Source of the DNA: Polychytrium aggregatum
Taxonomy: Eukaryota; Chytridiomycota; Chytridiomycetes; Polychytriales
Direction of reading: 5' to 3'
Length of the DNA stretch: 64,000 bases
NCBI RefSeq assembly: GCF_025602895.1
Contig: NW_026516342.1
Coordinates: 1-64,000, forward strand
Positions 1 through 64,000 of the stretch are shown here, piece by piece. The position numbers and the translations under genes were made by a program. Numbering within the stretch: position 1 is the stretch's first letter; every line of letters starts with the position of its first letter. The notes under the pieces were generated by a model that was given only the letters and a program-made list of their open reading frames with translations, did no database searches and was not told the origin of the DNA.

Positions 1-91
1 ATCAGGTCGGATCGCTCGTATCATATCGTATCGAATGATGTCGTATTGCGTGGGATCGGATCTGACGCACTCTTTGTCCACCTCCGAGCAG

Positions 92-1300
92 TCCGTTACA
101 CTGGTGACCGATCTCGGGGACATCAAGATTGAGGTGTTTTGCGAAGGTGGGAGCCAGCGACGATGATCGGTCGAGCCGCAGGGCTTTTCGGGCAAAGAGA
201 GGCGTGGATGGGGACGCCTCAGATTCCCACCAAGAGGAATCAAGGACGCCATACGAGCACCGTGATGGCACACGATGGCATTCAAGACATTGCCTGGATC
301 GCCTGGGTCGCTTTCTTCATTCGGGCGCTTGGCTGTCGCTGTGAATGTGGACTTGGGCTCTTGTCGTCAGGTTCAGGATGTGCTTCACTCGGCTAACACT
401 ACTATCCCCGACACTCGTCCATTCAGCCGTTCCAAAAGGCTGCAGAGGTAAGGGTAGCAGCTCAATCCTCAATATCCTGTGCTTCGTGCTCCTTCAAAAG
501 CCACCCACTCCGAAGCAGCAGTCCCGTCGTTATCGGTGTTTGGAGGATCGTGGGGACGACGACGACGACGATGATGATGATGATGATGATGATAATGGGC
601 TGATCGCCTGGATGCTACTGGGCTCGTTTACACTTTGACAGAACTTTATGGCCCTCTGCGCCAGCGGATACTACAACGGTGTCTGTTCCACCGCAACATC
701 AAGGGCTTCATGTGCAGACAGGCGACCCGACCGGAACCGGCAAAGGAGGCAGCTCGATCTGGGGCCGGACATTTGCAGACGAGATCAAGACGACGCTGAA
801 GGTTGGTAGCGACGATGGGCGGTAGAGCTGCGATGGCAGCCTGGGGACGGGGAACAATCGAAGCTGATGCTTGCTGCGTTGCATCCAGCACAACACTCGA
901 GGCATCGTCTCGATGGCCAACAAGGGTCCGGATACGAACCTGTCTCAGTTCTTCATCACATATGCCAAGCAGCCCCATCTCGACACCAATACACGGTGAT
1001 GGGCAAGTAAGTGACTCTGGGGCGTGCGCAATGCTCTGCTGTGCCGGCCGTTTGGAGCCGTTTGGAGCCATGTGCTGTGATGCCGGGCGCTGTCTTGCAT
1101 CTGCGCCGGTTAATCCATTCCAATCGTCCCATCGATTCACTTTGTCTGCTCATCTGCTTGATCGCCCAGGGTCCCTTGATGGCATGGAGACCCTCGATGC
1201 TTTGGAAACCGTGCCGGTGGATAACCAACACAGGCCCATCCAGGATGTGCGGATCAAGCATGTCATCGTCCATGCCAATCCACTGGCCGAATCGCAGTGA
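92..1300 (+). pseudogene. PPIL3-type peptidyl-prolyl cis-trans isomerase, reading frame interrupted
   Basis: Five exon-like blocks (92-146, 427-447, 642-801, 889-1006, 1170-1300) encode a cyclophilin closest to the spliceosome-associated PPIL3 group: VTLVTDLGDIKIEVFCE at the start, [19 protein letters not shown], then [25 protein letters not shown], and a tail ending IKHVIVHANPLAESQ plus stop. Cyclophilins of this group isomerise X-Pro bonds in splicing complexes. The first coding bases follow an acceptor at 90-91, so the start codon is probably on a tiny exon further left, possibly outside the window. The frame is broken four times by single bases: an extra A in AAAA near 434, a missing G near 711, a missing A near 988 and an extra C near 1173. 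Each lies in or beside a homopolymer. It is therefore either a decaying gene or a correct gene with consensus errors; family identity is secure, intactness is not. Confidence 0.75.
555..593. repeat. GAC/GAT trinucleotide microsatellite
   Basis: Uninterrupted GAC units change into GAT units inside the third intron-like gap of the PPIL3 locus. It would read as poly-Asp, but it lies between splice sites and is not part of the cyclophilin fold. Confidence 0.8.
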
Positions 1301-2686
1301 GCATGGCCTGGATGTCACTGTGAAGCCAAGGCACAGATCCTCCAAGACCAAAAATACGAGACACCCGGATATTCGAGGCGAACCGATTTGCAGCCGCCAA
1401 GGACGATGTTGATCCCCGGTTCCCGTTGTCTGATCGCCGGCGCTGCTGTTGTCGTCTGTGATCGATGGTGAATCCGTCTGGGCGACAACTCCCAGATGTA
1501 CAAGGTCGGTCTCGATGAACGAGCGCTGGCTTGGATACTTTGACCATATCCCCTGGCTATGATTTGGGACGATGCGCACCAGCAGCATCTACAAGTCATG
1601 AGGATCACGGCAACAATGCCAGGCTGCAAGAGGGGTACAGCGTGTTGAAGAAAAAAAATGGGACCGATCGTCTCATTTGGACAAACACGGCGTAGTCGGA
1701 TCATATCACACACTCTGCAGATGCAGTCACTGCAGGTCAGAGCAAGAAGATATACCTGCGATGAGGGAGGAAGTCGCAGGGCAAGAGCAATCGCTGATTT
1801 GGGTATCGCTGGTTTGGGTGCCGATCCAAGCCGTTCAGCCAGATCGACCGATCCACAAGCCATCTGTGTGTGAAGGTGTCCCGCTTCAAATCAGTCCGCC
1901 GTAATGAGCCTGAACGGGAACTTTGCTCGGGAGCGGCAGTTTGGGGCAACCGCCAGGGATTGCGCAATCGCCAGGGCCGGCCAGACCGTGGCTTGCGGGG
2001 TTGATCTTCGCACAACCAACAGACCCAGCAGCGGTTGCGGATCGGAGGGATATGGGTGATCGGGCGATGTGGGGACGGCGGATGGTGGGGCTGGTCTGGT
2101 CTGAGAAAGTAGATGCCATCGCCGGTGGTATCAACATCGATGCCACTAACATCGACATCGACATCAATGGCCTTCGTATCAATGACCATGACATTATCGT
2201 CCATGACATCCACACCACCAGCACCACCAGCACCAACAACAACACCAGCACCAACAACAACACCAGCACCAACAACATCACCAGCACCAACAACATCACC
2301 AGCACCAGCAGCATCAGCAACACAATACCAGTAACACATCGGCCACAGGCGCCAGTGCCGATCGCACCGGCCCCGGGCGCTCTCCCCCAGATCTGCTCGT
2401 TCTCCACCAAGCCCCATCGCTCATCTGGCGGCCCTTGTCGTTTGTCAGCAGCGTGACAAACCCGGCGCTCTCGCCGAGCACGTTCTCGCCTGCACACAGA
2501 CTGCGCGCACGCAGCTTGCCGCCTGCGCTCTCGCCCGCCCGCGAGAACAGGGGAGCGGCCTCGCTCGCCTTCGGATATCTCGCGTTTGCCATCGCTATCT
2601 TTCTGAGCTGGTCTCGCTCTGCTCGTTGCGTTCGTCCCATCCGATCGTCCTCTGCTCGCATCTCTCTCGCTCCACCCGCACCAGCC
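1301..2686. other. Intergenic region upstream of G6PD
   Basis: I see no supportable gene here. From about 2206 to 2330 there is a CAC/CAG/CAA-rich simple-sequence tract (units such as CACCAGCACCAACAA) that generates long Thr/Ser/Ala or Val/Gly open frames on both strands; these look like repeat artefacts. The final 200 bases are C/T-rich and probably hold the promoter and 5' leader of the dehydrogenase gene. Confidence 0.6.
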
Positions 2687-5344
2687 ATGTCTGACAATCT
2701 GTGCATCGTCGTCCTGGGCGCCTCTGGCAAGTCCTTCCACATCTCCTCCTCCTGGCCTGCTTCACTGCCCGGCTGCTGACCCGGTCTCGTCGCGATCGGC
2801 CTGGGACAATGTCCTGCATCGGCGATGCGTCGGCGATGCATCCGGCTTGGGCACCCGCCTAGATCCAGCCTGTCTGGGGTGCTCTGACTCGGTACCGTGG
2901 TGCACATTCTCACCATGACTCTCCCGCTAACCTTTCTTGCTTCTTGACTGCGAAACCAACCGGCATCTGCCTCCTGGGCAAACTCGATCGTACGGCAAAT
3001 CCGTCTTGCCCAACCGTCCGTTCAATGGTGCAAATCGTCGGATGCGCCGCCCAACCTCCTAAACCCCGGTTCTCTCATACTCTGTTATGCCCCGCAATGT
3101 CGTAAACTCGGCTCCCCTGTTCGCCACGCCATCGCTTCAATGGACTTGCCTCGACACAATCGCAGGCGATCTGGCCTTCAAGAAGACGTACCCTGCTCTC
3201 TTTGGCCTCTACAAGAACGGCTTCCTCCCCGTGCGCACCCAGATTGTCGGCTATGCTCGCTCCAGCATCGACCTCGACGACTTCAAGAAGCGCATCTCCT
3301 CGAAAATCAAGATTGCCAACGCAACCGAGGGCCAGGCCCTCACCCAGTTCTTGGAAAAGTGCTACTACACCAACGGCGCCTACGACAAGCCTGAGTCGTT
3401 CATCAAGTTGAACGCCTTTGTCCAGAACCTGGAGGGCGGCGTCACCGGCGCCCGCCACCGTGTCTTTTACATGGCTCTCCCGCCCTCGGTCTTCATTCCT
3501 GCCTCCAAGGGCCTCAAGAACCATCTGTATACCACCCGCGGCTCCAACCGCCTGGTCGTCGAGAAGCCCTTTGGCAAGGACTTTGACTCTTCCAAGGAGC
3601 TCTCCAAGGCCCTGGCCGAGAGCTGGCATGAGGACGAGGCAAGTTGCAAATCCCCCCCTCCTTCGGACCATGTCATGGCCGTGGCGACGCCACGACTCGA
3701 TGGCGCTTCTCACGCGCGCCTGCGCGCCAGCCCAACCCCAGCCCGGCAGACCCGGTCCATCCCCCCACCAGAGTGACGCCGGCTAATCTTGATTGTCTTC
3801 TACGCCATAGATCTACCGCATCGACCACTATCTTGGCAAGGAGATGGTCAAGAACCTGATGGTGATCAGGTGGGTCCCGGTGCGGGCAGCCACCGGCGTC
3901 GTTGTGTCAGGATGCGTTGACATGGATGACAGCCATTGCCCATATGTCCCTGCTTTGTCTCTCTTATCCATTGTGTCTGTTGCACCCCCCTGAATCTACT
4001 GCGTGTCTGCGTGTCCCCTGGAACCCGCACCCGAGCCGATCCTCATCCTTTGCTGTCTGCACCTGCCCTCCGTAGATTCGCCAACATCTTCTTCAGCGCC
4101 GTCTGGAACCGCTTCTACATCGACAACGTTCAGATCACCTTCAAGGAGAAGATCGGCACAGAGGGTCGCGGCGGATACTTTGACGAGTTCGGCATCATCC
4201 GTGATGTATGTTTGGTCCCCACTTCCATTGCCAATGCCACTCGGAAGCACGAACAGGTCGCCCCGAGCAATGCTGACAATGGGCTCGCCGCTTCTCTTGC
4301 CTCCAGATCATGCAAAACCATCTCCTGCAGATCCTCACCATTGTTGCCATGGAGAAGCCCGTCTCTCTCGATGCCGAGCACGTTCGCGACGAAAAGGTGC
4401 GTTGATGTTGGATCCTGCTCACCTGCTGGCGAATCCAATCCCTTTGCGCAAGCATTATGTCGTCCGCTAATCGGAATTTGCCCTCCTTCGCTGCGAAAAG
4501 GTCAAGGTCCTCCGGGCCATGACCCCTCTGGCTGTTGAGGACGTCCTTCTCGGCCAGTACACCGCTAGCGCCGACGGCAGCGTTCCCGGCTACCTGGAAG
4601 ACCCCGGAGTCCCCAAGGATTCTGTCACCCCCACGTACGCCGCCGCCGTCTTCAACATCAACAATGAGCGCTGGAGCGGCGTTCCGTTCATCCTCAAGGC
4701 CGGAAAGGGTAAGTCGCAGCAGCCACCCCTTTATCCACGCCTTTACCCATCTGTCCATGTATCCACCCATCCGTCTGTGGCTGCCGCTCCAGGCAGAGGC
4801 GCTTCAGTCGCCCTTCCAAATCCCGCGCACTGCTCTCCGAATCTGTGCACTCATACGCTCTATCTCGGCTTTCTCTCTGCCAGCCCTGAACGAGGCCAAG
4901 GCCGAGGTCCGCATCCAGTTCCAGGATGTGCCCGGCAACATCTACGGCAACGTCGGCCGAAACGAGCTGGTTATTCGTGTTCAGCCCAACGAGGCCGTCT
5001 ACGTCAAGTTCATGAACAAGCAGCCCGGTCTCTCCGCCAACCCCATCATGTCCGAGCTGGATCTCAGCTACCATAGCCGCTACAACGAGCCCAAGATCCC
5101 CGACGCCTACGAGAGCTTGATCCTCGATGTCCTTAAGGGCGACAAGAGCAACTTTGTGCGTGACGATGAGCTGGACGAAGCCTGGAAGCTGTTCACTCCT
5201 CTCCTGCACAAGATCGAGGGCGAGAAGATTGCCCCCAAGAAGTACCAGTTCGGCACCCGTGGTCCCGAGGGCGTCGACGACTTTGTCGCCAAGCACGGCT
5301 ACCAGCGACACCACGAATACGAGTGGACTCCCTCCAAGATCTAA
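2687..5344 (+). CDS. zwf1: Glucose-6-phosphate 1-dehydrogenase
   Basis: Catalyses the first, NADP-dependent step of the oxidative pentose phosphate pathway in the cytosol. Exons: 2687-2726, 3166-3638, 3811-3869, 4076-4205, 4307-4396, 4501-4708, 4884-5344; together 1461 nt, 486 residues, typical for the family. The dinucleotide-binding motif LGASGDLA is assembled across the first intron and is followed by [18 protein letters not shown]. The substrate and catalytic motif [15 protein letters not shown] sits on exon 3, and [12 protein letters not shown] on exon 4. The start [14 protein letters not shown] is well placed just before the nucleotide-binding loop. Introns 1 and 2 use GC donors (GCAAGT at 2727 and 3639) and the reading frame closes only with these sites. 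The gene is intact with no sign of transfer. Only the gene symbol is by analogy. Confidence 0.96.
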
Positions 5345-5931
5345 GCCTGCCCGGGCATGTTGTGGCTGCGGCGCTGCGTGGTCGTGACCGTGGTCCGTGG
5401 TCCGTGGTCCACTCAATGTATCCCTCTTCATCCTGTCGGTGTAGCCTTCTTCACCTCTTCCTTCACGGTATGCATAAAACACTCTATCGAATGTGTGTGC
5501 GAGAGAGAGTCTCTTCGGATGCCTTCCGAATATCGCACACGGGGGCCCCTTGGAGAGACGGGATTGGGCCAATCCATCTTGGCTGATTGACCGGAAGGAT
5601 GGTTGTGGAGCGATGCAACGGCGGCGTTTCGCTTTCGCACCAGGAAATAACACCACGAGCTCGGCTGTCAGGGCACCCATGTCCAGGAGTTGCTGCCTCG
5701 CTGTCGCTGTCACTGCGGACGCATCGTTCTGCAGCCGAGGAGGGCTGGGTGTGCGATCCCGTCTCGCACTGCCACAGCTTACAGCTCACAGCCAAGCCCC
5801 AGGATATGGTGTATATTGATTGGAGGCACCATGTTGTGCGCGAGGTACTGGGGGGTAAACGATGACTCAATGCTGCACAAAGACAAGAGGGATGGATTGC
5901 AAGTGAGGAGGGCGACCGAGGGGTTTGGGGT
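5345..5931. other. Convergent intergenic region
   Basis: This stretch separates the 3' ends of the dehydrogenase gene and the minus-strand Ser/Pro-rich gene. Short overlapping open frames occur on both strands, none with recognisable protein features. It presumably holds both 3' untranslated regions. Confidence 0.6.
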
Positions 5932-8391
5932 CTAGCTGCAGTTCATCTGCGACAAGTCGATGGCCAGGGTCGACAGACTCTTGCGGCGCTTCACGGACTC
6001 GTCCAGGATCTGGGCGGTACTGATCAGGATCTCTGCCACCTCGGTGTCCTCGCGGGTGCGGGCAAACGAGCGCTGGTCCGGGCCAATCGACGATGGTTCA
6101 GGAGGAAGACGGACCGAGCTCGCCGACCCGGTCGAGTGTTCATCCAGTTTGGAGCTGGAGCGCTTGTGAGAGGACTCCCTCGGCCCTTGGTCGTCGGCGA
6201 AATGGGCATGTCGTCCAGAACGAGTGGACTGGTGCTGGTGTCTGGAGAGCCGAGACGAATGCGTCCCATCACCGTCCCCGGCAGCAGCAGCAGCGGCGGC
6301 GGCAGTGGAGGCGACACCATCCACGGCCGCACTGGTCGAGCTGCCATCCTGAATGCCACCTGCGGCTCCGAGGAATGATACGGACGGGGTCTTCGAGGCG
6401 AGCGGCGACGAGGCCTTGCCCGAGTCACTGGTGGATCTGGTATCGCAGCTGTGGAGGGTCGTGATGCTGCTGCGACGACTGTCTGGCCCGAGCTCGTACG
6501 AATGCGTCGACTGCAGCTGCGAGGAGTTATCTCTCGAGCCTGCAGATCGATGGGTGCCCTGAGACGGATGTGTTGAGGGCCGAGCTTGCGGTGCTGCCTG
6601 GGATGATGTCCATAGTGGCTGGACCGTCGCCACGTGGGGGCCAGGGGCCAGGGGCGTCAAAGACATTCCCCCTTGCGACGCCACCGCCATGGACATAGGG
6701 GTGACCCCTGAGGGCGCAAATGCCGTGCCGGATGCATGCTGCAGCGGCACTGACGAAGGCGGCTGTGGCTGCGGTGCTGACGACGATGGCAGAAGCGCCG
6801 ACGGAGCGGAGTAGCAATACACGGCTCCGGGGCTGGCTGCGGTCGGCGACGGATAGGGGATATAGAAGGGCGAGACGGCCGTGGGACTGGTTGGAGTCGG
6901 GAGCGTGGGAATCATCGAAGGGTATACCCACTGCGGATAAAAAACGGGCATGGACGTCGAGCGGCCAAAGGCGCCAGGGAGGCCAACGGCGTAGGTCGGC
7001 TGTCCTGGCGATCCCGGGATCGGAGACGTTGGCGATGACAGAACAGGCATCGATCCGCCTCTGTGTTGGTAGATTGGCACGGTCGGGGAGACGACTGGCA
7101 TGGGTGCCTGCGGTGGTGCTTGCGAGTGCCGTTGTGGGTAGGAGTGTGATTGGGCTAGCTGGCCCGAGAGTGGGGCGGTTGCGGGCGGATGGGCCGGGGT
7201 TGTGCTTGTGTCTGTAGCTGCTTGGGAGCCAGGAGTTGGTGTGAGAGGCACGAAGCTGCCTGCCGGGACTGAGGCCAGGGGTACTCCCGAATGGTTGGGC
7301 AGACCATCCGGAGGCACACCGACGATCTGCCCCGGTGATGCCGACGACGGCGAGGCAAATGGGATTGCCCAAGTCGGGGGCATCATCGGCCGGCCGGGAA
7401 GATAGTACGGGTGTGGATGGTGCGCATAGATCGGCCCCGATGGTGTCGCACCCAAGGACATTTGGCGTGCAAAGACTCGAGGTGTGATTGCCTTTGATTT
7501 CTTCTCGTGCGCCGGCCCTGGCCCGCCCGAGGCCCTTTGCACGGGGATCGCACCGACGGTGTTCCAGAAGGGCGGTGTCAGCGTCAGCTTGTCAAAGTTG
7601 CGTTTGACCTTTGGTTTCTTGCGAGCAACAGCCACCGGGGCGGCGACAGCCGGAGCCAGCACAGCGGGCTGCGTTGGTTTTCGGATAGCCATAGGCAAGG
7701 GAAATGAGCAATCAGATGAAGTGTTCGGGCCATGAGTAGGATGTGTCCCGACGAGGCGAGAGCGAGTAGGGACGGATGGTATCCTACCGTCTCCTTTGGA
7801 GATGCGGCTTCGTCATCTCGGCAGATCTCCATATCCTCGGGGCTCGCCCGGACACAGTCCATCACATCGCCGCGCTTGTGCTTCGCTGGGTCGCTCTGAG
7901 CACGGGGGATGCATTCCAGAATCAGGTCAGTGCCCGTGCGTCCCTTGATGCGACCCCGGCCTCGACTGGCATCTTACCGGCTCGGTCTGGTGCGTCCTGG
8001 CTTCGGCACTGTGCAAGTCCGATGTGCTTGGTTCACGAGCGGCATGGGAATCAGCTTCGTTGGGAGAGTGTGTCAAGGTTTCGAGCTCATTGGGCGGAGC
8101 AAACGTCGAATCCTTGCAGTCGGCCTCGGCCGGCAGGATGCGGGATAGATCTACCAGCGTCTGGTGTTCCTCGAGTCGCGGGGTTGTTCTCATCTTGTGC
8201 ATGCCGATCTCAGGGGGCGTGCTTGCAGCCAGGGTAGTAGCCCCGGCTTCAGCCACCAGATCGTCTCGAAGTTCTGGGAGGGTATCGGTGCTGTCGGCCA
8301 TGTGTTGGTCTTGTATATCGATGATGGTGATAGTCCTTGGGGCTTGGATGGATGTGGCCGCGGAGTGAATGTGCTCGGAAACGGGTATCAT
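5932..8391 (-). CDS. Ser/Pro/Thr-rich protein of unknown function
   Basis: I do not recognise this protein. Proposed exons on the minus strand: 8391-7978, 7895-7788, 7668-5932, with GTAAGA and GTAGGA donors, CAG acceptors and phase 0 throughout, giving 752 residues. Exon 1 is acidic and Glu/Asp/Thr-rich. Exon 2 includes KHKRGDVMDCV and an acidic stretch. The long exon 3 starts with a basic segment (VARKKPKVKRNFDKL) followed by LTPPFWNTVGAIPVQ and KSKAITPRVFARQMSLG, then about 400 residues dominated by Ser, Pro, Thr, Gln and short poly-Ala. It ends in a more ordered, probably helical block, TEVAEILISTAQILDESVK, before DLSQMNCS. No membrane segment or signal peptide is visible. The basic and disordered make-up suggests a nuclear regulator, but that is inference. 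A start inside exon 3 (at 7698) is the alternative. Confidence 0.7.
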
Positions 8392-10546
8392 TTCTAACAG
8401 CTGCAGCCGATGGTCGGTTGGGGGAGAGGGGATGAAGACAAATCAATGAGAGAAGAGTAGAATTCGGCAATCGAGTGTGGTGAACCACTCTCGGGATCTC
8501 TTCGAGCCGCTCGTCAGACTGTTCGTTCAGAATCCCTCCACCCCGCAGAGACCACGCATCCAAATGAACAGCGACGGGTGTGGATAGCTTCTCCCACAGC
8601 CACATCCGATTTGTCCACCACACAGCCAAGGGGCGACTAGTGAGTCCCGAGCGGCAAACGCATTGGCGAATGGCCCTCGCAGCAACGGCGAATCACTAAC
8701 GCTACCTTTTAAAGCGCTGGCATCCGACTTTTAATATTCAAGACCGCCGAGGTTGCTTGGACTTTACTGGCTTTTGGCGTGTTCAGTAGGCCCTACATAC
8801 AAGATGGTAAGTCCAAACTAGAATGGTCGGAGGCAAGTGCTCCGTTTGGACCGATAGACCAGTGGATGTGCTCGCGATGGCCTCAAGTCGGATCGCCAGT
8901 GGAGATAACTGGCAGGAGAGACAACGGGGAGAGGGCAGTAGGAGGTATGTGAGCCAGAGAGGCGAGAGGAATGCCATCGAAGCGAGGGATCCGAGAGGAA
9001 TGGCAACGGCGCTGCCTTTGGCGACACACACCAGCGCCTGTCGACAAATTGTGGGACAGGGAATGTTCGAGGCGAGCGACGTTTGTCGAGGGACGCACAA
9101 CAACCAGCGCGTAGCGAGAGGACGCTCGAGCCCGGGATACACAGAAGGAGTCAAGCAACAGTCGCAGCTCGGGGGCCAAGTAGCAGCGGTCGACTCTACC
9201 TGTGCAGACGAATGCAGCTGGGTCCGTGTTGACGCGAATGAATGTGGTGTGGGTGTGGGAACGAAGGCCAAAGCGGAAGAGCTGGAGGAATGAGAGACGC
9301 AGAGGACGAGACTTATTTTTAGGAGGACGGTGGGAAAGGGGAGCAGTAGTGTGGGGCGGTGATCAAATTGCTTCGATGGGCCGGCTCTATTCCCGAAAGC
9401 TTGCTTGAACTGCAGAGCAAGTGCCTGCCTGTCCGACAAGAGTGCGATTGGACGAAACCTGATTCTTGGCCGCACACTATTTTTAGTCCGAGAGTGAATG
9501 TGTGAATGTGTGAATGTGTGAATGTGAATGTGTGAATGTGTGAATGTGTGGATGTGTGGATGTGAATGTGAATGTGTGGATGTGGGGAATGCTCGTCGAA
9601 TTGGCGAGCTCAGGAGAACAGCGCTGTTGGGAGTGCGGTCGCTTTGCGAATCGCACTGTGTTGCAGCACAGCACTCTTCGCTGCCCTCAATCTGGAGGGA
9701 TCGTGATTGGTGGAGCCGTCTATTGCGACAGGAGCGGGGGGGAGAGCCCGATACCTGCATCGAGCTGGAGGGGTCTCGCTCATGCTGCTGGTCCAGGTTG
9801 TGTACTGCCTCGTGCATCGCACTCCACTGCTGTCCAGTTTCGGTGGTGCTCCACAAACTGACCGCAATCCCCAAGAGCGATGTGGACCGACTGTATGCAA
9901 CCGGTGTTGTATTCAAATGCTTGAGGCTCATGGCAGCCAACCTCAAGGTGTGGGCTCTCTGCCCTACTCTGTATCAACAGTACTTCATGGTGCGGTCGTC
10001 CAGAGCAGGGAGAGCTGCAGGCACCGGCGCCATGACGAGGGATTCGGAGCGCCCCTGTGCTCCACCTCCAATACTCTCTGCAGAAAATGAAAGGAAGGGG
10101 TGCACCTGTAGTTTTTGCGCATGGCGATGGAGCTTGTCTGTCTGCTCGGAGTCTCCTAAAGGCAGCGCAAGGGGACTGGACTGGACTGGACTGGGCCATC
10201 TTGCTGGTTTCTGTTGCAATACTTCTGGTTCGATGAGCACACCCACCACCATCGATGGGGAAGGCTATCACAGCCGAGGACATTCGGAATGCTCAGAATG
10301 GCACTGATCCTCTCGGACCGGGACAGCTGCAGCTTCCCCTCGGGGTTGATCAGCGTGGAAGAGTTGTGTGTCCTATTTTGAAGGGCTGTGCAAAGAAGAA
10401 GAAAGAGAACGAGAAGAGAACGCGGGCATGGATATCGATACATGGAGCTGCACTGTACGATCATTCAGAGCTTCCCTGAGAGTCGAGGCCATCTGCAGCC
10501 AGGGGAGGAGTTTGGGGAAAAACACAGAGACACATCTAGTCTAGAT
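8392..10546. other. Gene-poor region with a GTGAAT-type repeat
   Basis: About 2.1 kb without a gene I can support. Long frames exist on both strands (for example across 8783-9946 on the minus strand), but they owe their length to low-complexity sequence and show no family features. A tandem GTGTGAAT/GTGAAT/GTGGAT repeat occupies roughly 9490-9590. The stretch 9850-10070 on the plus strand reads KLTAIPKSDVDRLYATGVVF and onward, which is mildly protein-like but has no convincing splice context or start. Confidence 0.5.
9490..9590. repeat. GTGAAT-type tandem repeat
   Basis: Units of GTGTGAAT, GTGAAT and GTGTGGAT repeat for about 100 bases. On the minus strand they read as His/Thr/Phe repeats. 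It lies in a gene-poor stretch. Confidence 0.85.
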
Positions 10547-11638
10547 TTAGTCTAGATCCATGTCCGATGCAGAGCTGGAGTCGAGTGTGGGTGCGGGTGT
10601 GGGTGCGGGGCTGCCCATGTCGCTATCGTCGTCACTGGCGATCTCTTGGATGAGCGGCGCCGCAGGCTCCGTCAAGCCTGTCGGAGATACCACCGAGTGG
10701 ATTTGTCGGAGTCTTGAGTGGTGGCCGCCCGAGTAGAGGACCAGGCTGTTGGACTCTGTCGAGGCCAGGTCCGATCCGATGACATCCTTGTGCGGGAGAC
10801 GGCTGTCGTAGATGCCCTGGGCAACGAGCGCATCGATATGCGACATGAGCGGCTCGGATGGGCTGCAGTCCCGAATGTCGAGCGGGAGTCGGTGACCCTG
10901 GATTAGATCCATCAGTCCGAAGGTGTCGACAGACGGCCCCGGCGGCTCGCATCGGTCAAGGGAATTGCAGGCTGGGGTGTATCGGATCAGGGCTGTGGAG
11001 CTGGAGAGCGGCGTGCTGGTGCAATCGACAGCCGGGGGCTCGATCGGACGCTCCGGAGCGACATTGGCGGCGATGGCCGGCCAAGTGCTTGGACCAAGAT
11101 CAGCACCGAAACGGGGCCGCTTGAGCGGAACAGAGGCATCCGGCCAGTCCTCGGCCATATCTTGGAAGCTTCGCTTGTGGTCGCTGATAGATACAGTGGG
11201 TGCGGTTACCTAAGGATCCAGGCGCATTGTTAGCAAGTTTGTTGGCCGGATGCAGGGCAAGACATACGCACTGCTGTTGCAGGGGAAGAGCGGATCAAAC
11301 GCAGCTGCAAACGACCTGCTGGACACCGAGGAAGCATCTGCAACGACACAGGCGATCGGCCGAGCAGAGTCAAGCACAGCGGAGCGAGTCAGAACAGGAT
11401 GGCAAACACTCACCTGCACTATGTGGTCGCCGTGGATCAGGGGGTTGGACTCTTGCTTGAGTCTTTTGGACGGCTGAGCGGGTCCAGGCAGCATGCCGAG
11501 CGTGGGGCGGTCCCAGGGAACATCCAAGGGCCGGAGCGACTCGTCGAGGCTGCTCTCGCTGTCGGACCAGGGTCGTTTGTGGAAGATCGGCATGCCGGAG
11601 TGGAAGCTGGATGGATTGCGGGGATGCTCCATAGTCAT
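10547..11638 (-). CDS. Unrecognised 295-residue protein, probably nuclear
   Basis: Two exons on the minus strand, 11638-11414 and 11209-10547, joined in phase 0 (donor GTGAGT, acceptor TTAG). The protein starts MTMEHPRNPSSFHSG. It carries three short basic clusters that look like nuclear-localisation or recurring motifs: HKRPWSDSESS near residue 20, SKRLKQE near 60, and KRSFQDM with LKRPRFG near 90-110. The second half is Pro/Ser/Asp-rich and ends SDDDSDMG followed by SSSASDMDLD. There is no membrane segment. The repeated KR-aromatic motif resembles the style of small nuclear regulators, but I know of no family it belongs to. The intron contains further open frames that I discount. Confidence 0.6.
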
Positions 11639-11999
11639 GGCAGCAACGGGTCGTGCATGGGGCTGGGCGCTGGGGATGAGACAGGGACGGAATCGCCTCG
11701 GGCGGACTGGTGGATGGATAGATGGATGGATGGGCGGCAGAGCGGGATCGGGACTGGGACCGGGTGGCCATCGTGGCGAAATGCGACGCAGCAGGAGCAA
11801 GGTTCGATGGTGTTCCGTGGTCGGCTCTGATCGAGCGGCCTGCCGCCCTGACGCTCGGCCCGCCAAACTCCTTGCAGCAGTGCATCCAGAACACAGCACG
11901 ACATGTATTCAGCAAGGCATGGGCGAGCCCGGCTCGACAGCGTTCATCACCTCTTGTCGAGAGGACGGTCTGCCGGCTCCAGGAATGTTCCCCCAGACT
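11639..11999. other. Short intergenic region
   Basis: Between the upstream end of the 295-residue protein gene and the stop codon of the LRR gene. Contains a short GGATGGATAGATGGATGG tract near 11710-11740. No gene or RNA is visible. Confidence 0.6.
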
Positions 12000-14534
12000 T
12001 CACTCGGGCTTGGGGCAGACACTCGGCCGGTGCCCATCAACGGCTGCCCTCAGCTCGCCAATGACCCGTCGGTTTGCGGCAGAGGCTCTGAGAGCCACCT
12101 CGCCGAGCTTTGGCATCCGAGGAAGCCCAGCAGCCAACGCTGCCTCCATGGTTACATCCAGAGCCATGAGGGAGTCTGGGATCACAGCGGGGTCACTGTC
12201 TTCCGGACCGAGCAGCTGAAGCAGCGGCATCTGCGAGCAACTTCGGAGAAGCTCTTCGCTCGTAGCTCGATTGTACGCCCATGCCAGATGAAGGACTCGG
12301 ATGGCCGCCATCGCCGGGGGGAGGCCATTCAGGCTCTTGAGCATCAGCGGCAGTGTCAGCGATTCCAGGATCAAGCCCAGGCTGGGTGGGAAGCCAACTA
12401 GGGACTCGAGCCGAAAGCACCCGGAGAGATCCAGACTCGACATGTGCTCCAGGTGCTCGGGGAATCCGCGGAGACTCTCCAGAGACGGGGGGAGATGGAG
12501 TGTCTTGAGCCTCGGCGTTTGGGGAAACCCTTCGAGGGTCTTCAGCACCATGCAGTCGTTCATCCAAAGAGTTTCCAAGGAGTCGAGATGCACCGAAGCA
12601 ATGTCCAGGCTCTTGATGTTTGGCGGAAAACGCAGCTCTCGGAGTGCCGGCATGCTCGGAAGACCCTTGAGCGATGTCAGCTTCGAGCACATGCCGATGT
12701 CGATACAGACAATCGACTCAAGGGTCGTCGGCATGCCTTCCAGAGTGGCGATGGATCGGAGCAGACTCAGGCCTTTGAGCCGAGGCATCTCGGACATTCC
12801 ACCAAGAGCCCTCAAATTGCAATGCTGCTGCAGATGGAGTTCCTGGAGAGACGGAAGGACCGACGGCATTCCCTCGAGGCTCGTGAGGGGCAAGTCGAGC
12901 GAAAGCATCTCCAGCGAGTCCATGGCGGGCATTCCTCTGAGCGACTCGAGTGCTGATCCTTTGAGGCTCAGTCGTCGGATCGAGTTCAGCCAGGCTGGCA
13001 TGAACCTGAGATCCGTGGCCGACATGGGCAGCTTCAGTTCGACCAACGCCGGCATCTGCGCGAGTCCGTTTGCCAGCCTCAGTCGGGTACACGCCGACAA
13101 GTCCAAGAGACGGATCGTTTGGAGGTATTCGGGGACTTGGTTCAGGGACTCGATCGATGCCGGCAAAACAAGCGACTGCAGCCGTGGGGTCCTTGAGCGC
13201 TTTCTGGATGAGCACGCTGCGCTGTGCGAACTGCCCTTCCCGCTGGCTGGCGAGTCCGGATGTCCGCTGAGCCAGCTCAGGTTCGCCACCGACCCATGAA
13301 TCGATAGCGTTTCCAGTTCGGGCATCGATGGAAGCTCCTCGAATCCGTATTCTGGCTCGTCAACCACAAGATGAAGGGTTGTGATGGTCTGGAGAGTTGC
13401 AGCGAGTGCATCGAGGCCACAGAGCGACGACGACAGCCACAGTTCCGCCAGCGACGGCATTACGGTGCCCAGGCCGCCGTCGGTGCGAGATGGAGACTTT
13501 TCTTTGGGCGATTCCGCCGAGTACGTCGCTGGGCTCAGCAGACGGGAGAGGCAGTCGCTGGATTGCGGAAGTTTGAGGGTTCGCAGTCGTGGCAGCTTGG
13601 GCAAGCCTTGGAAGGATACGAGACGGGGACACGCAGAAATGTCCAGCGACATGAGGCATTGGAAACTCTGTGGCATGCCGTCGAAACTGAGCAGTGACCT
13701 GGGCAAGGCAAGAGCGGACAGCATCGGCAATGCCGGCATGCCATCCAGATCTTCGACGATTCCCTGGGGCTGCGTATCGACGACGACGAGTGATTCCAGA
13801 CCGTCGAGACCCCGGGGTCGGTCCGAGAGCGGCAAGAAGGAGCAGTTGACCAATGCCAAGTTTCTCAAGTACGTCTTTTCGAGAAAGTAGTGCTCGTGGG
13901 GCAGGAGACAGGACATGTGCTTGTCGGTGTGGAAGGGATGGCTCGGGAATCGCGCGACGGTGAGGAGCCCATCAAAGTGCCCGTAGCGTCTCGAATACAG
14001 GCAGTGCCTGCAAGAGTTCACCCGCAGAATCTGCGAGCTGTCAAAGAGCTGGAACTGCTCCTGCGGACACAGATCTGCAATGTTGCTGGGGATGCTTTTG
14101 ATGGCGCAAAGGCAGCGGAGCGACTTCATCTTTCTGAGGGCCTGGGCAAGGAGGTCCTGAATCTTGCTTCCCTCCATCGCCGGCAGCTTGACAAAGGCCC
14201 ACCAGAGAGGGAGCTCCTTCTGGTATGCCCCGCGGCCTTGCGGATAACCATCCTTTCGGCCGAGGAAGGAGCACACGCCCTCGAGGACAGCCCTCCGGTC
14301 GATGCCCTGGAGATTTGCAAACACAGCCTCGGTGACCTTGAGGCGACGATAGAGCTTGTTCATCCACGGGTCTGTGGAGGTGAGAGACAGGACGCCCCGG
14401 TACTGCCGAGCGAGCTGCGGAAGCCGGCCCAGGGTCGGTAGATCCAGAAACCGGACAAAGCTATCATTGCACACGAGGATGGTGAGGAGGTCGTGGTTGG
14501 AAAGGGAGGAACGGGCGCTGTCGAGAGACGCCAT
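12000..14534 (-). CDS. Large leucine-rich-repeat protein, possibly with an N-terminal F-box-like segment
   Basis: A single exon of 844 residues if started at the ATG at 14534 (MASLDSARSSLSNHDLL); the frame stays open upstream to 14921, but that part is Pro/Arg-rich and reads into the shared promoter. Residues of about 10-60 (LLTILVCNDSFVRFLDLPTLGRLPQLARQY) resemble an F-box-type helical adaptor, which is inference. From about residue 200 to 820 there are roughly 20-25 tandem leucine-rich repeats with the theme MPxLxxLxLPxSLxSLxGMP alternating with LDLSxCxRLxSLxGLP, some repeats being of the Cys-containing SCF/plant type. Such proteins act as protein-binding scaffolds, often choosing ubiquitin-ligase substrates. 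It is divergent from the TKL kinase gene, with about 370 bases between start codons. Confidence 0.85.
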   Translation of the reverse strand: MASLDSARSSLSNHDLLTILVCNDSFVRFLDLPTLGRLPQLARQYRGVLSLTSTDPWMNKLYRRLKVTEAVFANLQGIDRRAVLEGVCSFLGRKDGYPQGRGAYQKELPLWWAFVKLPAMEGSKIQDLLAQALRKMKSLRCLCAIKSIPSNIADLCPQEQFQLFDSSQILRVNSCRHCLYSRRYGHFDGLLTVARFPSHPFHTDKHMSCLLPHEHYFLEKTYLRNLALVNCSFLPLSDRPRGLDGLESLVVVDTQPQGIVEDLDGMPALPMLSALALPRSLLSFDGMPQSFQCLMSLDISACPRLVSFQGLPKLPRLRTLKLPQSSDCLSRLLSPATYSAESPKEKSPSRTDGGLGTVMPSLAELWLSSSLCGLDALAATLQTITTLHLVVDEPEYGFEELPSMPELETLSIHGSVANLSWLSGHPDSPASGKGSSHSAACSSRKRSRTPRLQSLVLPASIESLNQVPEYLQTIRLLDLSACTRLRLANGLAQMPALVELKLPMSATDLRFMPAWLNSIRRLSLKGSALESLRGMPAMDSLEMLSLDLPLTSLEGMPSVLPSLQELHLQQHCNLRALGGMSEMPRLKGLSLLRSIATLEGMPTTLESIVCIDIGMCSKLTSLKGLPSMPALRELRFPPNIKSLDIASVHLDSLETLWMNDCMVLKTLEGFPQTPRLKTLHLPPSLESLRGFPEHLEHMSSLDLSGCFRLESLVGFPPSLGLILESLTLPLMLKSLNGLPPAMAAIRVLHLAWAYNRATSEELLRSCSQMPLLQLLGPEDSDPAVIPDSLMALDVTMEAALAAGLPRMPKLGEVALRASAANRRVIGELRAAVDGHRPSVCPKPE

Positions 14535-14905
14535 GGTGGCCGAGATCGGGTCCAGATCCCGTGGTATTGCAGAGGACGTTGGAGAGCTGGCTTGCTGCGG
14601 CTGGACTTGGACTCGCTCTGTTGCTCGGCCGACATATCCAGATGGCAGGAGGGCGCCAAAGACGAGCGGGAGGCCGAACGGGAGGCCGAACGGCCGCGAT
14701 TGCATCCGGCCAGCCCGGCGATCCGAGTGCGCAGCCAGGCGCGACGCGGCGGGGTCTGGTGACCAGGGGCGATCCGCCCAGCGAATCAGAGGCGGCCTGC
14801 CTGGATTGTGTCCCAAGGGTCGTCGTGCTGTCCCGCTGCTCCTCTCCAACTTGGCCTGCCCATCAAGCCCATCCAGCTCTTCCAGCCCATCGGCTCCCTC
14901 CAACC
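14535..14905. promoter_or_regulatory. Divergent promoter between LRR protein and TKL kinase
   Basis: The start codons at 14534 (minus) and 14906 (plus) face away from each other across 371 bases. The region is C/T-rich on the kinase side. No TATA box is obvious. Co-regulation of the two genes is inference from position only. Confidence 0.5.
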
Positions 14906-15640
14906 ATGGCCACCGGGGCACCCCCAGCAGACGACTGGTTCGTCCCGGCCGATGCCGTCACCGACTGGTCCCCTCGTCCCATCGCCACCGGTGCTTTCGG
15001 CGAAGTCTTCATCGCGAGATACCGCAACCGGGATGTCGCTGTCAAGCAGCTCAAGGAGCGGATCGGCGCCCGCGAGCTTGCCGACTTTTGCCAGGAGGTC
15101 AGGGTCTGGTACCAACTGGACCATCCGCACATTCTCCCCCTCCTCGGCGCCTGTGACAAGGATGAGACCGGCGGCGGCTCTCTCCGACCCTTCATGGTCT
15201 CGCCGTTCATGCCGCGCGGCACCCTGAGCACATACGTCTCAGACCATACCCCTCGTTCCGAAGAGAGGCTCCGTCTACTCTTCCAGGTCGCCGCCGGCAT
15301 GGCGTACCTCCACAGCAAGGACATCATCCACGGAGACCTCAAGGCCAACAACATTCTTCTCGACGCAGGCCTGAACGCCGTCGTCACCGACTTTGGCATG
15401 TCCAAGACTCGGAATGCATCGAGTTCCGTGACCCAGCTCGCACCGGGCACGCACGCCGGCGGAACCGTCCTCTTCATGGCCCCAGAGATGCATGATCTGC
15501 AGCGGCCATCGCCATCGACCCGTCGCACCGACGTTTACGCCTTTGGCATGACAGTCTACCAGGTCTTCAACGACCGCGGTGCCGTTTGGGTTGTCGACGA
15601 TGGATATTTGCTCCAGACGGTCATAGGTCATAGGTCATAG
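14906..15640 (+). CDS. Tyrosine-kinase-like (TKL) protein kinase, truncated C-lobe
   Basis: A 244-residue single-exon kinase domain. Visible motifs: glycine loop IATGAFGEVF (first Gly of GxGxxG is Ala), VAVKQL lysine, the helix C region QEVRVWYQLDHPHILPLLG, catalytic loop IIHGDLKANNILL (HGD in place of HRD, common in TKL kinases), VTDFGMSK, GGTVLFMAPEM, and DVYAFGMTVYQVF of helix F. After GYLLQTVIGHRS the frame stops, so helices G-I that normally complete the C-lobe (about 50-60 residues) are missing. The stop lies inside three head-to-tail copies of GGTCATA (15619-15640). The minus-strand transporter ends less than 200 bases downstream, leaving no room for a lost exon. It is probably a real but degenerating or catalytically compromised kinase of an expanded TKL family. 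Confidence 0.8.
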   Translation: MATGAPPADDWFVPADAVTDWSPRPIATGAFGEVFIARYRNRDVAVKQLKERIGARELADFCQEVRVWYQLDHPHILPLLGACDKDETGGGSLRPFMVSPFMPRGTLSTYVSDHTPRSEERLRLLFQVAAGMAYLHSKDIIHGDLKANNILLDAGLNAVVTDFGMSKTRNASSSVTQLAPGTHAGGTVLFMAPEMHDLQRPSPSTRRTDVYAFGMTVYQVFNDRGAVWVVDDGYLLQTVIGHRS

Positions 15641-15820
15641 GTGCGTCGGCTATATTCATCTGTCAGATAACAGGGTGGTATTGTTTCCAAAAATACAAAG
15701 TGCATGCGACTGATGCATCAGGTGGTAAATGGAGAAGCTGATATGGATCGGCGGGGGGTGTCCAAAGCGGACGCCGAAGTGGCTGGAGCGACGTGATGGA
15801 TGTTGGGCTGACGGTGATGC

Positions 15821-18286
15821 TCAGAGCGCTTCCTGTGCGAGCTTGGCTGTTCTCTCGGCTTTCTCAGCCTGACGCTTGCGGAATGCGAGGCTGAGGACAA
15901 AGCCCGAGGACACAAGCATGCAGGCTCCACCAAAGAGAATAGCAGGAATAAAGTTGATCGTGGTGGAGCCATCCGAGTTGTGCGTGGTGCAGCGATCGAT
16001 GATGAGGCCGGCCAGAGGAGATCCGAACAGGTTTCCAATCGTAAAGCTCTACACAACAGAACAGACAAGCAACATGAGCATTCAGTGCAATATGGGCACT
16101 TGGTGCAACCTGCATCCAGGCTGTATCCAGTCGGATTCTCAAAGCAAACCGGCCACGCTGCTTACGGAATAGAGCATGCCGTTGATGGAGGCAATGTTCT
16201 TTGTCTTGAAGAGCTCGGCGATGACTGGGAGGAGAGGAAGCATCGATCGGGGGCGAGTCAGTGGATGCAGATGTGCGCGTCTGTGACTGTGGATCGCGTT
16301 GGTTTCAATACTTACCAGTTGGGAACAAGCTGATGAAGCCGCCAATGAAGCCTGGAGTGGAAGGAAGGAGATTGAGGCAACCATTGTCAGAGAAGCACCC
16401 GGAGTGCATTGTAACCGCCACCTGCCAGTACTCGCAGTCCACGATCCACAGAATTGAGGCAGCAACATCAGCAGCATATCGATCATACGTACTGCCAAAG
16501 ATGATCGCGAATACCATCAGGGACCAGAGGGCGGTCGAGAACGGCCATATCAACAGCACCGACAGCGAGGCGACACTGATGGTGACGGTCAGGGTGTTCA
16601 TGTGGCCGAAACGATCAGCCGAGTATCCCCAGAGGAGGCGACCGACAGCCGAGGCACCGTTCAAGACACCGAGAAGCAGGGCAGCATTGTCGGTCGAGAT
16701 GCCGTAGTACACAGCATAGGCTGTGAAGCGCAACGAGATGGCATCAGCACAGGCATGAGATGTGTACGATCCGGACGGCGATATGCTGGCAGTCGACACA
16801 GATAGAGTTGCTCAGCCACAATACTTACACGACAGGAAGAAGAACGGGATGAAGTAACCAAAGGTGTTGAAGAAGGCGACAATGTAGAGACAAGTAAAGT
16901 CCCAGATCCTGAACATGCCAAAGTCGATCGCGGCCGCACGCTGATGGGAGTGGAAGAGGGAGATTGATCAGAGCCCATGGCAGGCTGAACAAGCACAGAG
17001 AATGCGACCAGCGCCATTCGCAACTGGGTTCTGCATGCAAACCTACCTTGGATGCCACACGAGTCTTGTAGAACAACGCTGCGACAACCGTGGCTGCCAG
17101 ATGCAAAGCGTCCGAGCCAGCAAGGCCGGCGAAGAGCCATGTCAGTGTCAGTGTCAAATGGAAACAGGATGGACCTGTCTCAGGCTCCAGCCCATCGAAC
17201 GGCAGCATGCATCACTCATACATACCGACGAGACACACAATGCCGTTGATGCAGAGAGCCCAGCGCCATTCCAAGAGTCGGATGAGCAGGCGGATCAGGG
17301 GACTCAGGGCCAGGCCGCCGACGCCGCTACCGGCGACAGCGATGCCAACTGCCATGCCACGCTTCTTTTCGAACCATTGGGAGATGATGCTAATGGCGGG
17401 CATGTACGCAAACGAGCTGCCGACGCCAAACAGGACGGCTTGCGATACCCAGATGTGCCATGCTTCGGTCGCAAAGGACGAGGCAATGTAGCCCAGGCCC
17501 GTCAAGGCACCGCCAATGATGGCGACGGGGCGATATCCGTACTTGTCAGCCAGTCTATAGACGATGGGGGTCGAGATGCAAGGTTAGATCGACTTGACAT
17601 GCGACAGGGCAGTGTCCGGAAGCGGCTCGTCTCCGCCATGGCTCTCCGTGTCAAGACTGCCATCGACCATGAACATCACGGCGCAGGTCCGACACCTGTG
17701 GACGGACATGGATGCAGACTGGAGACCTCACTCTGGTCAAAGAACCAGTTCACTCAGCCCAAGACTGCTTGCACAGGAATCCAACACACCTTCCGGCTGG
17801 AATTGCGTAAAGCGGCAGACCACAGGCACTGATCGAGCCGATAAAGGCGATCGACAGGTTGGAGGCATCTGGTTGGAAGTAGATAGTCGGTTAGATGAGC
17901 TTGGCTGGTGCAGTATCGGCCGATTCCCGAGTCCAGGCGAGACGACCTGGAGTGCATGGTTCGCAGCTTGTTGAACCAGCCGGACAGAGCAGCCGCGCCA
18001 TGCAAGACTCACTTGGAAAGATTTGCCCTGCGGTAAAGTGCTGCAGATACACGCCAAAGGCCGAGGTACCGCCGACGATAAAGAAATGGACCCAGAAGCT
18101 GGCGATGACGACGACCCAGCCGTATCCGCCTTCGGGGTGTGGCTCGGGGGCCGAAACTGGGTCTACGGTGTCGACGATGACGATTTCCTCGCCGAGCTTT
18201 GTGGAGTGGACGTCGGCCTCGTGTGGCTGCGCCAAAGTGTGGTTGGTGGTGTTGGTTTTTTGCGAGGATTCGCTTGGTGGTGCCAT
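15821..18286 (-). CDS. Monocarboxylate-transporter-like MFS permease (SLC16/MCH type)
   Basis: Nine exons on the minus strand: 18286-18013, 17868-17790, 17554-17226, 17093-17047, 16940-16829, 16720-16493, 16351-16316, 16224-16166, 16048-15821; the sum is 1392 nt, 463 residues, all phases closing. A polar N-terminal tail of about 55 residues precedes the first-helix motif EGGYGWVVVIASFWVHFF, the hallmark of the monocarboxylate branch of the major facilitator superfamily. Further landmarks: RLADKYGYRPV in the helix 2-3 loop, SYMPAISIISQWFEKKRG-like sequence (read here as AYMPAISIISQWFEKKRG), NGASAVGRLLWGYSADRFG after helix 7, and a basic C-tail FRKRQAEKAERTAKLAQEAL. Twelve membrane spans are expected. 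Substrate is probably a monocarboxylate or related small acid at the plasma or vacuolar membrane, which is inference. The family also contains proteins with no measured transport. Confidence 0.93.
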
Positions 18287-19536
18287 TGGGACGGTGCGTT
18301 GCCAAAGAATGAGATGCAGAAGGGAGGAGTGCGATGCGATGTGGTGCGATGTGGTGCGATGCGGGCGGGTGGGAGTCTGGGAAGAGGCCGGGATGGAGTG
18401 CTTTGATGCTCGCTCTGCCCGAGGGGGCAGACTCCCGGCGATATATATTCTCTCTCGCCTTTTTTTTTCCTTCTGGCAGCTGGAGCCATGGAATTTTCCT
18501 GTGGGGCCGGCCTGGCTGCTGACAATCGCGCGACCGCACGGTGTCGACGAGCCCAACAGAGCAAATGGGGGCTGAGCATTTCAAATGGCCTTGTTCGATC
18601 ACGCCCGATCGGCTAATCCTCGGCAAATCCACGGGCACCGCGCTCGACGACGCCGGTGACTCTGCAGACACAACCGGGCTGCGGCTGCAGGGCCCTCCTG
18701 GGGCAGGGGCACAGGCGCTTCCCACGGCCAGGGCCGCAGCGGAAACAGGTGTTCGCAGCCCCGAAGCCATCGCCGCAAGTAACTGGTAGTGCCTGCGCGG
18801 GCTGCGCCGGCTGCGACACGGCCTGAACGAAGCGCAGGGCCGATCCCAGGGCACAGGCGGCATTGCTTGGAGGCAAGACATGGCCGATGCACCCCAGACA
18901 CGATTGGAATCGTGGTGGTGGTGGTGACAAACGATCGGGCTTTCGTGCAGCCAGCATCGGTCATGTCAAGCCGCACGAGCAACCACGGATCGCGAATCCA
19001 GCAATGGCCCTGTGGCGACTCTGCCATGAGCCGAGCATGTGCGCATCCATTGGTCAGCGGTTTGAAACAGGTGTCGGAGGATGGCGTGGCCATGATACCC
19101 GGAAGACGGCGTGGCCAGGACGTCGTTGCCGCCGTCGTCGTTCTCCAACACAAGCGTTGATGTTCTGTTCTGATCCGTTGTGGTTGGCCAATCAACTGGG
19201 CGAGCGAGATGCATCCACGTGACACACCGGCTCGAGTGCATTCGAGCCGGCAGCACATCCGCCCCGGTCGGCTGCTCTGCCTGTGGCCGTCTGGCTCACT
19301 GCCGCCGATCTCTGCGTGTTCCCTGGCTCTGGGCGTCGAGGAGCATCACGGACTGCTTCCCCGGGTGCGCCGCTATTGTCTGTCTGGTCTTCCTGATCTC
19401 GCTCTTATCTGACGCACACATCATCCACAACTTGCGGACGCCCCGAGTATCGACTGGAATCGATCCACTTGCTCTGCCCATCCAACCCACGCCCGATCCA
19501 GCTGCCTCCTCGCTCGACTCACTTCAGCGCCGGGCC
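18287..19536. promoter_or_regulatory. Divergent intergenic region between transporter and SNF5
   Basis: About 1.25 kb between start codons of the transporter (minus) and SNF5 (plus). Near 18320-18365 there is a short GTGCGATGTG repeat, then TATATAT at about 18440 followed by a T-run (18463-18470), which is a plausible core promoter for the transporter. No gene is supportable inside. Confidence 0.5.
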
Positions 19537-21896
19537 ATGTCCTTTAATCCAAACGTGAGCTTTCCTTTGAGCGCCCAAGGCATGCAGTCTCAGCAATCTC
19601 AACAATCTCAGCAGCAACTGCACAGTCAGCAGTCTCAGCAGCATCAACAGCAGCCACAATCGGGCTCGTACCCACAGCATATTTCCCAACCGATCGCCGC
19701 TCATGTTGGGGCTGATGCTGTCCCGCAGCAGCTCGCCCAGCAAGCCCTCAGCCAGCAATACTACTTTCATCTTGCCCAGCACCCGCAGAGGACTCAGGGC
19801 GTCCAGGCACAGCCTATTCCACAGGCCCAGCTGATGAACACATTCACCAACTTTGGTCCAGTTGCAGCACATGCACTTTCTCCTGCCGTCGGCTCCAAAA
19901 TGCCGCCCGTCAAGATCACTCCCTCTCGACCAAGTAGGTTGCCTCTTCTTTTTTTTTCGTTCCTCGCTCCTTCCTGCCTGTCCGATGAGCCACGATCTGC
20001 GGTTGCTGGATGAGGTTTCGATATGCCGTGATCGCATGTGCGGCTCCAATCGTCGCCTTCGTGTCGCCGCGTATGTGCCTCGACACTCGTTTGGCCGAGC
20101 CCGTTCTGCTCTCTCGGTCGATCTGAGGGGATGGAGAGGCAAGCCGCTCGTGCTCGCCGGATAGGATCATGGCTTCTGGTGATAACCTTGGACCGATCTA
20201 CGCATGCTGACTGACACTGCTGGTTTCGGGGGGTCGGGCAGTGAGCTCGCAGGCGGCTCCAGCAACGCCGATTCAACAAAAGTGGCATCCCATGATGGCA
20301 CCGGCTGCCCAGGCCCAACAGGCCCAGCAAGCCCAGCAAATACAACAGATGCATCAAATCCATCAAATCCATCAAATGCAGATGCACCATATGCAGCATC
20401 TGCAGCCGCATCCACAGCCGCAGCCACAGCCCATGACGCAAGCCCAGCGGGTCCTGATGCTGCCCTTCCACAACGCCTATTCTACCCGGCTGAAGGAGGG
20501 CAACAGCTCGCTGCTGATATCAACACAGGGACCCCGGGCCACCACCAAAAAGCGTACGATGGCGGAGACGAGTGACTCGGAGCTCAGCTTCAGCGACGAC
20601 TCGGACGACGGCGAAGCGACAACACGGCGGACCACTCGCTCAAGCGCCCAGGGCTCGGCCGCTCACACCAACGGGCCACACACCAGTCAGTCGGCTGGAG
20701 CCAATGTGCTGCGAAATCTGATGCGCAAGACACGACATCGATATTTGCATCGACGAGAGTCCGAGCACATTGCCACTGTCGAGGAGATCTTGGTGCCGAT
20801 CCGTATCGAGCTCGAGCTAGACGGCTTCCGAATCCGCGACTCGTTTACATGGAACTTGAATGGTATGGCAAAGCCGCTGCCGCCGCAAGCTTCTGAGACT
20901 CTGCTGGATTGCAGCTGCTCCTCTGCCTTGGTGACTTGTGTGTCCAAGTCGACGATCGCACTCACGATGCCTCTGCGTCCCCCCTCGCTATCCCCACCCA
21001 GAAAAACTCATGACGCCGGACCACTTTGCCGAGCTATTCTGTGACGACTTGGATCTTCCCGCGAACGTATACGCCCGCCAGATCTCAACCAGCATTCGAC
21101 AACAACTCTCCGAGTACGCTAGCTCACACGAGATTCCGCTGAACTTTGGCGAAGACTCGAGAGTCGCCATCCAGGTTCGTAGCCTTAGTGCAGAGCGCCG
21201 TCATCCCCTTGTTGATGTTGAATGTTGATGTTGATGTTGATGTTGGTGTTTTTGATACACCTTCTGCCTCTTTCCAGCTCGACATTCTTGTTGGCAACGT
21301 GCAGCTGAGGGATCAGTTCGAATGGGATGTGGCCTCCCCTTTGACGCCCGAGGAGTTTGCAAAGGGCTTGGCAAGCGACCTTGGATTAGGAGGAGAGTTT
21401 GTTACCATCATCGCTCATAGGTAAGGCTGGCTGTAGCTGTCGCTGCTGATGCAAAACCAGTTCCTGCAAACTTGATGCGCTGCATTATTTCGACTTGATC
21501 AAGCACGCAGCTGAATCCTGCTTTAATACTCTGTTCTATATCGCTGACGGTAACAGTATCCACGAACAACTGCAGCAGACACGGATGTCGTTCCTGGAGC
21601 AGTCGTTCCGGTCATCGCCATCACTGCTAAGAGTGATTCGGGACGACAAGGACGCGGACGAGTGGACACCATATATTGACGTTTTGACGCCCGACGAGAT
21701 CGAAAGGAACTTGATTCTGGCCGAGCGGACCTCGAGGTATGGCCGTTGCGCTGGGCAGAGCGTCAAGCCCGATAGGGATGGCTGTGTCGAGGCGAGCGAA
21801 CTGACGGAACGTGTCTTGCTCCCCATGATATTTAGACGCTTGAGACGATCCAACATGATCAGCCTCGGCAAGCGAATCCGACCATCGCGATACTAG
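19537..21896 (+). CDS. snf5: SNF5/SMARCB1 subunit of SWI/SNF-type chromatin remodelling complex
   Basis: Six exons: 19537-19933, 20242-20862, 21002-21174, 21278-21420, 21557-21736, 21836-21896; 1575 nt, 524 residues. Start [11 protein letters not shown]. The first 210 residues are Gln/His/Pro-rich, encoded by imperfect CAG/CAA tracts. The conserved part begins with [20 protein letters not shown], followed by an acidic [14 protein letters not shown] linker. The two SNF5 repeats are [18 protein letters not shown] with [19 protein letters not shown], and [20 protein letters not shown] with [18 protein letters not shown]. The C-terminus is short and basic ([15 protein letters not shown]). SNF5 bridges the remodelling ATPase to the nucleosome acidic patch in the nucleus. 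An intron (21175-21277) carries a GTTGAT repeat. Identity is certain; distinguishing Snf5 from its Sfh1 paralogue is not possible here. Confidence 0.95.
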
Positions 21897-22465
21897 AGGC
21901 AGCTGTGTCCGCGTTGGCTGCGAACCGCGAGGGCAGCAAGCTCCGAGGGCAGCAAGCAGAGTGCGGCAATACATTCGAGATGGATCTGAGGAACATTCAT
22001 GATGAGGACGATGAGAACACAGAGCGTGGCTTGCTGGGGGGACGAACGAGGGCAAGCGAGAGAGCCAGAGCCAGAGCGAGAGGCAGAGAGAGAGCCGGAA
22101 AGAGAGAGATGCACACAGAGAGACACACTCACCAAGCGAGACTCCAAGCGAGACTCAAGCGAGAGCGGTCTCTCCGTCTCGCTCCCGTCTCGCTCCCGTC
22201 TCGCTCCCGTCCCGTCCTGCGCCAGGCTTGTCCTCTCCAAGGTTGGACTTCTGCTTGTCTGCGCTCTGCTCGTCTCCTTCCTCCTCCTCCCTGCCCACAG
22301 CGATCCCAGAGGTGCGGTCTCTGGCCTGCCGGTCCCGCCTGCCTTCCCCCCCGTCGCCGTAGCGGTGCTATTCTTTCCTCCACAGCCATCGCTAGCCTGT
22401 CGCAGCCCGATCCCCTCCTTTTCTCCCCTCGCTCTTTAATCTCTTCAGCTTGATCTTGCCCTTCA
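21897..22465. other. Intergenic region with purine/pyrimidine strand-asymmetric tracts
   Basis: From about 22030 to 22135 the plus strand is almost pure GA-rich (GAGAGCCAGAGC-type), switching to C/T-rich sequence with three TCTCGCTCCCG units near 22170-22215 and continuing C/T-rich to the SRPK start. Such tracts can form triplex DNA or act as promoter polypyrimidine. No gene is seen. Confidence 0.6.
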
Positions 22466-26847
<4,382 letters not shown>

Positions 26848-27335
26848 CCGGGTCGATGGCGACACTCGTCCTGGCCCATGCCGAGATGAAACGACGACCA
26901 TGGCGGAACCTCTGCTTCGCCCCATCTGCAGCCGGCTCGCAGCCAAAGCCGCAATCGCAACCACAACCGCAACCACAACTGCCGAGGCTCTGCTCTGTCT
27001 GCCCACAAGCCACATCCCTGCGCTGGTCTGCCCTTTGGTTGCAACTGGCGATACCTTCACCACCATCCCACCCCCTTTCCACCGATCTCCTCTCTGCACT
27101 TCTTCTTCGCAACAGCCCGCCAACATGACAGCGCTCGCAAATGAAATGGGATGCCTGTTTCTGAGTCCACCGGGGGCCTTTCTGCGGTTCCTGAATACAC
27201 ACGGTGTCCCTCTGCCATGGCGACCTGCAACCCCGGACATGACGCAGCAAAGATGCATGGTCGCGGCGTACAAGCAGACCGTCGATTGCGAAGGCCGGCT
27301 CATCGATTTGCAGCCATGAAGAGCAGAGATTGATG
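26848..27335. other. Intergenic region, possible 5' exon of the LRR gene
   Basis: About 490 bases. A frame beginning at the ATG at 27125 (MTALANEMGCLFLSPPG) could be a first exon of the downstream LRR gene, but no donor and acceptor pair joins it in frame. I leave the assignment open. Confidence 0.4.
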
Positions 27336-29428
27336 AGCGCCATCGCAGGCCTTCCCCAGCACCAACGCTCCGGCCTATCCCGGAGCTTTTGGAGGAATAC
27401 GGCTCATGGTGCCTCGCCCGCCCATGTGCTCGGGCCTCGTGTTGGTGTCGCTCGCAGCTGGGCTTTCGCCGCAATCTCCCTTCCCTCCCTGATCTGGCCA
27501 GATCCTGCCACCAGCACCCCTTGGGCCCTGTTCTGGCTGCTGCTGCTGTCGGTGGCTACATGTATGCTTCTCCGCAGAGTCTGGACTCTCCCAAGGCGAC
27601 CAGGCTGCAAACCCTGGCCGGCGGATCGCTGCTCTTCGAGGACGCCGTCCTGCCGGCTGCAGCCCGGGCAGGCATCGACCTCGCCAAGTGGGTCCCGCCA
27701 CCACATCCTGGTCTTCTGCTGTCGAGGTCGCTGGAGAGTACGCATATCGACTGTTGCAAGATTGCTGCCTTCCCAGCCTCGGACCGATTCCCAGATCACC
27801 TTCCTCCTCCTCCTCCTCCTCCTCCTCCTCCTCTTCCTCCTGGCTTGTGCGAATGCCTGCTGACCTTGGGCACTTCGACCTCGTTCGCCGTTTCTGCGGC
27901 GCTGTTCTCTCTCTCGGATTGCTCTGCTTGTCGTTGGTAGATCCCAGAGCCCGTCAGCTCGATCGCAAGTTCAGCCAATGGAGTCTGAACGGTCGCTCCC
28001 TTGGCTCGCTGGCCAGCATTGCTGCGGTAGGAACTGATCCGCAAACTCGGGCGCTGGGCTGCCTCTAACGAGGAAGGCGATCGTGTGGCCCAGGAGGAAT
28101 CACCCGGATGCATGCGAATGCCTATTGCCGCGGCGACCTGAAAAGCTCTGGCTCCTGTCGTGCCCAGATCGTGGTTGCCGAACATTTTGATCTGGTCGAG
28201 TCGCTTGAAGGCCTGGAATGGAGTCCGATTGGACACCACATCTACACAGCCCTGAAGAAACGATATGCAGTGCTGTCGCCCCGCATGATCGCTCTGCTCT
28301 CGATGGCATTTCCGGGTGAGTGGCAGCCGTCCGATCGCATTCCCGGCGTAGCTGCAAGCATGTTCCTCGCTTTCTGGTGCAGCGGCAGCGAAGGATGCCC
28401 CGGGCTGTCGTTGCTGACACTCCCGACGGCACTTTGGCCGACCACTTTCTCCAGATCACTTTGGCCGGGACAACGCTGTCCTTGCGAGCCTGCCCTCGAC
28501 ACCGTCACATCCAAGGGCATTACTGGAAACCCTGGCGTATGCATGCGGCTCGACCCTGACCGTCCTGAATCTCAGCCGCACACAGCTGGGCGATAGCGAC
28601 TTGCCATATCTGCATAATCTTCCCAAGCTGCGAGTGCTCGATCTGTCGTTCACCCTGCTCACCGACGTTGGCCTGGTGGCCTTTGTTCGGCCGATCGACT
28701 TTGCCTCGAGCAGCCTGAGCGAACCAGGAGCTATATGGGCTCGCTCAAACCAGGAGGTCGCATCGGACTGGCTGGTGCTTGGCCGCCGCTGCTGCTGCTC
28801 GATTCAAAGCCTGAGCCTCAAAGGACTCGGGACGGTCTCGGATCGAGGAATCGGCGCTATTGCTCGGAAACTGAGGCACTTGTCCGTATTGGACGTTGGC
28901 CAGACCCTGGTCAGCACCAACGGTCTCGAAGCCCTTGGTCGGACGCATGGATGGATGCGGATATCGGCTCTGCAGCTCACGACCATACTCGAAGACCATA
29001 CCGGCAATGCCCCGTCCGAAGCGATGCTGGATACACCGACGGGAACGGGCAGGCTCCGAGCCCTGCTCCGCATGAGCCCCTTTGCCGGGCTGACTCCAAA
29101 CCAAGGCGAACAGAGCCAGTCGGATCTCCTCGAAACACTGCGCCAAGTTCATGCCCACGACCCACCGACGTTTCCAAGGAGTCTGCGGCGTCGAGTGCCA
29201 GAGTCGTCGTTGGCAGAGCTTCGGTCCTCAATCTATTTATTCCGAGATCCCGATTCAAGCGCCACCAAACGAACCAGCAGCGGAGGAGAAAGCTGGGGCG
29301 ACGAGCCGCGTTCAGGTGCCAAGGCCGTCGGATCCAAGCGCTCGATCGGCCTGTCGGTTCACTCGTCGAGGAAGAAGCCCAGCCTGGGTCCGAAACTCTG
29401 GGAGTCGCTCGATGATCATCTTCTCTAG
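27336..29428 (+). CDS. Leucine-rich-repeat protein, 5' end unresolved
   Basis: Exons that join in frame: about 27336-27414 (ending AFGGIRLM), 27578-27737, 27941-28026, 28168-28315, 28455-29428. The first exon and start codon are not resolved. The N-terminal part reads SLDSPKATRLQTLAGGSLLFEDAVLP, then LENPRARQLDRKFSQWSLNGRSLG, and VVAEHFDLVESLEGLEWSPIGHHIY. Typical repeats follow: STLTVLNLSRTQLGDSDLPYL, LPKLRVLDLSFTLLTDVGLV, SIQSLSLKGLGTVSDRGIG and LRHLSVLDVGQTLVSTNGLE. This is the cysteine-poor AMN1/FBXL style of leucine-rich repeat. The last 110 residues are Ser/Arg-rich, ending KKPSLGPKLWESLDDHLL. It is likely a protein-interaction scaffold; an F-box is not visible. Intron 27738-27940 holds a TCC microsatellite (27801-27842). 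Confidence 0.75.
27801..27842. repeat. TCC/CCT microsatellite in an intron
   Basis: About 13 TCC units within the intron between residues SLE and NPRARQ of the LRR gene. It would read as poly-Ser or poly-Pro if retained. Confidence 0.85.
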
Positions 29429-29481
29429 CCATCGATATGGATATTGGGCCTGGATGACCAGCATCGGGCTTGATGATCCAC

Positions 29482-29921
29482 CTAGACCGCTGCTAATTGA
29501 GATCCAGCATCCTGGCAAAGTCGATACCAAGCAGATGGTGTGAGGCCATCACGCTGGCAGCTGAAGAAGCAGACATCGACACGGCCGAGGATCATACCCC
29601 ACCAAATATCAGTCAATGTGTCGGATGTGCCAATGTCCATGTACTCACTTTGAATGCCAGAAAGCGTAGAGCCTCGCTGCCGTGGCTTTGCCGATGCACG
29701 ACGCAAGATCCTGCATAGATTGGCCAGGCGCCGTCAAAATAGCCATGAGCGATTCCGCCACTCAGATTGGAGCCGTCAATATAGGCGGCCAGCGCAGCCG
29801 CAAGTCCAGCGTAGCGATGGCGGAGCTTTATGGCCGATCGTATCGAGCAACGAGAGTGTCCGGCGGTGAGACCTACCTGCTCAGAAGCATTCATCAACTG
29901 GTGCAGTGCTGGAGCAGCCAT
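29482..29921 (-). CDS. Small unrecognised protein (97 residues) overlapping the FAAP24-like 3' end
   Basis: Proposed exons on the minus strand 29921-29877, 29825-29649, 29553-29482, all phase 0 with GTAGGT and GTGAGT donors. The protein starts MAAPALHQLMNASEQLRH and has a central segment with coding appearance: YAGLAAALAAYIDGSNLSGG, IAHGYFDGAWPIYAGSC and VVHRQSHGSEALRFLAFK, ending GSQLAAV. I know no family with this signature. No clear membrane helix is seen. Its first 28 coding bases overlap the last exon of the FAAP24-like gene on the same strand in another frame, which is unusual for separate genes. Either the start is elsewhere, or the two form one transcript, or one last exon is mis-drawn. 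An alternative last exon frame would end ASHHLLGIDFARMLDLN. Confidence 0.4.
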
Positions 29922-31074
29922 CCAAGGTATTCAAGGCGGGAGCATGAGAAATTAGAAGCAATCGCTAAGTTGAATCGGGAGCCAAAGCGGTGAGGGACTG
30001 GGGCAAGTGCGGGGGGGGGTGCGAGAGAGCAACTGACGTACTTTTGAACTCTTTCAGCAAGCTCTTTGCTTTGGTTTCGCCAATGCCGGGGCAGCACTGC
30101 ACTGTTTTGATCAGGCGCTGAGTGTTGGTATGTTTGCTTGAGGCCTTTTCCGTCGGCGTCAACGAATGCTTCTTCGGACGGGCATACTGGTGCGCCTGGT
30201 TGGGTCGAGAGCCGGGCAAACCAGAGCCGATGCCGATGCCGATGCCGATGCCGATGCCGATGCCGATGCCGATGCCGATGCCGATGCCGATGCCGATGCC
30301 GATGCCGATGCCGATGCCGATGCCGATGCCGATGCCGATGCCGATGCCGATGCCGATGCCGATGCCGATGCCGATGCCGATGCCGATGCCGATGCCGATG
30401 CCGATGCCGATGCCGATGCCGATGCCGATGCCGATGCCGATGCCGATGCCGATGCCGATGCCGATGCCGATGCCGATGCCGATGAATGAGGATCCGCGTC
30501 AGTCGATGCACATTGGCGGACAGCTCTCGTGAATCCAGGAGACGCAGCACATGGGTTCATGGGAACGCACCAGTCGAGCTATGTACCGGACTCCATCTGT
30601 GACATTGGCTACCGGGATAACTCGGATGTTGAGGGTGAAGAGCGCCGTCCACTGTAGTTCATCGAACTGGGTACCGGTCATATCGGTCTTTTCGATGACG
30701 GCGACCGGCTGCTTGAACTGCAGAGCGATTTGGGACAAAGGTGCATTGAAGGGCACATCAGCAAGAGCGCAGATAGATGGAGGCGAATGTACGGGAGCGG
30801 CAGGCTCGGTGCTGATGGTATCAGCGTCTGTCTGTACTTTGCCAAGAGTCTCCAGCAGCCTCAGGTGGCTCTTGATGGGCTTGAGGAGCAGATCCGACTC
30901 TTGAAACAAGAGTATCCCGCAATCCTGGTGAGGAACAAAGTGAACAGGGATATCGGACTGGCTCAGGCGGACCTGGACTGCCGCGGTCCGGGGCACATCA
31001 GCATCCGGACTGATGCGGTTGGCAGCAGCGGTGGTTGCGGCGACAGGGCTTACGGTCCGGAGTGAGGCTTCCAA
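29894..31074 (-). CDS. FAAP24-like protein (pseudo-nuclease plus helix-hairpin-helix)
   Basis: Exons on the minus strand: 31074-30571, 30195-30042, 29964-29894; 729 nt, 242 residues (human FAAP24 is about 215). The first exon holds the XPF-nuclease-like fold seen in FAAP24: PVHFVPHQDCGILLFQESDLL, then QPVAVIEKTDMTGTQFDEL and RVIPVANVTDGVRYIARL. Exon 2 holds a helix-hairpin-helix: QRLIKTVQCCPGIGETKAKS followed by LLKEFK, matching the tandem HhH that binds DNA. The order and spacing follow FAAP24, the FANCM partner that directs the Fanconi anaemia core complex to stalled replication forks. ERCC4-type catalytic residues (GDxxxxERK) are absent, as in FAAP24. An acidic Thr/Pro loop in exon 1 is an extra insertion. 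The first intron contains the giant hexamer repeat. Identification is from remembered family pattern, so moderate to high. Confidence 0.75.
30226..30484. repeat. GATGCC hexanucleotide repeat, about 43 copies
   Basis: A nearly perfect 259-base array of GATGCC inside intron 1 (30570-30196) of the FAAP24-like gene. All six frames are open through it (Arg-His, Ala-Ser, Gly-Ile, Met-Pro, Asp-Ala, Cys-Arg dipeptides), which explains several long spurious frames. With donor GTGCGT at 30570 and acceptor CAG ending at 30196 the array is intronic and flanking exons join in frame. Confidence 0.95.
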
Positions 31075-31153
31075 ACAGCTCGTGCAGAGACAAGGTTGAT
31101 GGGTGGCAGTGAACGAGCGGGGCGACCGGCATGTCTATGGACTGAGTGATGAT

Positions 31154-31262
31154 ATCGACAGATGGAAGGTGGTGTCGACAGATGGAAGGTAGTGTCGACA
31201 GATGGATGGCGGTGTCGACAGATGAAAGGTGGTATCGACAGATGGATGGCGGTGTCGACGAA
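31154..31262. repeat. 20-bp tandem repeat (TCGACAGATGGAAGGTGGTG-type)
   Basis: Five to six imperfect copies of a 20-base unit, each containing GTCGAC or ATCGAC followed by AGATGGA, lie between the FAAP24-like and pepsin start codons. A related CGACGAACAGAGCAA pair follows at about 31257-31297. The position is the shared promoter region. Confidence 0.85.
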
Positions 31263-31481
31263 CAGAGCAACAGCCCTGTATCGACGAACAGAGCAAGCAT
31301 GACTTGACACGTGCTTGCCTGCGCCACGCGGCGGAGTGCACACACACACGGCGGGGCTGCCTGGCCGAACCCTTGTCGGTTTGGCGCCCGGTCCTCTTGG
31401 TCTCCATCGAGTCCGGCTGCGACGTCCTGCTGCTCCCGCCGGTTCCTCTGACTTGCCGCCGCCGCTGCCCAGTTTACCACC

Positions 31482-34183
<2,702 letters not shown>

Positions 34184-34919
34184 TCGCACATCAGATACGT
34201 CCTCAGTCTTGCGGCCTGTCGGGATTGGCGCGGCTCCCGCTTTATTCTTGTCTCGGACGCCGCCGCCCCTGGCTATCGGCTTTTCATAACTGCTACGAAG
34301 TAGCACCTGTCGAGAGGACCGACAGGACAGGCCTCGCCTATTTCAATGGATCTCTCTCTTTTTGTTGTAATATCACAAATATAGCGTGTTCTGATCAGAC
34401 CCATGGTCTGTTCGGCAGTGTCCAAGAACAGCCAACGTTGGCCCCCCCCCCACATACATGCCGAAACAGGGGGGTGGGTGGGATCGCTCGTCTTGGCTGC
34501 ATGAGCCACGGCGACTGAGGGAAAGGCGTCACTGCGCCTCGGTGTCAGATGAGCTCACCAACACCAACCATAATCCAGAAGGAGTTGGTTCGCTTCTCCA
34601 TTCCATCGCCGCCAGCTTTCAGCTTCGATACGCTGTCGATCGATGAGGATGGGATGGAGCTTCCCGCCGCCGACACCTCGGTCGTCGAAGGACGGCTGGA
34701 AAGAACCTCGGCAATAGAAGCGCGAGATGTCTTGTTCACCAGCCGAGCAAATGTAACGAGCAGCGGAAACTGCAAAGCGTTTCGGAGGGGGGAGAGGGGG
34801 AGTGGTGTCTCAGTCGATATCAACACGCAAACAATCGTTCTGGGCATTGGCGATGCACCAATTGCCGCCGCCGCAGCTCGCTCAGGTACATGCCTTGCTC
34901 TCAGCCATGGAAGGCGAGA
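34184..34919. other. Convergent intergenic region
   Basis: Between the 3' ends of the pepsin gene and DCTN4. A plus-strand open frame from 34549 (124 residues) and a minus-strand one over the same bases look weakly protein-like but lack homology cues or splice partners. A C-run of ten lies at 34443-34452. Confidence 0.5.
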
Positions 34920-37342
34920 TTAGCCACTCTCGAAATGCGGATCCTCCACAGCAAAATCAACCGCACACACCAGCTGGAATGTCGCCACAGCTCCTATCCG
35001 TACCTCAATTCGTTTCGAGTACTTCTCTCCTTCGCCCTTCTTGGGAATGACTTCAAGCATCACCGTGCGGCAGTTCTTGCCCTCCTCGGCGCCGGCGAGC
35101 AGATCAAGGGCGGCTGTAGAGGCGGTTCGGCCGCGCTGGGATGGCAGGGTCGCAGGCTCGTCGTACTGCCACATCTCGTTGTGGGGCGGAATCGTGAACG
35201 TAGGCGCCAACACCGTCACCTTTGCAGGAGCGCGCGATACAGTGTTAGGTATCGAGGAAAGAAGCTGCAACAGATCTACATGCAGCGTTGGTCCCAGTGA
35301 ATGACAGCAGTCGGGGGAGAGGATGCGGTTGGTCTGTCGCCAGATCAGCAACGAGATGCCATAACCCACCACGCAGTGCTGGGAAGCCGACGAGGCATCG
35401 GTCTCGCTCTTGGAGGCGCCGGGTGCAAATGGCGTGGCTATCGAGACGTCCATCTCTTGATCGATCGGGTTGGTGAATTTGAGCAGCAGCTTGACGGGAA
35501 CATCAGGGGTCAAGGGCGAGAGAGGCATCGGTTGCGCGATGGTGATCGTCGGCAGGAATTCTCTGATATCATGGTTGGGATCAGATAACCCGAATCGGCG
35601 CCGAGGCAAGCCAAAGAGAATGCCTCCCCTCCCCCCGGCGTGTACTGTCGACAGAAGCCACCAACATAGATCGCTAGCGTGCATCGCCGCCAGCATACAT
35701 CGACATGCACAAATCGTGTTTACCGTGCAATCAACTTGATCTTGAACCGAGTCGCCACCGCCTTGATTTCTGGTTTGATCAGGAAATGGTCGCACTGACG
35801 GCATCGCTTCGATCGCTTAGTGCGGAGCTGAATACGCTGCGGGCGCAGGTCCCTGGATTGAGCAAAGAAGCGACCCAAGACAAAGGACATCAGTGCGAAC
35901 GTTTTGCATCCACGATTTGCATCCACGATTTGCATCCACGATTTGCATCCACGATTTGCATCCATGACAAGATGAAAGGAATACCCGCACGAATGACGAG
36001 CGACTGCCGGATCGGGCAACACGAGCGACACGAGCGATACGAGCGACTTACATCCGGCGGCGCGGCTCGTCATCAGGCTGGTTGAGGCGTTGTGCCAATG
36101 TCGTTACTGCATGAAGAGTGCACAGCTTGGAGTGAGATTCACACGAATAGGCCGTGGGGTGGGAGACATCGATGCTCCTGAGTGATTGTACGGCAGGTCG
36201 GAGAGCGTGGCCATGCGAGATGGCCGAAGCGGGACGCACCTGTGTCAAGTCTCCAGAGTGGGTCCTCTTCGTCTGCCTTGCTGTTGTCTGGGAACTCCTT
36301 TGCATAGGACTCGTACGGCTCAAGCTCCTCGGTGCGGCCAATGGGGAGCGGGTTGGTCTTTGGGAGGCCCATCCCAAGCGAGGCGAGGCCGGGGATGGAG
36401 GCCAGCAGCGATGATGAGATGCTGTTGATGGCACCTCCACTCTTGAGCACGCCGGTGGGTTGTCCCTGCGCCTTCATGGCCTTTTCAAAATATGCACGGA
36501 GGCTCTCAAACTCCTTGACATCCGACCGTTCGTCCTCGGCCTTTTGCAGCTGCACTGGATACCAAGAGGAAAGGAGGAGACAGAACAGCAGGGTCAACAC
36601 CGTCGTTGGGACGACCACTTCTGTGGTTACTGGTGGACATGCTAACTTGTCCAAGGCCAGGCTTGTGGGCCTCCACACCATAAGGCGACGATGGAAATCA
36701 CATCGCCCGGCTGTCAAAAGTTTGGACGCAAGAGGCCAAGACCGATGGGCTCCAAAGATCGCTTGCAACCCGTCAACGGACGGACATACTCGCCAAGCCC
36801 GTGGGCCGTTCAAACTTGAGTCCAATCTCCAGCGAGTCCCAGCGACAGACGCCGCACGACAGATAGTGGATATTGGCGCCCGAGACAGTGGCGCCGGCAG
36901 CTCCCGGATCGACGATGGAGACAACAGTGAGGGTGTTCATGCAGATTGGACACTGGAAGCAGTTGCGGGCACATCTGCAGGGATGTTGCCGACGGTTCGA
37001 GAGGGTGAGACGCCCGCCAGAACAAATCAAGACGGCCCGGGAGCAAAGCGGGCGAGGGGTCGGCACTGGTCGTAGCCCACGGCAACCTGCCTGTTCTTCT
37101 CGGCTTTTGCCGAAGCTGTCGGCACCTCAAAGAGGCAGTTTGGGCAGTAAAAGCATGATATCTCCTCTGAAATGCACCGCTTGCAGCGGATCTTGTGGCA
37201 GTCGTCGCAGTAGTAGAGATGTTCCAGTCGAGATAGAGTCAGGGAGCTCCCTTCGCTCGGTGCGTTTTGGGTGATGTCGACGGTGGGCTGCGATGGAGCT
37301 CCGTCACCGGCGGTTCGGTGTGCGGATGGCTCGGTAACTCGG
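34920..37342 (-). CDS. Dynactin subunit p62 (DCTN4), first exon not found
   Basis: Exons on the minus strand: 37342-37091, 36974-36790, 36554-36240, 36106-36052, 35852-35724, 35562-34920. DCTN4 belongs to the pointed-end complex of dynactin, which links dynein to cargo. The zinc-binding N-terminal module is clear: YYCDDCHKIRCKRCISEE, FYCPNCLFEVP, RCARNCFQCPICMNTLT and HYLSCGVCRWDS. A helical part FESLRAYFEKAMKAQG follows, then LRTKRSKRCRQCDHFLIKPE, a second metal-binding block typical of p62, and an immunoglobulin-like half with FLPTITIAQPM, VPVKLLLKFTNPIDQEMDV, and IEVRIGAVATFQLVCAV near the end. The residues before YYCDDC that carry the start codon lie on an upstream exon I could not place. 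The first visible intron uses a GC donor (GCAGGT at 37090). Confidence 0.92.
35903..35964. repeat. 13-bp tandem repeat ATTTGCATCCACG in a DCTN4 intron
   Basis: About five copies of the 13-base unit lie in the intron between DCTN4 exons 36106-36052 and 35852-35724. Each copy contains ATTTGCAT. Confidence 0.9.
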
Positions 37343-38713
37343 CTGTTTAAGCAATCACACTAGTGTCTCCAGAAGCAGCGCGGGTGAGCATGGTGCACAT
37401 TGGTGAAGAATCGGGATGCGGGTCCAGTGCGGTAAGGAACGCAGGTCAGTCAGAGGAGCCGGTGGGCAGCCAACGAGCGACATTCTCCAGATCTGCTGCT
37501 CTGCACAACTGCAGCGCCCGGGAAGTTGGAAGCATCGTATCGCCGGTATGCGAGCCAGTCCTGGTCCGTCGAGGCAGACAGTGTGCGCTTCGCCAGGTCG
37601 CCAAGGCGAGGCAGCCGCAGCGGGTTCGCACCTGGTAGAAGACCGAGGGCACCGGGGTGGGGACATGGAGCGATTGGCCCTGGGCCGGGCTGCCGAAGGA
37701 AGAAGAGCTCAAGGGCATTGCAGAAGGCAGCCACAATCGGGCTATCTCGGGATGGGCTGATGCGGGAGCCTGTGATGGCTCTGGAGGGGGGGGGCAGTTG
37801 CGGCCGGGTGAGCGGGAGGGAGAGATGGAGGGAGAGATGTTGGGCGACGGCGCTGCGTTTCGGCTCTGCCAAATCCGGCGAGAAAGGGTGCGGGCGGTGG
37901 GACGACGCAGCGACCGGGCCTGCAGCCCAGTGCGGACATGCAGAGGTGGATACGCCGACGGGGACATGCACAGGTATCCATGCCAACTCGGATATGCAGT
38001 TATACATGTCAAATCGGGGATGTAGTCATCCATGCCAGCCCGGCGATGCCCCTGGTGCCCATGCACCAAGTCCGTCGCGTTATCGACGGATAATGTGTTT
38101 GTGGGATCGCCGCGGATGGGTCGTCGCATTGTTGACACAACACAGCAGACAGACTAATGTCTTGGAAGATTCCGGGATGAGGGTGGGAGATGGCAGCGCG
38201 GCAGTCGGTATATAAGCGCGCAGGGCCGTCGTCCGAGTCGATGTCCATCTGCTCGGTCGACAGCGCCATCACGCCCCAGTATTCCCACGCAGACCATCGC
38301 CCGGACCACTCCTCTGGCCATCGCTCTGACACCTGCGTAGCCGTTCAAGTGCGCTCGCCGTCCTCACTCCCACTGCAGCGTCCGGTAGGTCATGGCCCTC
38401 CAGAGTGGGTGTCCTGGTCCTCTTACAGACGACACTGCCCGGGGACTGCCATGTTCGCGCTCCGTGGACTTGCTGCTCGGCTGCCACCCACATCCAAATT
38501 GATGGTCCGTCGTTGACTTGGGCCCATCTAAATTTCTGGTTTGGTGGCCATCAGCGCCGGCTCGAGAAGCACAAGTACAAGTACGAGAACAGGAACGAGA
38601 ACAGGCACATCAGCAGCAACAGCCACTATCACCCGCACCAATCCGAGCCAGAGAACTACAAGCCTCGCCTCGGACCTACTCCCCCAGACAAGTCGAACCC
38701 GGGCCTCGTCGCC
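37343..38713. other. Divergent intergenic region, may hold the first DCTN4 exon
   Basis: About 1.4 kb between DCTN4 (minus) and the Kre9-like gene (plus). The start codon of DCTN4 must lie here. Open frames of 100-230 residues on both strands are Ser/Pro/Arg-rich without features. A plus-strand frame from 38405 runs in frame into the Kre9-like protein and could add an upstream leader. Confidence 0.5.
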
Positions 38714-40054
38714 ATGTCGATCACAAATTGCCCATCCGTGTGTCTGAGCACATCGGTACTGACCCCGGGATCAACCTATGCACTGACCTGGCTGTCAACG
38801 TACTTTTCCCCAACCCAGAATGCACCGCTGCAGATTGATCTGTACAGCCAGAGCTCTACTGCATCAACGACGCTGACCTGTGCAACAAACTCCAGCACGC
38901 TGCTGAACTTTCCAAGCGCCAACACAGGCTCGGCCAACTTTGTGGCTCCTCTTCTTCCACAGCCAGGATTCTATGTCTTTCGAGTCAAGTCCATAGACTC
39001 GAGCTGCTTGTTTGGACCAGCACAAGGAGTGTCATTCGCCCCGAATGCAAGTGCCTCTACCTTGACCTCGACCCAAACACCCTCGGGTTCTAGAATAACA
39101 AGCTCAGCCACCCCAGGCACAAGCAGTACCACCCAACCGACAGCCGACAACAGCACACAGCCGCCCTACACAGTCGGTATCATCATTGGCTTCTCAGTGA
39201 TTGCCGTTTTGCTGGTACTGCTACTGGCCAGCATCCTCTTCATATATCGCAAGGTCTTTATCATAAAGAACATGCCTGGCGGATCTGCCGACAGCACTTT
39301 TGCTAGCACTCAAGCCACTGGACGTCATTCGCCGTCGCCCACGCCGTCGGCTCGCACGATTGACAGCGACCCGGTGGTGGTGACAACGCAGTCCCCAGAA
39401 CCAAGGTCCAACGGTCACTACAGCGCAGCCAGGGAATCTGAGCATTCGTTCCAGTCCCCGGCCCCGATTGCCGTCACGGATCGTCCGTCAGCATCACCCA
39501 ATCCAAAGCGATTCTCACATCTGTCCCAAGTCTCTGGACAGAGCCCCAAGTCGATCCTTCGCGACAGCATGTCCGTGGTTTCGGTCGAAGATCTCACCCT
39601 GATGGCATCGAAGGGCAACTTTGACGCCATTACCGAGCTTGAGAAGCGAATCCGATCGGCTTCCTCGAGTCTTGCTCGATCCAACCAACTCTTGGCCTTG
39701 CTTACAGAGCAGATGAAAAATCAGCAGCAGCAGCAGCAGCAACAACTTCCTCATCCATACATTCCGCCGGTGGGCCAGAGCTTCTCCGAGGGCTCTCCTC
39801 AGTCACTAAAGCTGAGATCGATGACGCCGCTCGTGAGCTCGGTGTCGCTTCCCTTGGGCTCGCTGGATGGCGGTGCAAACTCATCCGCTCACTCGTCGAT
39901 GAGCCAAGAACAAGCAAACAAGATCCTGCAAGTATTCTTGAAGGAGCTGCGGAATCCCCAAGTCGGGAGCTGGGACGAGGTCGTCGGTAAGGTTGGCCAG
40001 ATCATCCGGGAGAATCCGGATCTGTCTGAGGCCCTCAACCACCCTCACTCGTGA
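38714..40054 (+). CDS. Single-pass surface protein with Kre9/KNH-like domain and disordered cytoplasmic tail
   Basis: 446 residues when started at MSITNCPSVCLSTSV. Residues of about 10-110 (LTPGSTYALTWLSTYFSPTQ, LQIDLYSQSSTASTTLTC, PGFYVFRVKSIDSSCLFG) form a small beta-sandwich pattern like the Kre9/KNH N-terminal domain of fungal wall proteins. A Ser/Thr-rich stalk (about 110-150) leads to one membrane helix, VGIIIGFSVIAVLLVLLLASILFIY-type (about residues 155-180), then a basic stop-transfer KVFIIKNMPGG. The long tail is Ser/Pro-rich with a Gln tract, a short helix LMASKGNFDAITELEKRI, and a C-terminal block LQVFLKELRNPQVGSWDEVV. The layout is that of a wall-integrity sensor or receptor. No signal peptide is visible at this start, so a short upstream exon or the longer frame from 38405 may supply one. 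Confidence 0.7.
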   Translation: MSITNCPSVCLSTSVLTPGSTYALTWLSTYFSPTQNAPLQIDLYSQSSTASTTLTCATNSSTLLNFPSANTGSANFVAPLLPQPGFYVFRVKSIDSSCLFGPAQGVSFAPNASASTLTSTQTPSGSRITSSATPGTSSTTQPTADNSTQPPYTVGIIIGFSVIAVLLVLLLASILFIYRKVFIIKNMPGGSADSTFASTQATGRHSPSPTPSARTIDSDPVVVTTQSPEPRSNGHYSAARESEHSFQSPAPIAVTDRPSASPNPKRFSHLSQVSGQSPKSILRDSMSVVSVEDLTLMASKGNFDAITELEKRIRSASSSLARSNQLLALLTEQMKNQQQQQQQQLPHPYIPPVGQSFSEGSPQSLKLRSMTPLVSSVSLPLGSLDGGANSSAHSSMSQEQANKILQVFLKELRNPQVGSWDEVVGKVGQIIRENPDLSEALNHPHS

Positions 40055-41078
40055 AGCTCGTCACAAGTGGGCGTCTGGTTGTGATCAAGCAGCGGTATAG
40101 AATGCTGTGGCTCGTTCTACTTGTTGCTCGCAACGTAAGCGGAGGCATCCAAGATATGGTATGGATGAACTCTTTATCTCTAGATCTGAATACATGCATA
40201 AACTTCCATGCTCAACAGCCCGCCGCCACTCCGAGCTGCTCTCTGTCGTCTTTGATGGAATGCCCTCGATCCGCCCATGTATCTGGATCCCACTGTTTGG
40301 TCTCACTGTTCGGTCTTACAGGCACTCCCAACTTGCACCGCGACAGTGTTCCTGATGCCGCGATGTTGGATTGCGACATTGGATTGTGCCGTTGGATTGT
40401 GCCGTTGGATTGTGCCGTTGGATTGTGCCGTTGATTTGTGACGCATCAACACATCCCCCATTATGCGCCTCCACTCCTTCCTTGTCCAGCGGGACGAATG
40501 AAATGAATCGGGAACATGTGTTTATTCGGGCCCAGAGGGAATGATCGGCGACCGCAAAGCGAGGTGTCTCGTTTCATTTTGTGAGCGCTGCAAGTGCAGA
40601 GTCCGGCATTAGCCAGAGACAAGTGGATTCACACATCCACGGTTCTACAGCTACCATTCTTCGTCTAGAGTACGTGGCAGGAGGGATGTCTATCGAGTCA
40701 GAACCCATTCTATGCAAGACCAAGGAGATCCAGGAGTAGACGATCGAAACAGGAGAACAATGAATCAAACAAGCAAACGCAACAGAGGCAAACGTGGCGC
40801 TTGCTCTCTACGAGTAGCAAAGATATGGGGCTATCCATATGAGCACATGAAAAGCGTCAACGGTGCAAGCGTGGAAGAAGAGGAAATATAGAGCATCCCG
40901 GTGCTGGAGCAAGGGCGGCTGTTAGGGCCGAGATCGTGAGCAGAATGCAGCAGGTAAGAGCGTTGAGCTGGGGATGGAAAGGGTGTAGTGCTGCAGCATC
41001 GGGATGAGTGAAAGTGTACCCAGCGGGGGCCCTTGCATGCGTGTGCGCTATTGGAGAGGTTTGCATGCAAGCTTCGAC
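40055..41078. other. Convergent intergenic region with 13-bp repeat
   Basis: About 1 kb between the 3' ends of the Kre9-like gene and the TEAD-like gene. It contains the TTGGATTGTGCCG repeat (40375-40437). No gene is supportable. Confidence 0.55.
40375..40437. repeat. 13-bp tandem repeat TTGGATTGTGCCG
   Basis: Four to five head-to-tail copies, the outer ones degenerate (TTGGATTGCGACA, TTGATTTGTG), downstream of the Kre9-like gene. Confidence 0.9.
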
Positions 41079-42571
41079 TCAGTCCGTGTATCCGTAGTCC
41101 TTCAGTCGAAGCACGTCGATGCCACCGGCTCCAGGTTCAAACACAAAGGCAAGGCAGAGCACCGTCGTTGGTGCATTTCCGGCGTCGATGTCCTTATAGA
41201 TCTGGTGGACGTTGCGAGACGGTATCCGTTACGATCAAAGTCTGGGGTCGCAAAGCCGATTCAGACTTCATGTCCGCCCAATTGCTCGCAGGCGAAATGC
41301 TCCTGGCAGCAGAGCCGCGGGCGTGACCCCCGTACAATGGCTTGCAATCGGTTCTCCGTGTAGAGCACCGTCCGGGGAAGCCATCGCCCACTTTCTACTC
41401 AGTCGCTCCCTTTTCGTCATACGCACCTGCATGACTGTGAGATTTTCGATCGCCCAGACTGCTTCGCTGTAGGTTTCAAGTTGTGAGAAGCCATTGAGGA
41501 AGGTATTGAAGAAATCCCCGGCAAAGTCAAACCGGTATATCAGCCGGTCGTCTTGGTTGAGTGGATAGCGCATCTCGGTGGTCTCGAGGATCTTTTTGCC
41601 AAAGGAATGGATACTTGTCGTGCACTCTATGGTGCGGTACCGCAGCGACTCGTAAATGGCAATGTTTTTGCACACACCCGAGTATGTGTATCCCAGGTCG
41701 ATGTTCATCTGCAAGGATGTGGATTAGACGGCAAGGGTCACCCAAACAAGTAACAGCCAGAATAGCATTGGGCATTAGCAGTTAAGTATGAGTCGGTTGG
41801 GCATTGCAGCGACACTGGTGCCTCGATTCGTCACAGCGAGCCGCTTGCGCTTTGAATCTGACGTCAGCGCGAGCCATCCTTCTGTGAACGGTACCTACCT
41901 TCAGCAAGAAGAACGAAGCCGATCTGATGCTCTTGTCGAATTCGTCTTGTAGTCCAGGCAGCAGGTTAAGAGGAGCACTACATATATCGATAGCTGGAGC
42001 CGAAAGGAGCGTTTGGCGTTCGTTCAGACGGACCAATTGGTGTCGCTGGAGCTGGACAAACATGTGCGGCATAGAAATCAGTGTCGATTTATCGTCGGGC
42101 AGTGCCAGGATCCCACTGAACCAAGACGACGCAGATCCAGGACCACACTCAGCTCCGGATCACTTCCAGGCCCCAGGGGGACCACGTTAAGCATGCAGCT
42201 CGAAAATGTACCAACCTCGGTGCTGCAGGTCAGGTCGACAAAGTCCAGGTGCATCTGAAAGTAGGTCAGATAGAAGACCGGAGAGCCACGAGATCCATCA
42301 TCCCCGAAAGTGATGTCATCCAGGTTCACACTGTGCCGACATTGTGCCATTTTAGGGGCAGCATATGGACACGCCGACACCAAGCCGCCTATACGAACAG
42401 GCGATTCCGAGGGGCTTGGCGACGGCAGAGAATAGGGCCTGCACTCGGTAGGAGACTGGTCCGGCAGCTTGGGATGCAGATCCGATGGCGTTGGATACGA
42501 TCGAGACACGTCCTGTGGCTCCGTGGGAGCTGTTGATGAGCGAGGCCGGCGAGGGGGGAATCGATTAGTGT
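41079..42571 (-). CDS. TEAD-type YAP-binding-domain protein (TEF/scalloped C-terminal fold), no TEA domain seen
   Basis: Last three exons are clear: 42115-41899, 41708-41427 and 41201-41079 (stop at 41079). They match the C-terminal YAP/coactivator-binding domain of TEAD factors in order: PAIDICSAPLNLLPGLQDEF with SIRSASFFLLKMNIDLG (TEAD: AVDIRQIYDKFP, NAFFLVKFWADL), GVCKNIAIYESL (FYGVSSQYES), IECTTSIHSFGKKILE (VTCSTKVCSFGKQVVE), LIYRFDFAGDFFNTFLNGF, AVWAIENLTVMQ (MMNSVLENFTILQ) and TTVLCLAFVFEPG (ETLLCIAYVFEV). Upstream, to about 42571, the frame holds a Ser/Pro-rich linker and SPVFYLTYFQMHLDF, the likely first strands. Joining it at 42115 needs one extra base in a G-run. The auto-palmitoylated Cys of animal TEADs is His here, and HIYRL at the end reads DVLRL. 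No TEA DNA-binding domain is visible to 45.6 kb. Confidence 0.75.
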
Positions 42572-45500
42572 CTGCACGCATAGCGAGGCAGAGCACAGAG
42601 GACCGACAGTAGCATATCGACTTGACCAGTGTCCCAAAAGGCAGCCAGCTAAGGATGCAAACCCCGCCTCGATGATCCCCTCCAGCACACGGAGGGAGGC
42701 GGTGAGAATGCAGTGGAAAGGCAGCCCACCCTTGCGATCGGTGCTTTTGAGGAGGCCTTGAGTGTTCTGGTTGAGATGGATGGATGGAGAATATAGACAC
42801 GACGAGAAAAACAGGATGAGTGGAGCGAATCGGACCCATATCGCTCGCCAAGGCTCCGCAGACTCCATCCCGCCGTATCGAATCGTGCAGGGCAGCTACT
42901 CTTGTTGGGAGACACCGTACCAGGCTCGGAAGCCGTATGAAGAGCTTGCGGGCCGTTGCTCGACTTGAGCCGGCATCTTTGGAGGACTCGAGTGGTGATA
43001 AGCTTTTGGTGTGGCCGTATGGATGGACTGGAGGGCGGGTTGGAGGATACGGTCGGATACAGCCCGGCAAGAATAAGCAAAGACAACGATTCCAGGAAGT
43101 AAGTGCTTGGTCACTGGCATGTATAGAGTTGTCGACGACTTGGCTTACCGCCGCGCTTGGTTCGGGATGCCAGAGATTCGACACAGAGCGAGCGCGAGTC
43201 TCGGGCCGACGACTTTAACGAAGATTTCGAGACATCGGCCGACCGCAGCTCTGCCTGGATGCCTTGAAGACCGGGCGGGCCCGAAAACGAGTAACCGAGG
43301 GGCTTGGAGGTACTTGGGGAGAGCGAGGCAAAGGCACTGACAAAGGACGGAAAGTGCTGGATCGAGTACGTGCTGCGAGCCGGGAGCTGCTATCGGAGAC
43401 AGAGGGCAAGCGAGAGACAAGGTTGTCAAATAAGTGTTTTATCGAGACTGGAACAGCAACTCAATGGGGGGGGGGAAGCCATTGGACAGCTTTGACGAGC
43501 CTGGCTCAATTGGGAGCGATACTCCCATAGGGTACGAAATACGACGAGGCGGAGGGCGGAATTATAGATCCACCCGAAACCAAACCAGCCAGGTTCAAGC
43601 CCCGACGACAAGAGTCCATGATTGCAAGGAGTCTGTATGAATATGGCAGCAACAGCGACATGAATCGCATGATAGACCCATACCGCGACATCCGAATCCG
43701 AGTCCGAGTACATCTCGGGAAACTGAATTTGGAGAGGAGGCAGGTGCTGGCACTGGAGCATGGCTGGCAGAGAAGACAGGGCTATGATGCGGGAAGATGG
43801 CGGGAAAGCAGGAGGGCGGGTGACTGCTTTATGTGAGAGTTGAGTGGATGTGTGGGCTGGCGAGGACCGAATAAAGTCTCTATGGGAAAAGCAGTGCTGT
43901 GGAGAAGAATGATGCAGAGAGTTGAAAGCGCCCGGTCTTTGCAAATGTGGAGGAGGAGGGCGCTGGAGGAATTAGAGACAGGAGATTTGCTGCAGCGGGC
44001 TGAATTGGTAGAAAGCGACGGCGACGAACGAGGGAGAGTCGATGGGCCAGAATTGCGGACCGATGTAGGACCAGGGCCAGTCTTTCAGCCGATGCCAGAG
44101 GTATGATGCCAGAGTTATGATTGAGGGAATGTGCTGGAAAGGCGAAGATGTTGCTTGCCCAGCCAGACAGATCTGCAAAGCCAGCGACCCGGACAGTTCA
44201 GAAGGACAGACCCTGATCGATCGGCGAGCGCTCGAGAATGCTCCAGCTATCGAAGCAGCCATCGGGCAAACCAAGAACGTCGAGCCCGGAGCGATGCTCA
44301 TGGCATGTTCTGGGGGGATTGGGCGAAGGGAGATGCTTGCGGCAAGACGATCAATCGCCGACCAGGGTGAACGACAGGTACTTACAGGGTCAAGCAGCAC
44401 AGCGAACGAGGGCAAGATACGAGAGATTATCGCCCAACTGGCTCGAAAGAATAGGGGCGCTGGGTTGGATCCAAGGATGAGGGAAAGAGCAGCTATCGAG
44501 GGATTGTAGCAGCAGCCCCAGGAACACAGCTACTCCGGGAAGCGACGGCAAGAAGGGATGGTGGTGATGGATCAACAACGGAAGTGCTGTGGCAAATACT
44601 GGACCGAGCCCTGGATGATGTCGACCAGTCGATGGCAGCAACTCGGGCGGATGGAGAATGCGGTGCAGAATGAGGGATGAAATGAGGGATGAAATGAGGG
44701 ATGAAAGGGGGGGGAGGAGGACCTGAGATGGCGGCACCGGCTAGATGAGTGATTGGGGTCGGCGGGAGATTGGGATCGGGGCAGCGCCTGGGCGAGTGGC
44801 TCGAGAATGAAGCTCCAGGCCAGGATGAGTGGGGATGTATTGGCAGAAGCGAGGCAAAAATGGAGGGAATTCTGTGGGAGCGAGGGAAGAGTGTTACGGA
44901 ATACTCCACAATACAGCAGGAGGAGTTGCTGTGCTGCCGCAGGGGTCTGGTCCAGCCTTCCAGCCGACCGACTCTGGGCGGGAGCGAAAGGCGGTTCGGG
45001 TTTGGTGGATGCGGGTGGGCGGCAGCGGCAGCGGCGGCAAGCATCGCTGGTATGGCATGCTGGGGAGGGCGAGATCGGTGCAGTCGATGCTGCCGGTTGA
45101 TGTTGCCTTCGATGCCGGTGTTGAGATGTCAATGGCGAATGGATGCACCGGGCGAGCGTCAGGGCGCCAGCAACATGCATGTCGGCGTGTCGGGTCCATT
45201 GTCCATCGTCATCAGGTCGTTGGCGTGCTGCAGCACCGTCTCCCACGGGTGCAATCCAGCGGGGCCGTCTCCGGACGGTTGAGTTGAGCAGGCACATTGC
45301 GCGGGAGTGCTGATGGGCGCGGCAAAGTGCGGGTGGGTGATGTCGAGCCAGGAGGCCATTCGACCTCGTCATGACGGCCGTCTGGGCGGATCATCATGCT
45401 CGGCAGCGATCGAGTGATCAAACAACGGAGCGTTCGAGTGACCGAGCCAGAGAGCCAAAATCACCCGAACCGCCAGGGACAGCACAAACAACACAACAGC

Positions 45501-45644
45501 GCACACAGCACAGAAGAGCAGCTTCATCGAAAACTATGGCCTTTTATTCTTGAAACATAAACGCAAGGGACTTAGCTCCCAATAACAGCCCCACAGAAGC
45601 AGGGCTGCATTGGTACACCAGTGGGGCTGCGGACAAATCTCCAT
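42572..45644. other. Long region without a recognised gene, may hold 5' exons of the TEAD-like gene
   Basis: About 3 kb. On the minus strand, 43409-43215 reads as a Ser/Arg/Pro-rich segment (RLPSVSDSSSRLAARTRSS and onward) that could be linker sequence. The rest shows many short frames on both strands and low-complexity purine-rich sequence on the plus strand (43260-44720), with an ATGAGGGATGAA repeat near 44670-44705 and G-runs at 43465 and 44707. I looked for the TEA motif RTRKQVSSHIQV and GRNELI on both strands in the frames supplied and did not find them. Confidence 0.5.
44670..44706. repeat. ATGAGGGATGAA tandem repeat, three copies
   Basis: Three head-to-tail copies of the 12-base unit followed by a G-run in the gene-poor region. 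Confidence 0.85.
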
Positions 45645-46761
45645 TTAGTAGAGGCGGACAGGCTTGCCCATGGACGACTTGATGAAGAGGGACTTGACGT
45701 TCTGCCAGTTCTTCTTGAGAAGGGAGACCAGGAAGTTGATGGACATCATGGTGTTCTGGATGATCTCGTCCTCGGTCATATCGACGTGGCCAATGGCAAC
45801 ACCGAGGCAGAGAACCTTCTTGAGCTGGAACTTGATGGTGGCCTTCATCTCAGTGACCTTGTCACCCAGGTTCTCGGAGTGGGTGAGGGGGGTGGGGAAC
45901 TTGCCGGCCTTGGCCAGACCGGGACCGAGCAGACGGGGGATCTGCTTGATGAGAGCCTCAGAGGCCAGGAAGGCATCGTACTTCTTGGCAAGCTTCTTGA
46001 TCAGCTTCTTGTTCTTGTTGAGCTTCTTGAGGTCCTCAACAGACTGGTACTCGAGGTCGATCTGCTTGGCCTGATCAATGTGGGCCTGATCGGCGAGAAT
46101 GCAAATCTTCATCTTGGGCTTGGGGATGTTGGGCAGGCGGACGGTTCCAGAGAAACGCTTGTCACGCTGGGGATCGTAGTTCTTGAGACCGATCTGGAGC
46201 TCGATGGTCTCGGTGAACTTTCTGGGCTTCTCCTCCTTGGAGTAGCGGAGGAGTTCCTTGACAGCCTCACGGACGGCACTCGCTTGAACCTTGCTGTGAA
46301 CAGCGACGGTGCGTGTGGGATGGGCGGGCGAGAGAGACGTTGATGTTGAGTATTGGTGCGCATGGGCTGCTTCTTCTACATGGCGACCTCCCGCTTTTCT
46401 CCCTCTCGCACACAGCGGTGGGTGTAGTTTCCCACGAGTGCGATCCGGGCCAAGTTTGGCCGTGAATTGCTCCCGCGGAACAGCTGCCTCCATCCCGTCA
46501 GGCCCAATGGGCGAGGCATCCGAGTTTGTGCCATCGTGGATCTGCCGTGCACCTTGAGGCATTCGTGTGCTCCGGATTGCTGCTGGTGCTGGTGTTGCTG
46601 GTGTTGCTGCTGTTGTCTTGATGCAGGTTTGCCCAGGTCCACATTCCGCCGAGCGTTGCATGCCTGCTGTCACGCTGTGCGCCTCGCGTACGACCACCTC
46701 CTCTCCACAGCCGATCCGCCGCATCTCCTGCCCAACGAGTCTGCTCGTTCGTTTACCTCAT
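45645..46761 (-). CDS. RPL10A: Cytosolic large-subunit ribosomal protein uL1 (RPL10A)
   Basis: Two exons on the minus strand: 46761-46757 (ATGAG only) and 46293-45645, separated by a 463-base intron (donor GTAAAC, acceptor CACAG). Sum 654 nt, 217 residues, exactly the family length. The protein reads [17 protein letters not shown], then [39 protein letters not shown], a Lys-rich [19 protein letters not shown], and [14 protein letters not shown], ending [11 protein letters not shown]. It forms the L1 stalk near the ribosomal exit site. A five-base first exon carrying only the start codon and two further bases is typical for ribosomal protein genes with a long first intron. It is divergent from the mitochondrial uL5m gene. 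Confidence 0.97.
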
Positions 46762-47197
46762 GTTTCGTTTTCGGGATGAAAGGGAGGGGCAGAAGGCGCT
46801 GCCGCCCACGCCGAGCAGAAATACCCCGCCGTGCCGAAGAAAAAACACACGTGTGTGGCTTGGCAGCCGCCTGCGCCACGCCACTCCTCCCGGTCGCAGA
46901 CGGTCACGTGGCGCACGTGCTGTGGCCTGTGTGTGCTTGCGCGGCGGATCCAAGTCGAAAAAATTTTCGGTCACCAGCCAGATCGCCGATCAGGATCGCG
47001 GGAGCCAGCATCCTCAGCCCCGCCCATCAGCCCATCTGTCCATCTGCCCATCTGTCCATCTGCCCATCTGTCCATCTGCGCTGCCTGCTCCAGCAAGCCC
47101 AGCAAGCCCAGCAAGCCCAGCAAGCCCGGCAAACCCGCAAACCCGCATAACTACAACCCCAGTCAACACCATCTCATCGATAACAACGTCCAGCACA
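46762..47197. promoter_or_regulatory. Divergent promoter of cytosolic uL1 and mitochondrial uL5m genes
   Basis: 436 bases between start codons. The plus-strand side holds two stacked simple repeats close to the uL5m start: CCATCTGTCCATCTGC units (47033-47085) and AGCAAGCCC units (47093-47133). A TTTTTTCGACTTGG-type pyrimidine tract is near 46957-46968. Joint control of cytosolic and mitochondrial ribosome genes is inference. Confidence 0.55.
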
Positions 47198-48648
47198 ATG
47201 AGATTCGCTCCCGTCCGCCTGCTTTCGTCGCTCGGCCGACCCTGCGGCCCCCATCGCCTGGCCGCGTCCGTGGCCTTGCCGGCGCGGGCTTTCGGCTCAT
47301 CGTCGTCGGCCATGGCCAAGCCAAAGCCATCGGCATCGTCAGAAAAGGGCTCCAGCTCGTCGCCGTCGCAGGAGACCACAGCAACTTCGCCGCATGCACC
47401 CCTCGCCGACCAAGTGGTTCGTGTTCGCCTGGAGGAGCATTACTACAACACACTGCTGGAGGACATCATGATCCTCTCATACGATCACTCATCCCCTACA
47501 GCCAGTCTCGAGGCCGCCCTCCCTGCGCTGAGCCGCAAGCTCCCTGAGAACGCCCTCGAGGATCTTTTCTCGACCCCGTTTTCCGATCTGCCAACACACC
47601 CCACCAACAACGTCACGACACACTTTCTCCTGTCCAACGAAAACTCGGGCTCGGTCGTGAACTTTCCGAAACGTTCGTTTGCCAAGAAGAAGCTGAACCC
47701 GATCGATTACACCATTGTCAAGAAGGAGGTCATGACGGCACTGCCGCCTCTCGATATCTGGAAGCCCTTCTCACCCTCGCCAAAGCGGCTGCCGCTGCTG
47801 CGGAAGGTCACGGTGAAGGTCTGGGAAGACTCTGCTGCTCACAACAAGTACGTAATTCGGGCACTGCGCGTCTTGCATCTGCTGGGCGCGCTAGCGGTCC
47901 AGGCGGGATCGGCTCTGCGTGGTAATTTCCACCCTGCCTCGACTCTGCCTCGATCTCGCCTTGCCCTGGTCTCGATCTAGCCTCGATCTAGCATCTCGTG
48001 CTTGCTTGCAGTTCTGAACAGACAGACGAACGTATCGCACGACAGCTCTGGTTGCTGACAGCACTCTCGACTCGATCTGGTGCCCCCCCCCATGCCGATC
48101 GCTCATCATATTGCCGCCGACATAGATCCCTACTGCTGGGTGCCATCATGAACCTCCAGTCAATCACCGGTGTCGAGGGAACGCCGCTCTTTTCCGACAA
48201 GAGCGATGCTTCCCGCAAGATCCGTGCTGGCATGCCGCTAGGTGCCAAAGTAGACCTCTACGGCGACAAAATGTACGAGTTTGTGGACAAACTGAACCAG
48301 TGCGTGCTGCCCCGCCTCCGCGAATGGGAAGGCATCAACCCGGTTGGCAACAACCTGGGCGCATTGAAGCTCGAGCTCCCCGAGTCGGCCATGGGCTACT
48401 TCCCCGATATCGAGCCTCACTTTGACATGTTCCCGAGGATGTTCAAAACCGAGATCACCTTCTTTACGACTGCCCGCAACGACCGTGAAACCATGCTGTT
48501 GCTCAGTGGCTTCCAGTTGCCATTCCTAGACAAGCCGATCGTCCAGCTCGAGGAGACCTCGGACGACAACTCGGATCCTTGGGCCAAGTTCTACAAGACA
48601 AAGCGACAGCAAGAGATGAGAAAGCAGAAGCTCATGGGCAAGAAATAG
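47198..48648 (+). CDS. Mitochondrial large-subunit ribosomal protein uL5m (MRPL7)
   Basis: Two exons, 47198-47847 and 48126-48648; 1173 nt, 390 residues. The N-terminus MRFAPVRLLSSLGRPCGPHR, with many Arg, Leu and Ala and no acidic residue for about 60 positions, is a mitochondrial targeting sequence. The middle part has VRVRLEEHYYNTLLEDIMIL and KVTVKVWEDSAAHNK. The conserved uL5 core follows across the splice: LLLGAIMNLQSITG, SDASRKIRAGMPLGAKVDLYG, MYEFVDKLNQCVLPRLREWEG and the C-terminal FPDIEPHFDMFPRMFKTEIT. uL5 binds 5S rRNA in cytosolic and bacterial ribosomes; in fungal mitochondria it sits in the central protuberance. Both ends are complete. Confidence 0.94.
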
Positions 48649-49116
48649 AGTCTGTCTTGAGCGTGTCCTGTGATGACGGCGAGTGTTCCAGTATACATAT
48701 GCCCAATGAAAGAAATTCGCCTGGACATTACCCAAAACATTACCTGGGAGTGGTGCATGGTTGGCAATCCAAGTGCTCGGTGGCAATCCAACTGCTCGGT
48801 GGCAATCCAAGTGTCTCATCTGCCCGAGCGCTGATTGGCGCTACCGTTGGTGAAATCATCGATTCATCCAAAGAGCTCTGCGACCGGGGTTGGCTCGCTG
48901 CCATTCGACCAGCTCGTCCAGCCAGGCTCGTCAGGGCCGGGCGAGAGTCGGAATCCGGCGATGCCTTGTCGCAAGCGTTGTCAGCAGGCTCAGGCCACAT
49001 CCAGCGCAGCGCCCGGCAATGACGCCAGCCAACCCGCCTCTGGCGACATCCGCATCATCTCTACAACATCGACAGCCGTCCCGCAGGCTGCATCTTGCCA
49101 TTGATCTTCGCCAACA
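48649..49116. other. Intergenic region
   Basis: Short spacer between uL5m and ChaC, both plus strand. Three GGTGGCAATCCAA-type copies lie at about 48762-48814. No gene is visible. Confidence 0.6.
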
Positions 49117-50614
49117 ATGTGGGTGTTTGGATACGGCAGCTTGATCTGGAAAGTCGGTATGTTGAGTCGCTCTCGGTTGCAGCCAAAAGCCCCGCCGTTG
49201 CCGCCTGCTGCATCCGTTTCCCCCAGCACTCATGTCTCGGAACACCAACCTTTGACAGACTTTCCATATGAAGTGAGGATACCGGGATACATCTGCGGAT
49301 TCGTGCGGCGATTCTGGCAGGTTCGTTCAGCCGCCGACGATGCCCTGTCAGCGAGCTTGGAGCAACGCTCTGCCCGCTGGGTTTGCTTTCCTGCCATCCA
49401 GTGCCTTGCTGGATGGGGGTCGTCAGTGTCGTCCGCAAGGTCGACCAGGAACAACTCTGGTCTTTATGAGCAGCTGCCGGTGTTCAGAAACCAAAGACCC
49501 GTCGTGCTGATCCTCTCTTGTCCCCGCCACTCAGGGCAGCCACGATCACCGAGGCACTCCAGAGTCGCCCGGCCGTGTGGTGACCCTCCTGCCGTATTCC
49601 GAGTGGCAGACGCTCTCGGATCGAGACTTTGCGGTCCACCAGCGAGCAGATGTCTGCTGGGGCGTTGCATGTGAGCTTTGTTGTCGAACGATCCGAGCGA
49701 GGGCAAACGACGACAGCGCCTGCGAACCAGTATGCCCTCCATTTGGACTTGTCGATGCCTTCAATGCGTCGGTTGCTGCTGCATTGATAGCCAGCTCAGC
49801 CGGTATCCATCTTCAGTTTGCCTTGCTGCATCCCTCTGATCTCGCTGTCGCTTGCACCATATATTTCATCTGGGTTTGGCTGCTCGTATGCAGACAAGGT
49901 TGCTCCCAAGGACGAGGCATGGGTCCGGGCCCACCTCGACCACCGAGAGAAGAATGGATACGAGTCTTTCAAGGTGCCTGTCTATCACCCGCTCGCAGGA
50001 AGTGACCAGCCGATCGTTCAGAATGCCATGGTCTATCTCGCCGGCATCGAAAACGAGGCCTTCCTGGGTCCAGAAACGCTCGACCACATGGGCGTTCATA
50101 TTGCCCACTCAAGAGGTCCAAGCGGCCAGAACTATGAATGTAAGTCACCTGAAGCTTCGAGTTGGGGCTCAACGCAAGAGTGCCCACAGCGAGCGATCCT
50201 TGGATGGATTTGGCTGCGTGTATTTGTCCTGGCAGTGGTCATATCGACAGGATGCCATCTGGTGGCCTCGAGAGATCGTCTGGCATATTGCGATCTACAG
50301 CTCGGGCCCTTCTGTGCTATCTTCAGAGCCGCTGACTAAGTGCGATACCAACCGCAGACCTCTTTGGGCTTTACAAGTCCCTGAAGGCGCTGGTGCCCGA
50401 TTTCCCGGACGAGCACGTTGAGCAACTCACCGACCGGGTGGTCCAAGCCCTCAAGGATAACCACGCCTTTGATCCCAGCATGCTAGAGAACCCCAAGTTT
50501 GACGATGCTCTGGGGGAGCTTCGAGAAATGTCAATCTGGACGCACGAGCGCCTGCAAGAGCGGCTGGATTTTGCGCACAAGCTGGAACAGGCCGAGGAGA
50601 GCTTGGCTGCATGA
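49117..50614 (+). CDS. Glutathione-specific gamma-glutamylcyclotransferase (ChaC family)
   Basis: Five exons: 49117-49156, 49259-49320, 49535-49670, 49894-50139, 50358-50614; 741 nt, 246 residues. The enzyme cleaves glutathione into 5-oxoproline and Cys-Gly in the cytosol. The start MWVFGYGSLIWK is the hallmark phosphate/gamma-glutamyl-binding loop, directly at the N-terminus as in the family. Then FPYEVRIPGYICGFVRRFWQ, GSHDHRGTPESPGRVVTLLP (with the conserved HRGTP...PGRVVTL and acidic catalytic position), YREKNGY-like HREKNGYESFKVPVYHP, VYLAGIENEAFLGP and IAHSRGPSGQNYEYLFGL. The C-terminus carries about 80 residues beyond the usual fold, helical (WTHERLQERLDFAHKLEQAE). Exon phases all close. 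The annotation is secure; the role of the extension is unknown. Confidence 0.95.
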
Positions 50615-51664
50615 GCAAAGTTGCTCTTGAGCTCGGCCGTGTGCCCTTTGAATGAGCCAGGCAGATTCGTGCTTGGCGATTCGTCATGGAGGCATCTCTG
50701 AAAGAGGTTCATCGCTTGTTGATATGTGACCAGAGCTTGCTTGGTTGGAAATCGTTGGCGGTGCGATCATTGGCACCGCATGTTGCGCCAGAACATGCCG
50801 CTGGATTGAACACGGAACAGGACGCCCTGAACATGCATGTGCACCGAGGAGCCAACGCAATGCGGTCGACATGAGACACTGGCATATGTGGATTCTGTTG
50901 TGCCCCTCAGAAGTGACAGTTACAGCTTCCCGCACACCTCGCTTGGGTGCGTCGACACGGGCTTCTGGCAAGCGAGCCCTGCATGGCACAGCTGCGGTGA
51001 CTATGGCGGGAAGCACAATCGGCTCTCATCCCCTCCCCTTGCAATCGGGATGCTCCTGTCCGTGCTGTGTGCGTCTGGAAGTACAGTCTGTCCAGAAAGA
51101 AACGGGTCACTTTCCCTTCCTGGCTTCAGATGTCTGAAGCCCGCTGACTGACTGTAGGCAGCGGACAAGCCGTGCGATTGTTTCCCGTCCTGGTTGGCAA
51201 TCGAGTGGTTTTGGTTAGTTTGGGAAGCACAGTCTTGAACACACTCGGTCGATCTCCTGTGGCGATGATCGACTGGCATACCGAGATCATGTTCCTTGAG
51301 GCATTGATGTCTCGATCCCACAGCGTATGGCAGCTTGCACAGCTCCGGACAAAGTGTGGTTTCTCGATATCAAGATGGTGCTGTGCTTGGCCATGAATGT
51401 GATGAGTGGGTGTGTATTCAGGTTCCAGAAAACAACAATGTCCTGGTTAAAAACAGGGGTGTCCCATTTCATTTTGGAATCGCTGTATGTCTCAGCCGAG
51501 CCACGATTCCCACGACTCCCACAGACCAGCCGTGGCGCAGTCGCATGTGACCCGCACATGACCGCGCCTTCAGCCCAAACCCGAACATCCATCGCCGATC
51601 GAGCGGTCCTCTGCATCCGCAACAGCATTCTGTTATCCGAGACCGCTCTGACCATCCTCCATCC
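50615..51664. other. Intergenic region upstream of the NOT1-like gene
   Basis: 1.05 kb. I searched it for the N-terminal HEAT repeats expected in NOT1 and found none; the open frames here (up to about 190 residues, minus strand) show no family features. Confidence 0.6.
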
Positions 51665-54600
51665 ATGAACCACCTTCCTGCCGCACACACTGCATCTTTC
51701 TTCCCAAACGCTCTCGCCGGCAACGTCGATGAGGCCAGCGCCAAGCAGATCCTTGGCCACTTCAGCACGCTCAACTTTGCGACCCTGCCCGCCAAGGTGC
51801 TGGAGCTCAAGGGACTCCTGCAGACTCAGTACTATCCCTTCGTGTGCCGACACATTGTCTTCAAAGAGATCTCTCGGGATTCAAGTGTCATACCCTTGTT
51901 TCTGGATCTCTTTCAGTCGCTCAACATCCCCGAGCTAGACCATGTTTCGTTGACTCTGACGGTTGCGAGCGCGAAGGCGATCTTGGGCTCGGACGAGATT
52001 GTTGTCTCGCCCGAGCAGCGCCTCGCTCTGCGAAATCTGGGCGTCTGGCTGTCCGGCTTGAATCTTCGACGCTGGAAGCTCGTGAAGGCCAAGCATCCCA
52101 TCCACAAGGTTGTCATCCCTTGCGATCCCTGCTTGTCGCTCCTCCAGGCGCTAATCCCCAATCTTTCGCACCTTTCACGCTGCCGATGCATCAACAGGAG
52201 CTCGTCCTTGACCTGATGGAGATCGATCGCCTGACTGTAGCCATTCCATTCATATGCAACGTGATGGATTGCTGCAACAGCGCTAGCCAGAACTTTCGCC
52301 CGGCAAGCCCATGGGGCAAGGCTCTTCTGAGATCGGTCTCGGACTTTTACCAGGTGAAGCTCAACATTCGAGCCGAAGTCGATGAGCTCGAGCACCTGGG
52401 GTCATATCAAGGTAGAGCGCTTGCGCCGATATCTACACCGGCAATTGCATGTGCAGTTTTGTCCCAGAGACATTGGCGATGTACTTTAGAGCCGATCCTG
52501 TCACAGCCTCGACTCGGCCATGGTGGTTCACTATGAGACATACCCTTTTGATTCATTCCATCGACCCCTCGATACCGTCCGCCCTGACTTTTGTTGTAAC
52601 ATATGACCATTACAGCGCACTACCCTGTCTCCCGGCAGAACTTTTCGGCTGATCTTGTGGTCAAGCCCGCCGCCGGTTTGGCCCCTGACACACTTCGCCG
52701 CTGCCTGTATGAGTCCTCCCGTCGAACCATCGATGAGGTGAGTCCGTCCTGATGGTGCAGCTGCAGTCGGCTCTATACGCGCCAGTAAACCTGGACTACC
52801 AAGCCACAAAGCTGGATCCGCTTACTCATCGCACTCGTGCTGTGCTGATTCTTTGGCCAATGTCGTTGGCCATCCTCATCGAATAATCCACAGGTCATGG
52901 AGTACGTTGTTGACCGGTGTGTCTCCATTGCCACGAACACAACGCGCCTGCTGCTGCACCGTGATTTTGCTCCCGAGCATAGCGAAGCCAACATCAAGAC
53001 CGCTATTCGCATTTTGGTCCAGTCCCTTGCCGGTGGGTGTCAGTTCCTGAGCAACGTCGGCACCCACAGTTGCTTGAACCTGACACATAGGACGTGCAGA
53101 CACAACAAAATCCGTCTCTTACCTCCGACCCTTATGTTCATGCCATTAGCTGCGCTGTCAAATGTTGTATCGCGCGACTCTATCCGGCAGCGCACCAAGG
53201 CTCACATGGTTGAGATTTTCAAGGCCGCAGCGGAGGTACGTGGCTGGACAGATCACCGAGGAGGCGGAAGGCTATTTTTGACTCTGCGACTGTAGTCAAC
53301 TGACGGCATTTCATATATGTTGTACAAATCCCAGGTTCCTGTCTCCGAGTTCTTGGTCTCCAGCTGGGTTGCAGACAACCTTGAAGTCCTTTCGCTCATC
53401 ATCGAGCGGGCAACATTCTCTACTGCTGCTCATGAGGTCGACCGCCTCTTTTCGGTCTACCGGGAGCAGGTACGGCACGAGTCATGCTGCTACATATGTC
53501 CAGGTCATCCTGGCTCGACTGTCGACTGTCGACTGTCAACCTGGAAGCCTGCGCAGCAGCATCCGTGGTGTGTCAGGGGGAAAGCAGGCTTCCGTTGTTA
53601 TTTCACGCCCATGTGAGGGATACAGAATTGTGTATTCAGCGCACCACGTAGATGCGATTGCGGCCATATCGAGTTCTGAACGACGTCGGTGCGCGCCGTT
53701 AGTCCCAGATACTGATGAATATGCTGTGACGTTGTCCACCAGCTTGCAAGGGGATTGGAACCCTTCCGTCGACTGGGAACAAATAGCAGCGTTGGGCTGG
53801 TAGGCATGACTGTCACTGTCCAGCACCGCTCTATGGCACGGCGCTGATTGTCGTTCTCTGCGTCATTATCCCACACAAAGGCGCGCGAAGGCTCGCCAAA
53901 GCCCATCCGACCTGCACTCTCTGGTGGCTTTCCTGATCTCGAGAGTCTACAATCGCCCGTTCCCAGCACATCCGCCCGACGATTTTCGGTAATGCGATTC
54001 GAATCGATGATCGTCACGCCGAGCTGATGGGAGAAGTTGTGCATCATCGACCGGATGTGGGAACGTGTTACCCTACACCCTCTCGTTTTAACGCCAGCCC
54101 CTTCAAATTGCCCTCTATCGACTCAGCAACTATTGATCGATCTCGAGACCATCATTGCGCAGAACTCGTCGCTCTCATTGGCGACCTTGCCGAACCAGCA
54201 GGATATCAAGCATTCTGTTCAGCAGAGCTTGGTGTTCATCGACAAATTTCCAGCGCGGTCGACTCAGCAGGAGGAGTTCTGTACACTCTTTGTCCAAAAG
54301 ATTCTGCAGTTGTTGTACCAGTATCCAGACTCGCAGCTGGCGCGCGAGGTCTTTGTTGTGATGCTGCAGAAGCTGACCGAAGTTTCAAAGAAAGCGCATG
54401 CCGAAATCCAAGAGTGGCTCCTGTACGCAGACACGGAGCGAAAGCTGAGTGTCCCGGTGATGTTTGTCTTGGTACAGTCGCGTCTGCTCCCGATTCTGGG
54501 GCTTGATGTTCAATTGGCGAGATACATCCAAAGCGCTCAGCCATCCGAAGTCGAGTTTGCGATCGACTTTATCAAGAAATGCCTGCTGGAGAAGACGGAT

Positions 54601-56113
54601 GCCGACCATGCGCTATGTAGCCGCATTGATTTGCTGACCTCCCTGGACGCCCTTGCTCATCAAAAGTCGGCGGGGACGCTGAACGAAAGGTAGGAGTGAT
54701 GGATTGTATTTGGCCGAGCCGAGCCGGGCAGTGACATGGCGTGTGGGCTTGAAGGGCGCATTAATGTATGCTCTCGCTGACGCATCTTCCCAACGGATTG
54801 TTGTGTCTCCATTTTTGTCTGCCATGACGCAGCGGTGCGGCGCTATTGGACCAACTTCGGTCGCAGCTGCGATCTGTCGGCGATATCGAACACGAGAGCC
54901 TCCAGGAGCAGCTGTCGCTCGTCTTTGCCGAATGGATCCGGATCTATCAGCACCCGTACTCGAGCGAGCGCATCCAAGGTGCATATATCGAGGAGATTTT
55001 CGACCGTGGGATCGTCGACAGCAACGACAGTCTCCATATCTTTCTCCGAACCTGTACCGAAGCCAGCCTTGACGAGTATGCCCACAAGACGGCTTTCCTG
55101 GCACCGGCAGCTCCGCCGACGAGTTCAGACAGGATCGTTGCAGTTGATGCATTTGCTCGTCTGATCGTTATGATACTCAAGCGCGATCTTCTGCGGTCTG
55201 ACGATACTTCGATCGACCAAGCGGCTGCCGAGGGTGAAGCAGCGAACACCAGAGACCCTATGTATCTGACGACCAAGTCGCTCTCGATCATCACCTTGGT
55301 GCTCGTCCACCGACACAAGGAGCTGTCCACTGAATTCAACCCTCAGCCGTTCTATCGCCTCTTCTCGACCATCCTCTCGGAGCTCGAGGCGAGCCGATCC
55401 GTTCTGAAAGGCAAATATGTCAAAATCCTAGTTTGCTTTGGGTACGTGCGACCACGACGATCCTGGACCGGCATGCCGAACACACGATTGCGCCAGCACA
55501 CTGTGCATGGTGCCCAGGTTGTGAAGCATACTTGATGGACCCTCATACTGACTGAGCCACCTTCACGAATGTCGATGTGTAATGCCCTTGCCGTTCCGAA
55601 CTGTCTACAGGAATGCTTTGCATAATCTGCGTCCATCCCTCGTTCCCGGGTTCGCATTTGCCTGGCTACAGCTCGTTTCCCATCGCTACTTCATGCCCAA
55701 GCTCCTTCTGGCCAAGAGACGAAAAGTATGTGTGTCACGGACAAATCGTCCTCACGGCCTGTCGATCTGCTTTATCCATCATGGAAGGCGACGTCCCGGT
55801 GGATAACTTGTTGCTCCGCCATCTCCATTTCATTCGCGCCTGCTACATCCCCTTTGCTGACATGTGTTCGCATGTGTTGATATGTTTCTAGGGCTGGTCT
55901 GTCTTTGAGCGGCTCCTCAGTGATCTGCACCAATTCATCACGCCTCTTCCAAAAGACGCCGAGTCGGTCGACAAGTCGATGCTGACGCTCTATAAAGGAG
56001 CAGCCCGGGTGTTCCTCATTTTGATACACGATTTCCCGGAGCTGCTGAAAGAGAAGGAGACTGCTTGCTCGGAACTGGTCGAGTCCTTGAAGGCGTTGAA
56101 CGTCGCTGAGTGA
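51665..56113 (+). CDS. NOT1-related protein containing only the central CCR4-NOT scaffold modules
   Basis: Eleven exons: 51665-52108, 52198-52411, 52616-52737, 52894-53032, 53150-53235, 53335-53469, 53881-53988, 54127-54689, 54833-55441, 55611-55725, 55892-56113; 2757 nt, 918 residues, all phases closing. NOT1 is the platform of the CCR4-NOT deadenylase. Residues 1-240 match its MIF4G module (ELKGLLQTQYYPFVCRHIVF, LRNLGVWLSGLNL, ELVLDLMEIDRLTVAIPFI, NFRPASPWGKALL), which holds the CAF1 nuclease. Next come the CAF40-binding helices (MEYVVDRCVSIATNTTRLLL, HRDFAPEHSEANIKTA) and the connector (LSLVFAEWIRIYQHPYSSER, TTKSLSIITLVLVHRHKELS, NLRPSLVPGFAFAWLQLVSH). The protein stops soon after LYKGAARVFLILIHDFPELL, where NOT1 proteins continue into the NOT-box region that recruits NOT2/NOT3. 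The N-terminal HEAT half is also absent. Full-length NOT1 is about 2000 residues. Confidence 0.88.
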
Positions 56114-56703
56114 GCCGCCGCCCGCCACCATGGCCTTGCTGAATATGGCTGGCATTGGTCGCTGGTCAAGCCCGGAGACGCCTGGCTTCAGACAGACACG
56201 CTATATCAACGCAAATGTGTATTCGGGGAGAACTCGTCTGCTGCAGAGCTCGGTGTTCTCGTGGGTCTCATATCGTACAGGTGAAGGTGAAGGCTGCATC
56301 ATCAAACAGCCTTGGATGAAGTAAATGCAATACAGAACGGGGCACCCAGGGCCGTCGCTTGTTTCTGGGTCCTGAATACACCACTCCATCGTTGCGCTGC
56401 GATGCTGCGGTCCCAGCTGCCGAGGTGATCGGCTTCATCGCATACGGCCCTGCCAAACCCAGGCCGCCGCATATCGCACGTTGATCTCGACGAGATCATG
56501 TCTCACGTGCAACGCGCTGCCTGGCGCCGCCCGATCGATCACGTGTGCGGGTAGCCAACACGATCGCCGTCGCTGCCCTGTCCTGCCCTGTCCTGCCCTG
56601 CTCGGCCTGGCTGTCTCCGTCAACGACATCCCTCAGGCAGACACTACACTCGGGAGGGTCGAGCTGCACACATCCCGGGCACCTGCGTTGGCCGTTTGGA
56701 ACC
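56114..56703. other. Intergenic region
   Basis: 590 bases between the NOT1-like gene and Pfs2. No sequence resembling the missing NOT1 C-terminus is visible in any frame. A CCTGTCCTGCC repeat lies near 56575-56605, probably in the Pfs2 leader. Confidence 0.6.
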
Positions 56704-60111
<3,408 letters not shown>

Positions 60112-60479
60112 GGACATCCTTGAAGACCGTCTAATCAACAATTCAATTCGTCAAACTGATTTCGACAACAAGATTCGTGTTGGCTCTGATGCGAATAACA
60201 CTAGCTGAACTATGCCTGCACGCTTATCGCCACGGCTGTGATCTGGCCGGCAATGCTCAGGTGGCTGCCTGGCAACTCGCTCAAGGGCGACGTATCCAGG
60301 CTGCCAAACGTCATGAGCTGTCCGACAAAGACTGTGCCGCATGGTCCGGGGTGTTGATGTGTGATTCGACTGATAATGCATGACAATGGCAGGCGAAGGA
60401 TTGACTGCTCCCAGTGCCGCCGCTGAGCGTTGCGGCAGCGCCGATACCGGGCAATAGATATGAAGGACCTGATTCCTTC
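60112..60479. other. Convergent intergenic region
   Basis: 370 bases between the Pfs2 stop and the prominin-like stop codon. AATTCAATTC and other A/T-rich short stretches near 60128-60145 may be Pfs2 3' processing signals. No gene is visible. Confidence 0.6.
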
Positions 60480-63400
60480 TCATTTCTTCTCTGGGTCTCT
60501 GGCCTCTTCATCGGTTACACGGCGCCATTTCTGGGCCACTTGCTTGCTCATTTGCAGAAAGATCGAGGTTGTGGTGACGCCTGTGATCACCAGCACAAAG
60601 AATCCAAACCAAATACCATCGAGTCCTCCTCTGTTCCAGTCCCGACGTTGGAGGTTTCGCATTGTGAGGCAAAGAGGAACCCATTAGCGCGAGGGGAGGG
60701 GAGGGAGATTTGGTCGACCATGGGCAACAGCAACCACCCAGCGACAAGTTCATGCCGCACTTACTGGACGCCCATGCAGATTTGGGACTCAATGGACAGA
60801 ATGTCGGCTCCCAATGTCTGGCAGCTGAGCGCCGTCGTGAGCACGGCCTGTGCGGTTTGTGCACCCGACATCACAGTCGAAAGCATGTTTGGAATGGCTG
60901 CCTGATTCAGCTGCGTGAGAAAGCATGGGTTATTTCGTCGTCTCGCATAGAGCCCTGTCCAAGGGATCTGCGGCTTGCGATACGTGCAGATGTAGTGAGT
61001 GCCGTCGCAGTGCCTATGTGGCTCACCTCGCTCGTCAGCAAGCTGGTAAAGTTCGAGCCGGCCAGCTGAGGGCCGAGCGCATCGACCAAGGACACAAGGT
61101 TCTGCTTGATGGCCTGGCAGTACAGAAATGCGAGTGTGGCAGCTCAGTTAGCCACATCAGATTGCATCGGATTGCCTCGGATTTCATCGACTGTGGTGGG
61201 CCATGCGGTCGGAACACCATCCAGCACGCATGATGGCATGGAATAGCATATTCCGAATCCAAGAGCTGTCGAAGCCATCTTACCAACAGAGCTGTAATGC
61301 CATTTTCCATGTTGGTCACTGAGCCAAGAAGCTGGGCCGAGGTGGCGATCTGTGGACCGTTCTGCTGCTGGCTTACTTGCTGTCGTATGGAAGTACAGCG
61401 GGACTGAAAGTCGGCCAGCGCGGCACTCTTCTCTGATGCAGAGACGCTCGGGGGTGAGTACGTGAGATTCTGAGTCGTGGAGGAACTGATGAGAACATTC
61501 AGGCCGGCGATGACATTGGTCAAGTTGCCATCGATCCATCCGACGGCTGTTTGGAGATATTGTATTTGACTGAGCGGAATGGAGCTTGTGTTGAAAGTCA
61601 GCTGCCGAACCGAGTTGGGCACTGTGGCAGCGTTGCTCAAAGCACTTAACGCAAGGTGAATTCCAAGATTCAGCAAAGGAAAGCGCAGCTATACTCCACA
61701 AACGACCCAATATCCTCCAGCCAACAGTATGGACAACAGCCCGCTCTCTCGACTGCCGATATCCCTGTATGCCAGTTGCGTCAGCGCCTCTCGTTGCACA
61801 ACTTCATAAAACGACGCCGCTGCCAACCTGGTGTCGACGTTTTGTAAAAGGCTCGAGATGTTGAGTTGCTGCAGTGTTGAGTTCACTTGTGCTGGGATAT
61901 TGGTTTGATTTGCGATTGATGCGGGGAGGAGACCGGTGTTTTGGATGACGTGCAGCATGTCTATGCCTTGCGCGCATTGGTTGACAGCAGTAAGAGCTAC
62001 AACCGGGCTGATTGGAATGCCGATATGGACGGTTGTGAGGGCGCTTTGTAGGTTCTGTCCACCGTTACCGAAGGCCGTGTCGCAAGCTGAATCGCCGAGG
62101 GAATCACGAAGGTCGACGGCGATTTAACTAGGGTTAGCGGCTCAGTCAGGGCGTGTTTCAGTCGGGTCTAGTATGGCACGGACGAATGTGGTCTCACCGT
62201 ATCCAAATAAAAGCGCGGCCAGGAAGAAGATGAGACCAAACAAGCCAACAATGATCTGCGGACAATGTGAGAACAATGCGCAACTGGTGGAGCACGAAGG
62301 GGCCATTGTGACAAAGGTTTAGTACTGGAGACGATTAGCTCAACATGTGCACATCACACTTGGATCATCCCATCGACCCAGGCAGCCCGTCAAGTCGGCG
62401 TCTTTGTGTGATTGAGGCAGATACCAACCAGCGAACTGATCTGGGCGATTGCATTGCCGTTCCGACGCTCACGACTGACACCAGTAATATCAGCGGCCAT
62501 AAGAGGACTAGGATGAGCCCCTCCAGGCCAACGGCCCCAAGGTTGATCCACTTGAAGTAAGTCGAGGGGCTTGGGAGGAACCCTGACACATTCGGAACGT
62601 TGGCCTGTAGTTGGTTGGTCAGGCTACTATTGATATTCTGCAGCTGAGACTGCAATGTAGGCTTGTAGCCTGGTGTCATAACGGCTGGATGTGAGTACTA
62701 CTGGCACGAGCTTAATATACATATACCCTAGAGATGACATCGGTCCCGCAGGTCGCAATCATGGCACCAAAATACCGAGACCGATATCGTTTGGAGCCAT
62801 AGTCGGAGCCGACGCAAACTTCAGATCTGGACAGCTCTTCATGATTACCCTCGATTTGATTGGACGACGCATTCTGTAGGCTCGTGATTTGGCCGTTGAT
62901 TTGTGTCGCGGTGGCGTTCAAGTCCGGTAGGTTTTGGAGCTGCGACGTTTGCTGGACAAAGTCGGGCATGTTGCCCAGGATCTGGTTGATGCTCTGGATC
63001 AGATTCATTATGTTGCTGACGTTTGGTGCTTGACCTCCGCTGTAGTAATAGCTGTCGGATGTCGATGGGATGGGAGCGCTCGAAGAAAGACCCGTGATTG
63101 AGCTTTGGATCGGCGACATGGCTATGGAGTTGGAAAGTTCCGGCCAACGGCCGCGAGTGAGTGGATGGGAAGTGTGCCTCAAAGCCTGTTCGATTATTCG
63201 ACATGACCGATGGGCTTAGCAGCAGCTGAGGCCAAGGTCGAACATACACACCGGACGAGAGAGTGTTCATGTTGGATTGAAAGACGCTGACTTTGGAGTT
63301 TGCCAGAGTGGCGTTCGCGGTGATGGCAGTCGCGGTGGGGTTGACTAATTTCATCAGCGCGATGATTTGTGGGATTTGAACGACTTGCAAAAACCCACTG

Positions 63401-64000
63401 ATGGCACTCGGTAGATCGACACTAGCCATATGATCGATGGCAGTACCGATGGCGGTCGTCAGAATGCCAACCGAGCTGCTCAGACCGTTCAATGCCGAGG
63501 CAACAAAGTTGTTGACATCGTTTGGGATCTGATAGACAGTGTGATACGCCAGGCGCATTTGATCTGACGTCTGGAAAGATCCGTTGCCGGCCCCCAGGAT
63601 AGAAATGCTGTTGTGCAAAGGCCAGGTGAGTACTCGCGGTCCAGGGGTATGATTGCAACACACATCCAGTCATTGGTGATACTAACCACCACAGGATCAT
63701 CAGCAGTGTCGACATCAAGAGAATCATGGCCTTCTGGCACGGGGTTGCTCGCTGCTGCTTTTTTTGTCTTGGGCAGCAGCAGCAGCAGTAAGCGCAAATA
63801 CAACCAAATACGTGGGTGAGCATGGCCAAGGCGAACATTCCGATGATGGAGAGAACCGGCTGGGATCAAATGGCATGCGGGTTTGTTAGTTGTGAGTCCT
63901 GTCGGTTCATATCTGCTGGACGGCAGGCACGGCGGGCACGGCACCTACAATAAAGTACGGCAGAACCCCAAGAAAACTGTTGATGGACAGCGGGCCGTTG
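60480..64000 (-). CDS. Prominin-like pentaspan membrane protein, 5' part outside the window
   Basis: Minus-strand exons seen: 64000-63949, 63859-63687, 63607-63252, 63121-62849, 62684-62425, 62255-62198, 62127-61757, 61688-61284, 61113-61027, 60910-60765, 60630-60480. A first span SFLGVLPYFI/VLSIIGMFALAML leads to a Cys-rich loop AYCCCCCPRQKKQ and a second span ILLMSTLLMILWW, the prominin/Tweety-style arrangement. A 300-residue extracellular loop rich in Asn-x-Ser/Thr sites follows, with helical QTSQLQNLPDLNATATQING. Then two spans, VGLEGLILVLLWPLILLVSV and IIVGLFGLIFFLAALLFGY, and a second extracellular loop with LRDSLGDSACDTAF and CAQG. The final span is IWFGFFVLVITGVTTTSIFL with a short basic tail KWRRVTDEEARDPEKK. 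Prominins organise membrane protrusions. At 62120-62127 the frame closes only with one extra A; the intron from 61756 would need a GC donor. Fungal Prm1 is the alternative family. Confidence 0.65.

Follow-up and report, generated by a model that had tools for sequence, protein, structure and literature searches.

A homologue of the TEAD YAP-binding domain, with no TEA domain detected, in an apparently early-diverging fungus

In this study, a stretch of 64,000 nucleotides (the window), taken from contig C47 in a 64.7 Mb genome assembled as 418 contigs, was observed to carry on its minus strand the exons of a domain that sequence comparison confirms as a true homologue of the YAP-binding domain (YBD) of the TEAD factors. 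These exons are intact in two haplotigs, and our searches failed to find a TEA DNA-binding domain. We lean, if modestly, towards the reading that the gene encodes a TEA-less protein acting as a docking adaptor free of DNA binding, with a tail that is probably serine-rich. The initial annotation had gone further and put the locus forward as its best candidate for a new regulatory system; its YBD homologue, its early-diverging fungal host and its missing TEA domain are supported, and the binding of YAP or Vgll and the new system are not supported. We regard the find as a variation within a known domain family, not as a system of a new kind.

Homology of the domain and structure of the gene

It had been claimed that three minus-strand exons encode the elements of the TEAD C-terminal domain, and the quoted peptides are indeed present on that strand and follow one another as described; the three exons that hold them have GT-AG introns between them and join in frame. 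The features of the locus, in window coordinates, are as follows.

38330-40054, downstream open reading frame (ORF), Psg1-like, 30.0 bits and so just below the Pfam cut-off of 30.1
41079..41201 (-), last coding exon, with a TGA stop; encodes IYKDIDAGNAPTTVLCLAFVFEPGAGGIDVLRLKDYGYTD, the final YBD strands
41202..41426 (-), intron of 225 bases, GTGCGT...CACCAG; splicing it out gives continuous YBD homology
41427..41708 (-), coding exon, MNIDLGYT...IENLTVMQ; the YBD core (helix-binding groove, SFGK motif)
41709..41898 (-), intron of 190 bases, GTAGGT...TTGCAG; contains CTAAT, which resembles a branch site
41899..42051 (-), coding exon, LQRHQLVRLN...SASFFLLK; upstream edge uncertain, frame open to 42159
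42052..42215 (-), probable intron of 164 bases, GTTGGT...GTCCAG; other boundaries possible
42216..42254 (-), probable exon, tentative; MHLDFVDLTCSTE, the first YBD strand
42921..43761 (-), predicted 5' exons 43761-43684, 43389-43149 and 43027-42921, Ser-rich tail, low confidence
45645..46295 (-), upstream neighbour, ribosomal protein uL1 (the part aligned to solved uL1)

The Pfam profile check was run on the joined exons, which scored 45.8-48.0 bits across versions with the YBD profile (PF17725), above its curated cut-off of 23; the three-exon product itself reached 46.6 bits (E 4.4e-12) over profile positions 19-188 of 201. With the probable exon ending at 42216 the score was 48.0 bits over positions 7-188, whereas the alternative join gave 46.1 bits over 19-188; in the 48.0-bit version the exon was read on upstream of 42254, and the match starts three residues before the MHLDFVDLTCSTE stretch. 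In the PDB search, 43 distinct sequences matched at E<=1, every one of them TEAD1-4 or Scalloped, and the solved domains of these proteins matched at E 6.5e-10 (the best) to 1.2e-8. The local score with human TEAD1 was 139, in comparison with a mean of 31 (s.d. 4.7, maximum 57) among 500 shuffles, and the profile, PDB and shuffle scores together indicate that the match is not due to chance. Identity to TEAD1 is about 31% across the domain, and the alignment extends through VFE in the last exon.

Parts of the domain were also detected without any joining of exons. When the six frames of the window were searched with TEAD1 as a single sequence, the core exon scored 29.5 bits, and the middle exon region gave 32.5 bits (E 2.2e-6) in an intron-blind YBD scan of the whole genome, by a match that overruns the exon and includes one TAA. 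No YBD paralogue was found at E<=10 genome-wide, where just this locus and its haplotig copy appeared. From the homology, a TEAD-type immunoglobulin-like beta-sandwich with helix-turn-helix inserts is implied as the probable fold. Relatives were also sought in viral contigs (0 confirmed of 204 pattern matches) and in bacterial and archaeal genomes (0 confirmed of 68), collections which contain no fungi, so that these zeros are uninformative on spread among fungi.

Upstream of the YBD exons the gene model is a weak prediction. It came from a home-made splice/codon dynamic programming procedure that gave 11 exons, 42512-42399 included, of which only the YBD exons are trusted; the start at the ATG at 43761 was the analyst's choice, the procedure itself having started at 45199. 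Of the three YBD exons tested for codon score, one gave 0.11 and the others stayed near zero (0.02 and -0.03). The predicted N-terminal part contains 21% Ser, its first three exons match no Pfam family at E<=1, and it is probably a flexible, Ser-rich tail. Just downstream of the gene, a 13-base tandem array, GTTGGATTGTGCC x 5, was noticed at 40365-40433.

Search for a TEA domain

The identity of the upstream neighbour as uL1 is well marked (Pfam Ribosomal_L1, E 2.9e-53; PDB uL1, E 1.8e-97), and its position bounds the possible location of any TEA exon. The earlier statement that no TEA domain is visible in 3 kb upstream was borne out as far as uL1, for none was detected in the 3.4 kb separating that gene from the YBD exons. 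Among 164 six-frame ORFs of 41079-46500 the best TEA match had an E of 2, and in ten chosen minus-strand ORFs up to uL1 a Pfam scan at E<=1 recognised no domain that binds DNA; the only weak match among them was YdjM (E 0.0061, below its own cut-off). The genome-wide TEA search that had been suggested likewise returned nothing at E<=10, neither with the Pfam TEA profile nor with a human TEA query, in both cases with no TEA positive control.

These negatives, like the YAP one below, are accompanied by partial controls only, none of them a eukaryotic positive control, and an empty result of this kind is by itself uninformative. In the first, the genome scan caught the YBD through a single exon; in the second, the 67-position Chitin_synth_1N domain was detected as fragments 27-41 residues long, with introns apparently separating them, so that a split TEA domain would probably show as well. 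We think that the TEA domain is really absent, a strongly diverged one being possible. The corresponding alternative, in which the gene encodes a complete TEAD-like factor with a DNA-binding part that is too diverged to be recognised or that lies in an unrecognised upstream exon, draws on the uncertain 5' model, the predicted upstream exons and the missing TEA positive control. Against it stand the empty genome-wide searches, the best E of 2 in the six-frame search of the locus, the ten upstream ORFs, and a predicted N-terminus that is Ser-rich and matches no Pfam family, and we consider it unlikely.

Contact residues, candidate partners and known systems

Contact residues were taken, in TEAD4 numbering, from the accessible parts of PMC5400505 and PMC10146773. 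At the eight positions examined in the helix groove (interface 2), four are identical (S336, F337, F373 and L380), two are conservatively replaced (Y369F, L377F) and two are changed (K376G, V389A). In the omega-loop pocket, three of the ten positions examined are identical (L295, K297 and V414) and one is conservative (V265I), whereas six are changed or missing in one alignment: E263 falls in a gap, and Q269A, D272N, K273L, W299N and Y429L are substitutions. W299 is paired with N in both alignments; E263, D272 and Y429 are unaligned in the single-sequence profile, the alignment is uncertain near E263-K273 and Y429, and the local alignment with TEAD1 pairs Y429 differently. In the accessible text of PMC5400505, of the TEAD mutations measured, that of D272 has the largest effect, and F373 and V414 contribute little to YAP binding. 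The contrast between groove and omega-loop pocket is suggestive only, as the counts are small and stand on a background identity of about 31%.

C335 aligns with a His in the fungal YBD. The palmitoylated Cys, which we take to be the Cys in SPMCEY of TEAD1 and C367 in TEAD4, corresponds to a Gly in the profile alignment and falls in a two-residue gap in the other. The available part of the review PMC12672301 numbers the palmitoylated residue Cys360, and states that loss of TEAD palmitoylation reduced YAP/TAZ binding, palmitoylation being dispensable for VGLL4. As far as the portion of PMC10146773 consulted goes, VGLL1, 3 and 4 contact TEAD through no interfaces other than 1 and 2. The residue counts would be more compatible with docking of the Vgll1, 3 and 4 type than with the YAP mode, and a YAP carrying an omega-loop is probably not what docks here.

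Among the searches for partners, a human query for the TEAD-binding segment of YAP, run with no positive control, gave 0 genome matches at E<=10. The Vg_Tdu profile of the Vgll/Tondu proteins gave three genome matches at E<=10, with a best E of 0.005, which occurs on two contigs that are nearly identical (3,048 bases with 3 differences), and the profile of SARAH, a Hippo kinase domain, gave five, of which the best had an E of 0.84, below the cut-off, with matches in 2 of 14 control genomes too.

L006:1501-1548 = G000:C113:509060-509107 (+), Vg_Tdu-like stretch, also in L007 (C383); 23.5 bits
L009:1450-1977 (-), G000:C35:331051-331167, weak likeness to SARAH; E 0.84, under the cut-off of the family

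The Vg_Tdu match covers 16 residues, including GDISERVEGHFSRAL, at profile positions 14-29 of 31. Its 23.5 bits lie below the family cut-off of 27, and the ORF that holds it, when scanned alone against all of Pfam, gave an E of 0.00015; the same profile at E<=10 also matches 2 of the 14 control genomes, both bacteria, below cut-off. The stretch, which shows no visible gene structure, lies on the opposite strand to the 3' end of an ORF judged by eye to encode leucine-rich repeats (LRR), and its own ORF has 0 PDB matches at E<=10. The codon score of this ORF was neutral, a result that was discounted because the YBD exons tested were likewise neutral in two cases out of three. We take the match, from its position antisense to an LRR-like ORF, as probably due to chance.

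The docking of a YAP/Yorkie- or Vgll-type coactivator at this domain, as a Hippo-like output in a fungus, has the partly kept groove residues and the Vg_Tdu values on two near-identical contigs in its favour. Against it, the Vg_Tdu match is sub-threshold and antisense to another ORF, its profile also matches control genomes, its ORF has no PDB match at E<=10, no YAP-like segment was found at E<=10, SARAH reached only an E of 0.84 or worse, and several omega-loop hot spots appear not to be kept; we consider such docking quite improbable.

Under the TEA-less adaptor reading that we favour, the YBD groove would hold a short, amphipathic helix belonging to a partner protein at the site where the LxxLF helix of YAP and the VxxHF helix of Vgll dock in animals. 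The adaptor might then sequester its partner or carry it to another DNA-bound factor, and its mode of action could be akin to that of the TEA-less TEAD4 isoforms of mammals. A more specific history, which we offer tentatively and rate as doubtful, is that the docking half of TEAD predates the split of fungi and animals and survived here as an independent adaptor once the TEA domain had been lost, binding Vgll-like helices in the groove only; the groove would then be ancestral, and the omega-loop contacts a later holozoan addition.

Compared with TEAD1-4 and Scalloped (PF17725), the fungal domain is homologous over most of its length and keeps the SFGK motif and apparently part of the groove, but it belongs to a fungal gene without a detected TEA domain, the palmitoyl Cys is not conserved, and several omega-loop residues appear not to be. 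Vgll/Tondu and YAP, the animal ligands of the YBD, were not convincingly found in this genome. Tec1 and AbaA, presumably the fungal members of the wider TEA/TEAD world, differ from the present protein in being defined by the TEA domain that it apparently misses, and we know of no YBD in either of them. Both are named as homologues in the accessible text of PMC12672301. There is also a likeness with TEAD4-deltaN and TEAD4-S of mammals, which have a YBD and no TEA domain. In the part of PMC10888684 available, these forms arise through splicing or a second promoter; TEAD4-deltaN is found mainly in the cytoplasm, and inhibition of the nuclear entry of YAP is reported for TEAD4-S. Both come from a TEAD4 gene that also encodes the complete protein, whereas no full-length version was found in the fungal genome, in which the TEA-less YBD appears to be the sole form.

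With reference to the literature, the parts of PMC4761220 consulted describe Yorkie as restricted to Holozoa and Scalloped as lost in chytrids, and those of PMC7035326 place the first complete Yorkie/Scalloped pair in Corallochytrium, Scalloped/TEAD having been identified there by what is printed as a TED domain. A YBD without a TEA domain would escape searches based on the TEA domain. In the titles and abstract openings searched, no announcement of a fungal YBD was seen among the matches listed, and the literature search found no paper naming PF17725; protein databases may already label fungal YBD proteins automatically. A TEA-less fungal YBD would be consistent with a docking module that predates animals, and it opens to test the sequence in which the nuclear end of the Hippo pathway was built, namely the docking fold, then a groove ligand, then the omega-loop and palmitate switch. 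The importance of the fungal domain hinges on its distribution and its partner.

Host genome and origin of the gene

The genome holds 13 matches to the chitin synthase N-domain, which we take to mark fungi, and eight to a radial-spoke protein, which we take to mark flagella, haplotig duplicates being included in both counts. The organism thus looks like a flagellated and hence early-diverging fungus, the latter as the initial annotation had supposed. A second copy of the YBD gene lies on C375 (1.15 Mb), a haplotig that is 99.5% identical over 26.6 kb; the two contigs with the locus measure 103 kb and 1.15 Mb. Within 41079-43761 the haplotypes differ at 41112, 41326 and 43475 only, too few for a selection test, and the sole difference in the YBD exons (41112, GTG/GTT) is synonymous. 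A 20-base insertion was also noted in C375 at window position 45047, between the YBD gene and uL1.

The contig being animal contamination had been named as a danger to the claim, and the copy on the 1.15 Mb haplotig, with its single synonymous difference, makes this unlikely. The fungal YBD scores nearly equally with TEAD1-4 and fly Scalloped, at about 38-42 bits, as against 395-414 bits between human TEAD1 and TEAD3 or TEAD4, which places it outside these animal TEADs and counts against contamination or recent transfer from animals. Contamination from an animal or other holozoan, or a recent transfer, would agree with the surveys summarised in the accessible text of PMC4761220. Set against this are the size of the two contigs, the neighbouring Psg1-like ORF (just below cut-off) and uL1, a distance that is roughly the same to every animal TEAD matched, and the chitin synthase N-domains of the genome, and we judge such an origin extremely improbable.

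The gene could also be a decaying remnant of an ancestral TEAD gene, a pseudogene in the making, and the apparent loss of the TEA domain together with the changed contact residues and palmitoyl-Cys position would suit this. Both haplotigs, on the other hand, show open exons, usable splice sites and a conserved core, and the YBD exons differ between them at a single, synonymous site; that the domain is still 31% identical to TEAD1 implies long-lasting constraint; we find decay very improbable.

Elsewhere in the window, ORFs with LRR repeats occur at 12000-14957 (-) and 28418-29428 (+), and an ORF with a tyrosine/Ser-Thr kinase domain at 14486-15640 (+) overlaps the former on the opposite strand. 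A perfect hexamer array, GCCGAT x 43, occupies 30226-30484, and its copy on C375 is shorter, at about 181 bases.
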